From Opitutia bacterium (GTDB lineage Bacteria > Verrucomicrobiota > Verrucomicrobiia > Opitutales > Opitutaceae), in NCBI GenBank assembly GCA_016217545.1, contig JACRHT010000011.1, positions 186,001 to 250,000 on the forward strand: a stretch of DNA of 64,000 bases. The letters are read 5' to 3'. The notes under the pieces are model-generated. The model did no database searches. It saw nothing but the letters and a program-made list of their open reading frames with translations, and was not told the DNA's origin. Numbering within the stretch: the stretch's first letter is position 1; each line of letters opens with the position of its first letter. A program made the position numbers and the translations under genes. This document shows positions 1-64,000 of this stretch, piece by piece.

Positions 1-215
1 ACGTTGCCCTTGGCGTTCTGCTTCTTCACGTCGGCGTCGAGCGTGGAGAGGAACACGAGGGTCTTGCCGGCGGCGTCGTCGATGGCCTGCGCGTAGATGT
101 GCTTGCCGGAGAATTTGACGGAGAGGCGCGGACGGGCGGCGGTGCCGGTGACCGTCTTGCGGATGCGCCACTTGCGCTTCTGAAGGAGCGCGGCTTTCTG
201 AATCGTATTGGACAT
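1..215 (-). CDS. rplR: 50S ribosomal protein L18, C-terminally cut by window edge
   Basis: The reading frame starts at an ATG at 215 and runs off the left edge of the window, giving about 71 residues. The translated start ([20 protein letters not shown]) and the following segments [20 protein letters not shown] and TLVFLSTLD match the 5S-rRNA-binding fold of L18. It follows rplF by 27 bases on the same strand, as in the spc operon. It lies too close to rplF to need its own promoter. The rest of the gene, and presumably rpsE, rpmD and rplO, lie outside the window. Confidence 0.93.
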
Positions 216-242
216 GGTTATGCTGCCTTTCGGGTGGTGGCG

Positions 243-788
243 TTAGGCGACGGTCTTGCCTTCCTTGCGGCGGACGCGCTCGGCGAACTCGCCGACGAGG
301 CGGACACCCTTGCCCTTGTAAGGCTCGGGCGGGTAGTAGGCGCGGATCTCGGAAGTGACTTGGCCGACGAGCTGTTTGTCAGCGCCTTCGACCTTGAGCT
401 TCGTGCCGTCGGTGACGGTGACCTTGATGCCCTCGGGGATGTCGTGGAGGATCTGGTGCGAGTAGCCGAGCGAGAGGTCGAGCTGCTTGCCCTTGAGCGC
501 GGCCTTGAAGCCGACGCCTTGGATCTCGAGTTCCTTCGCGTAGCCGACGGCGGCGCCCTTCACCATACCGGCGATGACCGAGCGGGCGGTGCCATACATG
601 GCGCGGGAGAAACGGGTTTCCTCGGTGGGCGAGACAACGATGGTGTTGTCCTTCTTCTCGATCTTCACGACGGGCGCGAAGGTTTTCGAGACTTTGCCCT
701 TGGGGCCGTCGACGGACACCGTGGTGCCTTTGATGTCGACCTTGACCTTGTCGAGGATCTGAACGGGTTGTTTGCCAATTCTGCTCAT
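243..788 (-). CDS. rplF: 50S ribosomal protein L6
   Basis: The 181-residue protein begins MSRIGKQPVQI and ends with the L6 signature around PPEPYKGKGVRLVGE, which contacts 23S rRNA near the sarcin-ricin loop. Length is normal for bacterial L6 (about 175-180). It sits between rpsH and rplR in spc-operon order, 14 bases after rpsH, so it is almost certainly cotranscribed. A GGAG element lies about 14 bases before the ATG. A long open frame on the opposite strand is a high-GC shadow of this gene. Confidence 0.97.
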   Translation of the reverse strand: MSRIGKQPVQILDKVKVDIKGTTVSVDGPKGKVSKTFAPVVKIEKKDNTIVVSPTEETRFSRAMYGTARSVIAGMVKGAAVGYAKELEIQGVGFKAALKGKQLDLSLGYSHQILHDIPEGIKVTVTDGTKLKVEGADKQLVGQVTSEIRAYYPPEPYKGKGVRLVGEFAERVRRKEGKTVA

Positions 789-802
789 GGTGCGGGTGCT
801 CC

Positions 803-1195
803 TTACCAGACGGTGCAGACGAGCTCGCCACCGAGCTTGTTGCGGCGGGCGTCCTGGTCCTTCATGAGGCCCTTGGACGTCGAGACGATGGCCATGCCGA
901 GGCCGTTGAGGACGCGCGGGAGGTCGGTGTAGCTGAAGTAGACGCGACGGCCCGGGGTCGACTCACGCTTGATGCCGGTGATGACCGGGGTGTTGTCGAC
1001 GTATTTGAGGGCGACGACGAGGGTCTTGTGGCCACGGTCGTCGGTGCCGGTGGTGACTTCGCGGACGAAGCCTTCGGCTTTGAGGATCGTCGCGAGACTC
1101 TCCTTCATCTTGGAGTGCGGGGCGACGCACTGGGACTGGCCGGCCTTCGACGCATTGCGGAGGCGGGTCAGGAAATCACTGATCGGATCGGTCAT
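803..1195 (-). CDS. rpsH: 30S ribosomal protein S8
   Basis: The 130-residue product begins MTDPISDFLTRLRNASKAGQ, the conserved S8 N-terminus, and ends in VSTSKGLMKDQDARRNKLGG plus VCTVW, the 16S-rRNA-binding C-terminal domain. In Escherichia coli S8 is the translational repressor of the spc operon. Whether this holds here cannot be read from the sequence. It lies between rpsN and rplF; the 60-base gap to rpsN is one of the longer gaps in this operon. Confidence 0.97.
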   Translation of the reverse strand: MTDPISDFLTRLRNASKAGQSQCVAPHSKMKESLATILKAEGFVREVTTGTDDRGHKTLVVALKYVDNTPVITGIKRESTPGRRVYFSYTDLPRVLNGLGMAIVSTSKGLMKDQDARRNKLGGELVCTVW

Positions 1196-1255
1196 GGTTG
1201 GATGTTGTTGGACTGGGCCGCGCGGGTCATATCCGACCCCCGTGGGCCAAAGGGT

Positions 1256-1561
1256 TTACCAGGAGGACTTGGTGACGCCGGGGATCTTGCCGGCGAGGGC
1301 GAGCTCGCGGAAGGTCAGGCGGGACACGCCGAACTTGCGGTTGAAGCCGCGCGGACGGCCGCTCATGGAGCAGCGGTTGCGGATGCGCTCCTTGGCGGAG
1401 TTGCGGGGAAGCTTCTGGAGCTTCTTCTGGGCGGCGTAGAATTCCTCGTCGGTGGTGGCGGGATTCGAGAGGATCGCCTTCAGCTCGGCGCGCTTGGCGG
1501 CGAACTTGTCGGCGAGCTTGATGCGCTTCTTGTTGCGCTCGATGGAGGAGGTCTTCGGCAT
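1256..1561 (-). CDS. rpsN: 30S ribosomal protein S14, zinc-independent type
   Basis: The 101-residue protein ends [20 protein letters not shown] plus PGVTKSSW, the universal S14 C-terminus. The length near 100 residues and the absence of CxxC pairs mark the zinc-free (C-minus) paralogue rather than the 61-residue zinc-ribbon form. It assembles into the head of the small subunit. It follows rplE by 12 bases in the spc operon. ATG at 1561 is the only reasonable start ([13 protein letters not shown]). Confidence 0.96.
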
Positions 1562-1573
1562 GGTGCGGGAAGG

Positions 1574-2152
1574 TTAGGCGGGTTTGGCGGCGGCAGCCTG
1601 CTCGGTGCGGCGGAACGGCATGCCGAGAAGCTTGAGGAGCTCGCGAGCTTCCTCGTCGGTGTGGGCCGAGGTCACGAGGGTGATGTCGAGACCCATGTGG
1701 CGCTTGGCGCTTTCGACGGTGATCTCGGGGAAGATGGTGAAATCGGTGATGCCGATGTTGTAGTTGCCCTGGCCGTCGAGCTTGTTGGGCACGCCGCGGA
1801 AGTCGCGGATGGTGGGCAGCGCGACCGCGAGGAGGCGCATGAGGAAGTGCCACATGCTGTCGCCGCGGAGGGTGACGCTGCAGCCGACGACCTGGCCCTG
1901 CTTCAGCTTGAAGTTGGCGATGGCCTTGCGTGATTTGTTGAGGATCGGCTTCTGACCGGCGATGAGGCCCATGTCGCGCGCGGTGTCGGCGATCTGGTTC
2001 TTATCGGCGTCGGCGCCGATGCCGGTGTTGAGGACGATCTTCTCGAGCTTGGGAACCTGGTGCTTGTTCTTGTAGCTGCGCGACGCCATGAGGGCGGGCA
2101 CGACTTGCTCGAAGTAGGTTTTCTTGAGAGGCGGGACGTTATCTTTGCTCAT
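1574..2152 (-). CDS. rplE: 50S ribosomal protein L5
   Basis: The protein starting MSKDNVPPLKKTYFEQVVPA has 192 residues and carries the L5 segments KIVLNTGIG and FPEITVESAKRHMGLDITLV. L5 binds 5S rRNA and contacts the P-site tRNA. The open frame extends seven codons upstream to a TTG at 2173. The ATG at 2152 is preferred because the extra residues (ETGHPK) are not L5-like. The alanine-rich tail after RRTEQ is slightly longer than usual. It lies 44 bases after rplX. Confidence 0.96.
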   Translation of the reverse strand: MSKDNVPPLKKTYFEQVVPALMASRSYKNKHQVPKLEKIVLNTGIGADADKNQIADTARDMGLIAGQKPILNKSRKAIANFKLKQGQVVGCSVTLRGDSMWHFLMRLLAVALPTIRDFRGVPNKLDGQGNYNIGITDFTIFPEITVESAKRHMGLDITLVTSAHTDEEARELLKLLGMPFRRTEQAAAAKPA

Positions 2153-2196
2153 TTTCGGGTGCCCGGTTTCCAAGCGGGCGAATTAGGTGAGAGGCG

Positions 2197-2475
2197 TTAG
2201 GCCTTCTTGGCTTCGGTTTTCTTGGCGCGCTTCTTCGAGGCGTCGAAGCGGGACTGGAGCATGAGGTTCGAGACGTGGATCGAACCTTCGCGCTCGGCGA
2301 TTTTGCCCTGCGGGTTTTCCTGAGACTTCTTCAGGTGCTTCTTGATCATCGCGACGCCTTCGACGACCGCGCGGTTCTTGGCCGCGAGGACTTCGAGGAC
2401 TTTGCCGGTCTTGCCCTTGTGGGAGCCGGAGATGACGACGACCTGGTCGTTCTTCTTGATATGGAATTTTTGCAT
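2197..2475 (-). CDS. rplX: 50S ribosomal protein L24
   Basis: The 92-residue protein begins [20 protein letters not shown] and continues GKTGKVLEV, the KOW motif of L24, an assembly initiator of the large subunit near the exit tunnel. The tail after [18 protein letters not shown] is lysine and alanine rich. Typical bacterial L24 is about 100 residues. It starts two bases after the rplN stop, so translation of the two is probably coupled. Confidence 0.96.
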
Positions 2476-2477
2476 GG

Positions 2478-2843
2478 TCAGAGGACCTCCGGGGCGAGGG
2501 AGATGATCTTCATGTAGTTCTTCGCGCGGAGCTCGCGGGCGACGGGGCCGAAGATGCGGGTGCCCTTCGGGTTGCCGTCTTCGCCGATGATGACGATCGC
2601 GTTGCTGTCGAAGCGGAGATAGCTGCCGTCGGCGCGACGGAGCGCCGCCTTGGTGCGAACGATGACGGCCTTGTGGACTTCACCCTTCTTAACCGTGGCG
2701 TCGGTGCTGCTCTCCTTGATGTTGACGGTGATGATGTCGCCGACGTGCGCGTAGCGGGTGTTTTGACCGATACGGCCGATCATGGACGCGCGGCGCGCGC
2801 CGGTGTTGTCGGCGATGTCGAGAATGGAACGCATCTGGATCAT
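2478..2843 (-). CDS. rplN: 50S ribosomal protein L14
   Basis: The 121-residue product starts [20 protein letters not shown] and ends [20 protein letters not shown] plus APEVL, both diagnostic for L14, which sits at the subunit interface and pairs with L19. Length is normal (122). It lies between rpsQ (21 bases upstream) and rplX (2 bases downstream). It is conventionally the first gene of the spc operon, but no promoter or terminator is visible between rpsQ and rplN here, so S10 and spc genes probably form one transcript. Confidence 0.97.
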
Positions 2844-2864
2844 GGTGGTGTTCTCCTCGTGCGG

Positions 2865-3230
2865 TTAGGCTTTCGGGGCCGCGGCGGCGGACTCGTTGGC
2901 TTTTTTGGTCTTGGTCGGGACGACGGCAGCGACGTCGGTCTCGGTGACGGCGGCGCCGATCGGCTGGACGACGGCTTCGACGACGCGGACGATGCGCCAG
3001 CGCTTGAGGCGGCTCATCGGGCGGGTCTCCATGACCTCGACCTTGTCACCGACCTTGGACTCGTTCTTCTCGTCGTGGACGTGAAGGACGGTCTTGCGGT
3101 TGATGACTTTGCCGTAAAGCGGGTGCGGCGTCTTGTAAGGGACGGTGACCTTGACGGATTTGTCGCCCATCTTGGAGGTGACAAAACCGATCTCGGTCTT
3201 GCGGGCGGCGTGACGTGCGTGAGTAGACAT
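2865..3230 (-). CDS. rpsQ: 30S ribosomal protein S17 with C-terminal extension
   Basis: Residues 7-85 form the S17 OB fold (KTEIGFVTSKMGDKSVKVTV, and GDKVEVMETRPMSRLKRWRI near the end). S17 binds 16S rRNA in the body of the small subunit. Most bacterial S17 proteins are 80-90 residues. This one is 121, with a tail of about 35 residues rich in Ala, Thr, Val and Lys (AAVTETDVAAVVPTKTKKAN). The tail is in frame and ends at a normal stop 21 bases before rplN. Its function is unknown. Confidence 0.95.
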   Translation of the reverse strand: MSTHARHAARKTEIGFVTSKMGDKSVKVTVPYKTPHPLYGKVINRKTVLHVHDEKNESKVGDKVEVMETRPMSRLKRWRIVRVVEAVVQPIGAAVTETDVAAVVPTKTKKANESAAAAPKA

Positions 3231-3253
3231 GGTCTTGTGCGGTTACGCGCGCC

Positions 3254-3460
3254 TTAGGCAGCGGCGGTCTTCTTGGATTTCTTCTCGGTGAGGATGGTCT
3301 CGAGGCGCGCGATGTCCTTGCGGAGGACGCGGATCGTGTGCGGCTTCTCGACCTGGCCGGTGTGCTTGCGCAGGCGGAGCTGGAGGAGCTCGTCGCGGGT
3401 GGCGCGGAGCTTGGTGGTGATCTCGGCGGGCGAGAGTTCGCGGATTTCCTTGGAAGTCAT
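3254..3460 (-). CDS. rpmC: 50S ribosomal protein L29
   Basis: The 68-residue two-helix protein contains the L29 core ([20 protein letters not shown] and [20 protein letters not shown], then [12 protein letters not shown]). It lies next to the exit tunnel, where trigger factor and SRP dock. The C-terminus is basic (KKSKKTAAA). It follows rplP by 18 bases and precedes rpsQ by 23 bases, the standard S10-operon order. Confidence 0.96.
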
Positions 3461-3478
3461 GGTGACGTTTTCCTGTGG

Positions 3479-3904
3479 TTAGACGGCCACGCCTTCGCGC
3501 ACGATGAAGCGGCAGCGGAAGGGCAGCTTGGCGTCGGCGAGGCGGAAGGCCTCCTTCGCGATGGTGGCGGGAACGCCGGCGAGTTCGAAGAGGACGGCGC
3601 CGGGCTTGATGGTGGCGGTGTAGTATTCCACCGGGCCCTTACCTTGACCCATGCGCACTTCGGCGGGCTTCTTGGTGACGGGCTTGTGGGGGAACACGCG
3701 GATCCAGAGCTTGCCCTTGCGCTTCAAGTGGCGAGCGATGGTGACGCGAGCGGCCTCGATCTGGCGACCGGTCATGGGACCGCGGGAGAGGGACTGTAGG
3801 CCAAATTCACCGAAGGCGAGCGTGTTGCCGCGCTTGGCATTGCCAGCGCGGGAGCCCTTCATCGATTTGCGATATTTGGTGCGGGAAGGTTGGAGAGCGG
3901 ACAT
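3479..3904 (-). CDS. rplP: 50S ribosomal protein L16
   Basis: The 141-residue product begins [20 protein letters not shown] and contains the L16 blocks [40 protein letters not shown] and KGPVEYY. L16 organises the A-site region of the large subunit. Length is normal. The 62-base spacer before it is unusual, with short repeated GCTTTAAGC units (see findings). Confidence 0.97.
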
Positions 3905-3966
3905 GGCTTTGAGTAGCTTTAAGCGGTAGGCGTTAAGCTTTAAGCTTAGGGCTTATCGCTGTTTCG

Positions 3967-4596
3967 TTAATTGGATTCGTCCTTTTTGCAGATCCAGCAC
4001 TTCACGCCGATCTTGCCCCAGACGGTGCGGGCTTCGGCGAATCCGTAGTCGATGTTCTCGCGGAGGGTGTGGAGCGGGATGCGGCCCTGGCGCTGCCATT
4101 CGCGGCGCGCGATGTCGGCGCCACCGAGGCGGCCCGAGCACTGGATCTTGATGCCGTCGGCGCCGAGGCTCATGGCCATCTGCACGGACTTCTTGATCGC
4201 GCGGCGGAAAGCGACGCGGCGCTCGAGCTGGAGGGCGACGTTCTCGGCGACGAGCTGGGCCTCGATCTCGGGCTTCTTGACTTCCTGGATGTCGAGCAGG
4301 ACTTCCTTGCCGGTAATCTTACCGAGCTGGACCTTCATGTTTTCGACTTCCTGGCCCTTCTTGCCGATGACGATGCCAGGGCGGGCGGTGAAGATCTTGA
4401 CGCGGACGCGGTTGCCGGCGCGCTCGATGAAGATGCGGGGCACGGAGGCCTGCTTCAGTTTCTCCATGAGCGTCTCACGGATGACTTGGTCTTCGTGGAG
4501 GAGCTTGGCGAAGTCCTTCTTGCGGGCGAACCAGCGGGATTGCCAGTTGCGGCGGACGGCGAGGCGGAAACCGGTAGGATTGGTTTTTTGTCCCAT
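3967..4596 (-). CDS. rpsC: 30S ribosomal protein S3
   Basis: The 209-residue protein begins [20 protein letters not shown]. It contains a KH domain ([20 protein letters not shown], about residues 75-94) and the C-terminal S3 block [20 protein letters not shown] plus [14 protein letters not shown]3 lines the mRNA entry tunnel. Length is at the short end for S3 (E. coli 233), with a compact C-terminus. It starts 12 bases after the rplV stop. Confidence 0.97.
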
Positions 4597-4608
4597 AACG
4601 ATGGTGGG

Positions 4609-4947
4609 TTAGGCTTTGCTGTCCGAGAGGACGATGCGGAGGTGCGACATGCGCTTGACGCGCGGCTTGGCGGAGCCGCGGGCGCCGGCCTTGAAGCGCT
4701 TCAGGACCGGGCCGCACTCGACGAGGGCGCGGTGGACGACGAGCTTGTCGGCGGAGAGGTTGTGGTTGTTCTCCGCGTTCGCGACGGCGCTCTTGAGCGT
4801 CTTGGCGAGGAGGCGGGCGGACTTGCGCGGGATGAGGGCGAGGAGGTCGGTGGCCTCGGGCACGGAGCGGCCCTGGATTTCGTTGGCGACCTCGCGCACC
4901 TTTTTCGGCGACATGCGCGCGTTTTTGGTGAGAGCTTGAATTTCCAT
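4609..4947 (-). CDS. rplV: 50S ribosomal protein L22
   Basis: The 112-residue product carries the L22 pattern: NARMSPKKVREVANEIQGRS at the start, the loop AENNHNLSADKLVVHRALV, and the exit-tunnel hairpin GARGSAKPRVKRMSHLRIVL. The hairpin residues line the nascent-peptide tunnel near the macrolide site, and no macrolide-type deletion is evident. It lies between rpsS and rpsC in S10 order. Confidence 0.96.
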   Translation of the reverse strand: MEIQALTKNARMSPKKVREVANEIQGRSVPEATDLLALIPRKSARLLAKTLKSAVANAENNHNLSADKLVVHRALVECGPVLKRFKAGARGSAKPRVKRMSHLRIVLSDSKA

Positions 4948-4984
4948 TTTCGGATCGGGTTCGGGTTTCGGCTACGCGCGCAGG

Positions 4985-5263
4985 TTAGATTTCCTTGCGG
5001 GTCATGCCGCCGTGCGCCTTGAAGATGCGCGTGGGGGCGAACTCGCCGAGCTTGTGGCCGACCATGTTCTCGGTGACATACACCGCGATGAAGGCCTTGC
5101 CGTTATGAACGTTGAAGGTGTGGCCGACGAAGTCGGGCGTGATGGTCGAGCGCCGGCTCCAGGTCTGGATGGGCTTGCGCGCACCGCTGGACTTGGCCGC
5201 CTTCTCGATTTTCTCGAGCAGGTGGTAGTCGACGAAGAAACCTTTTTTGATGGAACGAGCCAT
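4985..5263 (-). CDS. rpsS: 30S ribosomal protein S19
   Basis: The 92-residue protein begins [20 protein letters not shown]. It contains [20 protein letters not shown] and [20 protein letters not shown], then [13 protein letters not shown], all typical of S19 in the head of the small subunit. Length is normal. It follows rplB by 22 bases. Confidence 0.97.
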
Positions 5264-5285
5264 GTTGGGTAGTCGTTAAGGTGGT

Positions 5286-6152
5286 TTACTTCTTGCCGCG
5301 CGGCGGACGGCCGTTCTTGCGGGTAAGGATGAGGGAGTTGGACGGCTTGGAGCGGCGGCGCGTCGGGAAACCCTTCGCGAGCTGGCCCCACGGCGACACG
5401 AGGTGCTGGCGACCGCCACCACCCTTGGACTTGCCTTGACCGCCACCGTTGGGGTGATCGATCGGGTTCATCGCCATACCGCGGACGCGCGGACGGCGAC
5501 CGAGCCAGCGATTGCGGCCGGCCTTGCCGAGCTTGCGCTTGCTGTGGTCTTCGTTGCCGACCTCGCCGATCGTGGCGCGGCAGTTGGCGTTCACGAGGCG
5601 GGTCTCGCCGGAAGCCATCTTGAGCTGCGCCATGCCGTTCTCGACGGCGACGAGTTCGACGGACGTGCCGGCCGAGCGGGCGAGCTGGGCGCCGTGTCCG
5701 GGGAGCAGCTCAACGGCGTGCACCTTCGTGGCGGCGGGGATGACGGACAGCGGGAAGCTGTTGCCCGGGCGGTAGTCGTTGGTCTCGGTCTTCAGCGCGC
5801 TGTAGATCGAGTCGCCGACCTTGAGGCCCTTGGGAGCGATGATGTAGGCCTTCGTGCCGTCGGTGTAAGCGAGGAGCGCGAGCAGCGCGGAGCGGTTGGG
5901 ATCGTATTCGATCGCCTGGACCTTCGCGGGCATGTCGAGCTTGGCGCGCTTGAAGTCGATGATGCGGTAGAGCTTCTTGTGACCGCCGCCGCGACGACGC
6001 GACGTGATGCGGCCGTAGGTGTTGCGGCCGCCGGTCTTGTTCTTCGACTCGATGAGCGAGCGCTCGGGGCGCTTCTTGGAGATTCCCTCCGGGCGGTTCA
6101 GCTCGGTGAAGCGGAGCGCGGCGGTGAGAGGACGGAAAGTTTTGATAGCCAT
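5286..6152 (-). CDS. rplB: 50S ribosomal protein L2
   Basis: The 288-residue protein starts MAIKTFRPLTAALRFTELNR and contains the RNA-binding SH3-like region (EYDPNRSALLALLAYTDGTK) and the C-terminal signature RGMAMNPIDHPNGGGQGKSK plus GGGGRQ. L2 is required for subunit association and peptidyl transferase assembly. The conserved His lies in PIDHPNGGG. It is slightly longer than the usual 275 residues. It lies 13 bases after rplW. Confidence 0.97.
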   Translation of the reverse strand: MAIKTFRPLTAALRFTELNRPEGISKKRPERSLIESKNKTGGRNTYGRITSRRRGGGHKKLYRIIDFKRAKLDMPAKVQAIEYDPNRSALLALLAYTDGTKAYIIAPKGLKVGDSIYSALKTETNDYRPGNSFPLSVIPAATKVHAVELLPGHGAQLARSAGTSVELVAVENGMAQLKMASGETRLVNANCRATIGEVGNEDHSKRKLGKAGRNRWLGRRPRVRGMAMNPIDHPNGGGQGKSKGGGGRQHLVSPWGQLAKGFPTRRRSKPSNSLILTRKNGRPPRGKK

Positions 6153-6165
6153 GGCGGGTGGTTCC

Positions 6166-6450
6166 TCAGACGAGCTCGATCTTGTCGCCCTGCTTGAGGG
6201 TGACGATGGCGCGCTTGCTGTCGGACTTCTTCGTCGGGCGGCCCGTGCGCGAGCGCTTCGGCTTGCCCTTGATGTTTTGGATGTTCACGCGCGTGACGGT
6301 GACCTTGAAGGTCGCCTCGACGGCTTCGCGCACGGTGTGTTTCGTGGCGGAGGGATAGACCTCGAACGTGTATTGGCCGTAGTTGGAGGAGAGCTTGGAA
6401 GCCTTCTCCGTCAGGCGCATGTTTTTGAGAACTTTATCGGCGCTGATCAT
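6166..6450 (-). CDS. rplW: 50S ribosomal protein L23
   Basis: The 94-residue protein shows the L23 motifs LTEKASKLSSNYGQYTFEVY, ATKHTVREAVEATFKVTVTR and VNIQNIKGKPKR. L23 sits at the exit tunnel and is the docking point for trigger factor and SRP. Its ATG overlaps the last four bases of rplD (ATGA), so the two are translationally coupled. Confidence 0.96.
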   Translation of the reverse strand: MISADKVLKNMRLTEKASKLSSNYGQYTFEVYPSATKHTVREAVEATFKVTVTRVNIQNIKGKPKRSRTGRPTKKSDSKRAIVTLKQGDKIELV

Positions 6451-7079
6451 GACTGACCTCCGTTGGCGCGGGCGATGATGGCCTCGAGCGCTTTGGTGGA
6501 GACGACGATCTTCGAGTATTGCACGAGATCGAGAGTGTTGAGCTTCGCGGCTTCCGTGGTGGAGACGCGGTCGAGGTTGCGCGCGGCGCGCGAGGCCTCG
6601 GCGGTGAACGGGGCGTCGACAAGGAGCACGGAGCCCTTCGGCGCGATCGTGCGGACGACCTTGCCCATGAGCTTGGTCTTCGGCTGCGCGGGCGTGAAGG
6701 CCTCGATGACGTCGACTTCGCCGGCAACGGCGCGGTCGAAGAGAGCGCGGGCGAAGGCGAGGGCCTTGACCTTGTTATTGATCTTCTTCGAGAAGTCGCG
6801 GGGCTTCGGGCCGAACACGACACCACCACCGCTCCAGAGCGGCGAGCGGGACGAGCCGGCGCGGGCGCGACCGGAACCCTTCTGGTTCCACGGCTTCTTG
6901 CCACCGCCGCGGACTTCGCCGCGGGTCTTGGTGGAGCGGGTGCCCTGACGGGCGTTGGCGCGGTGAGCGACGACGACTTCCTTGACGGCCTGCACGCCCT
7001 TGTCGCCTTCGAAGGTCGGGACGTTGAACTCCTGTTCGGAGGTCTTGCTGGCGTCGGAGCTGTAAACTTTGAGCTTCAT
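6447..7079 (-). CDS. rplD: 50S ribosomal protein L4
   Basis: The 210-residue product has the L4 loop region TRSTKTRGEVRGGGKKPWNQ and KGSGRARAGSSRSPLWSGGG, which reaches into the exit tunnel, followed by VVFGPKPRDFSKKINNKVKA. In enterobacteria L4 also represses the S10 operon; no equivalent leader structure was recognised here. It lies 15 bases after rplC and overlaps rplW by four bases. Confidence 0.97.
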   Translation of the reverse strand: MKLKVYSSDASKTSEQEFNVPTFEGDKGVQAVKEVVVAHRANARQGTRSTKTRGEVRGGGKKPWNQKGSGRARAGSSRSPLWSGGGVVFGPKPRDFSKKINNKVKALAFARALFDRAVAGEVDVIEAFTPAQPKTKLMGKVVRTIAPKGSVLLVDAPFTAEASRAARNLDRVSTTEAAKLNTLDLVQYSKIVVSTKALEAIIARANGGQS

Positions 7080-7094
7080 GTTGGTTCAGTCTCC

Positions 7095-7736
7095 TTAGGC
7101 TTTCTTGGCCTTCTTGCCGGCGCGGATGATGACGTCGTCACCGTTGGCGCCCGGGATCGCACCGCGGACAAGGATAAGATTCTTGTCGGCGATGATCTTG
7201 ACGACGCTGAGGTTCTGCACCGTGCGGCGCTGCGAGCCCATGTGACCGGGCATCGACTGGTTCTTCCACGAGCGACCGGGCGTTTGACGCATACCGATCG
7301 AACCGATGCGGCGGTGGAACATGGAGCCGTGCGCGGCGGGACCGCCGGCGGCACCATGCTTCTTCACGACGCCTTGGAAGCCTTTGCCCTTGGAGATGCC
7401 GATGACATCGATCGTCTGGCCTTCGGTGAACGCGGTGACGGTGACAACGTCACCGGCCTTCACGGTCGGGGCGGCAGCGAGGCGAACCTCGTTGATCAGG
7501 CGCGGGGTGGTTTCGAGGCCGGCCTTCTTGGCGTGGGCGGCTTCGGCCTTGCTCGCGTTCTTCGCCTTGAGGGCGCCGAAGCCGAGCTGGACGGCGTTAT
7601 AACCGTCGGTCTCGACGGTCTTGACTTGGACAACCGGGCAGGGGCCGGCTTCCACGACGGTGACCGGCACGAGCACGTTCTGTGCGTCGTAGACCTGGGT
7701 CATCCCGAGTTTTTTGCCTAATAGAGTAGTGATCAT
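7095..7736 (-). CDS. rplC: 50S ribosomal protein L3
   Basis: The 213-residue protein starts MITTLLGKKLGMTQVYDAQN. It contains GISKGKGFQGVVKKHGAAGG and GSMFHRRIGSIGMRQTPGRS, then WKNQSMPGHMGSQRRTVQNL. L3 assembles early near the peptidyl transferase centre. The region of the conserved methylated Gln (in MPGHMGSQR) is intact. The 106-base gap to rpsJ is the longest inside the S10 segment and could hold a promoter or leader, but nothing specific was recognised. Confidence 0.97.
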   Translation of the reverse strand: MITTLLGKKLGMTQVYDAQNVLVPVTVVEAGPCPVVQVKTVETDGYNAVQLGFGALKAKNASKAEAAHAKKAGLETTPRLINEVRLAAAPTVKAGDVVTVTAFTEGQTIDVIGISKGKGFQGVVKKHGAAGGPAAHGSMFHRRIGSIGMRQTPGRSWKNQSMPGHMGSQRRTVQNLSVVKIIADKNLILVRGAIPGANGDDVIIRAGKKAKKA

Positions 7737-7842
7737 AGGCTAAGTGGTAGGTGGAGGGTTTCCGTTTGGTTTAGACCTACATTAGCAATCCGGCGATTGG
7801 AGCCACCGGTGGCTGCTAAAGTGACTGTCTGAAAGTTGAGCG

Positions 7843-8151
7843 TTAGACGTTGATCGTGATGTCGACGCCGGACGGCAGGTTGAGTTTCTTGAGTTCGTCG
7901 ACCGTCTGCGCGGTGGGCTCGAGGATGTCGATGAGGCGCTTGTGGGTGCGGCTCTCGAACTGTTCCATCGACTTCTTGTCGACGTGCGGCGAGCGGTTGA
8001 CGGACAGTTTCTCGATGCGGGTGGGCAGCGGGATCGGGCCCGAGACGCGCGCGCCGGAGCGCTTGGCGGTTTCGACGATTTCCAGGGCGGACTGGTCGAT
8101 CACACGGTAATCGAAGCCTTGGAGTTTGATGCGAATGCGTTGGCCTTTCAT
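7843..8151 (-). CDS. rpsJ: 30S ribosomal protein S10 (NusE)
   Basis: The 102-residue protein begins [20 protein letters not shown] and contains [20 protein letters not shown] and [20 protein letters not shown] plus IDI, diagnostic for S10. Besides its ribosomal role, S10 is NusE, which binds NusG and NusB in antitermination; nusG is encoded in this window. It follows fusA by 20 bases, joining the str and S10 operons. Confidence 0.97.
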
Positions 8152-8171
8152 GGCGGATAAAGAACGTGGGT

Positions 8172-10358
8172 TTAGGTGCGGGCCGGGGCCTTCGAGGAGG
8201 TCTCGACGATCTTGGCCAAGAGGTTGTTCGGAACCTGAGCGAAGTGCGACGGCGTGATCGAGGCGGAAGCGCGGCCCTTCGAGAGGGAGCGAATGTCCGT
8301 CACGTAACCGAAGAGCATTTCGAGCGGAACGTGGGCCGCGATGATGCAGGCGCCGTTCTTGTTCTCCATGCCTTGGATCTGACCGCGGCGGCGATTGATG
8401 TCGCCCATCAGGTCGCCTTGGTAGTCTTCCGGCGTGGTGACTTCGACGCCCATGATCGGCTCGAGAAGGATCGGCTTGGCGACCTTCATCGCTTCCTTGA
8501 AGGCGAAGATGCCGGCCATCTTGAACGCGAGTTCCGACGAGTCGACTTCGTGGAACGAACCGTCGATGATGCGGATGATCGCATCGACGACCGGGTAGCC
8601 GGCGACGACGCCGTTGTTCGCACCTTCCATGATGCCGTCGGTGGCGGGCTTGATGAATTCCTTCGGGATGACGCCGCCGACGATCTCGTTGACGACTTCG
8701 ATGCCCTTGCCCTTTTCGTTCGGCTCGATCTTGACGACGACGTGGCCGTATTGGCCCTTGCCGCCGGACTGACGGATGAACTTGCCGACGCCTTCCGCCG
8801 AGCCGGTGACGGTCTCGCGGTAAGCGATCTGCGGCTTGCCCACGGTCGCCTCGACCTTGAACTCGCGCTTCATGCGGTCGACGATGATTTCGAGGTGGAG
8901 CTCGCCCATGCCGGCGAGAATCGTCTGGCCGGTGTCCTGGTCGGTCTTGACGCGGAGAGTCGGGTCCTCGGCGACGAGGCGCTGGAGCGCGACGCCGAGC
9001 TTTTCCTGGTCGCCCTTCGAGTTCGGCTCGATCGACATCGCGATGACGGGCTCGGGGAAGGACGGCGGCTCGAGGCGGATGTCAAAGTCCTCATCGCACA
9101 GCGTGTCGCCGGTGATGACGTCCTTGACGCCGACGAGGGCGCAAATGTCGCCCGCGTAGGCCAGATCGATTTCCTCGCGGTCCATCGCGCGCATGAGCAC
9201 GAGACGGGAGACGCGTTCGGAGCGGCGCGTGCGGGGATTGTAGAGCGGCATGCCGCGCTTCACCACGCCGGTGTAGACGCGGTAGAACACGAGCTTGCCG
9301 ACGAACGGGTCGGTCCAGAGCTTGAACGCGAGGCCGGCGAGCTTCGCCTTGTCGTCGACGATCGCCTCGACCGGGTTGCCCGAGCTGTCCTGGCCCTTCA
9401 TGGCCGGAACGTCGATCGGGTTCGGGAGATAGTTGACGACGCAGTCGAGCAGGCGCTGCACGCCCTTTTTCTTGAAGGCGGAACCGGGAATCACGCCGGT
9501 GAACTTCATCGAAACCGTGGCCTTGCGGACGGCGAGAATGAATTCGTCGGTGGTGATTTCCTGGCCTTCGAGATACTTGTTCGCGATGACGTCGTCGAAG
9601 TCGGAGACGGCTTCGATGAGCTTCTCGCGGTATTCCTTCGCCTGCGCGGCGTATTCGGCGGGAATCGGCGCGGTGACCGGGTTCATGCCGAGCGGATCCT
9701 TCGTCTCGTCGAAAATGTAGGCGACGTTCTGGACGAGGTCGATCAGGCCGTTGAAGTTCTCTTCCTGGCCGATCGGGATGTAGAGCGGGTGCGCGTTGGC
9801 CTTGAGCTTCTCGCGCATCTCGTCGACGGCGCGGAAGAAGTTGGCACCGGTGCGGTCCATCTTGTTGACGAACGCGACGCGCGGAACGCCGTATTTGTTG
9901 GCTTGGCGCCAGACGGTCTCGGATTGCGGCTGCACGCCGGCGACCGCGCAGAACACCGCGACGGCGCCGTCGAGCACGCGCATGGAGCGCTCGACTTCGG
10001 CGGTGAAGTCGACGTGTCCGGGCGTGTCGATGATGTTAATGCGCTGCTTGATGCCCTTCCATGGACCGAAGGAGGCGTTCCAAGCGCAGGAAATGGCGGC
10101 GGCGGTGATCGTGATGCCGCGCTCGCGCTCCTGCTCCATCCAGTCGGTCACCGTGGTGCCTTCGTGGACTTCGCCCATCTTGTGGACGGCGCCGGAGTAG
10201 AAAAGAATGCGCTCGGTCGTCGTGGTCTTGCCGGCATCGATGTGGGCAGCGATGCCGATGTTGCGCGTCCACTCGAGCGGGAACGGACGGTCTTTGGCGT
10301 TGGCCGCAGAAACCTTGGCCTTGTCGGTGACGACGGTGATGTTGATCGGAGAAGACAT
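8172..10358 (-). CDS. fusA: Translation elongation factor G
   Basis: The 728-residue GTPase drives ribosomal translocation. The G domain shows the P-loop [12 protein letters not shown] (about residues 37-48), DTPGHVDF and the guanine-specific NKMD. The later domains carry [20 protein letters not shown] and [10 protein letters not shown], characteristic of EF-G. It is somewhat longer than the usual 690-705 residues because of an N-terminal stretch of about 25 residues and an insertion after the switch I region (NASFGPWKG). It lies between rpsG (12 bases) and rpsJ (20 bases), as in the str operon, but tuf is not next to it; the tuf copy is at 23271. Confidence 0.97.
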
Positions 10359-10370
10359 TGCGTGGAAACC

Positions 10371-10844
10371 TTACCAGCGGAGGTGAGCGAAGGCGCGGTT
10401 GGCCTGGGCCATCTTGTGGGTGTCTTCCTTCTTCTTCACGACGGTGCCCGTATTGTTGTAGGCATCGATGATTTCGGCGGCGAGAGCCTCGCGCATGGCG
10501 ATGCCCTTGCGGGAAGTGGCGGCGTCGACGATCCAGCGGAGCGCGAGCGACTCCTGGCGCTCGAACGAAATCTCGACCGGCACTTGGTAGGTGGCGCCAC
10601 CGACGCGGCGGCTCTTGACCTCGAGCTTCGGGCGGGCGTTTTCCATCGCGCCCATGAGGAGGTCGACCGGGTCGCCCTTTTGCAGCTTCTCGCTCACGCG
10701 CTCAAAGGCGCCGTAAACGATGCGTTCCGCGACGGTCTTCTTGCCGCTCTTCATGATCACGTTGATCAGGTGAGTGACGAGCGCGCTGTTGTAGCGGACG
10801 TCCGGAACGGTGGGGCGGTGAGTAGCTCTGCGACGACGAGACAT
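10371..10844 (-). CDS. rpsG: 30S ribosomal protein S7
   Basis: The 157-residue product begins [20 protein letters not shown]. It contains [20 protein letters not shown] and [10 protein letters not shown], and ends [13 protein letters not shown], all conserved in S7, the organiser of the 3' domain of 16S rRNA. Length is normal. It follows rpsL by 21 bases. Confidence 0.97.
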
Positions 10845-10865
10845 GTTGAAAAAGAAAGAACGTGA

Positions 10866-11246
10866 TTACTTGGCGGCCTTCGGGCGCTTGACGCCGTATT
10901 TGGAACGGGAACGACGGCGCTTCTCGACACCGGTGGCGTCGAGGGTGCCGCGGACGATGTGGTAGCGAACGCCGGGGAGGTCCTTCACACGGCCGCCGCG
11001 CACGAGGACGATGGAGTGCTCTTGGAGCGAGTGACCTTCGTCCGGTATGTAGGAGATGACTTCCGTGCCGTTCGTGAGGCGAACCTTGGCGACCTTACGG
11101 ATGGCCGAGTTCGGCTTCTTCGGCGTGCGGGTCATGACCTGCACGCAGACGCCACGGCGGAAGGGATTACCCTGGAGAGCCGGGGCCTTGGACTTCGCGC
11201 GGACCTTGCGGCGTCCTTTTCTCACGAGTTGGTTGATGGTGGGCAT
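10866..11246 (-). CDS. rpsL: 30S ribosomal protein S12
   Basis: The 126-residue protein begins [20 protein letters not shown]. It contains the decoding-site loop [20 protein letters not shown], whose Lys corresponds to the streptomycin-sensitive wild type, and the second loop [18 protein letters not shown]. It is the first gene of the str segment. The bases just before the ATG are pyrimidine rich and lack a Shine-Dalgarno sequence. Confidence 0.97.
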
Positions 11247-11286
11247 TGGAGGAAGTTAGGTAGGTAAAAGAGGAAAAAGAGCGCGG

Positions 11287-11314
11287 AACCTACCGGGACG
11301 AAAAATCCCGGCAA
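11287..11314 (-). promoter_or_regulatory. Candidate promoter for the rpsL operon
   Basis: On the minus strand a TTGCCG (11314-11309) and a TAGGTT (11292-11287) are separated by 16 bases, placing a start site about 35 bases before the rpsL ATG. The -10 match is weak. The spacer contains the inverted repeat CCGGGA/TCCCGG (11293-11298 and 11306-11311), which could be an operator or chance. Confidence 0.35.
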
Positions 11315-11617
11315 GCACTTTTTCGCGCTGTGCTGAAAAACGCGAATTTCAGAGGGGAACCCTGAAACCGCGGGCGTCAGGTGCACCCACAGTTTTGCTG
11401 CGAATGCTGTTTTGTGACGAAAATGGAGGGTGAGCGAACCACGTTCGCATGACGCACTTCAAGCGCGAAGTTTCACTTTTCTCCCCAAGTTATTCACAGA
11501 ATCAGTCTGGCTTTCGCGGCCGGCATCAAGAAAGCGCCCCGAAGTCGGAGCGAGCCGCTAAAGATCCGCCTTCGCTCCCCGAGCTTCGCGGATGCGCATC
11601 GAGCAAAGCCGGTGAAC

Positions 11618-11650
11618 AAAAAAAACACCCGGCCCGTGAGGGCCGGGTGT
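11618..11650 (-). terminator. Rho-independent terminator, distal to rpoC
   Basis: A perfect 11-bp stem (11625-11635 with 11640-11650; ACACCCGGCCC arm) with a GTGA loop is followed, reading the minus strand, by a run of about seven Ts (11624-11618). It lies 197 bases beyond the rpoC stop and is the strongest terminator in the block. Confidence 0.8.
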
Positions 11651-11683
11651 AACTCGGAAGGAGCTAGGCTCTACTTCCGAGTT
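11651..11683. other. Hairpin immediately upstream of the distal terminator
   Basis: AACTCGGAAG (11651-11660) pairs with CTTCCGAGTT (11674-11683). The loop contains a further GAGC/GCTC pairing around TAG, giving a nearly continuous stem. It abuts the terminator hairpin at 11650 without a gap. It could be part of a small RNA 3' end, a processing site, or a second terminator element. No strand preference is clear because only four Ts follow on the plus strand. Confidence 0.45.
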
Positions 11684-11790
11684 TTGGCGGGAGGGATTCG
11701 CAGGGTCCCACTTTCAGAGTGAAAAACAAGGCGAAATTCGGCACTCCCCTGCCCTCTTGTTTGTAAGCCGCACGCCTCTTTCGGCGGGCG

Positions 11791-11822
11791 AAAAGAAAAA
11801 GCCGCGGATCGCTCCGCGGCTT
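11791..11822 (-). terminator. Rho-independent terminator directly after rpoC
   Basis: A 10-bp stem (11799-11808 with 11813-11822; AAGCCGCGGA arm) with a 4-base loop is followed on the minus strand by a TTTTTCTTTT tract (11800-11791). It lies 25 bases beyond the rpoC stop codon and should end the rif transcript. Confidence 0.78.
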
Positions 11823-11846
11823 CGAGAGTGAACTTCGTCGTCGAGC

Positions 11847-15977
<4,131 letters not shown>

Positions 15978-16004
15978 TTTGCGTGATGCTCCCAGTAGTT
16001 AAGT

Positions 16005-19838
<3,834 letters not shown>

Positions 19839-19969
19839 GGGTGCTCCCGGTGGGTGGATTGAAGAAAAGGGCAAACTCAGTTCGCGCCACTGAAGGCTGC
19901 GGAACCGGCAGTTGGGACATGCGGATGCGAGGACCTCGTCACGTCAGGAAAGAACAGGGAAAATGCCGA

Positions 19970-20000
19970 AGCACAGGCCGCGACTTGCGCGACCTGTGCT
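19970..20000 (-). promoter_or_regulatory. Hairpin between rplL and rpoB (possible attenuator or processing site)
   Basis: AGCACAGG (19970-19977) pairs with CCTGTGCT (19993-20000), with an inner GCG/CGC pair, in the rplL-rpoB spacer. On the minus strand it is followed by a short TTTT within CATTTTCCC. In E. coli the same spacer holds an attenuator and an RNase III site that lower rpoBC expression relative to L7/L12. An equivalent role here is inferred from position only. Confidence 0.45.
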
Positions 20001-20039
20001 CGGGAATTGGAACTGAATGCGTGGGTGCGAACCAAGTGG

Positions 20040-20423
20040 TTACTTGAGTTCGACCTTCGCGCCAGCGGCCTCGAGCTTCTTCTTGATCTCTTCGGCTTCG
20101 GCCTTGTTGACGCCTTCCTTGACCGGCTTCGGAGCGCCCTCGACGAGGTCCTTGGCCTCCTTGAGGCCGAGGCCCGTGATCGCACGGACTTCCTTAATGA
20201 CGCCGATCTTGTTGGCGCCGGCCTCAGTGAGGACGACGTTGAACTCGGTCTTCTCTTCTGCGGCCGGGGCAGCGGCGCCACCGCCAGCGGCGGGAGCGGC
20301 AGCGACGGCAGCGGCGGCGGAAACGCCCCACTTGGCCTCGAGGTCTTTGACGAGCGCGGCGAGCTCGAGGATCGGCTGCGCGGACAGCCAATCGATGACT
20401 TGGTCTTTGGTGATGTTGCTCAT
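20040..20423 (-). CDS. rplL: 50S ribosomal protein L7/L12
   Basis: The 127-residue stalk protein has the N-terminal dimerisation helices, an Ala-rich hinge ([20 protein letters not shown]) and the C-terminal factor-binding domain ([20 protein letters not shown], then [20 protein letters not shown]). It recruits the translation GTPases, including the EF-G and EF-Tu encoded here. It lies 136 bases after rplJ and is followed by a spacer with a hairpin before rpoB. Confidence 0.97.
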
Positions 20424-20559
20424 GGTAATCTTCCTGGGAGTGCTAGCGGCGGCGGGAATGCCGCGCGTTTAAGAGACGTATCCCCTAGCTGAACTCCGTT
20501 GGGAGTTTTTGGATTCCGCGCGCACCGCCGAAGGAGTGGCGGCGCGACGCGAAAATGGG

Positions 20560-21048
20560 TTAGGCTGCGGGAGTCTCCTTCTTGACCTTCTCGTTGAGCA
20601 CGCGAACGAACGCGGCTCCCTGTTGCGTGAACAGGCCGAGGAGCATGGAACGGAGCGCCTCGAACGAGGGCAGCTCGGCCAGCTTCGACAGCTCGGCGGC
20701 GGTCATCATCTTCTTATCGAGGATGCCGACCTTCACTTCGAGCTTCTGCTTCTCCTCGACGAACTTCTTGAGGACCTTTGCGACGCCGGCGGGATTCTTG
20801 CCGCCGACGACGACGGCCGTCTGGCCGCTGAGGGACTTGTCCACCTCGGGCAGGCCGAAGGCCTTGGCCGCGACGCGGAACGAGCTGTTCTTCACGACGT
20901 GGAACTCGGCCTTCTCCGGGGCGAGGCGCTTGCGCAGCTCGGCGGTGTCGGCGACGGTCAGTTTCGTGAAGTTGGTGAGGATGACGTAGTCAGACTTCTT
21001 CAGGTGCGTCGTGACCTCGTCGATGAGGAATTTCTTTTCGGCTCTCAT
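20560..21048 (-). CDS. rplJ: 50S ribosomal protein L10
   Basis: The 162-residue product begins MRAEKKFLIDEVTTHLKKSD and contains VKNSSFRVAAKAFGLPEVDK and LSGQTAVVVGGKNP, typical of L10, the base of the L7/L12 stalk. In E. coli L10 represses its own mRNA through a long leader. Here only 15 bases separate rplA and rplJ, so any leader must lie inside rplA. Confidence 0.96.
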   Translation of the reverse strand: MRAEKKFLIDEVTTHLKKSDYVILTNFTKLTVADTAELRKRLAPEKAEFHVVKNSSFRVAAKAFGLPEVDKSLSGQTAVVVGGKNPAGVAKVLKKFVEEKQKLEVKVGILDKKMMTAAELSKLAELPSFEALRSMLLGLFTQQGAAFVRVLNEKVKKETPAA

Positions 21049-21063
21049 GGGTTACGATGCTCC

Positions 21064-21756
21064 TTAGAATTTGCTGAACTCGGTCGAGGCGATCTTCACG
21101 CCGGGCGACATCGAGGACGAGAGGGTGACGGACTTGATGTAGTGGCCCTTGAACGCGGCCGGCTTGGCCTTGCCGACGGCCTCGAGGACCGCGGCGACGT
21201 TCTCGGAGATCTGCTGCGTCGTGAACGAGCGCTTGCCGACGCCGACGCCGATGTTGGCGGTCTTGTCGACCTTGAACTCGACGCGACCGGCCTTCACGGC
21301 CTTGATGCCGGCGGCGATGTCGTCGGTGACGGTGCCGGACTTCGGGTTCGGCATGAGGCCCTTGGGGCCGAGCACGCGGGCGAGCGTGCGGACCTGCTTC
21401 ATGGCTTCGGTGGTCGCGATGGCGACGTCGAAGTCGAGCCAGCCGGAATTGATCTTGGCCATCAGCTCGGCGAGGCCGGCATGATCGGCACCGGCGGCGA
21501 GCGCCTTCTCGGCGTCGTCGGTGAAGACGATCACGCGGATCTTCTTGCCGGAACCGTTCGGGAGCGGCGTGGTGCCGCGCACCATCTGGTCGCCCTGCGC
21601 CGGATCGACGCCGAGGCGGAAGGACAGCTCGATGGTCTCATCGAACTTGGCCTTCGGGAACTTCGAAAGAATCTCAACGGCTTCGTTGAGCGGATATTCC
21701 TTCGTGAGGTCAGCGACCTTGATGGCGCTGTTGTATCTTTTGCTGTGCTTTTCCAT
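21064..21756 (-). CDS. rplA: 50S ribosomal protein L1
   Basis: The 230-residue protein contains the L1 signature PKGLMPNPKSGTVTDDIAAG and segments FDETIELSFRLGVDPAQGDQ, VRGTTPLPNG and GHYIKSVTLSSSMSPGVKI. It forms the L1 stalk at the E site. Length is normal. It follows rplK by 70 bases. Confidence 0.97.
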   Translation of the reverse strand: MEKHSKRYNSAIKVADLTKEYPLNEAVEILSKFPKAKFDETIELSFRLGVDPAQGDQMVRGTTPLPNGSGKKIRVIVFTDDAEKALAAGADHAGLAELMAKINSGWLDFDVAIATTEAMKQVRTLARVLGPKGLMPNPKSGTVTDDIAAGIKAVKAGRVEFKVDKTANIGVGVGKRSFTTQQISENVAAVLEAVGKAKPAAFKGHYIKSVTLSSSMSPGVKIASTEFSKF

Positions 21757-21826
21757 TTGCGACTCCTTGCGGTGCGAACGCCCCGACGAATCGGGGCTCC
21801 CGCGGTGAGCGGTTGGTGGGTGAAAC

Positions 21827-22252
21827 TTAGTCGGTGACCTCGATGCCCATGTTCTTCGCGGTGCCGGCGATCATGCGGATCGCGGCTTCCTCGGAGTTGG
21901 CGTTGAGGTCGGCCTTCTTGATTTTGATGATCTCGAGGATCTGCTTCTTGGTGACCTTTCCAACCTTGTCCTGGTTGGGCTTGGCCGAGCCGGAAGCGAC
22001 GCCCGCGGCCTTCTTGAGGAGGACGGAAGCCGGCGGCGACTTGCAGATGAACGTGAAGGATTTGTCCGAGAAGACGGTGATCACCACGGGGATGATCATG
22101 CCATTCTGGTCCTTGGTCTTCGCGTTGAACTCCTTGCAGAACGCCATGATGTTGACGCCCTGGGCGCCGAGCGCGGGACCGACCGGCGGAGCCGGGTTGG
22201 CAGCGCCAGCGGGGAGCTGGAGACGAACGTAGCCTTGAATCTTTTTGGCCAT
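21827..22252 (-). CDS. rplK: 50S ribosomal protein L11
   Basis: The 141-residue protein begins [20 protein letters not shown] and contains [20 protein letters not shown], the thiostrepton-binding N-terminal domain, and a C-terminal rRNA-binding domain ending [17 protein letters not shown]. Prolines of the N-terminal domain that mediate thiostrepton sensitivity are present. It starts 44 bases after nusG. Confidence 0.97.
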
Positions 22253-22296
22253 GTTAAGGGATGCTGAGTAGTGGCGGGTTTATGGTGGGCGGCGGA

Positions 22297-22869
22297 TCAG
22301 CTTTCAGAGGCGCGCTGGACCTGCCAGTATTCGAGTTCGACGGGCGTAAACCGTCCGAAAATGGAAACGGAAATCTTGAGCTTGCCGCGAGCGGGGTCGA
22401 TCTCGTCGACGCGGCCGTTGAGGTTGGCGAAGGCACCGTCGGTGATCTTCACTTCCTCGCCGACTTCGAAGGAGACCTTCGGGATTTCCTTGCCGGAGGC
22501 GGCCTCGACGCGGGCCTTGATCTCGTCGATTTCAGATTGGCGGAGCGGAGCGGGATGCTCGCCGCCAACGAAGCCGATGACGCCGGCCGCGTCCTTCACG
22601 AAATAGAAGGGCTTGATGATGACCTTGCCCTCTTCGTAGAGCTTCATGTTCACGAAGACGTAGCCCGGATAGAGCTTGCGGGTCTTGGTGGACTTCTTGC
22701 CGCCCTTCACCTCGGAGACGACTTCCGTGGGCAGGAGGACCTCATGGACGAAGTCTTCGAGCTCTTCGGCCTTCTTGAATTTCTCGATGTAGGTTTTCAC
22801 CTTCTGCTCCTGACCGGAGAGAGTGTGAACCGCGAACCACTGGGCGGTGGGCGTTGAGGTCTGGGACAT
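22297..22869 (-). CDS. nusG: Transcription elongation/antitermination factor NusG
   Basis: The 190-residue protein has the NGN domain (AQWFAVHTLSGQEQKVKTYI; KLYPGYVFVNMKLYEEGKVI) and a C-terminal KOW domain (FEVGEEVKITDGAFANLNGR). It binds RNA polymerase and couples it to Rho or to S10. It follows secE by 18 bases, as in most bacteria, and precedes rplK. Confidence 0.97.
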   Translation of the reverse strand: MSQTSTPTAQWFAVHTLSGQEQKVKTYIEKFKKAEELEDFVHEVLLPTEVVSEVKGGKKSTKTRKLYPGYVFVNMKLYEEGKVIIKPFYFVKDAAGVIGFVGGEHPAPLRQSEIDEIKARVEAASGKEIPKVSFEVGEEVKITDGAFANLNGRVDEIDPARGKLKISVSIFGRFTPVELEYWQVQRASES

Positions 22870-22887
22870 GGCGGGGCGGCGCGGCGA

Positions 22888-23091
22888 TCAGCTCACCCAG
22901 CGGGTGAACAGGTCGACCACTTGGTAAAGGGCGAAGTCGCTGATGCTGGTGAACAAGCCGAGGAGCAGGCAGGCGACGATCACGACGATCGTCGAGTCCT
23001 TGAGCTCTTCGCGAGTCGGCCAGCTGGCCTTCTGGAGTTCAGCGACGAGTTCGCTGAAGAAAATGCGGGCGCTGCGGAACGGGTTGGCCAT
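22888..23091 (-). CDS. secE: Preprotein translocase subunit SecE
   Basis: The 67-residue protein has one C-terminal membrane segment (about residues 32-57, STIVVIVACLLLGLFTSISD), preceded by the conserved amphipathic region ELVAELQKASWPTREELKDS. This is the minimal one-segment SecE found in most bacteria outside the enterics. It stabilises SecY in the inner membrane. It lies between tRNA-Trp and nusG. Confidence 0.94.
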   Translation of the reverse strand: MANPFRSARIFFSELVAELQKASWPTREELKDSTIVVIVACLLLGLFTSISDFALYQVVDLFTRWVS

Positions 23092-23116
23092 GTGAGTCGC
23101 TGAACGGTGCGGAAAG

Positions 23117-23192
23117 TGGCAGGCGCGGAGGGAATCGAACCCCCAACCAACGGTTTTGGAGACCGCTACTCTACCAATTGAGCTACACGCCT
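23117..23192 (-). tRNA. tRNA-Trp (anticodon CCA)
   Basis: On the minus strand the acceptor AGGCGTG pairs with CGCGCCT (one G-U pair), followed by discriminator G and an encoded CCA. The D arm (TAGCTCAATTGGTAGAGTA), the anticodon loop CTCCAAA with anticodon CCA, and the T arm GGGGGTTCGATTCCCTC are all canonical. The gene lies between tuf and secE and is probably processed from that transcript. Confidence 0.97.
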
Positions 23193-23270
23193 GTGGTTAT
23201 TTCTTTTAGACGACGCAGCCGGAGCCCCGAAAAGGAGCCCCGGCGCGTGAAGTCGGAATGATTTGAGCTA

Positions 23271-24461
<1,191 letters not shown>

Positions 24462-24530
24462 GTGGAGGGATGTTTGGGTGGTTGAAGTTGTTGACCTTGA
24501 TTAACGTCGGCAGTCGCCCGACGTGCGCCC

Positions 24531-24606
24531 TGGAGCCCAGAAACGGATTTGAACCGTCGACCTCCCCCTTACCAAGGGGGTGCTCTACCAACTGAGCTAT
24601 CTGGGC
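24531..24606 (-). tRNA. tRNA-Thr (anticodon GGT)
   Basis: The acceptor GCCCAGA pairs with TCTGGGC, followed by discriminator T and an encoded CCA. The anticodon stem CCCCC/GGGGG carries the loop TTGGTAA with anticodon GGT. The T arm contains GGTTCAAATCC. It lies 69 bases before tuf on the same strand and heads the tuf-secE-nusG block, recalling the thrT-tufB arrangement of E. coli. Confidence 0.97.
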
Positions 24607-24621
24607 GCACCAAAGCGAAGG

Positions 24622-24668
24622 CAAAAAACAAAGAGAACGGCTAGGGAATGATTCTCAAAATTAGCCGT
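24622..24668 (-). terminator. Probable terminator for the ExbB/ExbD operon
   Basis: ACGGCTA (24637-24643) pairs with TAGCCGT (24662-24668) across an 18-base loop. Reading the minus strand the stem is followed by a T-rich tract (TCTCTTTGTTTTTTG, 24636-24622). It lies 32 bases beyond the stop of the TonB-like gene and 16 bases before tRNA-Thr, so it would insulate the two transcription units. The long loop lowers confidence. Confidence 0.5.
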
Positions 24669-24699
24669 CAACTAGAATCTTGCGCTTTCGCGGAAAATT

Positions 24700-25425
24700 C
24701 TAGGGCCCAATCACGACGCGATACGCACCCGGCGCCAACTTCTCGCCCAAGCGAAAGGTCTTGGTCAAGTAGTCCCGGAAGAAATTATCGACCTCCTCCA
24801 CGCCCGAACCCGACACAAGTAACGGATCGCCCACCAACCCGGCCGACCCCAGGTTCGCCAAAAACTCCATCGGCGCGAAATCCGTTCGGGGGACCGCAGC
24901 GGCGGTCACTGCCGATGTCAGTATGACGTTCCCCTGCATCGATTTAATCTCGATAAACGCCGCCCTCGCCTCCACGCGCTTGGTGGCCTGGCCGATCTCG
25001 CCGAGCCCCGCAAACGGCGCTTCGTTTGCCCGGGCCATGACATCGGCCAAACCCTCCGGCGCGGAAACCACGTCCGTTCCGTAGGGCGGCAGCGTCGCCT
25101 GGCCGATTCCCGGCTTGGGCGGAAAATCCAAGAACACCTGCCCCGGCTGCGCGACGAGCTTCGTCGGCAGCCCACCCTGCCCCGCGTTGCGCGCCGTGGG
25201 CAGGAACAGGGGCGTCGGGTCGAAAAACTCGGAGCGCTCCTGCAAAACCCGATCGCCCGCCGCCCGGCCCGCGCCCGACAGCCGCACAAACGGCGGCACC
25301 GGCTTCGGCGTCGCTTCGTCCGGCTTCACCATCGTGCGTTGCGACCAGATCCCCCAAGCCGCGCCCGCGAGCACGATCACCAGCGCCGCACTCAGCACCC
25401 GTCGCGTATTCGACGTCGCACTCAT
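24700..25425 (-). CDS. TonB-like membrane-anchored protein of the ExbB/ExbD operon
   Basis: The 241-residue protein has a short cytoplasmic N-terminus (MSATSNTRR), one membrane segment (about residues 10-28, VLSAALVIVLAGAAWGIW), a proline-rich stretch (PDEATPKPVPP) and a long periplasmic part ending FRLGEKLAPGAYRVVIGP. This layout (N-in anchor, Pro-rich linker, C-terminal domain) is that of TonB or TolA, but no conserved TonB motif was recognised. It is the last gene of the operon and starts one base after the exbD stop. ATG 25425 is preferred over an upstream in-frame codon. A role as energy transducer is inferred from layout and position. Confidence 0.6.
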   Translation of the reverse strand: MSATSNTRRVLSAALVIVLAGAAWGIWSQRTMVKPDEATPKPVPPFVRLSGAGRAAGDRVLQERSEFFDPTPLFLPTARNAGQGGLPTKLVAQPGQVFLDFPPKPGIGQATLPPYGTDVVSAPEGLADVMARANEAPFAGLGEIGQATKRVEARAAFIEIKSMQGNVILTSAVTAAAVPRTDFAPMEFLANLGSAGLVGDPLLVSGSGVEEVDNFFRDYLTKTFRLGEKLAPGAYRVVIGP

Positions 25426-25426
25426 T

Positions 25427-25909
25427 TCAGCGGACCGCCGGCACGAAACGCGGCGCATCGCCCGCCGCCGGCTCCGCCGCCACCAACACGTTCGCGAAAC
25501 CCGCCGCGCGCGCGAGGTCGCACAGCGCGAGGAATCCCTGCATCGACACCTGCTTGTCCACGCGCACCAGCAACGAGGCGCCCGGATGCTTCTTCGCGTA
25601 GGCCTCGAGCACCGCCCGGAAGTTGCCGAACTCGTAGATGCCGCCCTCGAACAAGATCATTTCGTCGCGACGATAGCTCACCACCACCGACGCCGCGCCC
25701 ACCGTGGTCGAACTCATCTCCGGCAGCACCAAAGCCTGTTCCTCCGCGCCCTGCCCCACTCCGACCGGCACGCCTGGCGCGAGCACGAACTGCGAACCGG
25801 CCAGCGAGAAGAACAACACGATCAACGCCGCGTTCGCCCAGAAGAACACGTCGAAATCCCGCGGCGGTGGCCGCAGCTTCGAAGCGAGGTCGAGCGGTTG
25901 CGTGATCAT
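25427..25909 (-). CDS. exbD: ExbD/TolR-like biopolymer transport protein with Asp-to-Asn change
   Basis: The 160-residue protein has a short cytoplasmic N-terminus, one membrane helix (about residues 21-42) followed by SQFVLAPG, and a periplasmic domain with LLVRVDKQVSMQGFLALCDL, matching the ExbD RADKxV..xxLMxVMD pattern. Aligned without gaps to the family block DVLLVLLIFFMLTSSFVLQPG, the proton-carrying Asp (D25 of E. coli ExbD) is N26. An Asp is found six residues earlier (D20). Its ATG overlaps the exbB stop (ATGA), indicating coupled translation. ExbD normally works with ExbB in the inner membrane to use the proton gradient. Confidence 0.82.
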   Translation of the reverse strand: MITQPLDLASKLRPPPRDFDVFFWANAALIVLFFSLAGSQFVLAPGVPVGVGQGAEEQALVLPEMSSTTVGAASVVVSYRRDEMILFEGGIYEFGNFRAVLEAYAKKHPGASLLVRVDKQVSMQGFLALCDLARAAGFANVLVAAEPAAGDAPRFVPAVR

Positions 25910-26571
25910 TTCTTTTCCGCCGCCACCGCATCTCCGCCCGCGTTCGTCGCACGGTGCTCGCGCAGCAAATACCGCATCAGTTCGTTGCCGACCCACTCCA
26001 TGTCGTGCACGAGCGCACGCACGCGCCCGCTGAGAAAATGACGCCCCAAATGCACCGGGATCGCGATCGCCAGACCCGCCGCCGCCGTCAACAGCGCCTC
26101 CATCATCCCGCCCGACAGCACCGACGGCGTCGCGTAGTTGCCGCCGTTCCTGAACAACCAGAACGTCTTGATCATCCCGAGCAACGTGCCGAGCAAACCG
26201 AGCAACGGCGCCACCTGCGCGATCGCCGCCAGCGTGCCGATGCGCCGCTCAAGGATCGGGATCTCCGTCAACGCCGCCTCTTGCACCGCGAAGCGCATCC
26301 CCTGCTCGTCATCGCCCGCGTGCCGCAAACCCGCCTTCACGACCGCCGCGATCGGGCCCGGAGTCTCCTCGCACAGCGTCAGCGCCTCCATCAAACGGCC
26401 CTTCTGCAACAGATTCTTGATGCCGTTGAGAAACTCCGTGGAGCGAATCTGCCCGCGATGCAGGAACAACGCGCGCTCCATGAAAATCACCAGCCCGGCG
26501 AGGCCGAGCAGGAGCAGCAGCCACATCACCGGGCCGCCTTGCGCAAAAATACCGTAGCTGAATGCCGTCAT
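25906..26571 (-). CDS. exbB: ExbB/TolQ/MotA-family proton channel protein
   Basis: The 221-residue protein has three membrane segments (about residues 14-31, 113-137 and 157-173) in the MotA/TolQ/ExbB pattern. It contains IGTLAAIAQVAPLLGLLGTL and EALLTAAAGLAIAIPVHLG. Thr in GLLGTL (T129) matches E. coli ExbB T148. In the last helix, families usually have TT or AT before AAGL; here the position matching T181 is A163, with T162 just before it. It starts 55 bases after the TPR gene and overlaps exbD. Confidence 0.85.
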   Translation of the reverse strand: MTAFSYGIFAQGGPVMWLLLLLGLAGLVIFMERALFLHRGQIRSTEFLNGIKNLLQKGRLMEALTLCEETPGPIAAVVKAGLRHAGDDEQGMRFAVQEAALTEIPILERRIGTLAAIAQVAPLLGLLGTLLGMIKTFWLFRNGGNYATPSVLSGGMMEALLTAAAGLAIAIPVHLGRHFLSGRVRALVHDMEWVGNELMRYLLREHRATNAGGDAVAAEKK

Positions 26572-26626
26572 GAAATTCCGCGCGCATCATGCGCCGCGCC
26601 TCCGCTCCGTCCATGCGAAACCTCGC

Positions 26627-29233
26627 TCATGGCTTCGCCGCCTCCGCCGGCGCGCGGAACCGCGCGAGCTTCGCCGCGGCCTGCGCCGAGCCGCCGAGCT
26701 TGTTGTCCAGGATCAACTGGTAGGCGCGCTGCGCCTCGTCGAGCTTGCCCGTATCTTCGAGCAATTGCCCGAGCTCGAGCAGCGTCTTCGCCATCCACCA
26801 GCGACCGTTCGCGCCGAGCTTCGCCGCCTGCGCCGCATCCATCAGGAACGCGTCCACGACGCCCCACAACACGACTTGCGCCTCGGGCACGCGACCGCGG
26901 CGCGACAGCGCGAAACCCCACTTGTAACCCGCCTCGACGCGCAGGTCCGCCGACGCCGTCGGCAAATCCCGCAAGCGCTCATACAGCGCCGCCGCGCTCT
27001 CGTAGTTCGTGACGTTGTTGGCGCCTTGCGCGAACAGGCTATCCGCCAGCGCCAGCTGCGCCAGCAACACGTCCGGATGCTGGCCGCGGTTGTTGATCAA
27101 ATCCTCATAGACCAAGCGCGCCGAGCCGAAGTCATTCAATTTCCGCAACAGGTCGCCCTGTTTCAGGCGCGCGTAGAAGACCAGTTCGCTGTTCTTGTAG
27201 TCGTTCGACAACCGCTCCATCAGCTTGTGCGCGTCCTGCAAATTGCGATCGAGCCCTTGCTGCTCCGCATACAGCGCCGCCTCGTAGAGTGCGAACGGCG
27301 CGAACTCGCTCGTCTTGTTCGCGTCCACCATGTCGACGAGCGTCTTCTGCGCCCGCGCGAGTTCGCCACGCCGCGCCTGCCGCGACGCCTGCACGATGTA
27401 GGAATAGAGCGCAGCCTTCGAATCGCGGAAATCCGCCCGCAACTTGTCGAGCAGCGCCGCGCCATCCGCGTCGCGTCCGAGGTCGAGCAACGCCTGCGCT
27501 TTCAACAACAGCGCCGTGCTCGTGACCTCGTTCTTCAGCGCCGGCTCGAGTTGCGCGCCCGCCGCCGCCGCGATCAATTCGTCGACCTGCGTCGCGGCCG
27601 CCTGCTGCGCGCCGTTGTCATAGGACAGCTTCGCTCGCAACCACAGCAGCCGCACGCGCAGCTCGCCGGGCACGTTCGCCGTGCCGCCCGCGAGCAATTT
27701 CTCCACGCGCGCCTGCGCCGGTGCGTTTTGCCCGCGCGCCTGCATTTCGCGGATCAGGTTCCACTCGGCCTGCCAGCGATTCTCGACGTCGAAGTTCGGG
27801 TTGCCCGCCATCTCATCGAGCAAAGTCGCCGCCGCCTCGATGCGCTCGGCGCGGATGTCCGACAACACGCGCTGAAAAATCAGCACGCCCGCCGGCACCA
27901 CCTGCGGCGCCGCGTGCACATCGCGCAACATCGCTTCGTAGGCATCGGCGGCGTTCTTGTAGTCGCCCGCGCGGAAATACGCCTCGGCCACGAGCACGCC
28001 GAGTTCCGACTTCTCGCGCCCCTCCGGCACGAGCGCGCGCAATTGCGAGGCGAGATCCGCCGCCGCGCGATAGAGCCGCAAATCCCACGCGACCGACAAA
28101 CGCACGCCGAGCGCCGCGGGTTTCAGCGGCGAGCCCGGGAAAAATTCGAGCAGCAACCGCGCGTCCTCTTCCGCCGCGTTGTATTGGCGGTCCTGCAGGG
28201 CGATCTGCGCGCGCACCAGCCGGAGATCCTCGATGATCGGATGCAGCGTCGGTGCCGCGATCAACTCGCTCAACATCCGGCGCAGTTCCTCGCGATCCGC
28301 CGGCGTGCGCGAGCCGCGCGCGAGCAAATACAGGGCGGTGCGCTGCGTCTCGGGCTTCACGGCGCCGCGCACCAGCTGCACCAGCGCGCGCCGGCCCTCG
28401 GCCGTGCCTTCGCCCGCGATCAAGCCGAGCATCAGGCGGAACTGGTCCGCCGTTTCCCGCTCCGTCGCCGGCAGCACCGACAGCGCGCGCTGCAACGCCG
28501 CCTTCGCCTCCGCATCGCGGTTCAAAGCGTGCAACGCCGTCGCATAGGTCCGCACATAAACGTAGCCCGGCCGCGTGCCCTGCAACTGCTCGACGTTGTT
28601 GCGCATAGTGGCGAGTCGCGCCTCGTCGGGCGGCGCCACCCGCAACTGCGCCTGCGCCTGACCCAGCGTGAAACGCGCGCGCTGCTGGTCCGACACCGCC
28701 GCTTGGATCGCCTGATCGTAGAGCGAATTCGCGCGCGCGATGTCGTTGTCCAAATCCGCAATCTGCGCCTGCAAAAACAACCACCACCCGCGTTCCGCGC
28801 TCGTCAGGTGGTCGGCATTGACCTCCTTGAGTTCATTGCGCGCCGCGTCCCGCCGCCGCGCGTGCGCCGCGAGCAGGCCCGCGCGCAACCGATAAGCGCT
28901 GTCGCTCGCGCCGTTGTAAGCCTTCAGCTCCGTCTCCGCCGCCGCGAGATCGCCGCTGTCGAGCAGCGCCGTGACGAGCGCCAGCGCGACGCGTGGACGC
29001 GCCTCGGCCGCCAGCGCCGGATCGCCGAGGATGTCCCGATAAAGCTGCGCCGCGGTCGCGGGAAATCCCGCCTGCAACGCCCGGTTCGCGCGGCCTTCCG
29101 CCACGATCCATTCGCCCGGCGCGGTGGCGGCGTTCGTGCGCTCCGCCGCGAGCGGACTCGGGCTCGCCAACTGCGCACGCATCACGGGCGTCAGCAGCAC
29201 CAGCATCGCAGCGACACGCACAATTTTTCTCAT
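26627..29233 (-). CDS. Exported tetratricopeptide-repeat protein, first gene of ExbB/ExbD operon
   Basis: The 868-residue protein starts with a signal peptide (MRKIVRVAAMLVLLTPVMRA, then QLASPSP). The rest is almost entirely helical repeats with TPR spacing, for example ANRALQAGFPATAAQLYRDI, AEAYFRAGDYKNAADAYEAM and LEDTGKLDEAQRAYQLILDN. It is probably periplasmic. It is the promoter-proximal gene of a four-gene operon with exbB, exbD and a TonB-like gene. TPR proteins occur with some TonB systems (for example Vibrio TonB2). The partner and substrate are unknown. Start 29233 is an ATG just before the signal peptide. Confidence 0.75.
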   Translation of the reverse strand: MRKIVRVAAMLVLLTPVMRAQLASPSPLAAERTNAATAPGEWIVAEGRANRALQAGFPATAAQLYRDILGDPALAAEARPRVALALVTALLDSGDLAAAETELKAYNGASDSAYRLRAGLLAAHARRRDAARNELKEVNADHLTSAERGWWLFLQAQIADLDNDIARANSLYDQAIQAAVSDQQRARFTLGQAQAQLRVAPPDEARLATMRNNVEQLQGTRPGYVYVRTYATALHALNRDAEAKAALQRALSVLPATERETADQFRLMLGLIAGEGTAEGRRALVQLVRGAVKPETQRTALYLLARGSRTPADREELRRMLSELIAAPTLHPIIEDLRLVRAQIALQDRQYNAAEEDARLLLEFFPGSPLKPAALGVRLSVAWDLRLYRAAADLASQLRALVPEGREKSELGVLVAEAYFRAGDYKNAADAYEAMLRDVHAAPQVVPAGVLIFQRVLSDIRAERIEAAATLLDEMAGNPNFDVENRWQAEWNLIREMQARGQNAPAQARVEKLLAGGTANVPGELRVRLLWLRAKLSYDNGAQQAAATQVDELIAAAAGAQLEPALKNEVTSTALLLKAQALLDLGRDADGAALLDKLRADFRDSKAALYSYIVQASRQARRGELARAQKTLVDMVDANKTSEFAPFALYEAALYAEQQGLDRNLQDAHKLMERLSNDYKNSELVFYARLKQGDLLRKLNDFGSARLVYEDLINNRGQHPDVLLAQLALADSLFAQGANNVTNYESAAALYERLRDLPTASADLRVEAGYKWGFALSRRGRVPEAQVVLWGVVDAFLMDAAQAAKLGANGRWWMAKTLLELGQLLEDTGKLDEAQRAYQLILDNKLGGSAQAAAKLARFRAPAEAAKP

Positions 29234-29403
29234 GGGCGGGGCATCGTGCGTTTGGCGCCGGACACTGGCAAGCCTCCGTCCGCGGCCCCATTCGGCCCGG
29301 CCGCCACCCAAGACACCGTCCCGGGCCGCGCTAGGGTGAACCCGCGTTTGCGCGCCCCGCGTTCTCCCGCTCCACTACCGCCGTTCCTGGGTTCCACGCT
29401 CCC

Positions 29404-31101
29404 ATGGTTTCACCTCTGCCCGCCAACGAAGCGCAGCGGCTCGCCGCGTTGCGCTCCTACGCCATCCTCGACACCGCGCCCGAGCGCGAATACGAGGACC
29501 TCGTCGCGCTCGCCGCCGAGATCTGCGGCGCTCCGCTGGCCTCCATCACCTTCGTCGACGAGGCGCGGCAATGGTTCAAGGCCCGCGTCGGTTTCCCCGA
29601 GGCCGCAACTCCGCGCGAGATTTCGTTCTGCGCCCACGCCATCGTCGCGCCGCACGGCGACGACCTCTTCGTGGTCAACCACGCCGACGCGGATCCTGTT
29701 TTCCGCCACTTCGACAACGTCACCGGTCCGCCGCAGATCCGCTTCTACGCCGGCGCGCCGCTGGTCACGCCGGACGGCTTTGCCCTCGGCACGCTTTGCG
29801 TCCTCGACCGCCAGCCACGCCTCCTGACCGAGTCGCAGGCCCGCGCGCTCCGGGTCCTGCGCCGCCACGTCGTCAACGCCCTCGAGTTGCGCCGTCTGGT
29901 TCACGCCCAATCCGCCACCATCGCCGAACTCCACGCCACGCAACACGCGCTCGAGACTGCCCGCGTTTCCGCCCTCGCCGCGACCGACGCGAAAAGCCGT
30001 TTCCTCGCGACCATGAGTCACGAGATCCGCACGCCGATGAACGCCGTGGTCGGGATGACCGATCTGCTCGCACGCACGCCACTCACGTCCGAGCAGCACG
30101 AGGCCGTCTTCACCATCCGCGCAAGCGGCGAACTCCTCCTGCGCCTCGTCGGCGACATCCTCGACCTCGCCAAAATCGAAGCCGGCAAACTCGAACTCGA
30201 GGAAGCGCCCTTCAACATCCGCGAATGTCTGGAGCACGCGCTGCGCCTCGTGCGCTCCACCGCCCAGTCCAAAGGCCTCAGCCTCGAACTCGCGGTCGCG
30301 CCGGATCTCCCGGCCGAAGTCAGCGGCGATGTCACGCGGCTCACGCAGATCCTCGTGAACCTCCTTTCCAACGCCGTGAAATTCACCGCGCGTGGCACCG
30401 TCACCGTGCGGGCTTCGGCGCAGCGGACGGATGACGAACACTATCAACTCTCGTTCGCCGTCAGCGACACCGGCATCGGCCTCCGGCCGGAGGAACTCGC
30501 GCACCTGTTCCAGGATTTTTCGCAAGCCCACGCCTCCACCACGCGTCGCTACGGCGGCACCGGCCTCGGCCTCGCCATCAGCCAGCGCCTCGCCGCTCTC
30601 CTCGGCGGCCGAATCCACGTCGAGAGCGCACCCGGCCGCGGCTCGACCTTCACCGCAACCGTGCTCGCGCGCCCGGTCGCCGAGGCAGCCACCGGACCGC
30701 TCGACACGTCGTTTGCGCAGCGCCATCCGGCGCGCGTGCTCTTCGCCGATGACAACTTGGTGAACCGACGCGTCGCGCTCCAACAACTCCGACGCCTTGG
30801 CTACTCGCCCGACGTTGCCGACGACGGCTCCGACGCGCTCGCACGCTGGCGCGTCGGCGACCACGACCTCGTGCTGCTCGATGTCGAGATGCCCGGCCTC
30901 GACGGACACGAGGTCTGCGCCGCCATCCGTCGCGAAGGCCATCGCCCGCGCCCCGCGATCATCATGTTGACCGGACACGCCGGCGCCGGCGCCCGCGCGG
31001 CAAGCATCGCCTGCGGCGCCGACGAGCAACTCGTGAAACCCGTCACGCTCGACGTGCTCGCGCACACGCTCGCCCGCACGCTGGCCGAGCGCCGCGCCTG
31101 A
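29404..31101 (+). CDS. Hybrid histidine kinase: GAF, HisKA, HATPase, receiver
   Basis: The 565-residue cytoplasmic protein has no membrane segment. A GAF domain spans about residues 20-165 ([46 protein letters not shown]). HisKA follows with the phospho-accepting H206 in [14 protein letters not shown]. The HATPase domain has the N box [15 protein letters not shown] and [11 protein letters not shown] receiver domain ends the protein with D493 in [11 protein letters not shown] and the Lys in LVKPVT. No separate output regulator is encoded next to it. It is divergent from the TPR/ExbB operon (170-base gap) and lies upstream of lemA. Confidence 0.9.
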
Positions 31102-31212
31102 TCGCGCGCCACCGCGCCGCTCGAAACAAGCTCGATTCCTGTAGCGGGAATCCACTCGCGCCCGCCTCCGCCTTTGGCAAGGCTGCGCGCGTCTAAGTCC
31201 ACCGCCACTACC

Positions 31213-31806
31213 ATGATTATCGCTCTTCTCGTTCTCCTCGGCCTCGCCGCCGTGTTGGCCTTCTGGGTCGCGGGTTCCTACAACTCGCTCGTCACACTCC
31301 GCAACCGCTTCAAAAACGCGTTCGCCCAAATCGACGTCCAGCTCAAGCGCCGCTACGACCTCATCCCGAACCTCGTCGAAACGGCCAAGGGCTACCTGAA
31401 ACACGAGCGCGAGACGCTCGAAGCCGTCATCAAGGCCCGCAACGTCGCCTACGCCGCCGCGCAAACCGCCGCCGCCAATCCCGCCGACGCCGGCGCAATG
31501 AAGAACCTCCTCGGCGCCGAGTCCGGCCTCGCCGGCGCGATGTCCCGCCTGATGGTCGTCTCCGAGCAATACCCCGACCTCAAGGCCAACCAGAACATGA
31601 TGCAGCTCACCGAGGAGCTCACCTCGACCGAGAACAAAATCTCCTTCGCCCGCCAGGCCTACAACGACGCGGTCACGAGCTACAACACGAGCCGCGAGAG
31701 CTTCCCGACGAACATCCTCGCCGGCATGTTCAACTTCGCCGAAGCCCAACTCTTCCAGGTCGACAACGCCGCCGAACGCGCCGCGCCGCAAGTGAAGTTC
31801 TCCTAA
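31213..31806 (+). CDS. lemA: LemA family protein
   Basis: The 197-residue protein has one N-terminal membrane segment (IIALLVLLGLAAVLAFWVAG) and the LemA block NSLVTLRNRFKNAFAQIDVQ plus LKRRYDLIPNLVETAKGYLK, then AYNDAVTSYNTSRESFPTNI at the end. The family forms helical bundles at the membrane; its molecular role is not settled. It begins a plus-strand operon with a DUF4870 protein, a coiled-coil protein and an M48 protease (gaps of 19, 8 and 6 bases). LemA next to M48 proteases is a recurrent arrangement. ATG 31213 is chosen over an upstream start because it precedes the membrane segment directly. Confidence 0.93.
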   Translation: MIIALLVLLGLAAVLAFWVAGSYNSLVTLRNRFKNAFAQIDVQLKRRYDLIPNLVETAKGYLKHERETLEAVIKARNVAYAAAQTAAANPADAGAMKNLLGAESGLAGAMSRLMVVSEQYPDLKANQNMMQLTEELTSTENKISFARQAYNDAVTSYNTSRESFPTNILAGMFNFAEAQLFQVDNAAERAAPQVKFS

Positions 31807-31825
31807 CTCGAACTCGACTACCTCC

Positions 31826-32191
31826 ATGCAGTCTGTCTCCGCCGTTCCTCCCTTAAGCATGCCCAGCGGTAACGAAAAAATCTGGAGCATCCTCTGCCAC
31901 ATCTCCGTGTTTTCCGTCGGCATCGGCCTGGTGCTGCCTCTCGCCGTCTATCTGGCCTACCGCCACGAATCTCCTTACGCGGCCGGCAACGCAAAGGAAG
32001 CGCTGAACTTTCACCTCTCCCTCCTGCTCTACTGCCTCTGCTGCATTCCGCTAATTTTCCTCCTCGGACTCGGCGTCGCCCTGATCATCGCGATGGGTTT
32101 CGGTTCCTTGATTCTCGGCATTATCGCGGCAGTGAAAGCCTCTGACGGCATCGCTTACCGCTATCCATTCACCATCCGCTGGATCAACTAA
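31826..32191 (+). CDS. DUF4870 family membrane protein
   Basis: The 121-residue protein has the DUF4870 pattern: IWSILCHISVFSVGIGLVLP, YRHESPYAAGNAKEALNFHL and a final membrane pair around IFLLGLGVALIIAMGFGSLI, ending AYRYPFTIRWIN. Three membrane segments are predicted. The function of the family is unknown. It sits between lemA and a coiled-coil gene in the M48 protease operon, which suggests an envelope role. Confidence 0.85.
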   Translation: MQSVSAVPPLSMPSGNEKIWSILCHISVFSVGIGLVLPLAVYLAYRHESPYAAGNAKEALNFHLSLLLYCLCCIPLIFLLGLGVALIIAMGFGSLILGIIAAVKASDGIAYRYPFTIRWIN

Positions 32192-32199
32192 CGCCGACC

Positions 32200-32514
32200 A
32201 TGGGCTGGGGACGCATGTTTCTGCTCGGCAATGTCGGGCAGCAGATGGACATCCAGGACACGCAGCGCGCGATGCGCGAGCTGGCGAGCGAAACGGAGCG
32301 TGCCTCACGCGCCTGCGACCACGCCGCGCGCTCCGTCGACGAACTCGCCCGCGAAAACACCGAGCTGAAACTCTACCTCGCCGCCGTTACGCGCCTGCTG
32401 CTGGCAAAAGGAGTGATCTCGCCGCGCGAACTCGCCGACATCGTCGACGCCATCGACCGTTCCGATGGTCGCGCTGACGGCGGTTACTCAGGCAAAATTA
32501 CTCCGCCCGGCTAG
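32200..32514 (+). CDS. Small coiled-coil protein of the lemA-M48 operon, unknown function
   Basis: The 104-residue product is not recognised. Residues 14-65 (MDIQDTQRAMRELASETERA, then SRACDHAARSVDELARENTE) have heptad-like spacing consistent with a coiled coil. A short folded tail follows (LLLAKGVISPRELADIVDAI). No signal peptide or membrane segment is evident. It starts 8 bases after the DUF4870 gene and ends 6 bases before the protease, so it belongs to the operon. Confidence 0.65.
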   Translation: MGWGRMFLLGNVGQQMDIQDTQRAMRELASETERASRACDHAARSVDELARENTELKLYLAAVTRLLLAKGVISPRELADIVDAIDRSDGRADGGYSGKITPPG

Positions 32515-32520
32515 TCAGCG

Positions 32521-34542
32521 ATGGATTTCTTCGAAGCCCAAGCCCGCGCGAAACGCCGCACCAACCGGCTCGTCATCCTGTTCGCGCTCGCCGTGCTCGG
32601 CACCATCGCCGCGAGCTACGTCGCCGCCGTCGCGATCGTCGGCCTGAACGCCAGCCGCGAACGCCCCTCGCGCTACGACTCCGAGCGCACGCCTTTCGTT
32701 TACTGGGACCCGACCATCTTCACCGGCGTCGCCGTCGCGACACTTGCCGTCGTCAGCCTCGCCTCGCTCTATAAATGGTCGCAAATGCGCGCGGGCGGCT
32801 CCGCCGTCGCCGAACTCGTCGGCGGCCGCCGCATCGATCCGCACACGACCAACCTCCACGAACGCCGCCTGCTCAACGTCGTCGAGGAGATGGCCATCGC
32901 CTCCGGCACGCCCGTGCCCGCCGTCTACGTGCTCGACGAGGAGCCCGCGATCAACGCCTTCGCCGCCGGCCTCACCACGTCCGACGCCGTCGTCGCCGTC
33001 ACGCGCGGCACCTTGGAAAAACTCACGCGCGACGAGCTGCAGGGCGTCGTCGGCCACGAGTTCAGCCACATTCTGAACGGCGACATGCGGCTCAACGTGA
33101 AGCTCGCCGCCATCGTCTTCGGCATCCTCGTCATTGGCCTGCTCGGTCGCGGCATCCTCGAAGGCCTCGGCCGCGGCCGCGTGCGCAGCAGCGGCGACAA
33201 GAAAGGCGGCGGCATGGCCGCCATCCTCGCCGTCGGCGTAGCGCTTCTGCTCATCGGCTACGTCGGCTACTTCTTCGGCCGGCTCATCCAAGCCGCCGTG
33301 TCACGCCAACGCGAATTCCTCGCCGACGCCTCCGCCGTGCAATTCACGCGCAACCCCGCCGGCCTCTCCGGCGCCCTGAAAAAAATCGGCGGCTACGCCA
33401 TCGGCTCCAACCTCACCGCCAAACACGCCTCCGAGATCGGCCACTTCTTTTTCGCGCAAGGCTTCACCTCGTTCTTCGGCGGACTCTGGGCCACGCACCC
33501 GCCGCTCGCCGAACGCCTCCGCGCCATCGACCCGCGCTGGGACGGCCAGCTTTTCGAGTCGCCCGAAGTCGTCGACGTCGCCGCCGAATCCTTCGCCTCC
33601 GCCGGCCTCGCCGGTCCCGCGCCGACGGCGCGCCACACCGCCGCCTCCCCGCGCGCCACGCCGCCGCCGCTCGTGCGCGAGGTCGTCCGCGAAGGCGAGT
33701 CCCCCGCACCCGCCCACGCGCCCTTCGCACCCGCTGCGGTCACCGCGAGCATCGGTGCGCTGACTGAGCAACACTTCCTCGAAGCCCGCGTGTTGCTCGA
33801 CGCCGTCCCGCCCGAACTCCGCACCGCCACGCGCACCGCCGCGACCGCCATCCCGCTCGTCTACGCGCTGATCCTCGACGCCAGTCCGGCCACGCGCGAC
33901 CGCCAGCTCGCTCTCATCACTCAACATTCCTCGCCCGCCCACGCCGACGCGGCCGCGGCCTTCGCTCCCGCGCTCGCGAGCCTCGACGAGCGCGCGAAAC
34001 TCCCGCTTTTCCAACTCTGCCTGCCCGCGCTGCGCACGCTCGACGCCGCCACGCTGGACCGCTTCGTCACTACGCTCGACGAGCTCGTCCATTCCGACGC
34101 GGAAGTCAGCGCCTTCGAGTTCGCGCTGCAAAAGATGCTCCTGCGCCAGCTCTCGCTCGCCCGCGCCAGCACGCCGCGCGCGCCCGTGCAATTCAGCTCC
34201 TTCCAACCGCTCGCAGGCGACATCGCGATCGTCCTCTCCGCCCTCGCCCGCGCCGGCGCGACGGAGCCGGCGCGCGTGTCCCTCGCCTTTGCCGCCGGCG
34301 TCGGCCAGCTCCCGCTCATCGCCGACCGGCTCGTGCTCACCGGCGCCGACGCCTGTTCGCTCGCCCACCTCGACGCCGCGCTCGACCGCCTCGCCGGCGC
34401 GTCGTTGCCCATCAAGCAACGCGTCCTCGCCGGCGCCGCTCAAGTCATCGGCGCCGACCGCGTCGTGCTGCCGCGCGAAGCCGACCTCTTCCGCGCCATC
34501 GCGGCCGCGATCGATTGCCCCGTCCCCGTCCTCGCCGCCTGA
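32521..34542 (+). CDS. M48 family zinc metalloprotease with long C-terminal extension
   Basis: The 673-residue protein has two N-terminal membrane segments (about residues 18-42 and 62-82), then an M48 catalytic domain. The zinc motif is H179-EFS-H183 (GHEFSHILNGDM) and the third ligand is E265 (REFLADASAVQF). Two further membrane segments lie between (AAIVFGILVIGLLGRG; MAAILAVGVALLLIGYVGYF). HtpX proteins end near residue 290-340. Here about 330 extra residues follow, Ala/Pro rich then mostly helical (TEQHFLEARVLLDAVPPELR), with no recognised domain. It is the last gene of the lemA operon and probably degrades membrane proteins. Its 3' end nearly touches the convergent gene at 34548. Confidence 0.88.
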   Translation: MDFFEAQARAKRRTNRLVILFALAVLGTIAASYVAAVAIVGLNASRERPSRYDSERTPFVYWDPTIFTGVAVATLAVVSLASLYKWSQMRAGGSAVAELVGGRRIDPHTTNLHERRLLNVVEEMAIASGTPVPAVYVLDEEPAINAFAAGLTTSDAVVAVTRGTLEKLTRDELQGVVGHEFSHILNGDMRLNVKLAAIVFGILVIGLLGRGILEGLGRGRVRSSGDKKGGGMAAILAVGVALLLIGYVGYFFGRLIQAAVSRQREFLADASAVQFTRNPAGLSGALKKIGGYAIGSNLTAKHASEIGHFFFAQGFTSFFGGLWATHPPLAERLRAIDPRWDGQLFESPEVVDVAAESFASAGLAGPAPTARHTAASPRATPPPLVREVVREGESPAPAHAPFAPAAVTASIGALTEQHFLEARVLLDAVPPELRTATRTAATAIPLVYALILDASPATRDRQLALITQHSSPAHADAAAAFAPALASLDERAKLPLFQLCLPALRTLDAATLDRFVTTLDELVHSDAEVSAFEFALQKMLLRQLSLARASTPRAPVQFSSFQPLAGDIAIVLSALARAGATEPARVSLAFAAGVGQLPLIADRLVLTGADACSLAHLDAALDRLAGASLPIKQRVLAGAAQVIGADRVVLPREADLFRAIAAAIDCPVPVLAA

Positions 34543-34547
34543 ACGGC

Positions 34548-36041
34548 TCAGTCCCGCGGCGGCGCCAGTCGCCGCCAACGCGGCCACCAACTCCATTCGA
34601 AGTCGCCGACGAGCGGCGCCGCGGTGACCTTCGCCCCATCGGGAGCGAGCCGTAGACCCCGGGCATTTTCGCTCAACATCACCCGCAGCTCCGGCACGGG
34701 GGCGTAGGGCACTTGGTAGTCGAAGGCTTCGCGCAAACTCCGCTCATCGAGTTTCCACCCCGTGACGCTCTCGGGCTTGGCGCCGGGAAATTTCACCCAC
34801 AACGGGCGCGCCGGCGGCAGCGCTCGCACTTCACCCGCAGCGACTGCGACGTGCAGTGTCCGTTCCTTCAGCTTCAAACCGATCGCCCCCGCGAACAGCA
34901 CGACCGCCGCCAATCCCGCCCAGCGCACTCCACGATCGCGCCACCCGCAGATTGCCGCCGCCGTCGCGGCGATCGCCAACGGGACGAACGCCCACGAAAT
35001 GTAGTGAATCAGGCTGAAGCGAAACACCGCCGACGGGACGAAGTCGTTGTAGTTGAAATAGAGGAACCAGTTCAGCCCGATCGTCGCAAGACACGCGACC
35101 GCCGCGGCCCCGTCGCGCTTCACCCAGAAAACCGCGCCCGGCACCGCGAGGAACAGCCACGGATACCGCCACAGCAGCGCCGAGCCGTATTCGCCGAAGA
35201 ACGTCTCTCCATCCACGAGCAGCGCGTAGGCCTTGTGCAGGATCGGATACGAAAGGAATCCGATGTTCTCGAACGACCCTTGTTCATAGGGCGTCCGCCA
35301 ATGACCGAACGTCCGCACGTTCAACCACGCCATCGCGCCCGCGCTCGCCCCGATCAGCGCGACACCCGCCACACCCCAACCGCCGCGCGCAGCCCAGCTC
35401 GGCAGCCGCAGCACCGCGAATACGAGCAACGGCGCAAAGCACGCCGCATCGCTCGGCCGCACCCAATAGGTCAGCGCCGCCACCAACGCCAGCCAGCCCA
35501 CCGCCGCGCCGTCGCGACGCGCGAGCACCAGCAGAATGCCGCCGATCAGCGCGGCCGTTGTCGGCAGTGTGTTCCACGGCACCACCATCGTCAGGCGCAA
35601 CAGAGACGCATGCAGCGCGATGAACGCCGTCGCGCACGCCAGCGTCGCGACGCGCGACAGCCAACGTCGCGCCAGCCGCCACGCGCACGCCGCCGCAATC
35701 AGGACGCACGCAAGGTTTGGCCAGAAAAACGGCTGCGTTGGCATCACCCGCGCGAAGGGCGCCGCGAGCGCCGAGTAGCCCAGCGGATAATAGTAGCCCT
35801 GCGCGTCCACCCGACCACCCGCCAGCATCTGCGCCGCCTCGATGTATTTCGTCTGGTCCGCCCAGCTCCACCACCCGCGCCGCGCCGCCGGCAGCGAGTC
35901 GCCCGGGTTGAGCTCGTGCGTCGCGTAGGCCCAAGTGAAGAGCGCCGCGAGCGCGGCCAGCAGCAGCCACGGCGACGCGCGGTGCGCCAGCGCATTTTCC
36001 AGCCGGCCGTGCCACGTGCGCCCGGATTCGCTCGCACTCAT
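34548..36041 (-). CDS. Multi-pass membrane protein, GT-C glycosyltransferase-like
   Basis: The 497-residue protein has about ten hydrophobic segments. The first large loop contains WSWADQTKYIEAAQMLAGGR and YYYPLGYSALAAPFARVMP, a layout seen in GT-C (PMT/ArnT-like) lipid-sugar-dependent glycosyltransferases. A soluble C-terminal part of about 90 residues follows. Substrate unknown. ATG 36041 shares one base with the stop of the upstream gene (TGATG), implying translational coupling. The frame extends further upstream only through the neighbouring gene. The class is inferred from topology. Confidence 0.65.
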   Translation of the reverse strand: MSASESGRTWHGRLENALAHRASPWLLLAALAALFTWAYATHELNPGDSLPAARRGWWSWADQTKYIEAAQMLAGGRVDAQGYYYPLGYSALAAPFARVMPTQPFFWPNLACVLIAAACAWRLARRWLSRVATLACATAFIALHASLLRLTMVVPWNTLPTTAALIGGILLVLARRDGAAVGWLALVAALTYWVRPSDAACFAPLLVFAVLRLPSWAARGGWGVAGVALIGASAGAMAWLNVRTFGHWRTPYEQGSFENIGFLSYPILHKAYALLVDGETFFGEYGSALLWRYPWLFLAVPGAVFWVKRDGAAAVACLATIGLNWFLYFNYNDFVPSAVFRFSLIHYISWAFVPLAIAATAAAICGWRDRGVRWAGLAAVVLFAGAIGLKLKERTLHVAVAAGEVRALPPARPLWVKFPGAKPESVTGWKLDERSLREAFDYQVPYAPVPELRVMLSENARGLRLAPDGAKVTAAPLVGDFEWSWWPRWRRLAPPRD

Positions 36042-36436
36042 CAGTGCCGGATCTGGTTGATCACGATCGCGAGCACGATCGAGCCGAACAACAGCGAGCG
36101 CGCCACCGTGCGCCGGCGCTCCTCGTCCGGCCACCACTTCGGTTCGCGGGCGTTCATCCACGTGAAGAACACCACCGGCAGGATCAGCACGTAGAGCCAG
36201 TGCACTCCCAGCGCGGCGAGCAGATGCTTCACCCCGCCGCTGATCGAAAGCCCGAGCACGAACGACGCGAACAACAGCGAAAAGGTCACGCTGTGCCCGC
36301 GCAGTCCGCGCCAAAACCAACTCGCCACGAAGATGTTCACCGCGCCGAACAAAGCGCCGCGCCCCAGCGCTGGCAAGCCGCGCGCAATCCGTGGCGGCGA
36401 GCGCCAGCGATCCGGCCACCCACGGTCCTTGCTCAC
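36041..36436 (-). CDS. Small membrane protein upstream of the GT-C-like gene
   Basis: From a GTG at 36436 the product has 131 residues and three to four hydrophobic segments (LFGAVNIFVASWFWRGL, VTFSLLFASFVLGLSI, WLYVLILPVVFFTWM, SLLFGSIVLAIVINQI). No family was recognised. It overlaps the start of the GT-C-like gene by one base. Its start faces the sufE start 63 bases away. The open frame continues upstream, but those codons lie antisense to sufE and look like shadow sequence, so GTG 36436 is preferred. Confidence 0.6.
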   Translation of the reverse strand: MSKDRGWPDRWRSPPRIARGLPALGRGALFGAVNIFVASWFWRGLRGHSVTFSLLFASFVLGLSISGGVKHLLAALGVHWLYVLILPVVFFTWMNAREPKWWPDEERRRTVARSLLFGSIVLAIVINQIRH

Positions 36437-36499
36437 GCGCCTACCCCATTTGCTCCGCGCCTTGCCACGCGCGCCCCGGCCGCGCACGTTGACCGCACC

Positions 36500-36934
36500 G
36501 TGACCGTCGCCGAACGACAGCAACAAATGATCGCCGACTTCCTCCTCATCGAGGACGCGCAGGAACGTCTCGCCGCGATCGTCGATCGCGCCCGCCCGCG
36601 CCTCGCCGCCTCGCGCGCCGAGCACATCGACGACCACCGCGTGCGCGGCTGCGTCTCCGCCGTCTGGCTGGTGTGCGAAGCGCGCGACGGCCGTTGCTGG
36701 TTCCGCAGCGACGCGGAATCCCCGCTCGTCCGCGGCGTCGTGGCGTTGCTGTGCGATCTCTACGACGGCGGCGCGCCGGCGGAAATCGTCACGACCGAGC
36801 CCGCGTTGGTCGAGGAACTCGGCCTCGCTCGCACGCTCTCGCCCACGCGGCTCAACGGCCTGCGCAGCGTTCGCGCGCGGATCCGCGACTACGCCGCGGC
36901 GCAATTGGCTTCGTCCGCTCCTCGCGGCTCCTGA
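36500..36934 (+). CDS. sufE: SufE family sulfur-acceptor protein
   Basis: The protein of about 144 residues from GTG 36500 (or 135 from ATG 36527) has the SufE layout: an N-terminal helix, RRxHxDDHRVRGCVSAVWLV-type block (here HIDDHRVRGCVSAVWLVCEA, whose GC Cys is the sulfur acceptor), then a C-terminal region ending LSPTRLNGLRSVRARIRDYA. SufE/CsdE accept persulfide from a cysteine desulfurase (SufS or CsdA). No desulfurase or suf operon is nearby, but tcdA/csdL lies 2 kb away (38956). The start codon is uncertain. Confidence 0.85.
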   Translation: MTVAERQQQMIADFLLIEDAQERLAAIVDRARPRLAASRAEHIDDHRVRGCVSAVWLVCEARDGRCWFRSDAESPLVRGVVALLCDLYDGGAPAEIVTTEPALVEELGLARTLSPTRLNGLRSVRARIRDYAAAQLASSAPRGS

Positions 36935-36958
36935 CCCGCCGTCGGGCGGAGGGCGAGA

Positions 36959-37414
36959 CTACGGCCCGAGCAGCCGCGGGCCTTTGCCCTCTTCGTCGAG
37001 TTCCTCGAGACCGCCGAACGACGTCACCGGCGTGCGGGCCTCGAGGAAGCGGCGGCCATGGGCGTATTCCCACAGCCAGCACGCACCGTCCAGACGGTCG
37101 TGCAGCAGCATGAATTCCGGCGAAGTGTGTTCTGAGACACTCCGGATGCTGAACTGCTCGTCCGTGATCCGCTCGATCAGGTCGCGCACACGGCGCAGCA
37201 GGGGCACGTCGTCGAGCGTCACCGTCCAATGCCCCGAGACAACCACCGGGTAGTCCCCGGCGAAATAGTAACCGATGAACCGCGTCGGCTCGTAGCGCCC
37301 GTGGATGCCCAGCCGGCGCGCGTGCTCCTCGACGGCATCGATGAACTTCACGCGCCACGCGAGATCGCGCGGCAGTTTGAGTTCGGGCAAATCGATGATG
37401 AGGTTGTCCATCAT
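36959..37414 (-). CDS. Hypothetical protein
   Basis: The 151-residue protein is not recognised. It is soluble, mixed alpha/beta, with no signal peptide, and contains YYFAGDYPVVVSGHWTVTLD and EFMLLHDRLDGACWLWEYAH. The start at two adjacent ATGs (37414/37411) is supported by an AAGGAAC sequence upstream. It converges with sufE (24-base gap) and its start diverges from the TatD-like gene. Confidence 0.6.
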   Translation of the reverse strand: MMDNLIIDLPELKLPRDLAWRVKFIDAVEEHARRLGIHGRYEPTRFIGYYFAGDYPVVVSGHWTVTLDDVPLLRRVRDLIERITDEQFSIRSVSEHTSPEFMLLHDRLDGACWLWEYAHGRRFLEARTPVTSFGGLEELDEEGKGPRLLGP

Positions 37415-37525
37415 GGACGAGGTTCCTTCCGTGGTTGCGCTCGTAAACGACACCATTCGCACCGCCTTTAGCGTCGCCCGTGTGATTCAGCTGTTTTCCC
37501 GACCCGCCTCCGCTATCTTCCTTCC

Positions 37526-38368
37526 GTGCCGCTCTACGACGCCCACAACCACGCTCACGACGACTGGCTTGCGCCGCACCACGAGCGCATCGACGCCGAT
37601 CTGCGCGCCGTCGGCCTGCGTCGCGCCGTCGTGAACGGCACCTGCGAAGCCGACTGGCCCGCCGTCGCCGCCCTCGCCGCGCGTTTTCCGTGGGTTTATC
37701 CGAGCTACGGCCTGCACCCGTGGGATGCCGGCAACCGCGCCGAAGGCTGGTTCGACCGTCTCAAGGAGCGCCTCGCCGCCGAACCCCACGCCGCGATCGG
37801 CGAGATCGGCCTCGACCGTTGGATCCTCGACAGCGCGAAGCCCGACGACCCGCGCCTCGCCGGCCTGCGCCGCGCTCCGCTCGAGGAACAGGGCGAGGTC
37901 TTCATCAAGCAGCTCAGCCTCGCCGCCGCCGAAAACCGCCCCGTCACGATCCACTGTCTGCAAGCCTTCGGCGCGCTCGAGGGCCTGCTCCGCCACGTCA
38001 ACACGCCCACCCGCGGCTTCCTGCTGCACGCCTACGGCGGTCCGGCCGAGCTAGTCGGCAAGTTCGCGGAATACGGCGCCTATTTCTCGTTCAACGGCGC
38101 CTTCCTCGAACCGCGTCACGCGGCGAAGCGCGAGGTCTTCAAACGCATCCCCGCCGACCGCCTGCTGGTCGAGACCGATGCGCCCGCGATGCCGCCACCG
38201 ACCGACCGCGCCGCCTTTCGCCTGCCGCCCGCTCCCGAAGGCACCACGGTGAACCACCCCGCCAATCTCGCCGCCGCCTACGCCGGCCTGGCCGAATTGC
38301 GCGACGTGCCGCTCGATGCCCTGTCCGCGCAGGTGGAGGCGAATTTTCTGCGCTTTTTCGGCGCCTGA
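37526..38368 (+). CDS. TatD family metal-dependent hydrolase
   Basis: The 280-residue protein starts at a GTG (37526). The TatD metal ligands are visible: HxH at residues 7 and 9 (YDAHNHAHDD), Glu in AAIGEIGLD, His in TIHCLQAFG, His in LLHAYGG, and Asp in LLVETDAPAM. TatD proteins are 3'-5' exonucleases or deoxyribonucleases on single-stranded DNA/RNA; the substrate of this member is not evident. It has an extended loop before the final helix (PPPTDRAAFRLPPAPEGTTV). It stands alone between a hypothetical gene and the TonB-domain gene. Confidence 0.88.
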   Translation: MPLYDAHNHAHDDWLAPHHERIDADLRAVGLRRAVVNGTCEADWPAVAALAARFPWVYPSYGLHPWDAGNRAEGWFDRLKERLAAEPHAAIGEIGLDRWILDSAKPDDPRLAGLRRAPLEEQGEVFIKQLSLAAAENRPVTIHCLQAFGALEGLLRHVNTPTRGFLLHAYGGPAELVGKFAEYGAYFSFNGAFLEPRHAAKREVFKRIPADRLLVETDAPAMPPPTDRAAFRLPPAPEGTTVNHPANLAAAYAGLAELRDVPLDALSAQVEANFLRFFGA

Positions 38369-38498
38369 AGGCCCTGCGGCGGCGATTAGCGCATCTACCG
38401 GCGCCGAAAGATGACGTGCTGGGGCGAACCGCGGCATCAAGTTCCGCCCGTCTGGGCCGACTGGTAGAGCAGGAGCGCGCTTCCCGCGCGCATTTTTC

Positions 38499-38882
38499 AT
38501 GATGAAAACCATTCGAGCCCTGTCCTGTTCGATCGCCCTGGCATGTTTCGCCATCGCGGTCCCAGCGTTTGCCCAATCCGTCGATAGCGTCGCAGACGTT
38601 GTCACCAAGTTCGACTCGCCGCCGCAACCGGTGAAGACGAAGCCGCCGCAATACCCGCACAAGCTACGCTCGGAAGGCGTCGCCGGCATGGTCGTCGTCA
38701 CCATGGTCATCGACGAAGGCGGCAAAGTCCTCGCCTGCCAGATCGCCAAGTCCTCGAACGAGGCCTTCAACGATCCCGCGCTCGAGGCCGTGCGCACCTG
38801 GACGTTCGTCCCCGCCAAGGTCGCCGGCAAAGCCGTCCGCGCCAAGGTCAGCATCCCGCTGAAGTTCGAGGTCGAGGCCTGA
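38499..38882 (+). CDS. Small exported protein with TonB C-terminal domain
   Basis: The 127-residue protein has a signal peptide (MMKTIRALSCSIALACFAIA, cleavage near AFAQS) and then a TonB C-terminal domain: PQYPHKLRSEGVAGMVVVTM, VIDEGGKVLACQIAKSSNEA and FNDPALEAVRTWTFVPAKVA. It lacks the Pro-rich linker. If the signal is cleaved it is a free periplasmic domain rather than an energy transducer. No exbB/exbD lies next to it. Either ATG (38499 or 38502) may be used. An AGGAGCG lies 24 bases upstream, too far to be a clear ribosome-binding site. Confidence 0.8.
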   Translation: MMKTIRALSCSIALACFAIAVPAFAQSVDSVADVVTKFDSPPQPVKTKPPQYPHKLRSEGVAGMVVVTMVIDEGGKVLACQIAKSSNEAFNDPALEAVRTWTFVPAKVAGKAVRAKVSIPLKFEVEA

Positions 38883-38905
38883 TCGGCCCGCCCCTCGCGT
38901 CCCCG

Positions 38906-38932
38906 GCCGGGTAACCCAATAGGTTACTCGGC
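38906..38932. other. Palindrome between convergent genes, possible bidirectional terminator
   Basis: GCCGGGTAACC (38906-38916) pairs with GGTTACTCGGC (38922-38932) with one G-U pair and a 5-base loop. It lies in the 73-base gap between the TonB-domain gene and tcdA, which converge here. There is no T-run on either side, so a terminator role is only inferred from position. Confidence 0.4.
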
Positions 38933-38955
38933 TGCATTGCGTTCCGACACCGCCG

Positions 38956-39738
38956 TCAAGCGCCCGCCCCGGCGATGCGGCGCACCACTTCGCCCGCGGC
39001 GGCGAAACCAAACGCGCCCGTCACAAACACGCCCGTGCCGAAGCCGCTCGCGCAGTCGAGCTTCAGACTCGTGCCGGGCTCAGGCTCGACCGAGCAAGTG
39101 CCATCCGCCCACGGGAACACCGGCTTCTCGCCCGAGAACACGCACGGGACGCCGTAGACTTGTCCCTCGCCGCGCGCGAACCCGTGGTCGCTTCGCAGCT
39201 TTTTGCGCACTTGGCGCAGCAGGTCGTCGCCCTGCGATTCGCCGAGATCCCCCACGCGGATGCGGGTCGCATCGCGTTTGCCGCCGGCACCGCCGATCGT
39301 GAGCACCGGCTGGCCGCGCTGAGTGCACGACGCGATGAGCAACGCCTTGTTCGCCATGCCGTCGATCGCGTCGACGAGCCAGTCGAACTTCGTCGCCAGC
39401 AACCGCTCCGCGCTCTGCGCCGTGAAAAACTCCGTGTGCGTCGTCACGCGGCAATCCGGGTTGATCGCGCGCACCCGCTCGGCGAGCACCGCCACCTTCG
39501 GCCGGCCCACCGTGTCCGCGAGCGCGTGGAGCTGGCGATTCGTGTTGGTGACGCACACGTCGTCGAGATCCACCAGCGTTAGCGCCCCGATGCCGGAGCG
39601 CGCCAGCGCCTCCACGACCCACGAGCCCACGCCGCCCACGCCGACGACCGCCACGTGCGCCGCGTGCAGGCGCGGCAGCGCCGCCGCGCCGTAGAGCCGG
39701 CCCAGCGCACCGAAGCGGGAGACGTAGTCGTCGTTCAT
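38956..39738 (-). CDS. tcdA: tRNA threonylcarbamoyladenosine dehydratase (CsdL/TcdA, E1-like)
   Basis: The 260-residue protein has the ThiF/MoeB adenylation fold: AVVGVGGVGSWVVEALARSG (nucleotide loop), LVDLDDVCVTNTNRQLHAL, and a substrate region WLVDAIDGMANKALLIASC. The block VRKKLRSDHGFARGEGQVYG is typical of TcdA. The enzyme uses ATP to cyclise t6A37 in tRNAs to ct6A. In E. coli it is encoded with csdA-csdE; here a SufE/CsdE-like gene is 2 kb away. ATG 39738 (MNDDYVSRF) is chosen over an upstream frame extension. Confidence 0.93.
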   Translation of the reverse strand: MNDDYVSRFGALGRLYGAAALPRLHAAHVAVVGVGGVGSWVVEALARSGIGALTLVDLDDVCVTNTNRQLHALADTVGRPKVAVLAERVRAINPDCRVTTHTEFFTAQSAERLLATKFDWLVDAIDGMANKALLIASCTQRGQPVLTIGGAGGKRDATRIRVGDLGESQGDDLLRQVRKKLRSDHGFARGEGQVYGVPCVFSGEKPVFPWADGTCSVEPEPGTSLKLDCASGFGTGVFVTGAFGFAAAGEVVRRIAGAGA

Positions 39739-39946
39739 CGAAACGAACACCGGTAGCCTGCGCCGCGCCCGCCGCCACCCATTTTTTGCGCAAAACCTCG
39801 CACGGGCCCCCTATTAGCTTTCGGGATTTTCTCGAAACCCCCACGTGATTCCCGTCCGCGCGGCCCGGAAACGTCTGCCCTACCGCCGCCACAGCGCTAA
39901 GCTGCTCCATCGGCCGAAGCTTTCCGGCCGCATGGAGGAATCCCAA

Positions 39947-41590
39947 ATGACAACTACCCACCACTTGCACGGCAAACGTGGCGTCGAGCTATTGCACGAC
40001 CCCCTGCTCAACAAAGGCACTGCCTTCGGCGACGCCGAACGCGATCTGCTCGGCCTGCGCGGCCTCCTGCCCCCGCGCGTCGCGACGCAGGACCAACAGC
40101 TCGAGCGCGTCCTCGAAAATTACCGCCGCAAGGAGAGCGACCTCGAGAAATACATCTACCTCATCTCGCTCCAGGAGCGCAACGAAGCGCTCTTCTACCG
40201 CCTCGTGATGGAGCACCTCAGCGAGATGATGCCCATCATCTACACGCCGACCGTCGGCCTCGCCTGCCAGAAATACGGCCACATCTTCCGCCGTCCCCGC
40301 GGGCTCTACATCACGAAGAACGACAAGGGTCGCGTGAAGGGCATTCTGCAAAACTGGCCACAAGCCGACGTGCGCATCATCGTCATCACCGACGGCGAGC
40401 GCATCCTCGGCCTCGGGGACCTCGGCGCCAACGGCATGGGCATCCCCGTCGGCAAGCTCTCGCTCTACACCGCCTGCGCCGGCATCGACCCGTCGCAATG
40501 CCTGCCGATCATGCTCGATGTCGGCACCAACAACTCCGCCCTCCTCGCCGACCCGCTCTACCTCGGCCTGCCCGAGCCGCGCCTCCGCGGCCCCGAATAC
40601 GACGCGCTCGTCGCCGAGTTCGTCAGCGCCGCCCAACAGGTTTTCCCGAAGGCCTGCATCCAGTTCGAGGACTTCGGCAACTCCAACGCCTTCCGCCTGC
40701 TCCACCAATACCGCGACAAGGCCTGCACGTTCAACGACGACATCCAGGGCACCGCGGGCGTCACGCTCGCCGGCCTCATCTCGTCCGAGCGCCTCACCGG
40801 CATTCCGCTCCCGCAACAGAAATTCCTCTTCCTCGGCGCAGGCGAGGCGGGCATCGGCATCGGCGACCTCATCGTCGAGGCGCTCAAGCTCAGCGGCGTG
40901 CCCGAGCAACAGGCGCGCGAGCAATGCTGGTTCGTCGACTCGAAGGCGCTCGTCGTCAAGAGCCGCACCGACCTCGTCGAGCACAAGCTGCGTTTCGCGC
41001 ACGACCACAAGCCGGTCACGTCGCTCCTCGAAGCCGTCGAGACGCTCAAGCCCACCGCGCTCATCGGCGTCTCCGGCATGCCGCAGACGTTCACCGAGGA
41101 CGTCGTGAAGGCCATGGCGAAGATCAACAAGCGCCCCGTCATCTTCGCGCTCTCGAATCCGACTTCGAAGGCCGAGTGCACCGCGGTCCAAGCCTACACC
41201 TGGACCGAAGGCCGCGCGATCTTCGCCAGCGGCAGTCCGTTCGGCCCGGTCAACTACCTCGGCGTCACGCACCAGCCCGGCCAAGGCAACAACAGCTACA
41301 TCTTCCCGGGCGTTGGCCTCGGCGTCATCGCCAGCGAAGCGCGCCGCGTCACCGACGAGATGTTCTACGTCGCCGCCCGCAAGCTCGCGGACCTCGTCAC
41401 CGAGGAGGACCTCATGGTCGGCCGCATCTACCCCGATCTGAAACGCATCCGCGAAGTCTCCGCAAAGATCGGCACCGCCGTCGCCGAGGTCGCCTTCAAC
41501 CGCGGCCTCACGAACATGCTCCGCCCCGCCGACCTCGAGGCGCACGTGAAGGACGCGATGTTCGACCCGCACTACCCGAGCTACGTCTGA
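39947..41590 (+). CDS. maeA: NAD(P)-dependent malic enzyme
   Basis: The 547-residue enzyme oxidatively decarboxylates malate to pyruvate. It shows MMPIIYTPTVGLACQKYGHI (catalytic Tyr), ILGLGDLGANGMGIPVGKLS (catalytic Lys region), metal ligands in QFEDFGNSNAF and TFNDDIQGTAGV, and the dinucleotide motif FLGAGEAGIGIGDLI. The length and motifs fit the SfcA/eukaryote-like type rather than the two-domain MaeB. The start ATG at 39947 has GGAGGAATCCCAA before it. A strong terminator follows 31 bases after the stop. Confidence 0.95.
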   Translation: MTTTHHLHGKRGVELLHDPLLNKGTAFGDAERDLLGLRGLLPPRVATQDQQLERVLENYRRKESDLEKYIYLISLQERNEALFYRLVMEHLSEMMPIIYTPTVGLACQKYGHIFRRPRGLYITKNDKGRVKGILQNWPQADVRIIVITDGERILGLGDLGANGMGIPVGKLSLYTACAGIDPSQCLPIMLDVGTNNSALLADPLYLGLPEPRLRGPEYDALVAEFVSAAQQVFPKACIQFEDFGNSNAFRLLHQYRDKACTFNDDIQGTAGVTLAGLISSERLTGIPLPQQKFLFLGAGEAGIGIGDLIVEALKLSGVPEQQAREQCWFVDSKALVVKSRTDLVEHKLRFAHDHKPVTSLLEAVETLKPTALIGVSGMPQTFTEDVVKAMAKINKRPVIFALSNPTSKAECTAVQAYTWTEGRAIFASGSPFGPVNYLGVTHQPGQGNNSYIFPGVGLGVIASEARRVTDEMFYVAARKLADLVTEEDLMVGRIYPDLKRIREVSAKIGTAVAEVAFNRGLTNMLRPADLEAHVKDAMFDPHYPSYV

Positions 41591-41620
41591 CGCACGGGCG
41601 TCGACGGATTCCCCCAAAAC

Positions 41621-41653
41621 AAAGGGCGGCCGACTGCGGCCGCCCTTTTTCTT
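41621..41653 (+). terminator. Rho-independent terminator after malic enzyme
   Basis: A stem AAAGGGCGGCCG (41621-41632) pairs with CGGCCGCCCTTT (41637-41648) around the loop ACTG, followed by a TTTTTCTTT tract. It directly follows the malic enzyme gene and is the clearest plus-strand terminator in the window. Confidence 0.9.
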
Positions 41654-41732
41654 TGCGCCGTGCCGGCGATTTCCCGTCGGCGCCGCCGCGCCGCCGCATT
41701 TTTCCTGCAACTCCCCGCACCTCTCCGGGTCT

Positions 41733-41788
41733 TGCCTTAGACTATCTAGGTAAAGGCTTGCTTCCGCTGCCTTAGATTATCTAGGTAA
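41733..41788 (+). promoter_or_regulatory. Tandem operator-like repeats upstream of padR
   Basis: Two 21-base direct repeats, 41733-41753 and 41768-41788, differ at one position and start 35 bases apart. Each has a palindromic core, TAGATTATCTA in copy 2 and TAGACTATCTA in copy 1, flanked by CTTA and TAAG in copy 2. Copy 2 ends only 6 bases before the padR ATG, overlapping the ribosome-binding region. PadR regulators bind such dyads near their own promoter, so autoregulation of the padR-permease operon is likely. Confidence 0.65.
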
Positions 41789-41794
41789 GCTCTC

Positions 41795-42124
41795 ATGGCT
41801 GACAAAAACGAACTCCTTCCCGGCACCCTCGACCTCCTGATTCTCCGCGTGCTCAGCCGCGGCGAGCTCCACGGCTGGGGCATCACCAGCAAGCTCGAGC
41901 AGCTCTCCAAGAACGCGCTCCAAGTCGACGAAGGCTCCCTCTACCCCTCGCTCTACCGCATGGAGGACAAGGGCTGGATCGAAGCCGAGTGGCGCATGAC
42001 CGAGAACAACCGCCGCGCCAAATACTACACCCTCACCCGCGCCGGCCGGAAGCAGTTGGAGAAGGAGCAAGCGATTTGGGAACGCATGAGCGCCATCATC
42101 ACCCTCGTCCTGGAAACCGCCTGA
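41795..42124 (+). CDS. PadR family transcriptional regulator (acidobacterial-type)
   Basis: The 109-residue protein has the PadR winged helix: LLPGTLDLLILRVLSRGELH, GWGITSKLEQLS, VDEGSLYPSLYRMEDKGWIE and NNRRAKYYTLTRAGRKQLEK, with a short C-terminal dimerisation helix. It matches the PadR subtype that accompanies duplicated orphan permeases in Acidobacteria and other phyla. Two operator-like repeats precede it, and a permease follows 53 bases downstream, so it probably represses itself and the two permeases. Its ligand is unknown. Confidence 0.92.
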   Translation: MADKNELLPGTLDLLILRVLSRGELHGWGITSKLEQLSKNALQVDEGSLYPSLYRMEDKGWIEAEWRMTENNRRAKYYTLTRAGRKQLEKEQAIWERMSAIITLVLETA

Positions 42125-42177
42125 TCACCCGCCGCAGCTCAGGCGTCCCGCCTGCCTGCCTCACACCGCCCGCCCCC

Positions 42178-44820
42178 ATGAACCTCCGCCGTCGCCTCCG
42201 CACCCTGTTCCGTCGCCGCAACGCCGAAGCCGAGATGGCCGAGGAAATGCGCTTCCACCTCGAGCAACGCACCGCCGATCTCGCCGCCGACGGCCTCGCG
42301 CCCGACGACGCCCGCCTCGCCGCCCAGCGCAAATTCGGCAACACCGCCGCGCTCCAGGAACACGCCCGCGACACCTTCGGGTGGGGCGCGCTCGAGCGCT
42401 TCTGGAAAGATCTCAGCTTCGCCGCGCGCCAGCTCGTCCGCGCCCCCGGCTTCTCGCTCCTCGCCATCGTGACGCTCGGCCTCGGCATCGGCGCGAACAC
42501 CTCGATGTTCAGCCTCGTCAACGGCATCCTCCTCAAGCCCCTCCCCTACGAACGCGTCGATCAACTCGAACGCATCTACCGCAGCACCGCGCAAAACCCC
42601 GAAGGCAATCTCTCCGCCGCCGACTTCCTCGCCCTGCGCGCCGCGCCTTCGCCCTACCGCGCCGTGATCGCCTACACGCCCGGCAGCGCCAGCCTCTCCG
42701 AGCCCGGCCGCCCCGCCGAGTTGGGCTACGCTGCGCGCGCCACCACGGATCTGTTTTCCGTCCTCGGCATCACACCGCAACTCGGCCGCGCCTTCCACGC
42801 CGATGAGGGCCAGCCCGGCCGCGACCGCGTCGTGATTCTCAGTCAACGCACGTGGCGCGGACGCTTCCTCTCCGCGCCCGACATCATCGGCCGCACCGTG
42901 CGCATCGACGGCGAGCCGCACGAGATCATCGGCGTGCTGCCCGAGTCCTTCAACGACTGGCGCTACCTCGGCGTCGTCGATTTCTTCCGCCCGCTCGCCC
43001 TCACTCCTGCCGAAGCCACCGACCGTCAAAGCACGCGCTTCCGCGTGCTGGGCCGGCGCGCCGACACGGCCAACGCCACCGAGTCCGCTGGGTTCATTGC
43101 CAACTTCGGCGAACGCCTCGCGCGCGAGTTCCCCGAAGCGAACCGCGGCAGCACGTGGCACACCGTCGATCTGCAAAATGACGCCGCTGGCTCAAGCGGC
43201 CTCATCGTGCTGCCGATGCTCGTCAGTCTCTCGGCCGCCGTGCTGCTGATCGCCTGCTCCAACCTCGCCAACTTCCTCCTCGCCCGCACCATGGCCCGCG
43301 CCCGCGAGCTCGCCGTGCGCGCCGCGCTCGGCGCCTCGCGCCTGCAACTGCTCCGCCCGCTCTTCGCCGAGGCGCTGCTGCTCTCGCTCCTCGGCGGCGG
43401 TTTGGCCATCGCCATCGCCCACTGGTTCCGCGACTGGGCTGCGCTGCGCTCGACCGGCGACAACGGCGAGCAAGTCATCTTCACGGTCGACTGGAACGTC
43501 ATGGGCTGGGCCTTCGCCGCCTCGCTTTTCACCGCGCTCGTGTTCTCGGTCGGTCCCGCCCTGTTCGCGCTGCGTCTCGACCTCAACGAAACCCTCAAGA
43601 GCGGCGGTCGCGGCACCACGGGCAATCGCGGCCACCAACGTTTCCGCCAGTTCCTCATCGTCGCGCAATTCACGCTCGCGATGGTCCTCCTCGCCGGCGC
43701 CGCCCAATTCCTCGTCGGAGTCGACGACGCGCAAAATCGCCGCGCCGGCTGGGAATCCGCGCCGCTCGCCACCGGCTCCATGCTGCTCCCCGTCGGCCAC
43801 TACAGCGACGACGCCAAACTCACCGCGTTCCACCGCCTCACCCTCGAGCGCCTCGCCGCGTTGCCGGGCGCCGAGTCCGTCAGCCTCTCCGCCGCCACGC
43901 CGTTTCTGGATTGGTCCGACGTGCGCAAACTCGTCGTCGAAGGCCAGCCGCTCCCCGCGCCCGGGCAGGAACCCGCCGCGATGTTCAACGCCATCAGCCC
44001 GCAGTATCTCGCCACCTACGGCACGCGCCTCGTGGCCGGTCGCACTTTCGATACGCGCGACACCTCCAACTCGCCGCGCGTCTACCTCGTCAGCCAATCC
44101 ACCGCGCGCGCCCTCTTCGGCGAGAGCGACCCCATCGGCCGCCGCATCGCGGTCGCCAATGGCAAAGCGCCCGCGTGGGGCGAGATCGTCGGCGTCGTCG
44201 CTGACATCCAGAGCGCCGACCCCGAGCCCAACACCGTGACGATGCGCGTCTATCCCTCGCTCGCGCAGGAGCCGACGCGCACCGTCGAGATCGCCGTGCG
44301 CGCCGCCGGCGTCTCCCCAGCCGCGCTCGTCGATTCCATTCGCACCACCATGGCGTCGCTCGACGCCGACCTGCCGATCACGCGCTTGACCACGGCCGAT
44401 GCGTCCATTGCCCGCATGTTTTATCAGATGCGTTTTCTGCGCGACATGCTCACGGCGTTCGGCGTCCTCGGACTCGGCCTCGCCTCGCTCGGCATCTACG
44501 GCGTCATCACTCGCACGACCGCGCAACGCGCGAGCGAGTTCGCCATCCGCCTCGCGCTCGGTGCGCAGGCCCGCGACATCACCCGCCTCGTGCTCGGCGC
44601 CGGCGTGCGCCAAGCCTTGCTCGGCTCGCTCCTCGGCCTCGCCGGCGCCTACGCCGTCACCGCGGCGCTCTCGTCTGCGTTCCGCGGCATTCGCGCCAAC
44701 AGCCCGCTGATCCTCGCCGTCACGACGCTCGTCCTGATCTCCGTCGCCCTGCTCGCCTGCTGGCTGCCCTCGCGCCGCGCCAGCCGCATCGACGCCCTCG
44801 CCGCCCTCCGCGCCGACTGA
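42178..44820 (+). CDS. ABC-type orphan permease (ADOP family), copy 1
   Basis: The 880-residue protein begins with a cytoplasmic module (AEMAEEMRFHLEQRTADLAA; DARLAAQRKFGNTAALQEHA) characteristic of the acidobacterial duplicated orphan permease family. MacB-like periplasmic and FtsX-type membrane domains follow. The first membrane helix is near residue 100 (LLAIVTLGLGIGANTSMFSL). FtsX repeats lie near residues 340-500 (LSAAVLLIACSNLANFLLAR) and at the C-terminus (FGVLGLGLASLGIYGVITRT). No ATPase gene is adjacent. It is followed 18 bases later by a paralogue. Substrate unknown. Confidence 0.9.
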   Translation: MNLRRRLRTLFRRRNAEAEMAEEMRFHLEQRTADLAADGLAPDDARLAAQRKFGNTAALQEHARDTFGWGALERFWKDLSFAARQLVRAPGFSLLAIVTLGLGIGANTSMFSLVNGILLKPLPYERVDQLERIYRSTAQNPEGNLSAADFLALRAAPSPYRAVIAYTPGSASLSEPGRPAELGYAARATTDLFSVLGITPQLGRAFHADEGQPGRDRVVILSQRTWRGRFLSAPDIIGRTVRIDGEPHEIIGVLPESFNDWRYLGVVDFFRPLALTPAEATDRQSTRFRVLGRRADTANATESAGFIANFGERLAREFPEANRGSTWHTVDLQNDAAGSSGLIVLPMLVSLSAAVLLIACSNLANFLLARTMARARELAVRAALGASRLQLLRPLFAEALLLSLLGGGLAIAIAHWFRDWAALRSTGDNGEQVIFTVDWNVMGWAFAASLFTALVFSVGPALFALRLDLNETLKSGGRGTTGNRGHQRFRQFLIVAQFTLAMVLLAGAAQFLVGVDDAQNRRAGWESAPLATGSMLLPVGHYSDDAKLTAFHRLTLERLAALPGAESVSLSAATPFLDWSDVRKLVVEGQPLPAPGQEPAAMFNAISPQYLATYGTRLVAGRTFDTRDTSNSPRVYLVSQSTARALFGESDPIGRRIAVANGKAPAWGEIVGVVADIQSADPEPNTVTMRVYPSLAQEPTRTVEIAVRAAGVSPAALVDSIRTTMASLDADLPITRLTTADASIARMFYQMRFLRDMLTAFGVLGLGLASLGIYGVITRTTAQRASEFAIRLALGAQARDITRLVLGAGVRQALLGSLLGLAGAYAVTAALSSAFRGIRANSPLILAVTTLVLISVALLACWLPSRRASRIDALAALRAD

Positions 44821-44838
44821 CCTCCCGCACGCCCGCCC

Positions 44839-47493
44839 ATGTTTTTTCTCCGTCGATTCCGCCGGCGCCTCCGCACGCTCGTCCACCGTCGCACCACCGA
44901 AGCCGAAATGGTCGACGAGATGCGCTTTCACCTCGAGCAACGCGCCGCCGACTACACCGCCGACGGCCTCCCCGCTGACGAAGCCCGCCTCGCCGCTCAG
45001 CGTAAATTCGGCAACACCGCCGCCCTCCAGGAATCCGCCCGCGACACCTTCGGCTGGGGCGCACTCGAACGTTTCTGGCGCGATCTGGTCTTCGCCGCGC
45101 GCCAACTCATCCGCGCTCCGGGGTTTTCGTTTCTCGCCATCGTCACGCTCGGCCTCGGCATCGGCGCCAACACCGCGATGTTCAGCGTGCTCAACACCAT
45201 CGTCTTCAAGCCGCTGCCCTACGCCCATCGCGACAGCCTCGACCGCATCTGGCGCACCACACCGCAGAATCCGCAGGACAACCACTCCGCCCCGGACTAT
45301 CTCGCGCTGCGCCGCGAGGAGGCAGCCTACGGCGAATTCACCGGCTACACGGTGGCCGACGCGATTCTCTCCGCGCCCGGTCAACCGGCCGAGCACGCCA
45401 CGCTCGCCCGCTGCGCGCCGAATTTTTTCTCCCTGCTCGGAGTGAGCCTCCAGTTGGGTCACGATTTCCAATCCGGCGACGACACGCCGGGACGCGACCG
45501 CGTCGTCATCCTCAGCCAGCGCGTCTGGCAAAACCGCTACGGCGCCCGCGCCGACATCATCGGCCAACTCGTGCGCGTGGACGGCGTGCCGCACGAAGTC
45601 ATCGGCGTCCTGCCGGCCTCGTTCAACGACTGGCGCTACCTCGGGAGCATCGACTTCTTCCAACCGCTCGCGCTCTCCCCCGCGCAGACCGCCGACCGCG
45701 AGGCGCACCCGATCCGCATCCTCGGCCGTCGCTCGCCCACGCTCACCCCGGAGGCGGGCGCGCGCTTCGTCGCCGAGTTCGGCGCGCGCCTCGCGCACGA
45801 CTTCCCCGACGAGAATCGCGACAGTTCCTGGCGCGCCGTGCCACTCCCCTCGGTCGCTGCCGGCATCATCGGCCGCGCCATCCCGGCGATGCTCGTGGCG
45901 CTCTCCGCCTTCGTGCTGCTCATCGCCTGCGCGAACCTCGCGAACCTTCTCCTCGCCCGCACCATGTCCCGCGCCCGGGAGTTCGCCGTGCGCGGAGCGC
46001 TCGGCGCCTCGCGCCTCCAGCTCCTCCGTCCGCTGATTGCCGAATCGCTCCTGCTCTCGCTGGCCGGCGCCGTGCTCGCGATCCTAGTCGCGATTTGGTT
46101 CCGCGATTGGGCCGCCCTGCGCTCGACCGCCGCCAATGGCGAGCAAGTGGTCTTCGCCCTCGACTGGTCCGTGCTGGCCTGGGCCTTCCTCGCGGCCTTG
46201 GTCACCGCGACGGCCTTCGGTCTGGCGCCCGCCTTGTTCGCGCTCCGCCTCGATCTCAACCAGACGCTCAAGTCCGGCGGCCGAGGCTCCTCCGGCGGGC
46301 GATCCTCCCAGCGCTTCCGTCACGCTCTGATCGTCGCGCAATTCGCCCTCGCGATGATCCTCCTCTCCTGCGCCGGACTTTTCATCCACGGCCTCGACCA
46401 ACTCCACCACCGTCGCTCCGGCTGGGAATCAGCCCCGCTCCTCACCGGCACCTTCACTCTGCCCGCCGCCACTTCCGGCGATGCCGGCAAAATCACCGCG
46501 TTCCACCGCCGCGTCCTCGACCGACTCGCCGCACTCCCCGGTGTCCGCACCGCCAGTCTCTCCACCGCCACGCCGTTCTACAACTGGACCGAGGTGCGCA
46601 AGCTCGTCGTCGACGGCCAGCAACGGCCACCCGCCGGACGCGAACCGGCCGCCGTGCTCAATCGCATCAGCCCGGACTACCTCGCCACCTACGGCACCCG
46701 CCTCGTAGCCGGACGCAACTTCACCGCCCAGGACGACGCCGGCGCTCCTCCCGTGTTCCTCATCAGCCAAGCCACCGCGCGCGCCTTCTTCGGCGACGCC
46801 AACCCGCTCGGCCGCCGCCTCGCCTTCACCGGCACCGACGTGCCCGCGTGGGGCGAGGTCGTCGGCGTGGTCGCCGATTTCCAAACTCTCGACGCCGGCC
46901 GCAACCCCGTCCCGCACCACCTCTACCAACCGCTCGCGCAGGCCCCGGCTCCCCAATGCCTGCTCGCCCTCCACGCCGACCGCCTCGCTCCGAGCCTCCT
47001 CGTCGACAGCGTCCGCTCCGCCATCGCCGAACTCGACCCCGACATCCCGCTGCAAGACCTCCAGCCCGCCGACCAATTCCTCGCCCGCTCCGCCACCCGC
47101 CTCCTCGCGCTCCGCGACACCCTCGGCGCCTTCGGCGCGCTCGGCCTCGCCCTCGCCTCGCTCGGCGTCTTCGGCGTCATCGCCCGCGCGATGGCGCAAC
47201 GCCACGGCGAATTCGCCATCCGCCTCGCGCTCGGCGCGAGCAACCGCGACATCACGCGCCTCGTGCTCGGCGCCGGTCTCCGTCAGGCGCTCCTCGGGGC
47301 CGCCCTCGGCCTGCTCGGCACCTTCGGCGTCACCGCCATCCTCAACGCCACCTTTCCCGGCCTCCAAACTCGGCCGCTTCCCATCCTCGGCGGCACGACG
47401 GCGATCCTGATCGCCGTCGCGCTGCTCGCTTGCTGGCTGCCCGCCCGACGCGCGGGTCGCATCGACGCCATGCAAGCCCTGCGCGCCGACTAA
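44839..47493 (+). CDS. ABC-type orphan permease (ADOP family), copy 2
   Basis: The 884-residue paralogue of the preceding gene shares its whole architecture. It has the cytoplasmic start (AEMVDEMRFHLEQRAADYTA), the first membrane segment (FLAIVTLGLGIGANTAMFSV), the internal FtsX repeat (ALSAFVLLIACANLANLLLA) and the C-terminal repeat ending CWLPARRAGRIDAMQALRAD. The N-terminal 110 residues are nearly the same in the two copies, while the periplasmic regions differ more. This fits a tandem duplication followed by divergence of the extracytoplasmic domain. It is probably in the padR transcript. Confidence 0.9.
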   Translation: MFFLRRFRRRLRTLVHRRTTEAEMVDEMRFHLEQRAADYTADGLPADEARLAAQRKFGNTAALQESARDTFGWGALERFWRDLVFAARQLIRAPGFSFLAIVTLGLGIGANTAMFSVLNTIVFKPLPYAHRDSLDRIWRTTPQNPQDNHSAPDYLALRREEAAYGEFTGYTVADAILSAPGQPAEHATLARCAPNFFSLLGVSLQLGHDFQSGDDTPGRDRVVILSQRVWQNRYGARADIIGQLVRVDGVPHEVIGVLPASFNDWRYLGSIDFFQPLALSPAQTADREAHPIRILGRRSPTLTPEAGARFVAEFGARLAHDFPDENRDSSWRAVPLPSVAAGIIGRAIPAMLVALSAFVLLIACANLANLLLARTMSRAREFAVRGALGASRLQLLRPLIAESLLLSLAGAVLAILVAIWFRDWAALRSTAANGEQVVFALDWSVLAWAFLAALVTATAFGLAPALFALRLDLNQTLKSGGRGSSGGRSSQRFRHALIVAQFALAMILLSCAGLFIHGLDQLHHRRSGWESAPLLTGTFTLPAATSGDAGKITAFHRRVLDRLAALPGVRTASLSTATPFYNWTEVRKLVVDGQQRPPAGREPAAVLNRISPDYLATYGTRLVAGRNFTAQDDAGAPPVFLISQATARAFFGDANPLGRRLAFTGTDVPAWGEVVGVVADFQTLDAGRNPVPHHLYQPLAQAPAPQCLLALHADRLAPSLLVDSVRSAIAELDPDIPLQDLQPADQFLARSATRLLALRDTLGAFGALGLALASLGVFGVIARAMAQRHGEFAIRLALGASNRDITRLVLGAGLRQALLGAALGLLGTFGVTAILNATFPGLQTRPLPILGGTTAILIAVALLACWLPARRAGRIDAMQALRAD

Positions 47494-47561
47494 CTCCCTC
47501 ACCCTTCTCCCCGCGCCCGCCTCCCCGGACGCGGCGGGCAGAGCCTTGCCCATTTTTTCCC

Positions 47562-48338
47562 ATGCTCCACCTCCGCCAACTCCTCCCGCTCGCACTCCTT
47601 CCGCTCCTCGCCCACGCCGCCGCCCAGCCCGAAACCGCCGCCGCCGCGGGCGCGCGGCACCTCGCCCACGGCGAACCCTTCGCGGCCATCAAATCCTTCG
47701 AGGAAGCCATCAAGCTCGCCCCCACCGACGGCGAGCTCCACCGCCAACTCGGCGAGGCCTGCCTCCTCGCCGCACGCGAGGCCGGCATGCTCAGCAAACC
47801 CGGCTGGGCCAAAAAAAGCCTCCGCGCCTACGAGAAAGCCGTCGAGCTCGCCCCCGACAACCTCGCCGCGCGGCTCGGCCTCATGTCGTATTACCAGAAC
47901 GCTCCCGGCCTCTTCGGCGGCGACCCGGCCAAGGCCCAAGCGCAGGCTGACGCCATCAAGCAGCGCGACGCCACCCGCGGCCACGTCGCCTTCGCCATGT
48001 TGAAAATCGGCGACAAGCACTACCCCGCGGCCCGCGCCGAGCTCGACGCCGCACTCCGCCTCACGCCCGCCGACTATGGCGCGCTTTTCCAGCTCGGCCG
48101 CCTCACCGCCGTCACCGGCGAATCCCCCGAGGCCGGCATCGCCGCCCTGCGAAAGTGCCTCACCCTCCCTCCTGCCGCCGGCGCGCCCGGCCACGACGCC
48201 GCCCACTGGCGCCTCGGCAACATCCTCGAGCACACCGGCGACAAGGCCGCCGCCCGGGCCGCCTACGAAGCCGCCCTCGCCGTGAACCCCAACTTTCAAT
48301 CGGCGAAAGAGGCCCTGGCCAAACTGGCCGCGCCCTGA
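47562..48338 (+). CDS. Exported tetratricopeptide-repeat protein
   Basis: The 258-residue protein has a signal peptide (MLHLRQLLPLALLPLLAHAA). TPR-like repeats follow: GARHLAHGEPFAAIKSFEEA, AKKSLRAYEKAVELAPDNLA, FAMLKIGDKHYPAARAELDA and AAHWRLGNILEHTGDKAAAR. It is presumably periplasmic. It follows the second permease by 68 bases and may be part of the same transcript. No specific function can be assigned. Confidence 0.8.
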   Translation: MLHLRQLLPLALLPLLAHAAAQPETAAAAGARHLAHGEPFAAIKSFEEAIKLAPTDGELHRQLGEACLLAAREAGMLSKPGWAKKSLRAYEKAVELAPDNLAARLGLMSYYQNAPGLFGGDPAKAQAQADAIKQRDATRGHVAFAMLKIGDKHYPAARAELDAALRLTPADYGALFQLGRLTAVTGESPEAGIAALRKCLTLPPAAGAPGHDAAHWRLGNILEHTGDKAAARAAYEAALAVNPNFQSAKEALAKLAAP

Positions 48339-48395
48339 CGCCGCACGGCCTGCCGCGCCTTACCTCTCCTTACTCACCTGATCGCCTCCGTCGCC

Positions 48396-48839
48396 ATGCC
48401 CTCGCTGCACCCTGCACCGCTCTGCACCCGCCTCCTCATCTCCGTCGGCATCGTTTTCTACGCCGCCGTCGTGCCGCTGCTCGAGGTCAACGCCTCGCAC
48501 GTCTTCAACCCCGCGTGGGTGCCGCACGCCCGCGTCCATGAAGTCTGGCAACTGCTCGCCAACACCACGCTCGGCCTCTTCGCCGCGTGGCGCCTCTGGC
48601 GCCACCACGACGTCCGCACCGCGAGCACGATCAACGTGATCGTCATGCTCTCCTTCCTCGCCGCCTTCGCCCTGCGCGACACCTACGGCGGCTCGATGGT
48701 CGTCGAAGGCCGCGGCGAACTCCGCCTGCTCGGCCTGAACCTCGCCGTCGTCGGCTTCGGCCTCGCGCTCCTCTGCCACGCCGCCGCGCTCTGGATCCAT
48801 TGCCGCGCGACTCGCATGTCACCGCGCAACGCCGCATGA
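48396..48839 (+). CDS. Small multi-pass membrane protein, unknown function
   Basis: The 147-residue protein has four hydrophobic segments (about residues 12-30, 52-65, 76-95 and 109-130). It contains the conserved-looking block VNASHVFNPAWVPHARVHEV and WQLLANTTLGLFAAWRLW. No family was named with confidence. Its stop overlaps the hydrolase start (ATGA at 48836-48839), so the two are translationally coupled. Confidence 0.7.
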   Translation: MPSLHPAPLCTRLLISVGIVFYAAVVPLLEVNASHVFNPAWVPHARVHEVWQLLANTTLGLFAAWRLWRHHDVRTASTINVIVMLSFLAAFALRDTYGGSMVVEGRGELRLLGLNLAVVGFGLALLCHAAALWIHCRATRMSPRNAA

Positions 48840-49738
48840 TCGGCGCGCGCCTCGATTCCCTGCTCACGCGGCTAACCGCCGCGCGCCGCAAACCGGCCAT
48901 CGACGGCCCGCTGCGAACCCGCCGCGTCCGCACCTTCGCCGGCGACGTGCGCGTCTTCGATTCCGGCACGCCGGGCCCGTGCCTCGTGCTCGCGCCCGAC
49001 GGGCCGAACGTCATCGAACACTACGCGCAACTCATCGCCTTGCTCGTCCCGCACCTGCGCGTCGTCTGCTTCGATTTTCCCGGCTTCGGCCATTCGCTGC
49101 CCTCGTCCACCTACACGCATTCGCTCGATGAGGGCGCGGGCGTCGTTCTCGCCATGCTCAACGCCCTGGGCATCCCCCAGGCCGCGCTGGCCTTCAGCTG
49201 CGCCAACGGCTTCTACGCACTGCGCGTCGCCCAACTCGCCCCGCGACGCGTCACCCGGCTGGTGCTCGCGCAAACTCCCTCGATCGCCGCCATGCACGCT
49301 TGGAAGCGCCACGTCATCCCATGGCCGTTGACCGTGCCCGTGCTCGGCCAGGCCGCCATCTGGCTCACGCGGGAGAACTCCGCGCACGGTTGGTATGACA
49401 GCGCCCTGCCCAGCGCCAGCCCACGCGAGCCGTTCCGCGCCCCCGCCCGTCGCGCCTTCGCCCGTGGCGCCTGCTGGTGCCTCGCCGGCATCACCCAAGG
49501 CCTCGCCCGCGAACCGCGATACGTTCTCCACGACATCGCCACTCCCTGCACGCTGATCTGGGGCGCACGCGACCGCACACACCGCCACACCGATCCCGAC
49601 ACCCTGCGCGAGATCGCGCCCAACGCGGAGATCCTGCGCTTCGCCGACTGCGGGCACTTCCCCGAACTCGAAGCCGCCGAGCGCTACGCCCAGTTGGTGA
49701 TCCCGCTCCTGGAGCAATCCCAGCCACCCGCCCCGTGA
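48836..49738 (+). CDS. Alpha/beta hydrolase with atypical nucleophile elbow
   Basis: The 300-residue protein has the alpha/beta hydrolase pattern: VVCFDFPGFGHSLP after strand 4, the elbow region AFSCANGFYALRVAQLA, LIWGARDRTHRHTD (acid) and RFADCGHFPELEAAERYAQL (catalytic His). At the elbow, where GxSxGG is expected, the sequence is FSCANG. Aligned on the helix that follows, the nucleophile position is C122, with S121 just before it. It may be a Cys hydrolase or a degenerate one. It is coupled to the preceding membrane protein. Confidence 0.82.
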   Translation: MIGARLDSLLTRLTAARRKPAIDGPLRTRRVRTFAGDVRVFDSGTPGPCLVLAPDGPNVIEHYAQLIALLVPHLRVVCFDFPGFGHSLPSSTYTHSLDEGAGVVLAMLNALGIPQAALAFSCANGFYALRVAQLAPRRVTRLVLAQTPSIAAMHAWKRHVIPWPLTVPVLGQAAIWLTRENSAHGWYDSALPSASPREPFRAPARRAFARGACWCLAGITQGLAREPRYVLHDIATPCTLIWGARDRTHRHTDPDTLREIAPNAEILRFADCGHFPELEAAERYAQLVIPLLEQSQPPAP

Positions 49739-49959
49739 TCTGCGCAGGCACGGAGCCATCCATTTTTCCCATGACAAATAGAACCCACCAAGGAACCTCG
49801 TCCTCATCAACGTGCGCCTCGCAACGGCCGATCGCGGCCGCTCACGCGCCCTCTCTGCGCTCGCCCAACCGCCCCGCAATTCCGCCGCTGACCCTGCGCC
49901 TGGCCCGGTCGCTGTGGCACGATTGTCGCCGGCTGCTCGATTCGCAGCGTGCGCGTCGC

Positions 49960-50913
49960 ATGACTGCCCTTCCGACTTCCGCTTCGTTCCGCCCGGTCGC
50001 GCTCTTCGCCGCCGCGCTCTCGATCGCCTCATTTGCCCACGGTGCCACCCTGCGCAGCACGTTCGCCTGCTCCGGCGGCGGCGACCTCCAGGCCTTTGGC
50101 CAAACCTATCCCGAGGTCCGCACGGCGGAGACCGAATTCTCCTACGGCGCCGACCTCTGGAAGGTCGAGGCCGACCAGATCTCCTTCACCCTCTCCGCCC
50201 GCCGCACGGAATTTCACCGCGACTCCAAGCGCTGGGCCGGTCCCGTGGCGCCGCAGACCAGCGTGAACGCGCAGGGCTTCTGGTCCGCCCCGTTGCCCGA
50301 CAAGCTCCAGGACATCGGCGTCGAGTTCGTCTGGCAGCACCGGTTCAGCCCCGAGTGGACGCTGATGGTCCAGGCGCGCCCCGGCTGGCGCACCGCCGGC
50401 ACCACCTCGCTCTCGAGCGACGGCTTCGGCGCGACCGGTGCCACTCTCGCGATGTGGCACATCAGCGATAGCCTGCAATTCGCCTTCGGCGCCGCGGGCG
50501 ACAGCCTCGCCACCGGCTCGCAGCAACTGTTGCCGATCGCCGGCCTCGACTGGGGCTTCGCCGACCACTGGCGCCTCTCGCTCGGCGTGCCGCGCACCGG
50601 CGTGTTCTGGCAAGTTTCCGAAACGCTCGAGCTCGGCCTCGCCGCCGAGGGTGGTTGGAACACCTACTACGTCCGCCAGCGCGACGCCGCGACGTATCCT
50701 TACGGCCGTCCGCTCACCGAGACCAAACTCGAGCACATCGAGGCTCGCGTCGGCATCCAGGCCAACTGGAACGTCACCAAGTTCATCCAACTCAACGCCG
50801 CCGTCGGCGTCGTCGGCCTCCGCCGCTTGGAATATCCCGACCGCAACCTCGTCCTGAAATCCGACGGCACGCAGGCCGGCTACGGCTCGCTCGGCGTGAC
50901 GGTCAACTTCTGA
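49960..50913 (+). CDS. Outer-membrane beta-barrel protein candidate (DUF6268-like)
   Basis: From ATG 49960 the product has 317 residues with a signal peptide (PVALFAAALSIASFAHGATL). Alternating hydrophobic strands typical of a beta-barrel follow (AETEFSYGADLWKVEADQIS; LQFAFGAAGDSLATG; IQLNAAVGVVGLRRLEY). It ends with an aromatic residue (GSLGVTVNF), as outer-membrane proteins do. The layout resembles DUF6268 proteins. An in-frame ATG at 49771 would add 63 residues but would bury the signal peptide, so it is less likely. The 221 bases before 49960 hold no other visible gene. Confidence 0.75.
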   Translation: MTALPTSASFRPVALFAAALSIASFAHGATLRSTFACSGGGDLQAFGQTYPEVRTAETEFSYGADLWKVEADQISFTLSARRTEFHRDSKRWAGPVAPQTSVNAQGFWSAPLPDKLQDIGVEFVWQHRFSPEWTLMVQARPGWRTAGTTSLSSDGFGATGATLAMWHISDSLQFAFGAAGDSLATGSQQLLPIAGLDWGFADHWRLSLGVPRTGVFWQVSETLELGLAAEGGWNTYYVRQRDAATYPYGRPLTETKLEHIEARVGIQANWNVTKFIQLNAAVGVVGLRRLEYPDRNLVLKSDGTQAGYGSLGVTVNF

Positions 50914-51011
50914 CGCCGGTCCGCGTGCCCGTTTCCGCCCAATCTCGCGACGCCGTGACGCAGCCGCCTTTCGGGGCGACTGGTCACGGCCCTCGCAGCG
51001 GGCACGCCGCA

Positions 51012-51803
51012 GTGAGGGCGCCGACGGAATCGCCGGCGCTCCCACAATACAGCCTCCGTAAAATCCTCGGCATCTGGGCCGCCGCCGCGCTTCCGATGCC
51101 GGTGCTGGCCTTCGGCGTTTCGCCCCACCTCAGCGCCGCGCTCGGGCTGCATCCCGGCGTCGTGCTCTGGGGCCTGATGATCGCGGGCATGATGTGGCAA
51201 TTCGTGCTCTCCTGCCTGTTGCTCCGTGCGGAATCCGCCACGCTCGGCCCGGGCCGCTGGCGCACGCGTCTGTGGCTCCGGACGCCGCGCGATCCCGCCA
51301 ACGGTCGTCCTCGTCTCGCGCTGCTGTGGTGGGTCGTGCCGGTGGCGGTGGGCACCTTTCTCATCGAGGAGACGCGCGTGGCGCAGTGGCTCGCCGCGCC
51401 ATTGACGTGGCTCGCGCCGTCGTTGGCCGCCGTGCCGGAGCCGCGCCTCGAATCGCTCGCCGACCCGCGGTTCATCGGCGCCTGGTGGCTCGTCGCGATG
51501 GGATTGCTCTCGTGCGTTTTCAACTACGCGTTGGGCGAGGAGCTGCTCTTCCGCAGCGTGCTGCTGCCGCGAATGCGCGGCGTCTTTGGCCGCTGGGACT
51601 GGCTGGCCAACGCGGTGCTCTTCGCCACCTATCATCTCATCCGCCCGCTCACGATCCCCACGATCATCGTGTCCACGATGCTGTGGACGTATCCGACGCG
51701 CCGTTTCCGCAGCGTCTGGTTCGCCGTGATCCCGCATGCGATCGAGGGCGTGGTGGTGATGACGCTGATCGTCGGCTACGTCGGCGGGTTCATCACGCCC
51801 TGA
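51012..51803 (+). CDS. CPBP family intramembrane metalloprotease
   Basis: The protein of about 263 residues has several membrane segments and the CPBP (Abi/CaaX) motifs: EELLFRSVLLPRM (motif 1, EExxxR), FATYHLIRP (motif 2, FxxxH) and VIPHAIEGVVV (motif 3, His). Eukaryotic relatives cleave prenylated proteins; bacterial members have varied roles including signal processing and bacteriocin immunity. The start is uncertain: in-frame GTG codons at 50925, 50955 and 51012 are possible, and none has a good ribosome-binding site. It is followed 77 bases later by a LytS/LytTR pair. Confidence 0.85.
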   Translation: MRAPTESPALPQYSLRKILGIWAAAALPMPVLAFGVSPHLSAALGLHPGVVLWGLMIAGMMWQFVLSCLLLRAESATLGPGRWRTRLWLRTPRDPANGRPRLALLWWVVPVAVGTFLIEETRVAQWLAAPLTWLAPSLAAVPEPRLESLADPRFIGAWWLVAMGLLSCVFNYALGEELLFRSVLLPRMRGVFGRWDWLANAVLFATYHLIRPLTIPTIIVSTMLWTYPTRRFRSVWFAVIPHAIEGVVVMTLIVGYVGGFITP

Positions 51804-51880
51804 CGCGTGGTGACTCCTGCGCCGCCCACCCGCCGCCCGTTTACTGTGCCATCCTCCACCCCAACCGTCCATCGCCCGCC

Positions 51881-53134
51881 ATGTCCGCCCCCATCGCCGA
51901 TCCAGTTCCTGCCATCACGCGCGACGGAATAAATTCTTGTGGACGGAAATCCGAGGAGTCCGAATCACGCCGCCGTCTCTCGCCGCTTCCTGTTTTCCCC
52001 GCCCCGTTGTCCGCCCTGCTCCACTTGCAACCGATCAGCTCCGCCACGCATCCGTGGCGCCGCCGCTGGCTGGGCACGCGCCGCTACTGGTTCGCGCAGA
52101 TGTTGGGTTGGGGCGGGTTCATCCTGCTCGCGACCCAGAGCTTCGTCTCCTCCGAGCCGTTCGACAGCAGGGCGCTCATCGAGAACATCGGCGTGGCGGC
52201 GCTCGGGATGCTGATCACGCACACGTTGCGGGTGACGCTCTTGTTCTTCCGCCGCCGGCCGCTCACTTCGCGCCAGTTCGTCGCCCGCATCGTGCCCTGC
52301 TGGCTCGTGGGCAGTGTGGCGTTGGGCGGGGCGATGAGCCTCCTCTCCGTGCACCTCTACAGCGCGGAGCTGGCCGCCGGCAAACTCGTCCACGACAGCG
52401 GGCTCACCGACTACCTCGACATGGTGACGCGCAGCCTCTTCTTCATCGGTTTCTGGCTCAGCCTCTACTTCGGCTACCTCTTCTACAACCAGACCCGTGA
52501 CAACACCGAGGAACGCCTCCGCCTCATCGGTCAGATCCGCGAGGCCGAGTTGCGCGCGCTGAAGGCGCAGCTGAATCCGCACTTCCTCTTCAATTCCCTC
52601 AACACCATCCGCGCGCTCGTCCCGCGTCACCTGCCCCAGCCGCGCCAAGCCGTCACCTCGCTCTCCGAGCTCCTGCGCGCCGCCTTGCGCCTCGGCGACC
52701 GCCCCGTCGTCACGCTCGCCGAGGAACTCGAGATCGTCGACCACTACCTCGCGTTGGAGACCATGCGCCACGAACAGCGTTTCCGCAGCACCCAGCAGAT
52801 CGACGTCGCCACCCTCGGCTGGCTCGTGCCCCCCTTCGCGGTCCAATCCCTCGTGGAAAACGCCGTCAACCACGGCATCGCTCAGCGCCCCGAAGGCGGC
52901 ACTGTCTCCATCACCTCGCGCCGCGTCGGCAACCAGCTCGAACTCACGGTCTCGAATCCCGGTCCCTTGCGCACCACCACGCGCTCCACCGGCGTCGGCC
53001 TGCAAAACCTCCGCTCCCAGCTCTCCCACCTCTACGGCCCGGTCGCGGAGCTCGACCTGATCGAGGAATCCGGCCTGGTGGTCGCGCGCCTCCGGCTCCC
53101 CTCCCCGCGTCCCGAAATCCTCCCCTCCGCATGA
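51881..53134 (+). CDS. LytS/YehU-type sensor histidine kinase
   Basis: The 417-residue protein has about four membrane segments (between residues 68 and 205). A His_kinase domain follows with H234 in KAQLNPHFLFNSLNTIRALV, and a HATPase with VQSLVENAVNHGI and TGVGLQNLRSQL. This is the LytS/YehU subfamily, which pairs with LytTR regulators, and one follows with a 4-base overlap. Residues 1-67 are an unusual Pro/Arg-rich cytoplasmic N-terminus. ATG 51881 is the first in-frame start downstream of the protease gene. Confidence 0.92.
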   Translation: MSAPIADPVPAITRDGINSCGRKSEESESRRRLSPLPVFPAPLSALLHLQPISSATHPWRRRWLGTRRYWFAQMLGWGGFILLATQSFVSSEPFDSRALIENIGVAALGMLITHTLRVTLLFFRRRPLTSRQFVARIVPCWLVGSVALGGAMSLLSVHLYSAELAAGKLVHDSGLTDYLDMVTRSLFFIGFWLSLYFGYLFYNQTRDNTEERLRLIGQIREAELRALKAQLNPHFLFNSLNTIRALVPRHLPQPRQAVTSLSELLRAALRLGDRPVVTLAEELEIVDHYLALETMRHEQRFRSTQQIDVATLGWLVPPFAVQSLVENAVNHGIAQRPEGGTVSITSRRVGNQLELTVSNPGPLRTTTRSTGVGLQNLRSQLSHLYGPVAELDLIEESGLVVARLRLPSPRPEILPSA

Positions 53135-53859
53135 GAATCGCCCTGGTCGACGACGAACGCCTCGCCCGCGAAGAACTGCGCGGGCTCCTCTCCGATTTCC
53201 CCGACGCCGACATCGTCGGCGAGGCCGCCAACGTTCCCGAAGCGCTCCGCCTCCTCGCGGAAACCCGCCCCGACCTCGTCTTTCTCGACATCGAGATGCC
53301 CGGCGGCACCGGCTTCGACTTGCTCGCCCGCCTGCGCGCCCCGCTCCCCGAGATCATCTTCGTCACCGCCTACGACGAGCACGCCCTCCGCGCCTTCGAA
53401 GTCAACGCGCTCGCCTATCTCCTCAAACCCATCGTCCCCGCACGCCTCGAAGCCGCCTACCGGCGCGCCGCCGGCCTCACCAGCGAAACGCCCGCCCCCG
53501 CCGAAGCGCCCACCATCGCCAAGCTCCGCGAAGACGACCAGGTTCTCCTCCGCGACGAGCAGCGCTGCTGGTTCGGACCCGTCCGGCAAATCCGCCTGCT
53601 CGAAGGCAACGACAACCACACGCGCATCGCCTACGCCGACGGCGAGATCACGCTCTATCGCACGCTGGTCTCCCTCGAAGCGCGTCTCCCCGCCACGCTC
53701 TTTCTCCGCGCCAATCGCTCCCAACTCGTCAACCGCCACTGCATCCGCCGCATCGAGCCCTGGTTCAGCGGCAGCCTGAAGGCCACGCTCGACGACGGCA
53801 CCGAAGTCGAGTTCTCCCGCCGCCAAGCCCAGCTCTTCCGCGAACGCCTCTCGCTCTAG
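53131..53859 (+). CDS. LytTR family response regulator
   Basis: The 242-residue protein has a receiver domain with acidic residues in LVDDERLAREELR, phospho-acceptor D53 (FLDIEMPGGTG) and K99 (AYLLKPIVP). A C-terminal LytTR DNA-binding domain follows (IRLLEGNDNHTRIAYADGEI; FLRANRSQLVNRHCIRRIEP). It overlaps the kinase gene by four bases (ATGA), a clear two-component pair. Targets probably include nearby genes such as the CPBP protease, but no repeat typical of LytTR sites was identified. Confidence 0.93.
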   Translation: MRIALVDDERLAREELRGLLSDFPDADIVGEAANVPEALRLLAETRPDLVFLDIEMPGGTGFDLLARLRAPLPEIIFVTAYDEHALRAFEVNALAYLLKPIVPARLEAAYRRAAGLTSETPAPAEAPTIAKLREDDQVLLRDEQRCWFGPVRQIRLLEGNDNHTRIAYADGEITLYRTLVSLEARLPATLFLRANRSQLVNRHCIRRIEPWFSGSLKATLDDGTEVEFSRRQAQLFRERLSL

Positions 53860-53874
53860 AAGCCGCCGCGCCGC

Positions 53875-54459
53875 TCAACGCCCGCCGCGCAGGCATTCCT
53901 CCACCGCTGCGATCGCCGCGGGCTCGCGCTCGGCCCAATCGCCGCGGATCCACGTGTAAGGCAGGTGCCGTCGCTCCAACGCGCCGTGCCAGACACGCCG
54001 GCATTTCTCGCGATCCTCCGGATTGGGGAAACACCGCTGCGGATCCGGCGCGAACGGCACGTCGGTGTCGAGCAGCAGGTAGAGCGCGTAGTTGCGGCAG
54101 CGTTTCTCCGCGCCGCGCCGCACCTCGTCCGGCGTCGTCCCGTAAAGCAGGTCGCTCCACAACATCGTCGTCAGCGCGTCCGTGTCGCAGATCACCAGCG
54201 GCCGGGCACTCGCTCCAATTTGCCGTAATACGGCAAATTGCCCGGCCGCGCGCGCGACGGCCTCGTCCTCGCGCCGCCACTGCTCGCGCGCGATCGGCAC
54301 CATGTCCTCCAGCCCGAGCACGCCGCCCTGCGCGTCGCAATGTTCGCGCGCATACTCGGCCACGACCGGCGCGCCGAAATGCGCGCCGAGCTTCGCCGCG
54401 AGTTCGGTTTTGCCGGTCGACTCCGGTCCGTAGACCGCGATGCGCAACACCTCGCTCAC
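53875..54459 (-). CDS. NadR-like AAA ATPase / nicotinamide riboside kinase
   Basis: The 194-residue protein has an intact P-loop (AVYGPESTGKTELAAKLGA) and Walker B-like LVICDTDALTTMLWSDLLYG, as in the kinase half of NadR; the NMN adenylyltransferase and DNA-binding halves are absent. It starts at a GTG overlapping pnuC by four bases, so it is coupled to the transporter and probably phosphorylates imported nicotinamide riboside. Residues of about QFAVLRQIGASAR, just before Walker B, are encoded by a perfect palindrome and appear to be an in-frame insertion. An alternative reading is a plain AAA ATPase of unknown substrate. Confidence 0.82.
   Translation of the reverse strand: MSEVLRIAVYGPESTGKTELAAKLGAHFGAPVVAEYAREHCDAQGGVLGLEDMVPIAREQWRREDEAVARAAGQFAVLRQIGASARPLVICDTDALTTMLWSDLLYGTTPDEVRRGAEKRCRNYALYLLLDTDVPFAPDPQRCFPNPEDREKCRRVWHGALERRHLPYTWIRGDWAEREPAAIAAVEECLRGGR
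54198..54249. repeat. Nested palindromic element inside the NadR-like gene
   Basis: CAATTTGCCGTA (54216-54227) and TACGGCAAATTG (54229-54240) form a perfect 12-bp inverted repeat around one base. Outside it, GCGGCCGGG (54198-54206) and CCCGGCCGC (54241-54249) form a second 9-bp inverted pair. The AT-rich core stands out in this GC-rich gene. The coding frame is kept across the element. Confidence 0.75.
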
Positions 54460-55031
54460 GCGCGCGCCTCCTGCGGCATCGAGCGCCGCCACGCGTGCCA
54501 GCCCCACACCGCCATCGCCCAGAAAATCACATAGAGCCCGGCCGTCAGCCGCAGGTCCTTGGCCCAATACACGCCGACGGCGACCGTGTTCACCACGATC
54601 CAGCCCGCCCAGTTCTCCAGAATCTTCCGCGCCTGCAGCCATTGCGCGATGAGGCTGAACACGAGAATGAACGCGTCCCAATACGGCAGCGCCGCGTCCG
54701 TCGTGCGATGCATGAACGTCCCCCACGCCGCCGTCGCCACCGCGCCGACCGCGCACCAGCCCGCGATCGCGCCAGCGGCGAGCCGCGTCACCGGCAACTC
54801 GCTGTGCGCCGCCGTGTGCTTGCCGCGCAACCAATGCGCCCAGCCGTAGGCCTGAACGGCGAAGAAACACGCCTGCAGGATCGCATCCGAGTAGAGCTTG
54901 GCGTCGAAAAACACCCAGCCGTAGACCGCGACCTGCACCAGCCCGACCGGCCAGCCCCAGATATTCTCGCGGATCATCAGCCACACGCCGATGACGCCGA
55001 GCACGGTGCCGAGGATTTCCCAAACGCTCAT
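54456..55031 (-). CDS. pnuC: Nicotinamide riboside transporter PnuC
   Basis: The 191-residue protein has about seven hydrophobic segments and the PnuC pattern WLMIRENIWGWPVGLVQVAV, YGWVFFDAKLYSDAILQ, YGWAHWLRG and WIVVNTVAVGVYWAKDL. PnuC proteins take up nicotinamide riboside, driven by intracellular phosphorylation. The overlapping NadR-like kinase gene downstream fits that model; homologues for thiamine (PnuT) exist but the kinase context favours NAD salvage. No riboswitch was recognised in the short upstream gap. Confidence 0.9.
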   Translation of the reverse strand: MSVWEILGTVLGVIGVWLMIRENIWGWPVGLVQVAVYGWVFFDAKLYSDAILQACFFAVQAYGWAHWLRGKHTAAHSELPVTRLAAGAIAGWCAVGAVATAAWGTFMHRTTDAALPYWDAFILVFSLIAQWLQARKILENWAGWIVVNTVAVGVYWAKDLRLTAGLYVIFWAMAVWGWHAWRRSMPQEARA

Positions 55032-55079
55032 GCGCGCACGGTGGCGGCGGGCCGGCGGGTTGTCCAGAGCCGCGCGCGG

Positions 55080-55883
55080 CTACTTCTTGGTCGCTGCGAG
55101 AAACGCCTCCATCGCCTCGCGCGTGATAACGTGCGCGGCCGCGCAGCGCGGGCATTGCACGTGGATCGACTCCTGTTCGCCGAAGAGTTCCTCGAGCCCG
55201 CCGCGCACGGCCGGCGCCAGCGCGCCCATGATTTTCTGCTGCGTGCAACCGCAGTGCCAGCGATACGCCCGGCGCTCGATGCGCGAGACCGTCTCGGTCT
55301 GCGCCAACGTCTTCACGGCCGCCGTGTCGACCTGCTTGAGCCACGCCTCGTCGCAATCCGGGTGCGAGACCAGCATCGCGAACTGGTCCTCGCCGAGGTC
55401 GAAGTAGCGCGCGATGCGTTGCTCGCTCGTCGCGTAGTAGTGCTCCGCCGCCTGAAACAGGTCTGCGCCCTCGAAGTTCACGACGCTGCGCCGCTTCTCC
55501 GCGCCACGCCGCGGCATCAGGTCGGAATAGAAAACGTTCTTCTCCGCCTCGCGGACATTCTCCGTGAAAATGCGGCCCGCCACGGTGCAGTCCTCATTGT
55601 CGCCGGTGAGAAACAGATTCAGCCGCGGATCCTGCAACCCGATCGTCCACGCCAGATGCTCGAAGCGCGGCCGCGACGCGCAATGCAGCGCGAAGGCCGC
55701 CAGCGCCTGCTTGAACCGCCGATCGTGCTCCGGCGCGGGCTTCAGGTGGTTGTCCGCGAGGTGCAGGTAGTAATCCACGAACAGCGGGCTCAAGTCGCCG
55801 CGCGTGATCAGCACATTGCGATGCCGCACGAACTCGGTGATGATTTCAGCGCCGTTGACCGGCTCGGGTGTGGATTCGGACAT
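55080..55883 (-). CDS. hslO: Redox-regulated chaperone Hsp33
   Basis: The 267-residue protein carries the Hsp33 zinc switch near its C-terminus: C211 and C213 (WHCGCTQQK) and C244 and C247 (CPRC), spaced CxC-X30-CxxC. The N-terminal domain contains FALHCASRPRFEHLAWTIGL and AAEHYYATSEQRIARYF. Hsp33 is activated by oxidation and unfolding and holds proteins during oxidative stress. It is a single gene divergent from the DUF5694 gene. Confidence 0.93.
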   Translation of the reverse strand: MSESTPEPVNGAEIITEFVRHRNVLITRGDLSPLFVDYYLHLADNHLKPAPEHDRRFKQALAAFALHCASRPRFEHLAWTIGLQDPRLNLFLTGDNEDCTVAGRIFTENVREAEKNVFYSDLMPRRGAEKRRSVVNFEGADLFQAAEHYYATSEQRIARYFDLGEDQFAMLVSHPDCDEAWLKQVDTAAVKTLAQTETVSRIERRAYRWHCGCTQQKIMGALAPAVRGGLEELFGEQESIHVQCPRCAAAHVITREAMEAFLAATKK

Positions 55884-55967
55884 GCCGCGGAGTGTAACCG
55901 TCGCGCCATAAAGGCAAGTGGTCGAATTTTCGGTAACTTCGCCGGCCCTTCGAATGTTATAGGCCGC

Positions 55968-56837
55968 ATGCTCCGCGCGCTCGCCCTTCTCCTCGTCACG
56001 ACCTCATCGCTGCTCGCCGCTCCGGTGGGCGGCCCCCGCCTGCCGGGCGATGATGCCCCGAAGCCGCAGCTCCTGCTGCTCGGCAGCTTTCACTTCAAGG
56101 ACGCCGGCCTCGACGGCTACAAGCCGAAGCACTCGTTCGGCGCGCTCGCTCCGGCTCGACAAAAGGAAATCGCCGACGTGGTCGCGCGCCTCGCCGCCTT
56201 TCGCCCCACTCACGTCGCGCTCGAGATCGGCGCCGAAGACAGCGCGTCGATCAACGACCGCTACACGAAGTTCCTCGCCGGCGAGTTCTCCATCGCCGAT
56301 CGCGAGAACGAAATCTACCAGCTCGGCTTTCGTCTCGGCCAGGCCGCCGGACTCAAGCAGCTCGACTGCGTCGACGCCCAGGGCCGCGCCTACGCCGAAC
56401 TCCCGGAGAAGATCGAGGACTTCCGCGCCTACGCCGCGCGCCACGGCGAGGAGGCGTTGTTCGATTCGCCCTGGGAAAAGAAATTCGCCGCGCTCTACGC
56501 CGCCGACGACGAGGCCAAGACGCAAAGACCCCTGCGCGAGACGCTCCTCTATCAAAACTCCGAATCCCGCCTCATGCTCGGACACGGGCACTACCTCACC
56601 GGCATGTTCCGCGCCGGCGCGGGCGACAACTACTGGGGCGCCGACAACCTCGTCGCCTACTGGTATGGCCGGAATCTCCGCATCTTCGCCAACCTCCTGA
56701 AACTCGCCGCCCGCCCCGAAGACCGCATCGTCCTCATCATCGGCGCGGGTCACGTGCCGATCCTCCGGCACGCCGCGCTCGCCTCACCCGAAGTGGAGCT
56801 CGTCGAGGTGAGCGCCGTCCTCGGCGAGCAGCGCTGA
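55968..56837 (+). CDS. Exported DUF5694 family protein
   Basis: The 289-residue protein has a signal peptide (MLRALALLLVTTSSLLAAPV). The DUF5694 block follows: LLLLGSFHFKDAGLDGYKP, PTHVALEIGAEDSASINDRY, NEIYQLGFRLGQAAGLKQLD and IVLIIGAGHVPILRHAALAS near the end. The pattern resembles TraB/PrgY-like folds; its function is unknown. The last 54 bases overlap the 3' end of the convergent nuclease-like gene. Confidence 0.8.
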   Translation: MLRALALLLVTTSSLLAAPVGGPRLPGDDAPKPQLLLLGSFHFKDAGLDGYKPKHSFGALAPARQKEIADVVARLAAFRPTHVALEIGAEDSASINDRYTKFLAGEFSIADRENEIYQLGFRLGQAAGLKQLDCVDAQGRAYAELPEKIEDFRAYAARHGEEALFDSPWEKKFAALYAADDEAKTQRPLRETLLYQNSESRLMLGHGHYLTGMFRAGAGDNYWGADNLVAYWYGRNLRIFANLLKLAARPEDRIVLIIGAGHVPILRHAALASPEVELVEVSAVLGEQR

Positions 56838-57491
56838 TTCGCGTCCCTCGGCCCGCGCCAGCACGCGCTCCAAGCACCGCCGCAAAGCCGCGCGCTGCGC
56901 CGGCGCCGCCTCGAGCCGCTCCGCCGGTCGCCGCACAACCAAGGCGTCGCCCGCGCGCACGAGCAGTCCCCAACGCGGCGGCACCTCGGCCTCGGCAAAA
57001 ATATCCGGCTCCACCACGAGCCACAGGAAGTCCGCGCAACGATAGCGCGTCATCCGCGAGAACTTCGTGCCCTCGCGCACGCGGCGTTGCAGCGTCACCA
57101 GCTCGCGCCGCACGCGCGCGTAGGTGCGGTGCTCGACGCGGCTGAAGTCGCACGTGTCGAACTCCGGCCACAGCGCATCGCCTTGCCGGCACTCCGGCCG
57201 GTGCACCGCGAGCATCGCCTCGAGCGCCGCCCGCCGCTCCTCGAGCGCGACGGCGGCCGTGCGCGTGTGCGTCTCGTCATGCGCGTCCTTCAACAGGTCC
57301 GGGCGCGACTGCTTGCACTCGAACACCGCCACGCCGCCTGCGTCCGCCGACTCCAGCGCCGCCACGTCCGCGCGGAAGCCGCTGCGCGGCACGCGCACCT
57401 CGCATGCCGCCTGCGCGAAACCGTTCGCCCGCGCCCAGGCGAGCGTGAGGATTTTCAGGCGGGCGTGGGATTCCGTTTCTCCGCGAGACAC
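56784..57491 (-). CDS. PD-(D/E)XK nuclease-like protein
   Basis: The 235-residue protein has an N-terminal PD-(D/E)XK signature: RVPRSGFRADVAALESADA with D42, then VAVFECKQSRPDLLKDAHDE with E58 and K60. The core resembles MmcB-like endonuclease folds. The C-terminal half is Arg/Glu rich and unassigned. No methyltransferase or other restriction gene lies nearby, so a DNA-repair-type role is more likely than restriction; this is inference. Its 3' end overlaps the convergent DUF5694 gene by 54 bases. Confidence 0.7.
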   Translation of the reverse strand: MSRGETESHARLKILTLAWARANGFAQAACEVRVPRSGFRADVAALESADAGGVAVFECKQSRPDLLKDAHDETHTRTAAVALEERRAALEAMLAVHRPECRQGDALWPEFDTCDFSRVEHRTYARVRRELVTLQRRVREGTKFSRMTRYRCADFLWLVVEPDIFAEAEVPPRWGLLVRAGDALVVRRPAERLEAAPAQRAALRRCLERVLARAEGRESALLAEDGAHLDELHFG

Positions 57492-57546
57492 GGGGCGCTT
57501 TGTAGGAGCGCACGGCGACCGCCGGAAGCCAAATTCCGCCGCGCGT

Positions 57547-59574
57547 CTACCGCGCGGGAAAACGCTTCGCGAGGAACTCGTCGAGGGCTTGGTAGATCTT
57601 CACGCGGGCATCCTCATCCTCGATGCCGTGGCCTTCCCGCTCCGGCGCGTAGCGCACGAAGTCCTTTTTCGCCGCCCGCAGGGCGCGCACGAAATCGGCC
57701 GACTGCGCGTAGGGAATGAGCGGATCGTTGTCGCCGTAGACGATGAACATCGGGGCGCGAATCCGTCCGACGTCGTAGAGCGGCGAGACGGCATCGAGGG
57801 CGGCCTTGTCCTTCTCGGGATCGCCGACTCGGCGCGACCACAAGGTGAACGCGTAGGCGAACCGGGGATCGTCGCGAAAATAGGCGATCTGCCGCGCCAT
57901 GTCGGACGGACCGAACATCGACACGCCGACCTTGAAGAGTTCGGGCTCCCGCGTCAGCGCGCGGAACACGGCGTAGCCGCCATAGCTCGCGCCCATGATT
58001 CCCAATCGAGCCGGATCGGCAACGCCGCGCGCCATGGCCCACTGCGCGGCGTCCGTGAGATCGTCCTGCATCTTGTGGCCGTATTCGCCGACGGCGAGTT
58101 CGTCGAACGCGTGGCCGTAACCGCCCGAGCCGCGGTAGTTCACCTGCAACACCGCGTAGCCGCGAGTCGCGAGGAACTGGACCTCGGGATTGAATTCGAA
58201 GTGGTCGCGGATGCCGTGGGGCCCGCCGTGCACCAGCAGGAAGAACGGCAGCTTCTTCGTGCTGTCGGCGCCGGGCGGGAGCGTGAGATAACCGGCGAGC
58301 TTCACGCCATCGCGCGCTTGGATCGTGACCGGCTGGCTTTCCGCCAGCTTCCAATCGTTCAGCCAGGGACCGCGATAAAACACCGCGGTGAGATCGCCGG
58401 TTTGCTGGTCGAAGAGATAGTAGCGACCGGGCTCGCGAGTCGACTTACTCTCGATCAGCAGGCGCCGACGCGAGCGATCCCAGGAACTGACGACGTTCAC
58501 GAATTCTCCCAACGCGTCGTCGATCACGGGCTGCAGTTTCGCGAAGCCCGCGTCGAAGTAGTGCACCTTCGTGCGCCCATCGGGCACGAGCATCGCATGC
58601 AGGCCCGCGTCCAGGGGCGAGCTGATCGAATCGCCGAGATCGACGGCCGCGTTCTCGAACACCGGCCCGGAAATCGCACGCGTCGCGCGGTCGTAGCGCC
58701 AGACCGCCGCGCGATCGCCGCCTTGCCGCGCGCGGAATAGAAACGACGTCCCGCCGTCCTCCACTCCGATGAGCGCGAACGCCTCGGTGAGGCGGGCCCG
58801 GATATCCAAGATGAGCTCCGGCTTGCCGTCGTCGTCGATCCAGTAGACGTGCAGCTGCGGCATCTGCGCGCGGTCTTTCCAGCGGAAACTCTCGTCGAAC
58901 GCCGCGCGATCGAGGCTCAACGCCACACGCGGCTTGCCGCGCCGATCGCAGAGCCAGTTGAACGTCATCTCGGGATCGGGCACCACGGTGGTGATCTGGC
59001 CGGTGCGCGTGTTCACGCGGTAAAGCCCGACCTCGCGATGCCGATCCTTGCGCCAGTAGGAAAGGCGGTCGGGCGAGAAATCCAGGGCGAGCGTCTGAGC
59101 CATCAGCACCTCGTCCGGCTGATCGATCAACGGATGCACCACCTGCGCGCCCACGAGCAACCACGCCGGCTCGAGCCGCTCGAGGCGCCCCGGCGGCGCC
59201 TGGATTTGCACGCGGTCGGAGCCGTCGGCGTTGAGAGCCATGAGCGCGGGGCCGTTGTCCCAGTAGCGCACGAGCAAGCGCTCGTCGCCGACCCAGTCGA
59301 AATTGCGCATCCACGCCGACGGATCGTTCACGAGGATTTTGGTCTTCTTCGTTTCGAGATCGAACACGCCCAGAATCGTGCGGCGGTCGTGCTTCTCGTG
59401 CTCGTAGGGAATGATGCTGGCGAGGTAGCGGCCGTTCGGGGACAGCTTCATCTCGTTGTGCCGGTAGAGGCGGAACAGCTGCTCCGCCGGCACCGGTGCC
59501 ATTTTCTTCTCGGCGGCCTGCGCGCAGCCCCACGCGCCAGCAACCGCCACCAAGGCAATCAGGATTCGCTTCAT
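57547..59574 (-). CDS. Exported S9 family (prolyl oligopeptidase-type) peptidase
   Basis: The 675-residue protein has a signal peptide (MKRILIALVAVAGAWGCAQA). An N-terminal beta-propeller region follows (LFRLYRHNEMKLSPNGRYLA and other sheet-rich blocks). A C-terminal alpha/beta hydrolase domain has S530 in MGASYGGYAVF, D617 in YGDNDPLIP and H649 in EGHGIED. FFLLVHGGPHG precedes the nucleophile region. S9 peptidases of this type cleave peptides after Pro or other residues in the periplasm. The gene precedes no obvious partner. The ATG at 59574 directly precedes the signal peptide. Confidence 0.93.
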   Translation of the reverse strand: MKRILIALVAVAGAWGCAQAAEKKMAPVPAEQLFRLYRHNEMKLSPNGRYLASIIPYEHEKHDRRTILGVFDLETKKTKILVNDPSAWMRNFDWVGDERLLVRYWDNGPALMALNADGSDRVQIQAPPGRLERLEPAWLLVGAQVVHPLIDQPDEVLMAQTLALDFSPDRLSYWRKDRHREVGLYRVNTRTGQITTVVPDPEMTFNWLCDRRGKPRVALSLDRAAFDESFRWKDRAQMPQLHVYWIDDDGKPELILDIRARLTEAFALIGVEDGGTSFLFRARQGGDRAAVWRYDRATRAISGPVFENAAVDLGDSISSPLDAGLHAMLVPDGRTKVHYFDAGFAKLQPVIDDALGEFVNVVSSWDRSRRRLLIESKSTREPGRYYLFDQQTGDLTAVFYRGPWLNDWKLAESQPVTIQARDGVKLAGYLTLPPGADSTKKLPFFLLVHGGPHGIRDHFEFNPEVQFLATRGYAVLQVNYRGSGGYGHAFDELAVGEYGHKMQDDLTDAAQWAMARGVADPARLGIMGASYGGYAVFRALTREPELFKVGVSMFGPSDMARQIAYFRDDPRFAYAFTLWSRRVGDPEKDKAALDAVSPLYDVGRIRAPMFIVYGDNDPLIPYAQSADFVRALRAAKKDFVRYAPEREGHGIEDEDARVKIYQALDEFLAKRFPAR

Positions 59575-59648
59575 CAGGAATGTGTGGCTCCTGAAAAAAG
59601 AGATTCGCGCAAAACCACGCAAGCGCCCATGCGCCGGCCACGCCCACC

Positions 59649-60659
59649 TCAAGCGCACATCAGGAAATCGCGACCTTCGTGCCGGCCGGTGGCGGTCAAC
59701 TGCGTGCGGATGTAGTCGCGCGCGCCGCGCGTGCCGACGTAGCCGAGCACGAAATTCTGTTCGCGCGGCGGCAGATCGGCCGGCGCGATGACGGGCACGC
59801 CGCCCACCTTCTTGCCGGTCTTCTTCGCATCGATGTCGATGTAGCCGGCAATCTTCACGCCGTGCTCCGCGAGGTGCGCGGCCCGCTGCCGCGTCGGTCG
59901 GCCCGCGCCCCAAATCCAGATCGTGCGCGGCAGCTCGATCTCGCGCTTCAACCATTCCGCGAGCCAGAACGCCTTGAGTTTGTAGAACGCCTCCGGCGAG
60001 TAACGCGGGTCGGTGCGCGACGCGCGCTCCGGCAAATCGTGCCACGTGAGCAGCGTGTCGGGCAGCTTCGCCATCCTCACGTTCACGTCCATCCAGCGCA
60101 GCCACAGCTCGTAATCTTCCGGAAAATCGCCGTCGCGGTAGTTGCCGTGGTCGTCGACCAGATGCCGGCGAAACATCACGCTCGGATGCGCGAAGGGCGA
60201 CTCGACGAAACGGTTCAGCGTGATCTCCTCGCTCGTGAGCAGCGAGTTTACCCACTCGACGTGCAGCGCGTAACCGGCCGCCTTCACGGGATCGCCGCCA
60301 AACTCGACGCACGAGCCAACGACGCCGACATCGGGATTGGTCTGGAGAAAAGCGACCTGTTTCGCCAGCCGCTCGGGCAGCATCTCGTCGTCGGCATCCA
60401 TGCGCGCGATGAACTCGCCCGCCGCGGCCGCGATGCCGGCGTTCAACGCGCCCGCGATGCCGGCCTTGGTGCGCAGCACGCGGATGCGCGGGTCGAGCTG
60501 CGCCATTTCGATCAGAATGAAGCGCGTGGCGTCCTTCGAGCCGTCGTCGAGCGCGACGAGTTCCCAATCGCGGAAGGTCTGACCTTGGATGCTCGCCACC
60601 GCGCGCGCCACCGTGGCGGCGGCGTTGCGAGCGGGCATCACGACTGAGACGAGGGGCAT
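59649..60659 (-). CDS. GT2 glycosyltransferase with C-terminal Rossmann-like domain
   Basis: The 336-residue protein has a GT-A domain: VSVVMPARNAAATVARAVAS, ELVALDDGSKD, the DxD-type motif in ARMDADDEM, and the acceptor region FPEDYELWLRW. From about residue 240 a second domain begins IWIWGAGRPTRQRAAHLAEH and continues VKIAGYIDIDAKKTGKKVGG plus VPVIAPADLP. This is a dinucleotide-binding-like pattern similar to the N-terminal domain of PglD/NeuD acyltransferases. Sugar donor and acceptor are unknown. It lies 74 bases upstream of the S9 peptidase on the same strand; they may be cotranscribed. Confidence 0.88.
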   Translation of the reverse strand: MPLVSVVMPARNAAATVARAVASIQGQTFRDWELVALDDGSKDATRFILIEMAQLDPRIRVLRTKAGIAGALNAGIAAAAGEFIARMDADDEMLPERLAKQVAFLQTNPDVGVVGSCVEFGGDPVKAAGYALHVEWVNSLLTSEEITLNRFVESPFAHPSVMFRRHLVDDHGNYRDGDFPEDYELWLRWMDVNVRMAKLPDTLLTWHDLPERASRTDPRYSPEAFYKLKAFWLAEWLKREIELPRTIWIWGAGRPTRQRAAHLAEHGVKIAGYIDIDAKKTGKKVGGVPVIAPADLPPREQNFVLGYVGTRGARDYIRTQLTATGRHEGRDFLMCA

Positions 60660-60775
60660 GGCGCGAAGTTAGATAATTTGCCGCACCAAGCGCCAGCTTT
60701 CACGCGTAAGCCGAAAGGAGGAAGCAGCGGCAACGCGGTCGGAATCACCCCGGCGGCCGGAACCATCGCCGCGAA

Positions 60776-60850
60776 GGTGGAGCGCGTTGACCCCAACGCG
60801 CTCATGAATTCTCGCTCGCGAACAGCGCGTTGAGGTCAACGCGCTCCACC
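60776..60850. repeat. REP/BIME-like double-hairpin element
   Basis: Two 27-base arms (60776-60802 and 60824-60850) are inverted copies with one mismatch. The outer 17 bases (GGTGGAGCGCGTTGACC arm) pair perfectly. Each arm is also an internal hairpin: AGCGCGTTG with CAACGCGCT (60781-60789/60794-60802 and 60824-60832/60837-60845). The 21-base centre is AT-containing. It fills the 268-base gap between the GT2 and msrA genes; nothing else was seen there. Confidence 0.75.
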
Positions 60851-60927
60851 GCGATTGCCCGACTCCGGCCTCGGGCGGGCGTGGCGATCCAGTTGGAACG
60901 GCGAAATTGGCGCGCCGTGCCGGACCA

Positions 60928-61551
60928 TCACTTCACCGTGCGGTCGGGCGCGATCACACCCTTCGACTGGAGCTTCTTCACCTTCGGCTTGATCACGAAG
61001 GAGCAGTAGCCGGCGTGCGGGTTGTTTTTGAAATAGTCCTGATGGTAGTCCTCGGCCTCGTAGAACTTTCCGAGCGGCGCGATCTCGGTGACGATCGGGT
61101 CGTCGAAATCCTTTTGCGCGGCTTTCTTGCCCGCCTCGGCCGCGGCCTTCTGCGCGTCGTTGGCGTAGAAGATCGCCGAGCGATACTGCGTGCCTTCGTC
61201 GGCGCCCTGGCGGTTGAGCGTCGTCGGGTCGTGCGACTCGAAGAAAATCTCGAGCAGACGGGCGTAGCTGACGACCGCCGGATCGAACTCGATGCGCGTC
61301 GCCTCGGCGTGGCCGGTGTCGCCCTCGCACACCTGCTTGTAGGTCGGATTTGCGACGTGGCCGCCGGTGTAGCCGCTGGTGACCTTCTTCACGCCGGGCA
61401 CGTGCTCGAACACGGCCTCGGTGCACCAGAAGCAGCCCGAGGCGAAGACGGCGGTTTCAGTCTGGCCGGCGGGAGCGGCCGCGGAGGAGGAATTCGTGGT
61501 CATGAGAAAAGCGACCGCGAGCGCGGTCAGGAACGTGGAAAGGCGATTCAT
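60928..61551 (-). CDS. msrA: Exported peptide methionine sulfoxide reductase A
   Basis: The 207-residue protein has a signal peptide (MNRLSTFLTALAVAFLMTTN). The MsrA core follows with the catalytic motif GCFWC (C40), SGYTGGHVANPTYKQVCEGD, TGHAEATRIEFDP and YHQDYFKNNPHAGYCSF, the last holding a resolving Cys. MsrA reduces methionine-S-sulfoxide; an exported form would protect envelope proteins and needs a thiol donor outside the cytoplasm. No MsrB fusion is present. Confidence 0.93.
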   Translation of the reverse strand: MNRLSTFLTALAVAFLMTTNSSSAAAPAGQTETAVFASGCFWCTEAVFEHVPGVKKVTSGYTGGHVANPTYKQVCEGDTGHAEATRIEFDPAVVSYARLLEIFFESHDPTTLNRQGADEGTQYRSAIFYANDAQKAAAEAGKKAAQKDFDDPIVTEIAPLGKFYEAEDYHQDYFKNNPHAGYCSFVIKPKVKKLQSKGVIAPDRTVK

Positions 61552-61595
61552 GTTGAAAGGGAGAGGCGCGAGCGCCCCGCCCTATTCCTTACGCG

Positions 61596-61982
61596 TCACA
61601 TGGCGCGTTGGATGAGTTCGACTTCGTAGCCCTCGGGAGCGTCGATGAAGGCGATCACGGACCCGCTACCGGTCTTCGTCGGGCCGTCGCTCAGTGTGTA
61701 GCCCTTTTTCTTCAGCTCTGCCTCGAACGCCGCCAAGTCGGCGACCTCGAACGCGAGGTGCATGAGGTCGGGTTGCACCTGCACGCTGGGCGCGCCGGGC
61801 GGCATCTGGCAGATCTCGATTTCCTCGTCGCTGTTCGGCGTGGCGAGGAAGACCAGCTGCGCCCCGCGCGGCGAGGTGTGGCGGCGCGTGGCCCTCAGGC
61901 CGAGTGCGTCTTCGTAGAATTTCACGGTGCGCTCGATGTCGTTCACGCGCATCCGGGTGTGGAGAAGCTTTTGGACTGCCAT
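61596..61982 (-). CDS. Glyoxalase/VOC superfamily protein
   Basis: The 128-residue protein from ATG 61982 is a two-module VOC fold: LLHTRMRVNDIERTVKFYED, ALGLRATRRHTSPRGAQLVF and MHLAFEVADLAAFEAELKKK, ending IAFIDAPEGYEVELIQRAM. The His and Glu positions match metal ligands of glyoxalase I (H in LLHTRM, E near EEIEICQ, H in LMHLAF, E in YEVELIQ). It could be a lactoylglutathione lyase, but substrate cannot be read from sequence. The open frame extends upstream, but those residues are low-complexity shadow. Confidence 0.85.
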   Translation of the reverse strand: MAVQKLLHTRMRVNDIERTVKFYEDALGLRATRRHTSPRGAQLVFLATPNSDEEIEICQMPPGAPSVQVQPDLMHLAFEVADLAAFEAELKKKGYTLSDGPTKTGSGSVIAFIDAPEGYEVELIQRAM

Positions 61983-62043
61983 GGGCCGCGGAACGTAGGC
62001 GCGCCCCGCCCAAACGCAAACGCGCTCTCGCCCGGCGCTTCGT

Positions 62044-62796
62044 TCACTTCTTTTCCGGCTCGGTCGAGGCGGGCGCCGACTTCGGCTTCGCCTCGCGCTC
62101 GCTCCGCCGCCGCGCGTCCCAGCTGAGCTGCGCGATCGCATCGAACGGCAGCGCCTCGGCTCGATTCGTCTCCGCGCGATAGAGAAACACGAACCGCGAG
62201 GTCGTGCCCAGCAGCGTGGCTTCGAACGGCGCCGCCTGCGCGACCGCGTCGTTCTTGAACTGCACCGTCACGCGCGGGAAATCGCCCTCGCGGGCCCGAT
62301 TCGCCTGCCACGTGGAATACAGCAAGGTGAACAACACCGCATACGTCCCGATGAACAGCACTTGAGCCGAAGGCACCATCCTGCGCGCCTTTTCGCGGGA
62401 AGCCGCGAGTTTCACCGGGTCCTTCCGCCACCGCGGCCAGCGCCGGAAAAACCAGCCCGCCGCGCGCAGCGAGCTCCACATGTAACCCCAATAGAAAACC
62501 AGCCCCAGGGAGGCCATCGCGACCGTGAGCGGCTCACGCACCACCACCATGAGGAAATCCGCCGCGTCGCTGAACTCGAGGACGTTGAGCTTGAAGCGCC
62601 GGAAGAACAGGAACTGGTAAAGCAGTCCGACCACCGACAGCAGCAGATAGACCACGGAGAGGACGAGGCCGGGATTGTCCCGCAGCCAATCCGGCACGCG
62701 CAGGCGCGGTTTCCAGATTTCCCAATCCGGGGCGGTGGACGTCAGCTCATTTTCCGAGGGAGTGGGATTCACGACGCGCGAAACTGGGTCGGGCAT
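62044..62796 (-). CDS. Membrane protein of unknown function
   Basis: The 250-residue protein has three hydrophobic segments (LVLSVVYLLLSVVGLLYQFL, LTVAMASLGLVFYWGYMWSS, VLFIGTYAVLFTLLYSTWQ). A C-terminal soluble part ends in a charged tail (SKSAPASTEPEKK-like). No family was recognised. ATG 62796 is preferred over an upstream TTG. It diverges from the dehydratase gene (77-base gap). Confidence 0.65.
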   Translation of the reverse strand: MPDPVSRVVNPTPSENELTSTAPDWEIWKPRLRVPDWLRDNPGLVLSVVYLLLSVVGLLYQFLFFRRFKLNVLEFSDAADFLMVVVREPLTVAMASLGLVFYWGYMWSSLRAAGWFFRRWPRWRKDPVKLAASREKARRMVPSAQVLFIGTYAVLFTLLYSTWQANRAREGDFPRVTVQFKNDAVAQAAPFEATLLGTTSRFVFLYRAETNRAEALPFDAIAQLSWDARRRSEREAKPKSAPASTEPEKK

Positions 62797-62873
62797 TTCC
62801 CGAGTCAACGCCGCACCCGCCCGCGCTCACCGCTTGCACCGCGCCAAGTGCCGCGCAATCCTGCCCGCGCCGC

Positions 62874-63827
62874 ATGTCTTTGACCTTTTCCGACATCTGC
62901 GCCGCCCGCGCCCGCATCGCTCCGCACGTGAAACTCACGCCGGTCCTCGCCAACGACGCGCTCGATGCCGCCGCGGGCGCATCCCTGTTCTTCAAGTGCG
63001 AGAACCTGCAGGCGATGGGCGCGTTCAAGGCGCGCGGCGCCGCCAACGCCGTCTTCGCACTCTCCACCGCCGAAGCCGCCCACGGCGTCGTGACGCACAG
63101 CTCGGGCAACCACGGCGCGGCCGTGGCCCGCGCGGCGAAATTGCGCGGCATCCCCGGCTTCATCGTCATGCCGCACAACGCGCCGCAGACGAAAATCCGC
63201 AACGTCGAGAGCTACGGCGGCCGCATCGTTTTCTGCGAACCCAACCTCACCGCGCGCGAAGCCGCCTGCACGCGCATCGCCGCCGAGACCGGCGCCGTGC
63301 TCGTGCATCCGTTCGACGACTACGCGGTGATGGCCGGCCAGGGCACCGCCACGCTCGAACTGCTCGAACAAGCCGGCGCGCTCGACCTCGTGCTGTGTCC
63401 CGTCGGCGGCGGCGGACTTCTCTGCGGCACCGCGGTCGCCGCCAAGGGCGCGCAACCCGGCATCCGCGTGGTCGGCGTCGAGCCCGCCGCGGCCGACGAC
63501 GTCGCGCAATCCTTCCGCGCCAAGAAACCGATCAGCATCGCGCACGCGGACACGATCGCCGATGGCCTGCGCACCAACGTCACCGGTCAGCGCAACCTCC
63601 CGCTCATTCTGCAACACGTCGACGACATCGTGACCGTTTCCGAGGACGCCATCGTCACCGCGATGCGCACGCTCTGGGAAAACCTCAAGATCGTCATCGA
63701 GCCGTCCTGCGCCGTGCCGTTCGCCGCGATCCAATCCGGCCGCCTCGACGTCCGCGGCCAGCGCGTCGGCCTCATTCTCACCGGCGGCAACGTCGACCTC
63801 GAAAAACTTCCCTGGCTGAAAACCTAG
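62874..63827 (+). CDS. PLP-dependent threonine/serine dehydratase or serine racemase
   Basis: The 317-residue protein is a fold-type II PLP enzyme. The cofactor Lys is K52 in QAMGAFKARGAANAV; the Ser loop is VTHSSGNHGAAVARAAKLRG; the Gly-rich phosphate-binding loop is LCPVGGGGLLCGTAV. The single-domain length and lack of an ACT domain fit catabolic threonine dehydratases or serine racemases rather than biosynthetic IlvA. It would release ammonia and 2-oxobutyrate or pyruvate. ATG 62874 follows a 77-base divergent gap. Confidence 0.92.
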   Translation: MSLTFSDICAARARIAPHVKLTPVLANDALDAAAGASLFFKCENLQAMGAFKARGAANAVFALSTAEAAHGVVTHSSGNHGAAVARAAKLRGIPGFIVMPHNAPQTKIRNVESYGGRIVFCEPNLTAREAACTRIAAETGAVLVHPFDDYAVMAGQGTATLELLEQAGALDLVLCPVGGGGLLCGTAVAAKGAQPGIRVVGVEPAAADDVAQSFRAKKPISIAHADTIADGLRTNVTGQRNLPLILQHVDDIVTVSEDAIVTAMRTLWENLKIVIEPSCAVPFAAIQSGRLDVRGQRVGLILTGGNVDLEKLPWLKT

Positions 63828-63838
63828 CTGCGATTCAC

Positions 63839-63933
63839 CACGAAGAGCACGAAGCTCACGAAGCGTTCTATCGCACCGATGATCACGCGCCCGAAATCCA
63901 TGTTTTACTCTTCTTCCTTCGTGACCTTCGTGG
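63839..63933. repeat. Clustered CACGAAG repeats in inverted orientation
   Basis: CACGAAG occurs three times at 9-base spacing (63839, 63848, 63857). Its complement CTTCGTG occurs twice at the same 9-base spacing (63917 and 63926). The two groups face each other across about 53 bases in the 134-base gap after the dehydratase gene. The whole could fold into a long imperfect hairpin. Function unknown. Confidence 0.6.
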
Positions 63934-63961
63934 TTCCAATCCTCCCCGGCCCGCATTCGCG

Positions 63962-64000
63962 ATGAGTTCCGTCTTCCCCTCGCGCCCCTCCAGCTCGCTC
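63962..64000 (+). CDS. Possible start of a further gene, cut by window edge
   Basis: An ATG at 63962 opens a frame of 13 codons ([13 protein letters not shown]) that runs into the right edge. It lies 134 bases after the dehydratase on the same strand. Too little is present to assign it, and it may not be a gene. Confidence 0.3.
   Translation, partial: MSSVFPSRPSSSL

Follow-up and report, generated by a model that had tools for sequence, protein, structure and literature searches.

An in-frame palindrome of a NadR-like kinase gene belongs to a dispersed, probably mobile family of TAATA-centred hairpins in Opitutaceae

Introduction

Palindromic elements that reside in frame within genes are best known from Rickettsia, while cyanobacterial small dispersed repeats and MITEs are examples of very small, non-coding, dispersed DNA. 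Repeats of a similar kind are the REPs of the GTAG and CGTC superfamilies, which the sections of Di Nocera et al. (2013; PMC3733652) considered here describe as palindromes of 20-40 bp with varying paired stems, forming dimers at distances mostly of 20-100 bp (in some cases the spacers are alike in length but not in sequence), placed between convergent or tandem genes and in some cases within ORFs. The same sections name Opitutus terrae as richest in intragenic GTAG repeats, so that REPs inside genes of this species are already on record, and they count RPE-4 and RPE-6 among the CGTC repeats. REPINs, as described by Bertels and Rainey (2011; PMC3116915), are inverted pairs of palindromes at a fixed distance, with ends better conserved than the spacer. 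A further article (PMC8266576) treats recognition by TnpAREP.

The present study concerns a stretch of 64,000 nucleotides (the window) in which a gene for a NadR-like kinase contains a palindrome of a type called F1. This type, a second one (F2) and the other palindromes found in the corresponding kinase loops of related genomes form one superfamily with a near-constant TAnTA centre and a variable paired stem. An earlier reading made from the sequence alone had proposed the Rickettsia elements as an analogue, and for behaviour the comparison holds: here too, palindromic repeats (F2 copies, and F1 copies in the kinase, Nnr and ChrA genes) lie in frame in genes of probably working proteins. The host lineage is a different one, and the likeness is drawn from behaviour, not sequence. 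With MITEs and cyanobacterial repeats the family shares very small size, non-coding nature and dispersal; no related insertion sequence was found here, and the empty sites are too diverged to reveal target duplications. The resemblance to GTAG and CGTC REPs, as they appear in the cited sections of PMC3733652, includes size, paired varying stems, dimers, intragenic copies and, for F2-like copies, a location between convergent or tandem genes (F1-like copies lack such a bias); unlike these REPs, the TAATA family has no tag, has a near-constant loop and shows no link to the transposase genes tested. Like the REPINs of PMC3116915, F2 forms inverted doublets at preferred spacings with ends better conserved than the spacer; unlike them, it has three spacing classes and copies within genes, no RAYT association was found, and F1 is mostly single. 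The family thus extends in-frame palindromic elements to a case in which the known tags are absent, the loop is near-constant and the stems covary. No publication of the exact cores or peptides was found, and none of the titles listed dealt with untagged TAATA palindromes; most subscription journals lay outside this search, and an earlier description is possible.

Results

The palindrome and its host gene

The features of the window referred to below are the following (G000 denotes the window's own genome, 5.09 Mb; other G numbers are the relatives compared with it).

53875-54459, minus strand: gene with a NadR-like ribosylnicotinamide kinase domain (Pfam AAA_28), 194 aa, hosting the F1 palindrome in frame
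54456-55031, minus strand: pnuC (nicotinamide riboside / NMN transporter), overlapping the kinase start
54217-54239, no strand assigned: core element of type F1, AATTTGCCG-TAATA-CGGCAAATT; its arms of 12 bp reach 54216-54240
54198-54208, plus strand: left outer arm, locus-specific, absent from other F1 copies
54239-54249, plus strand: right outer arm, locus-specific, absent from other F1 copies
38911-38927, no strand assigned: second superfamily member in the window, an F2 variant, GTAACCCAATAGGTTAC, between two convergent ORFs

The kinase protein exceeds the AAA_28 cut-off, and NadR models match it below their curated cut-offs; the closest NadR chain among solved structures (E 8.6e-4) is too weak a match to place the loop. 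Within the frame of this 194-aa minus-strand ORF, where the sequence-only reading had correctly put it, the palindrome stretch is translated as GQFAVLRQIGAS. The palindrome codons are FAVLRQI, slightly upstream of VICDTDAL, which we take to be Walker B. The arms (54216-54227 and 54229-54240) are 12 nt each, fully complementary (100%) and separated by a 1-nt spacer, so that the perfect 12-bp inverted repeat around a single base first described is borne out, as is its AT-rich core, with G or C at 8 positions of 23 bp (counted by eye). The second pair, described as a nested one of 9 bp, does exist, but its arms are 11 nt long and, being separated by 30 nt, leave the inner palindrome off centre. 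The supposed 51-bp nested unit is not common to other copies: about 19-25 bp are shared, further arms differ by locus, and the longer unit is ruled out as a repeat since only the core recurs elsewhere.

With up to 3 mismatches, AATTTGCCGTANTACGGCAAATT has a single match in the window, against an average of 0.01 in 100 shuffles (one shuffle with one match). Inverted pairs of at least 11 nt within 60 bp number 36 in the window, and those among the 25 listed are mostly imperfect. Taken as a single strand, the 69 nt around the palindrome fold more stably than all of 200 shuffles, with z-scores of -4.4 as RNA and -5.7 as DNA. No Rfam family matched at gathering threshold in 20 loci (57,952 bases). 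Elsewhere in the window, there is a 27-nt inverted pair at 60776-60850 (GGTGGAGCGCGTTGACC...). Its core is found several times in G006, and the pair resembles a GTGG-tagged REP of the kind of O. terrae GTAG-20.

Dispersal of the F1 core

The 19-bp F1 core, searched with up to two mismatches, occupies nine places in its own genome (eight exact, one with one mismatch; reversed control 0). The core is therefore dispersed and does not occur only once, which settles the genome-wide search proposed by the sequence-only reading. Copies are mostly single, not paired. Three of the nine are intragenic, all in frame: in the kinase, in Nnr (the bifunctional NAD(P)H-hydrate epimerase/dehydratase) and in the chromate transporter ChrA. 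Among 189 genomes, and with one mismatch allowed, the core was present in three, namely its own (9 copies), G007 (10) and G001 (1); the reversed control gave one match, in G135. An exact scan of 84,980 species genomes returned four stretches, where about four exact matches would be expected by chance in 257 Gb (an estimate that assumes uniform base composition). One of them is Opitutus sp. isolate PR.011, identical over 220 bases around the G001 copy. The others are one Omnitrophota and two Saccharibacillus records (L049, L050, L051), and 17-base F1 cores were seen in three viral contigs (L052-L054); these occurrences may be due to chance.

The kinase loop in related genomes

Kinase orthologues were obtained as 13 sequences from 12 of the 13 genus genomes, with no match in G001. 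Six of the 13 (G012, G002b, G009, G005, G003 and G011) have a loop without palindrome, 10-15 residues shorter; the residues are thus extra relative to these orthologues, as had been suspected from the sequence, and are not carried by all of them. The loops of G007 and G006 hold two in-frame F2 copies (GTAACC-TAnTA-GGTTAC), those of G002a, G008 and G010 further TAnTA palindromes with one arm mismatch each, and that of G004 possibly a decayed one. In alignment, the window's F1 has its centre at zero offset from that of one F2 copy of G007, the nearest relative, namely whichever of the pair comes first in coding direction. The presence of different stems at one loop across species indicates a repeated or long-standing home of hairpins; a kinase tree computed without the loop is weakly supported and does not separate one occupation from several. 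Across a single genus the loop holds five different palindromes or is empty, and so offers a natural series in which to study how such elements arrive in genes, change there and depart without breaking them, and which enzyme reads the loop.

A near-constant centre with paired, variable stems

In our censuses, every one of the ten odd palindromes that had arms of at least 11 bp and a one-base spacer was centred on TAnTA, with differing stems; among shorter-armed odd palindromes other centres occur too. Pentamers were scored as palindromic when they had arms of at least 9 bp, one mismatch allowed. The fractions come from contiguous stretches; densities from the pair, placement, orthologue-core and intragenic site sets are biased by loci partly fetched for holding the element. 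Over 180 kb of the window's own contig (C11), 8 of 61 TAnTA pentamers lay in palindromes, whereas none of 15 other centres reached 1%; no palindromic TAnTA appeared in ten first-order Markov sequences made from the G007 stretch. The fractions were 4/18 in G015, 2/30 in G012, 4/73 in G006 and 9/101 in G007, and non-TAnTA centres in the same samples reached about 2% at most. Palindromic TAnTA was not found in the samples of G004 (97 kb, 0/29), G085 (100 kb, 0/40) and G139 (19 kb, 0/19); G004 has one at a laxer threshold.

The pattern AATTTNNCGTANTACGNNAAATT, in which two stem bases are left free on each side, occurs at 27 places in three of 252 family genomes. Among the 23 places listed, all 23 are complementary at both free positions; they represent three stem types, one of which, AATTTCACG, belongs to another genus (G015). 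Centre variants TAGTA and TACTA occur, making the centre near-constant, not invariant. In the frequent variant seen at 38911-38927 the TA/TA pair is broken, and this suggests a hairpin with YAATA as its loop as the actual unit.

Copies, pairs and placement of F2

F2 is present in 38 exact copies in its own genome, where allowing two mismatches raises the number to 64 places (control 0), and it was found in 38 of 200 family genomes and 17 of 49 genera (reversed control 0). Pairs were defined in loci of four species as neighbours no more than 90 bp apart with up to 3 mismatches. The 38 pairs so obtained fall into three spacings, 45-46 bp (5), 53-54 bp (10) and 65-69 bp (23); 29 of 35 pairs with A or T centres are inverted, some pairs being mutually orthologous. 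Their spacers are mostly dissimilar, with traces of one inner hairpin, and GAGTGA occurs in 12 of the 38 against 0.23 in random draws.

Within genes the spacings are 45, 54, 66 or 69, all multiples of three; those of intergenic pairs include 46, 53, 65, 67 and 68. All 22 intragenic F2 copies found, pair partners and orthologues included, read NL[LI]G, the sole stop-free frame; intragenic counts are lower bounds, the simple codon-usage caller used for gene calls having missed the kinase in G007. A gene named methyltransferase from Pfam has an F2 pair in G000, G007, G012 and G008. G006 has three copies there, and in both G002 and G003 a single intact copy is left beside one that is decayed or lost (the alignment rows of G004, G005 and G010 are uninformative, the last being in a wrong frame). 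Between genes, F2-like copies number 25 in convergent, 36 in tandem and 4 in divergent gaps, against a background of 53, 206 and 72 gaps. F1-like copies (2, 9 and 7, respectively) show no 3' bias.

Fate of copies at orthologous sites

Of eight sites in the 180-kb stretch of G000, four are kept in G007 (three F1 copies, and a neighbouring F3 that differs at a single base), one F6 copy and one F2 pair are missing from syntenic G007 DNA, and the kinase site has F2 instead. The F6 copy of G000 is intragenic and in frame, within a stretch 30 bases longer than that of G007. Two G007 copies of type F7 lie in places without alignment to G000. Because several copies are common to orthologous places, the movement may be old.

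For a broader comparison, 15 of 21 matches with clear register were kept by eye and six dropped; one of the 15 is the kinase site, with its different stems. Over the other 14, identity amounts to 222 of 224 positions for the 16 core bases and to 3378 of 4100 for the 150-base flanks, a contrast that overstates core conservation since a palindrome is required in both species. At the centre, three of these sites show A in one species and T in the other, and one shows A versus G. Intragenic copies retain codons that G007 uses very rarely (TTA 0.17, CTA 0.34 and ATA 0.27 per 1000), suggesting constraint on the DNA itself, or renewed copying, and not constraint on the peptide.

Nnr was compared in 13 genomes. 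The palindrome is intact in G000, G007 and G001, both arms having changed in step in G001; G006 and G012 have equal length and imperfect pairing; and the eight others are 2 residues (6 bases) shorter, without an intact palindrome. One of these shorter sequences, that of G008, has a TAAT-containing quasi-palindrome at the corresponding point. The five longer sequences form a clade (95/93; G009 left out). A 23-bp palindrome with a net gain of 6 bases would have overwritten native sequence or formed partly from it, and on these alignments the Nnr site is evidence against simple insertion. Over 99 copies, arms extend past the common core by a mean of 2.3 bp, partly into locus-specific sequence.

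Discussion

We consider it probable that the window palindrome belongs to a dispersed family of non-autonomous mobile hairpins, similar to REPINs, whose copies survive within genes provided that they are in frame. A copy comprises a stem of about 6-12 bp (longer in some genera) and a near-constant TAATA loop (TATTA on the opposite strand, with variants such as CAATA), stem sequences varying between subfamilies yet staying paired. In F2, two hairpins, often inverted and 45-46, 53-54 or 65-69 bp apart, flank the traces of a small inner hairpin in a REPIN-like arrangement. Copying would probably proceed on the folded single strand of DNA, by means of an enzyme provided in trans. F2 appears to settle near gene 3' ends, away from divergent gaps; in genes, copies lie in an open frame and, for most of the genes compared, in stretches of variable length between orthologues, and are translated as a short peptide that, judging from the otherwise intact genes, is probably harmless. 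After arrival, the stem would remain palindromic as the flanks drift. A site can also acquire another stem type, as seen at the kinase loop, perhaps by hairpin-templated repair or renewed copying. The sequence-only reading had postulated a mobile palindrome that entered a gene without breaking it. Dispersal, empty orthologues and in-frame copies speak for this part of the proposal; a clean insertion at this locus is one possibility: the centre coincides with that of one of the two F2 copies in G007, and Nnr sequences lacking the palindrome are shorter by only 6 bases.

It is also worth considering, as a tentative extension, that the palindromes represent an undescribed class of Opitutaceae hairpins recognised by the TAATA loop instead of by a tag or stem. 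Stems would then be free to change, and a dedicated enzyme might copy the hairpins and overwrite occupied sites, also in genes.

A special case of the REPIN-like explanation, whose odds overlap with it, is that these are ordinary REPs moved by RAYT transposases, the tag being lost or lying elsewhere. Size, inverted dimers, placement and intragenic copies all fit published descriptions of REPs, and Y1-transposase genes are available, with ten in the own genome and 21 in five relatives. We nevertheless regard it as rather doubtful. A GTAG or CGTC tag lies no more than 6 nt from a stem end in 12 of 142 copies, against 348 of 2840 random positions (12.3%), and is not enriched. No RAYT gene flanked by a TAATA hairpin was found at the 31 Y1_Tnp loci of these six genomes with flanks of up to 1.5 kb; the loci (97.8 kb) gave one weak TAnTA match, whereas the G007 density by itself predicts about 2, and nine of them have other hairpins with arms of at least 9. 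Against a mobile hairpin in general, no gene flanked by the TAATA hairpins was found, and the sites compared, which when empty are too diverged to show duplications, gave no instance of transposition, target duplication or excision. An autonomous element among the genes near neighbouring copies was rejected, the genes being ordinary-looking in nine loci inspected by eye. On contig C1 of G085 (723729-725730; L276, L281, L285), three Y1-transposase genes with identical scores and an even 836-base spacing are apparently a tandem triplication.

Chromosomal protein binding sites (matS, parS, Noc-like, or operators), selected at fixed places and in some cases within genes, would account for the agreement of cores over flanks at the 14 matched sites, for the very rare codons retained in intragenic copies, for the fixed spacings of F2 pairs and for the 7 of 18 F1-like intergenic copies that lie in divergent gaps. 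It is difficult to reconcile such sites with a single kinase loop that holds different stems in different species, with the absence of the F6 copy and the F2 pair of G000 from syntenic G007 DNA, or with the avoidance of divergent gaps by F2-like copies, and the core comparison, by presupposing a palindrome in both genomes, exaggerates conservation. We judge this explanation unlikely.

Palindromes might also arise locally, by template switching that perfects quasi-palindromes, in which case no mobile element would be needed. The net change of only 6 bases in Nnr, together with the quasi-palindrome of G008, the arms that run on past the core into partly locus-specific sequence and the arms that changed in step at orthologous sites are what this process would leave behind. 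It cannot, however, yield identical sequences of 17-25 bp at dozens of unrelated places or pairs at three spacings with a common inner motif, and as a source of the family it is very improbable; template switching may well act on copies after their arrival. A chance palindrome is ruled out by the shuffles, the genome-wide dispersal and the TAnTA-centre census.

Contig C11 of G000 (302 kb, 6% of the genome) holds four of the nine F1 copies. At L119 (1400-3017), four clustered F2 copies are accompanied by two hairpins with other stems; three of these F2 copies have common longer flanks, with CAAAG before and CTTGTG plus GGCCGAGCAAC after, and the cluster is perhaps a recent amplification.
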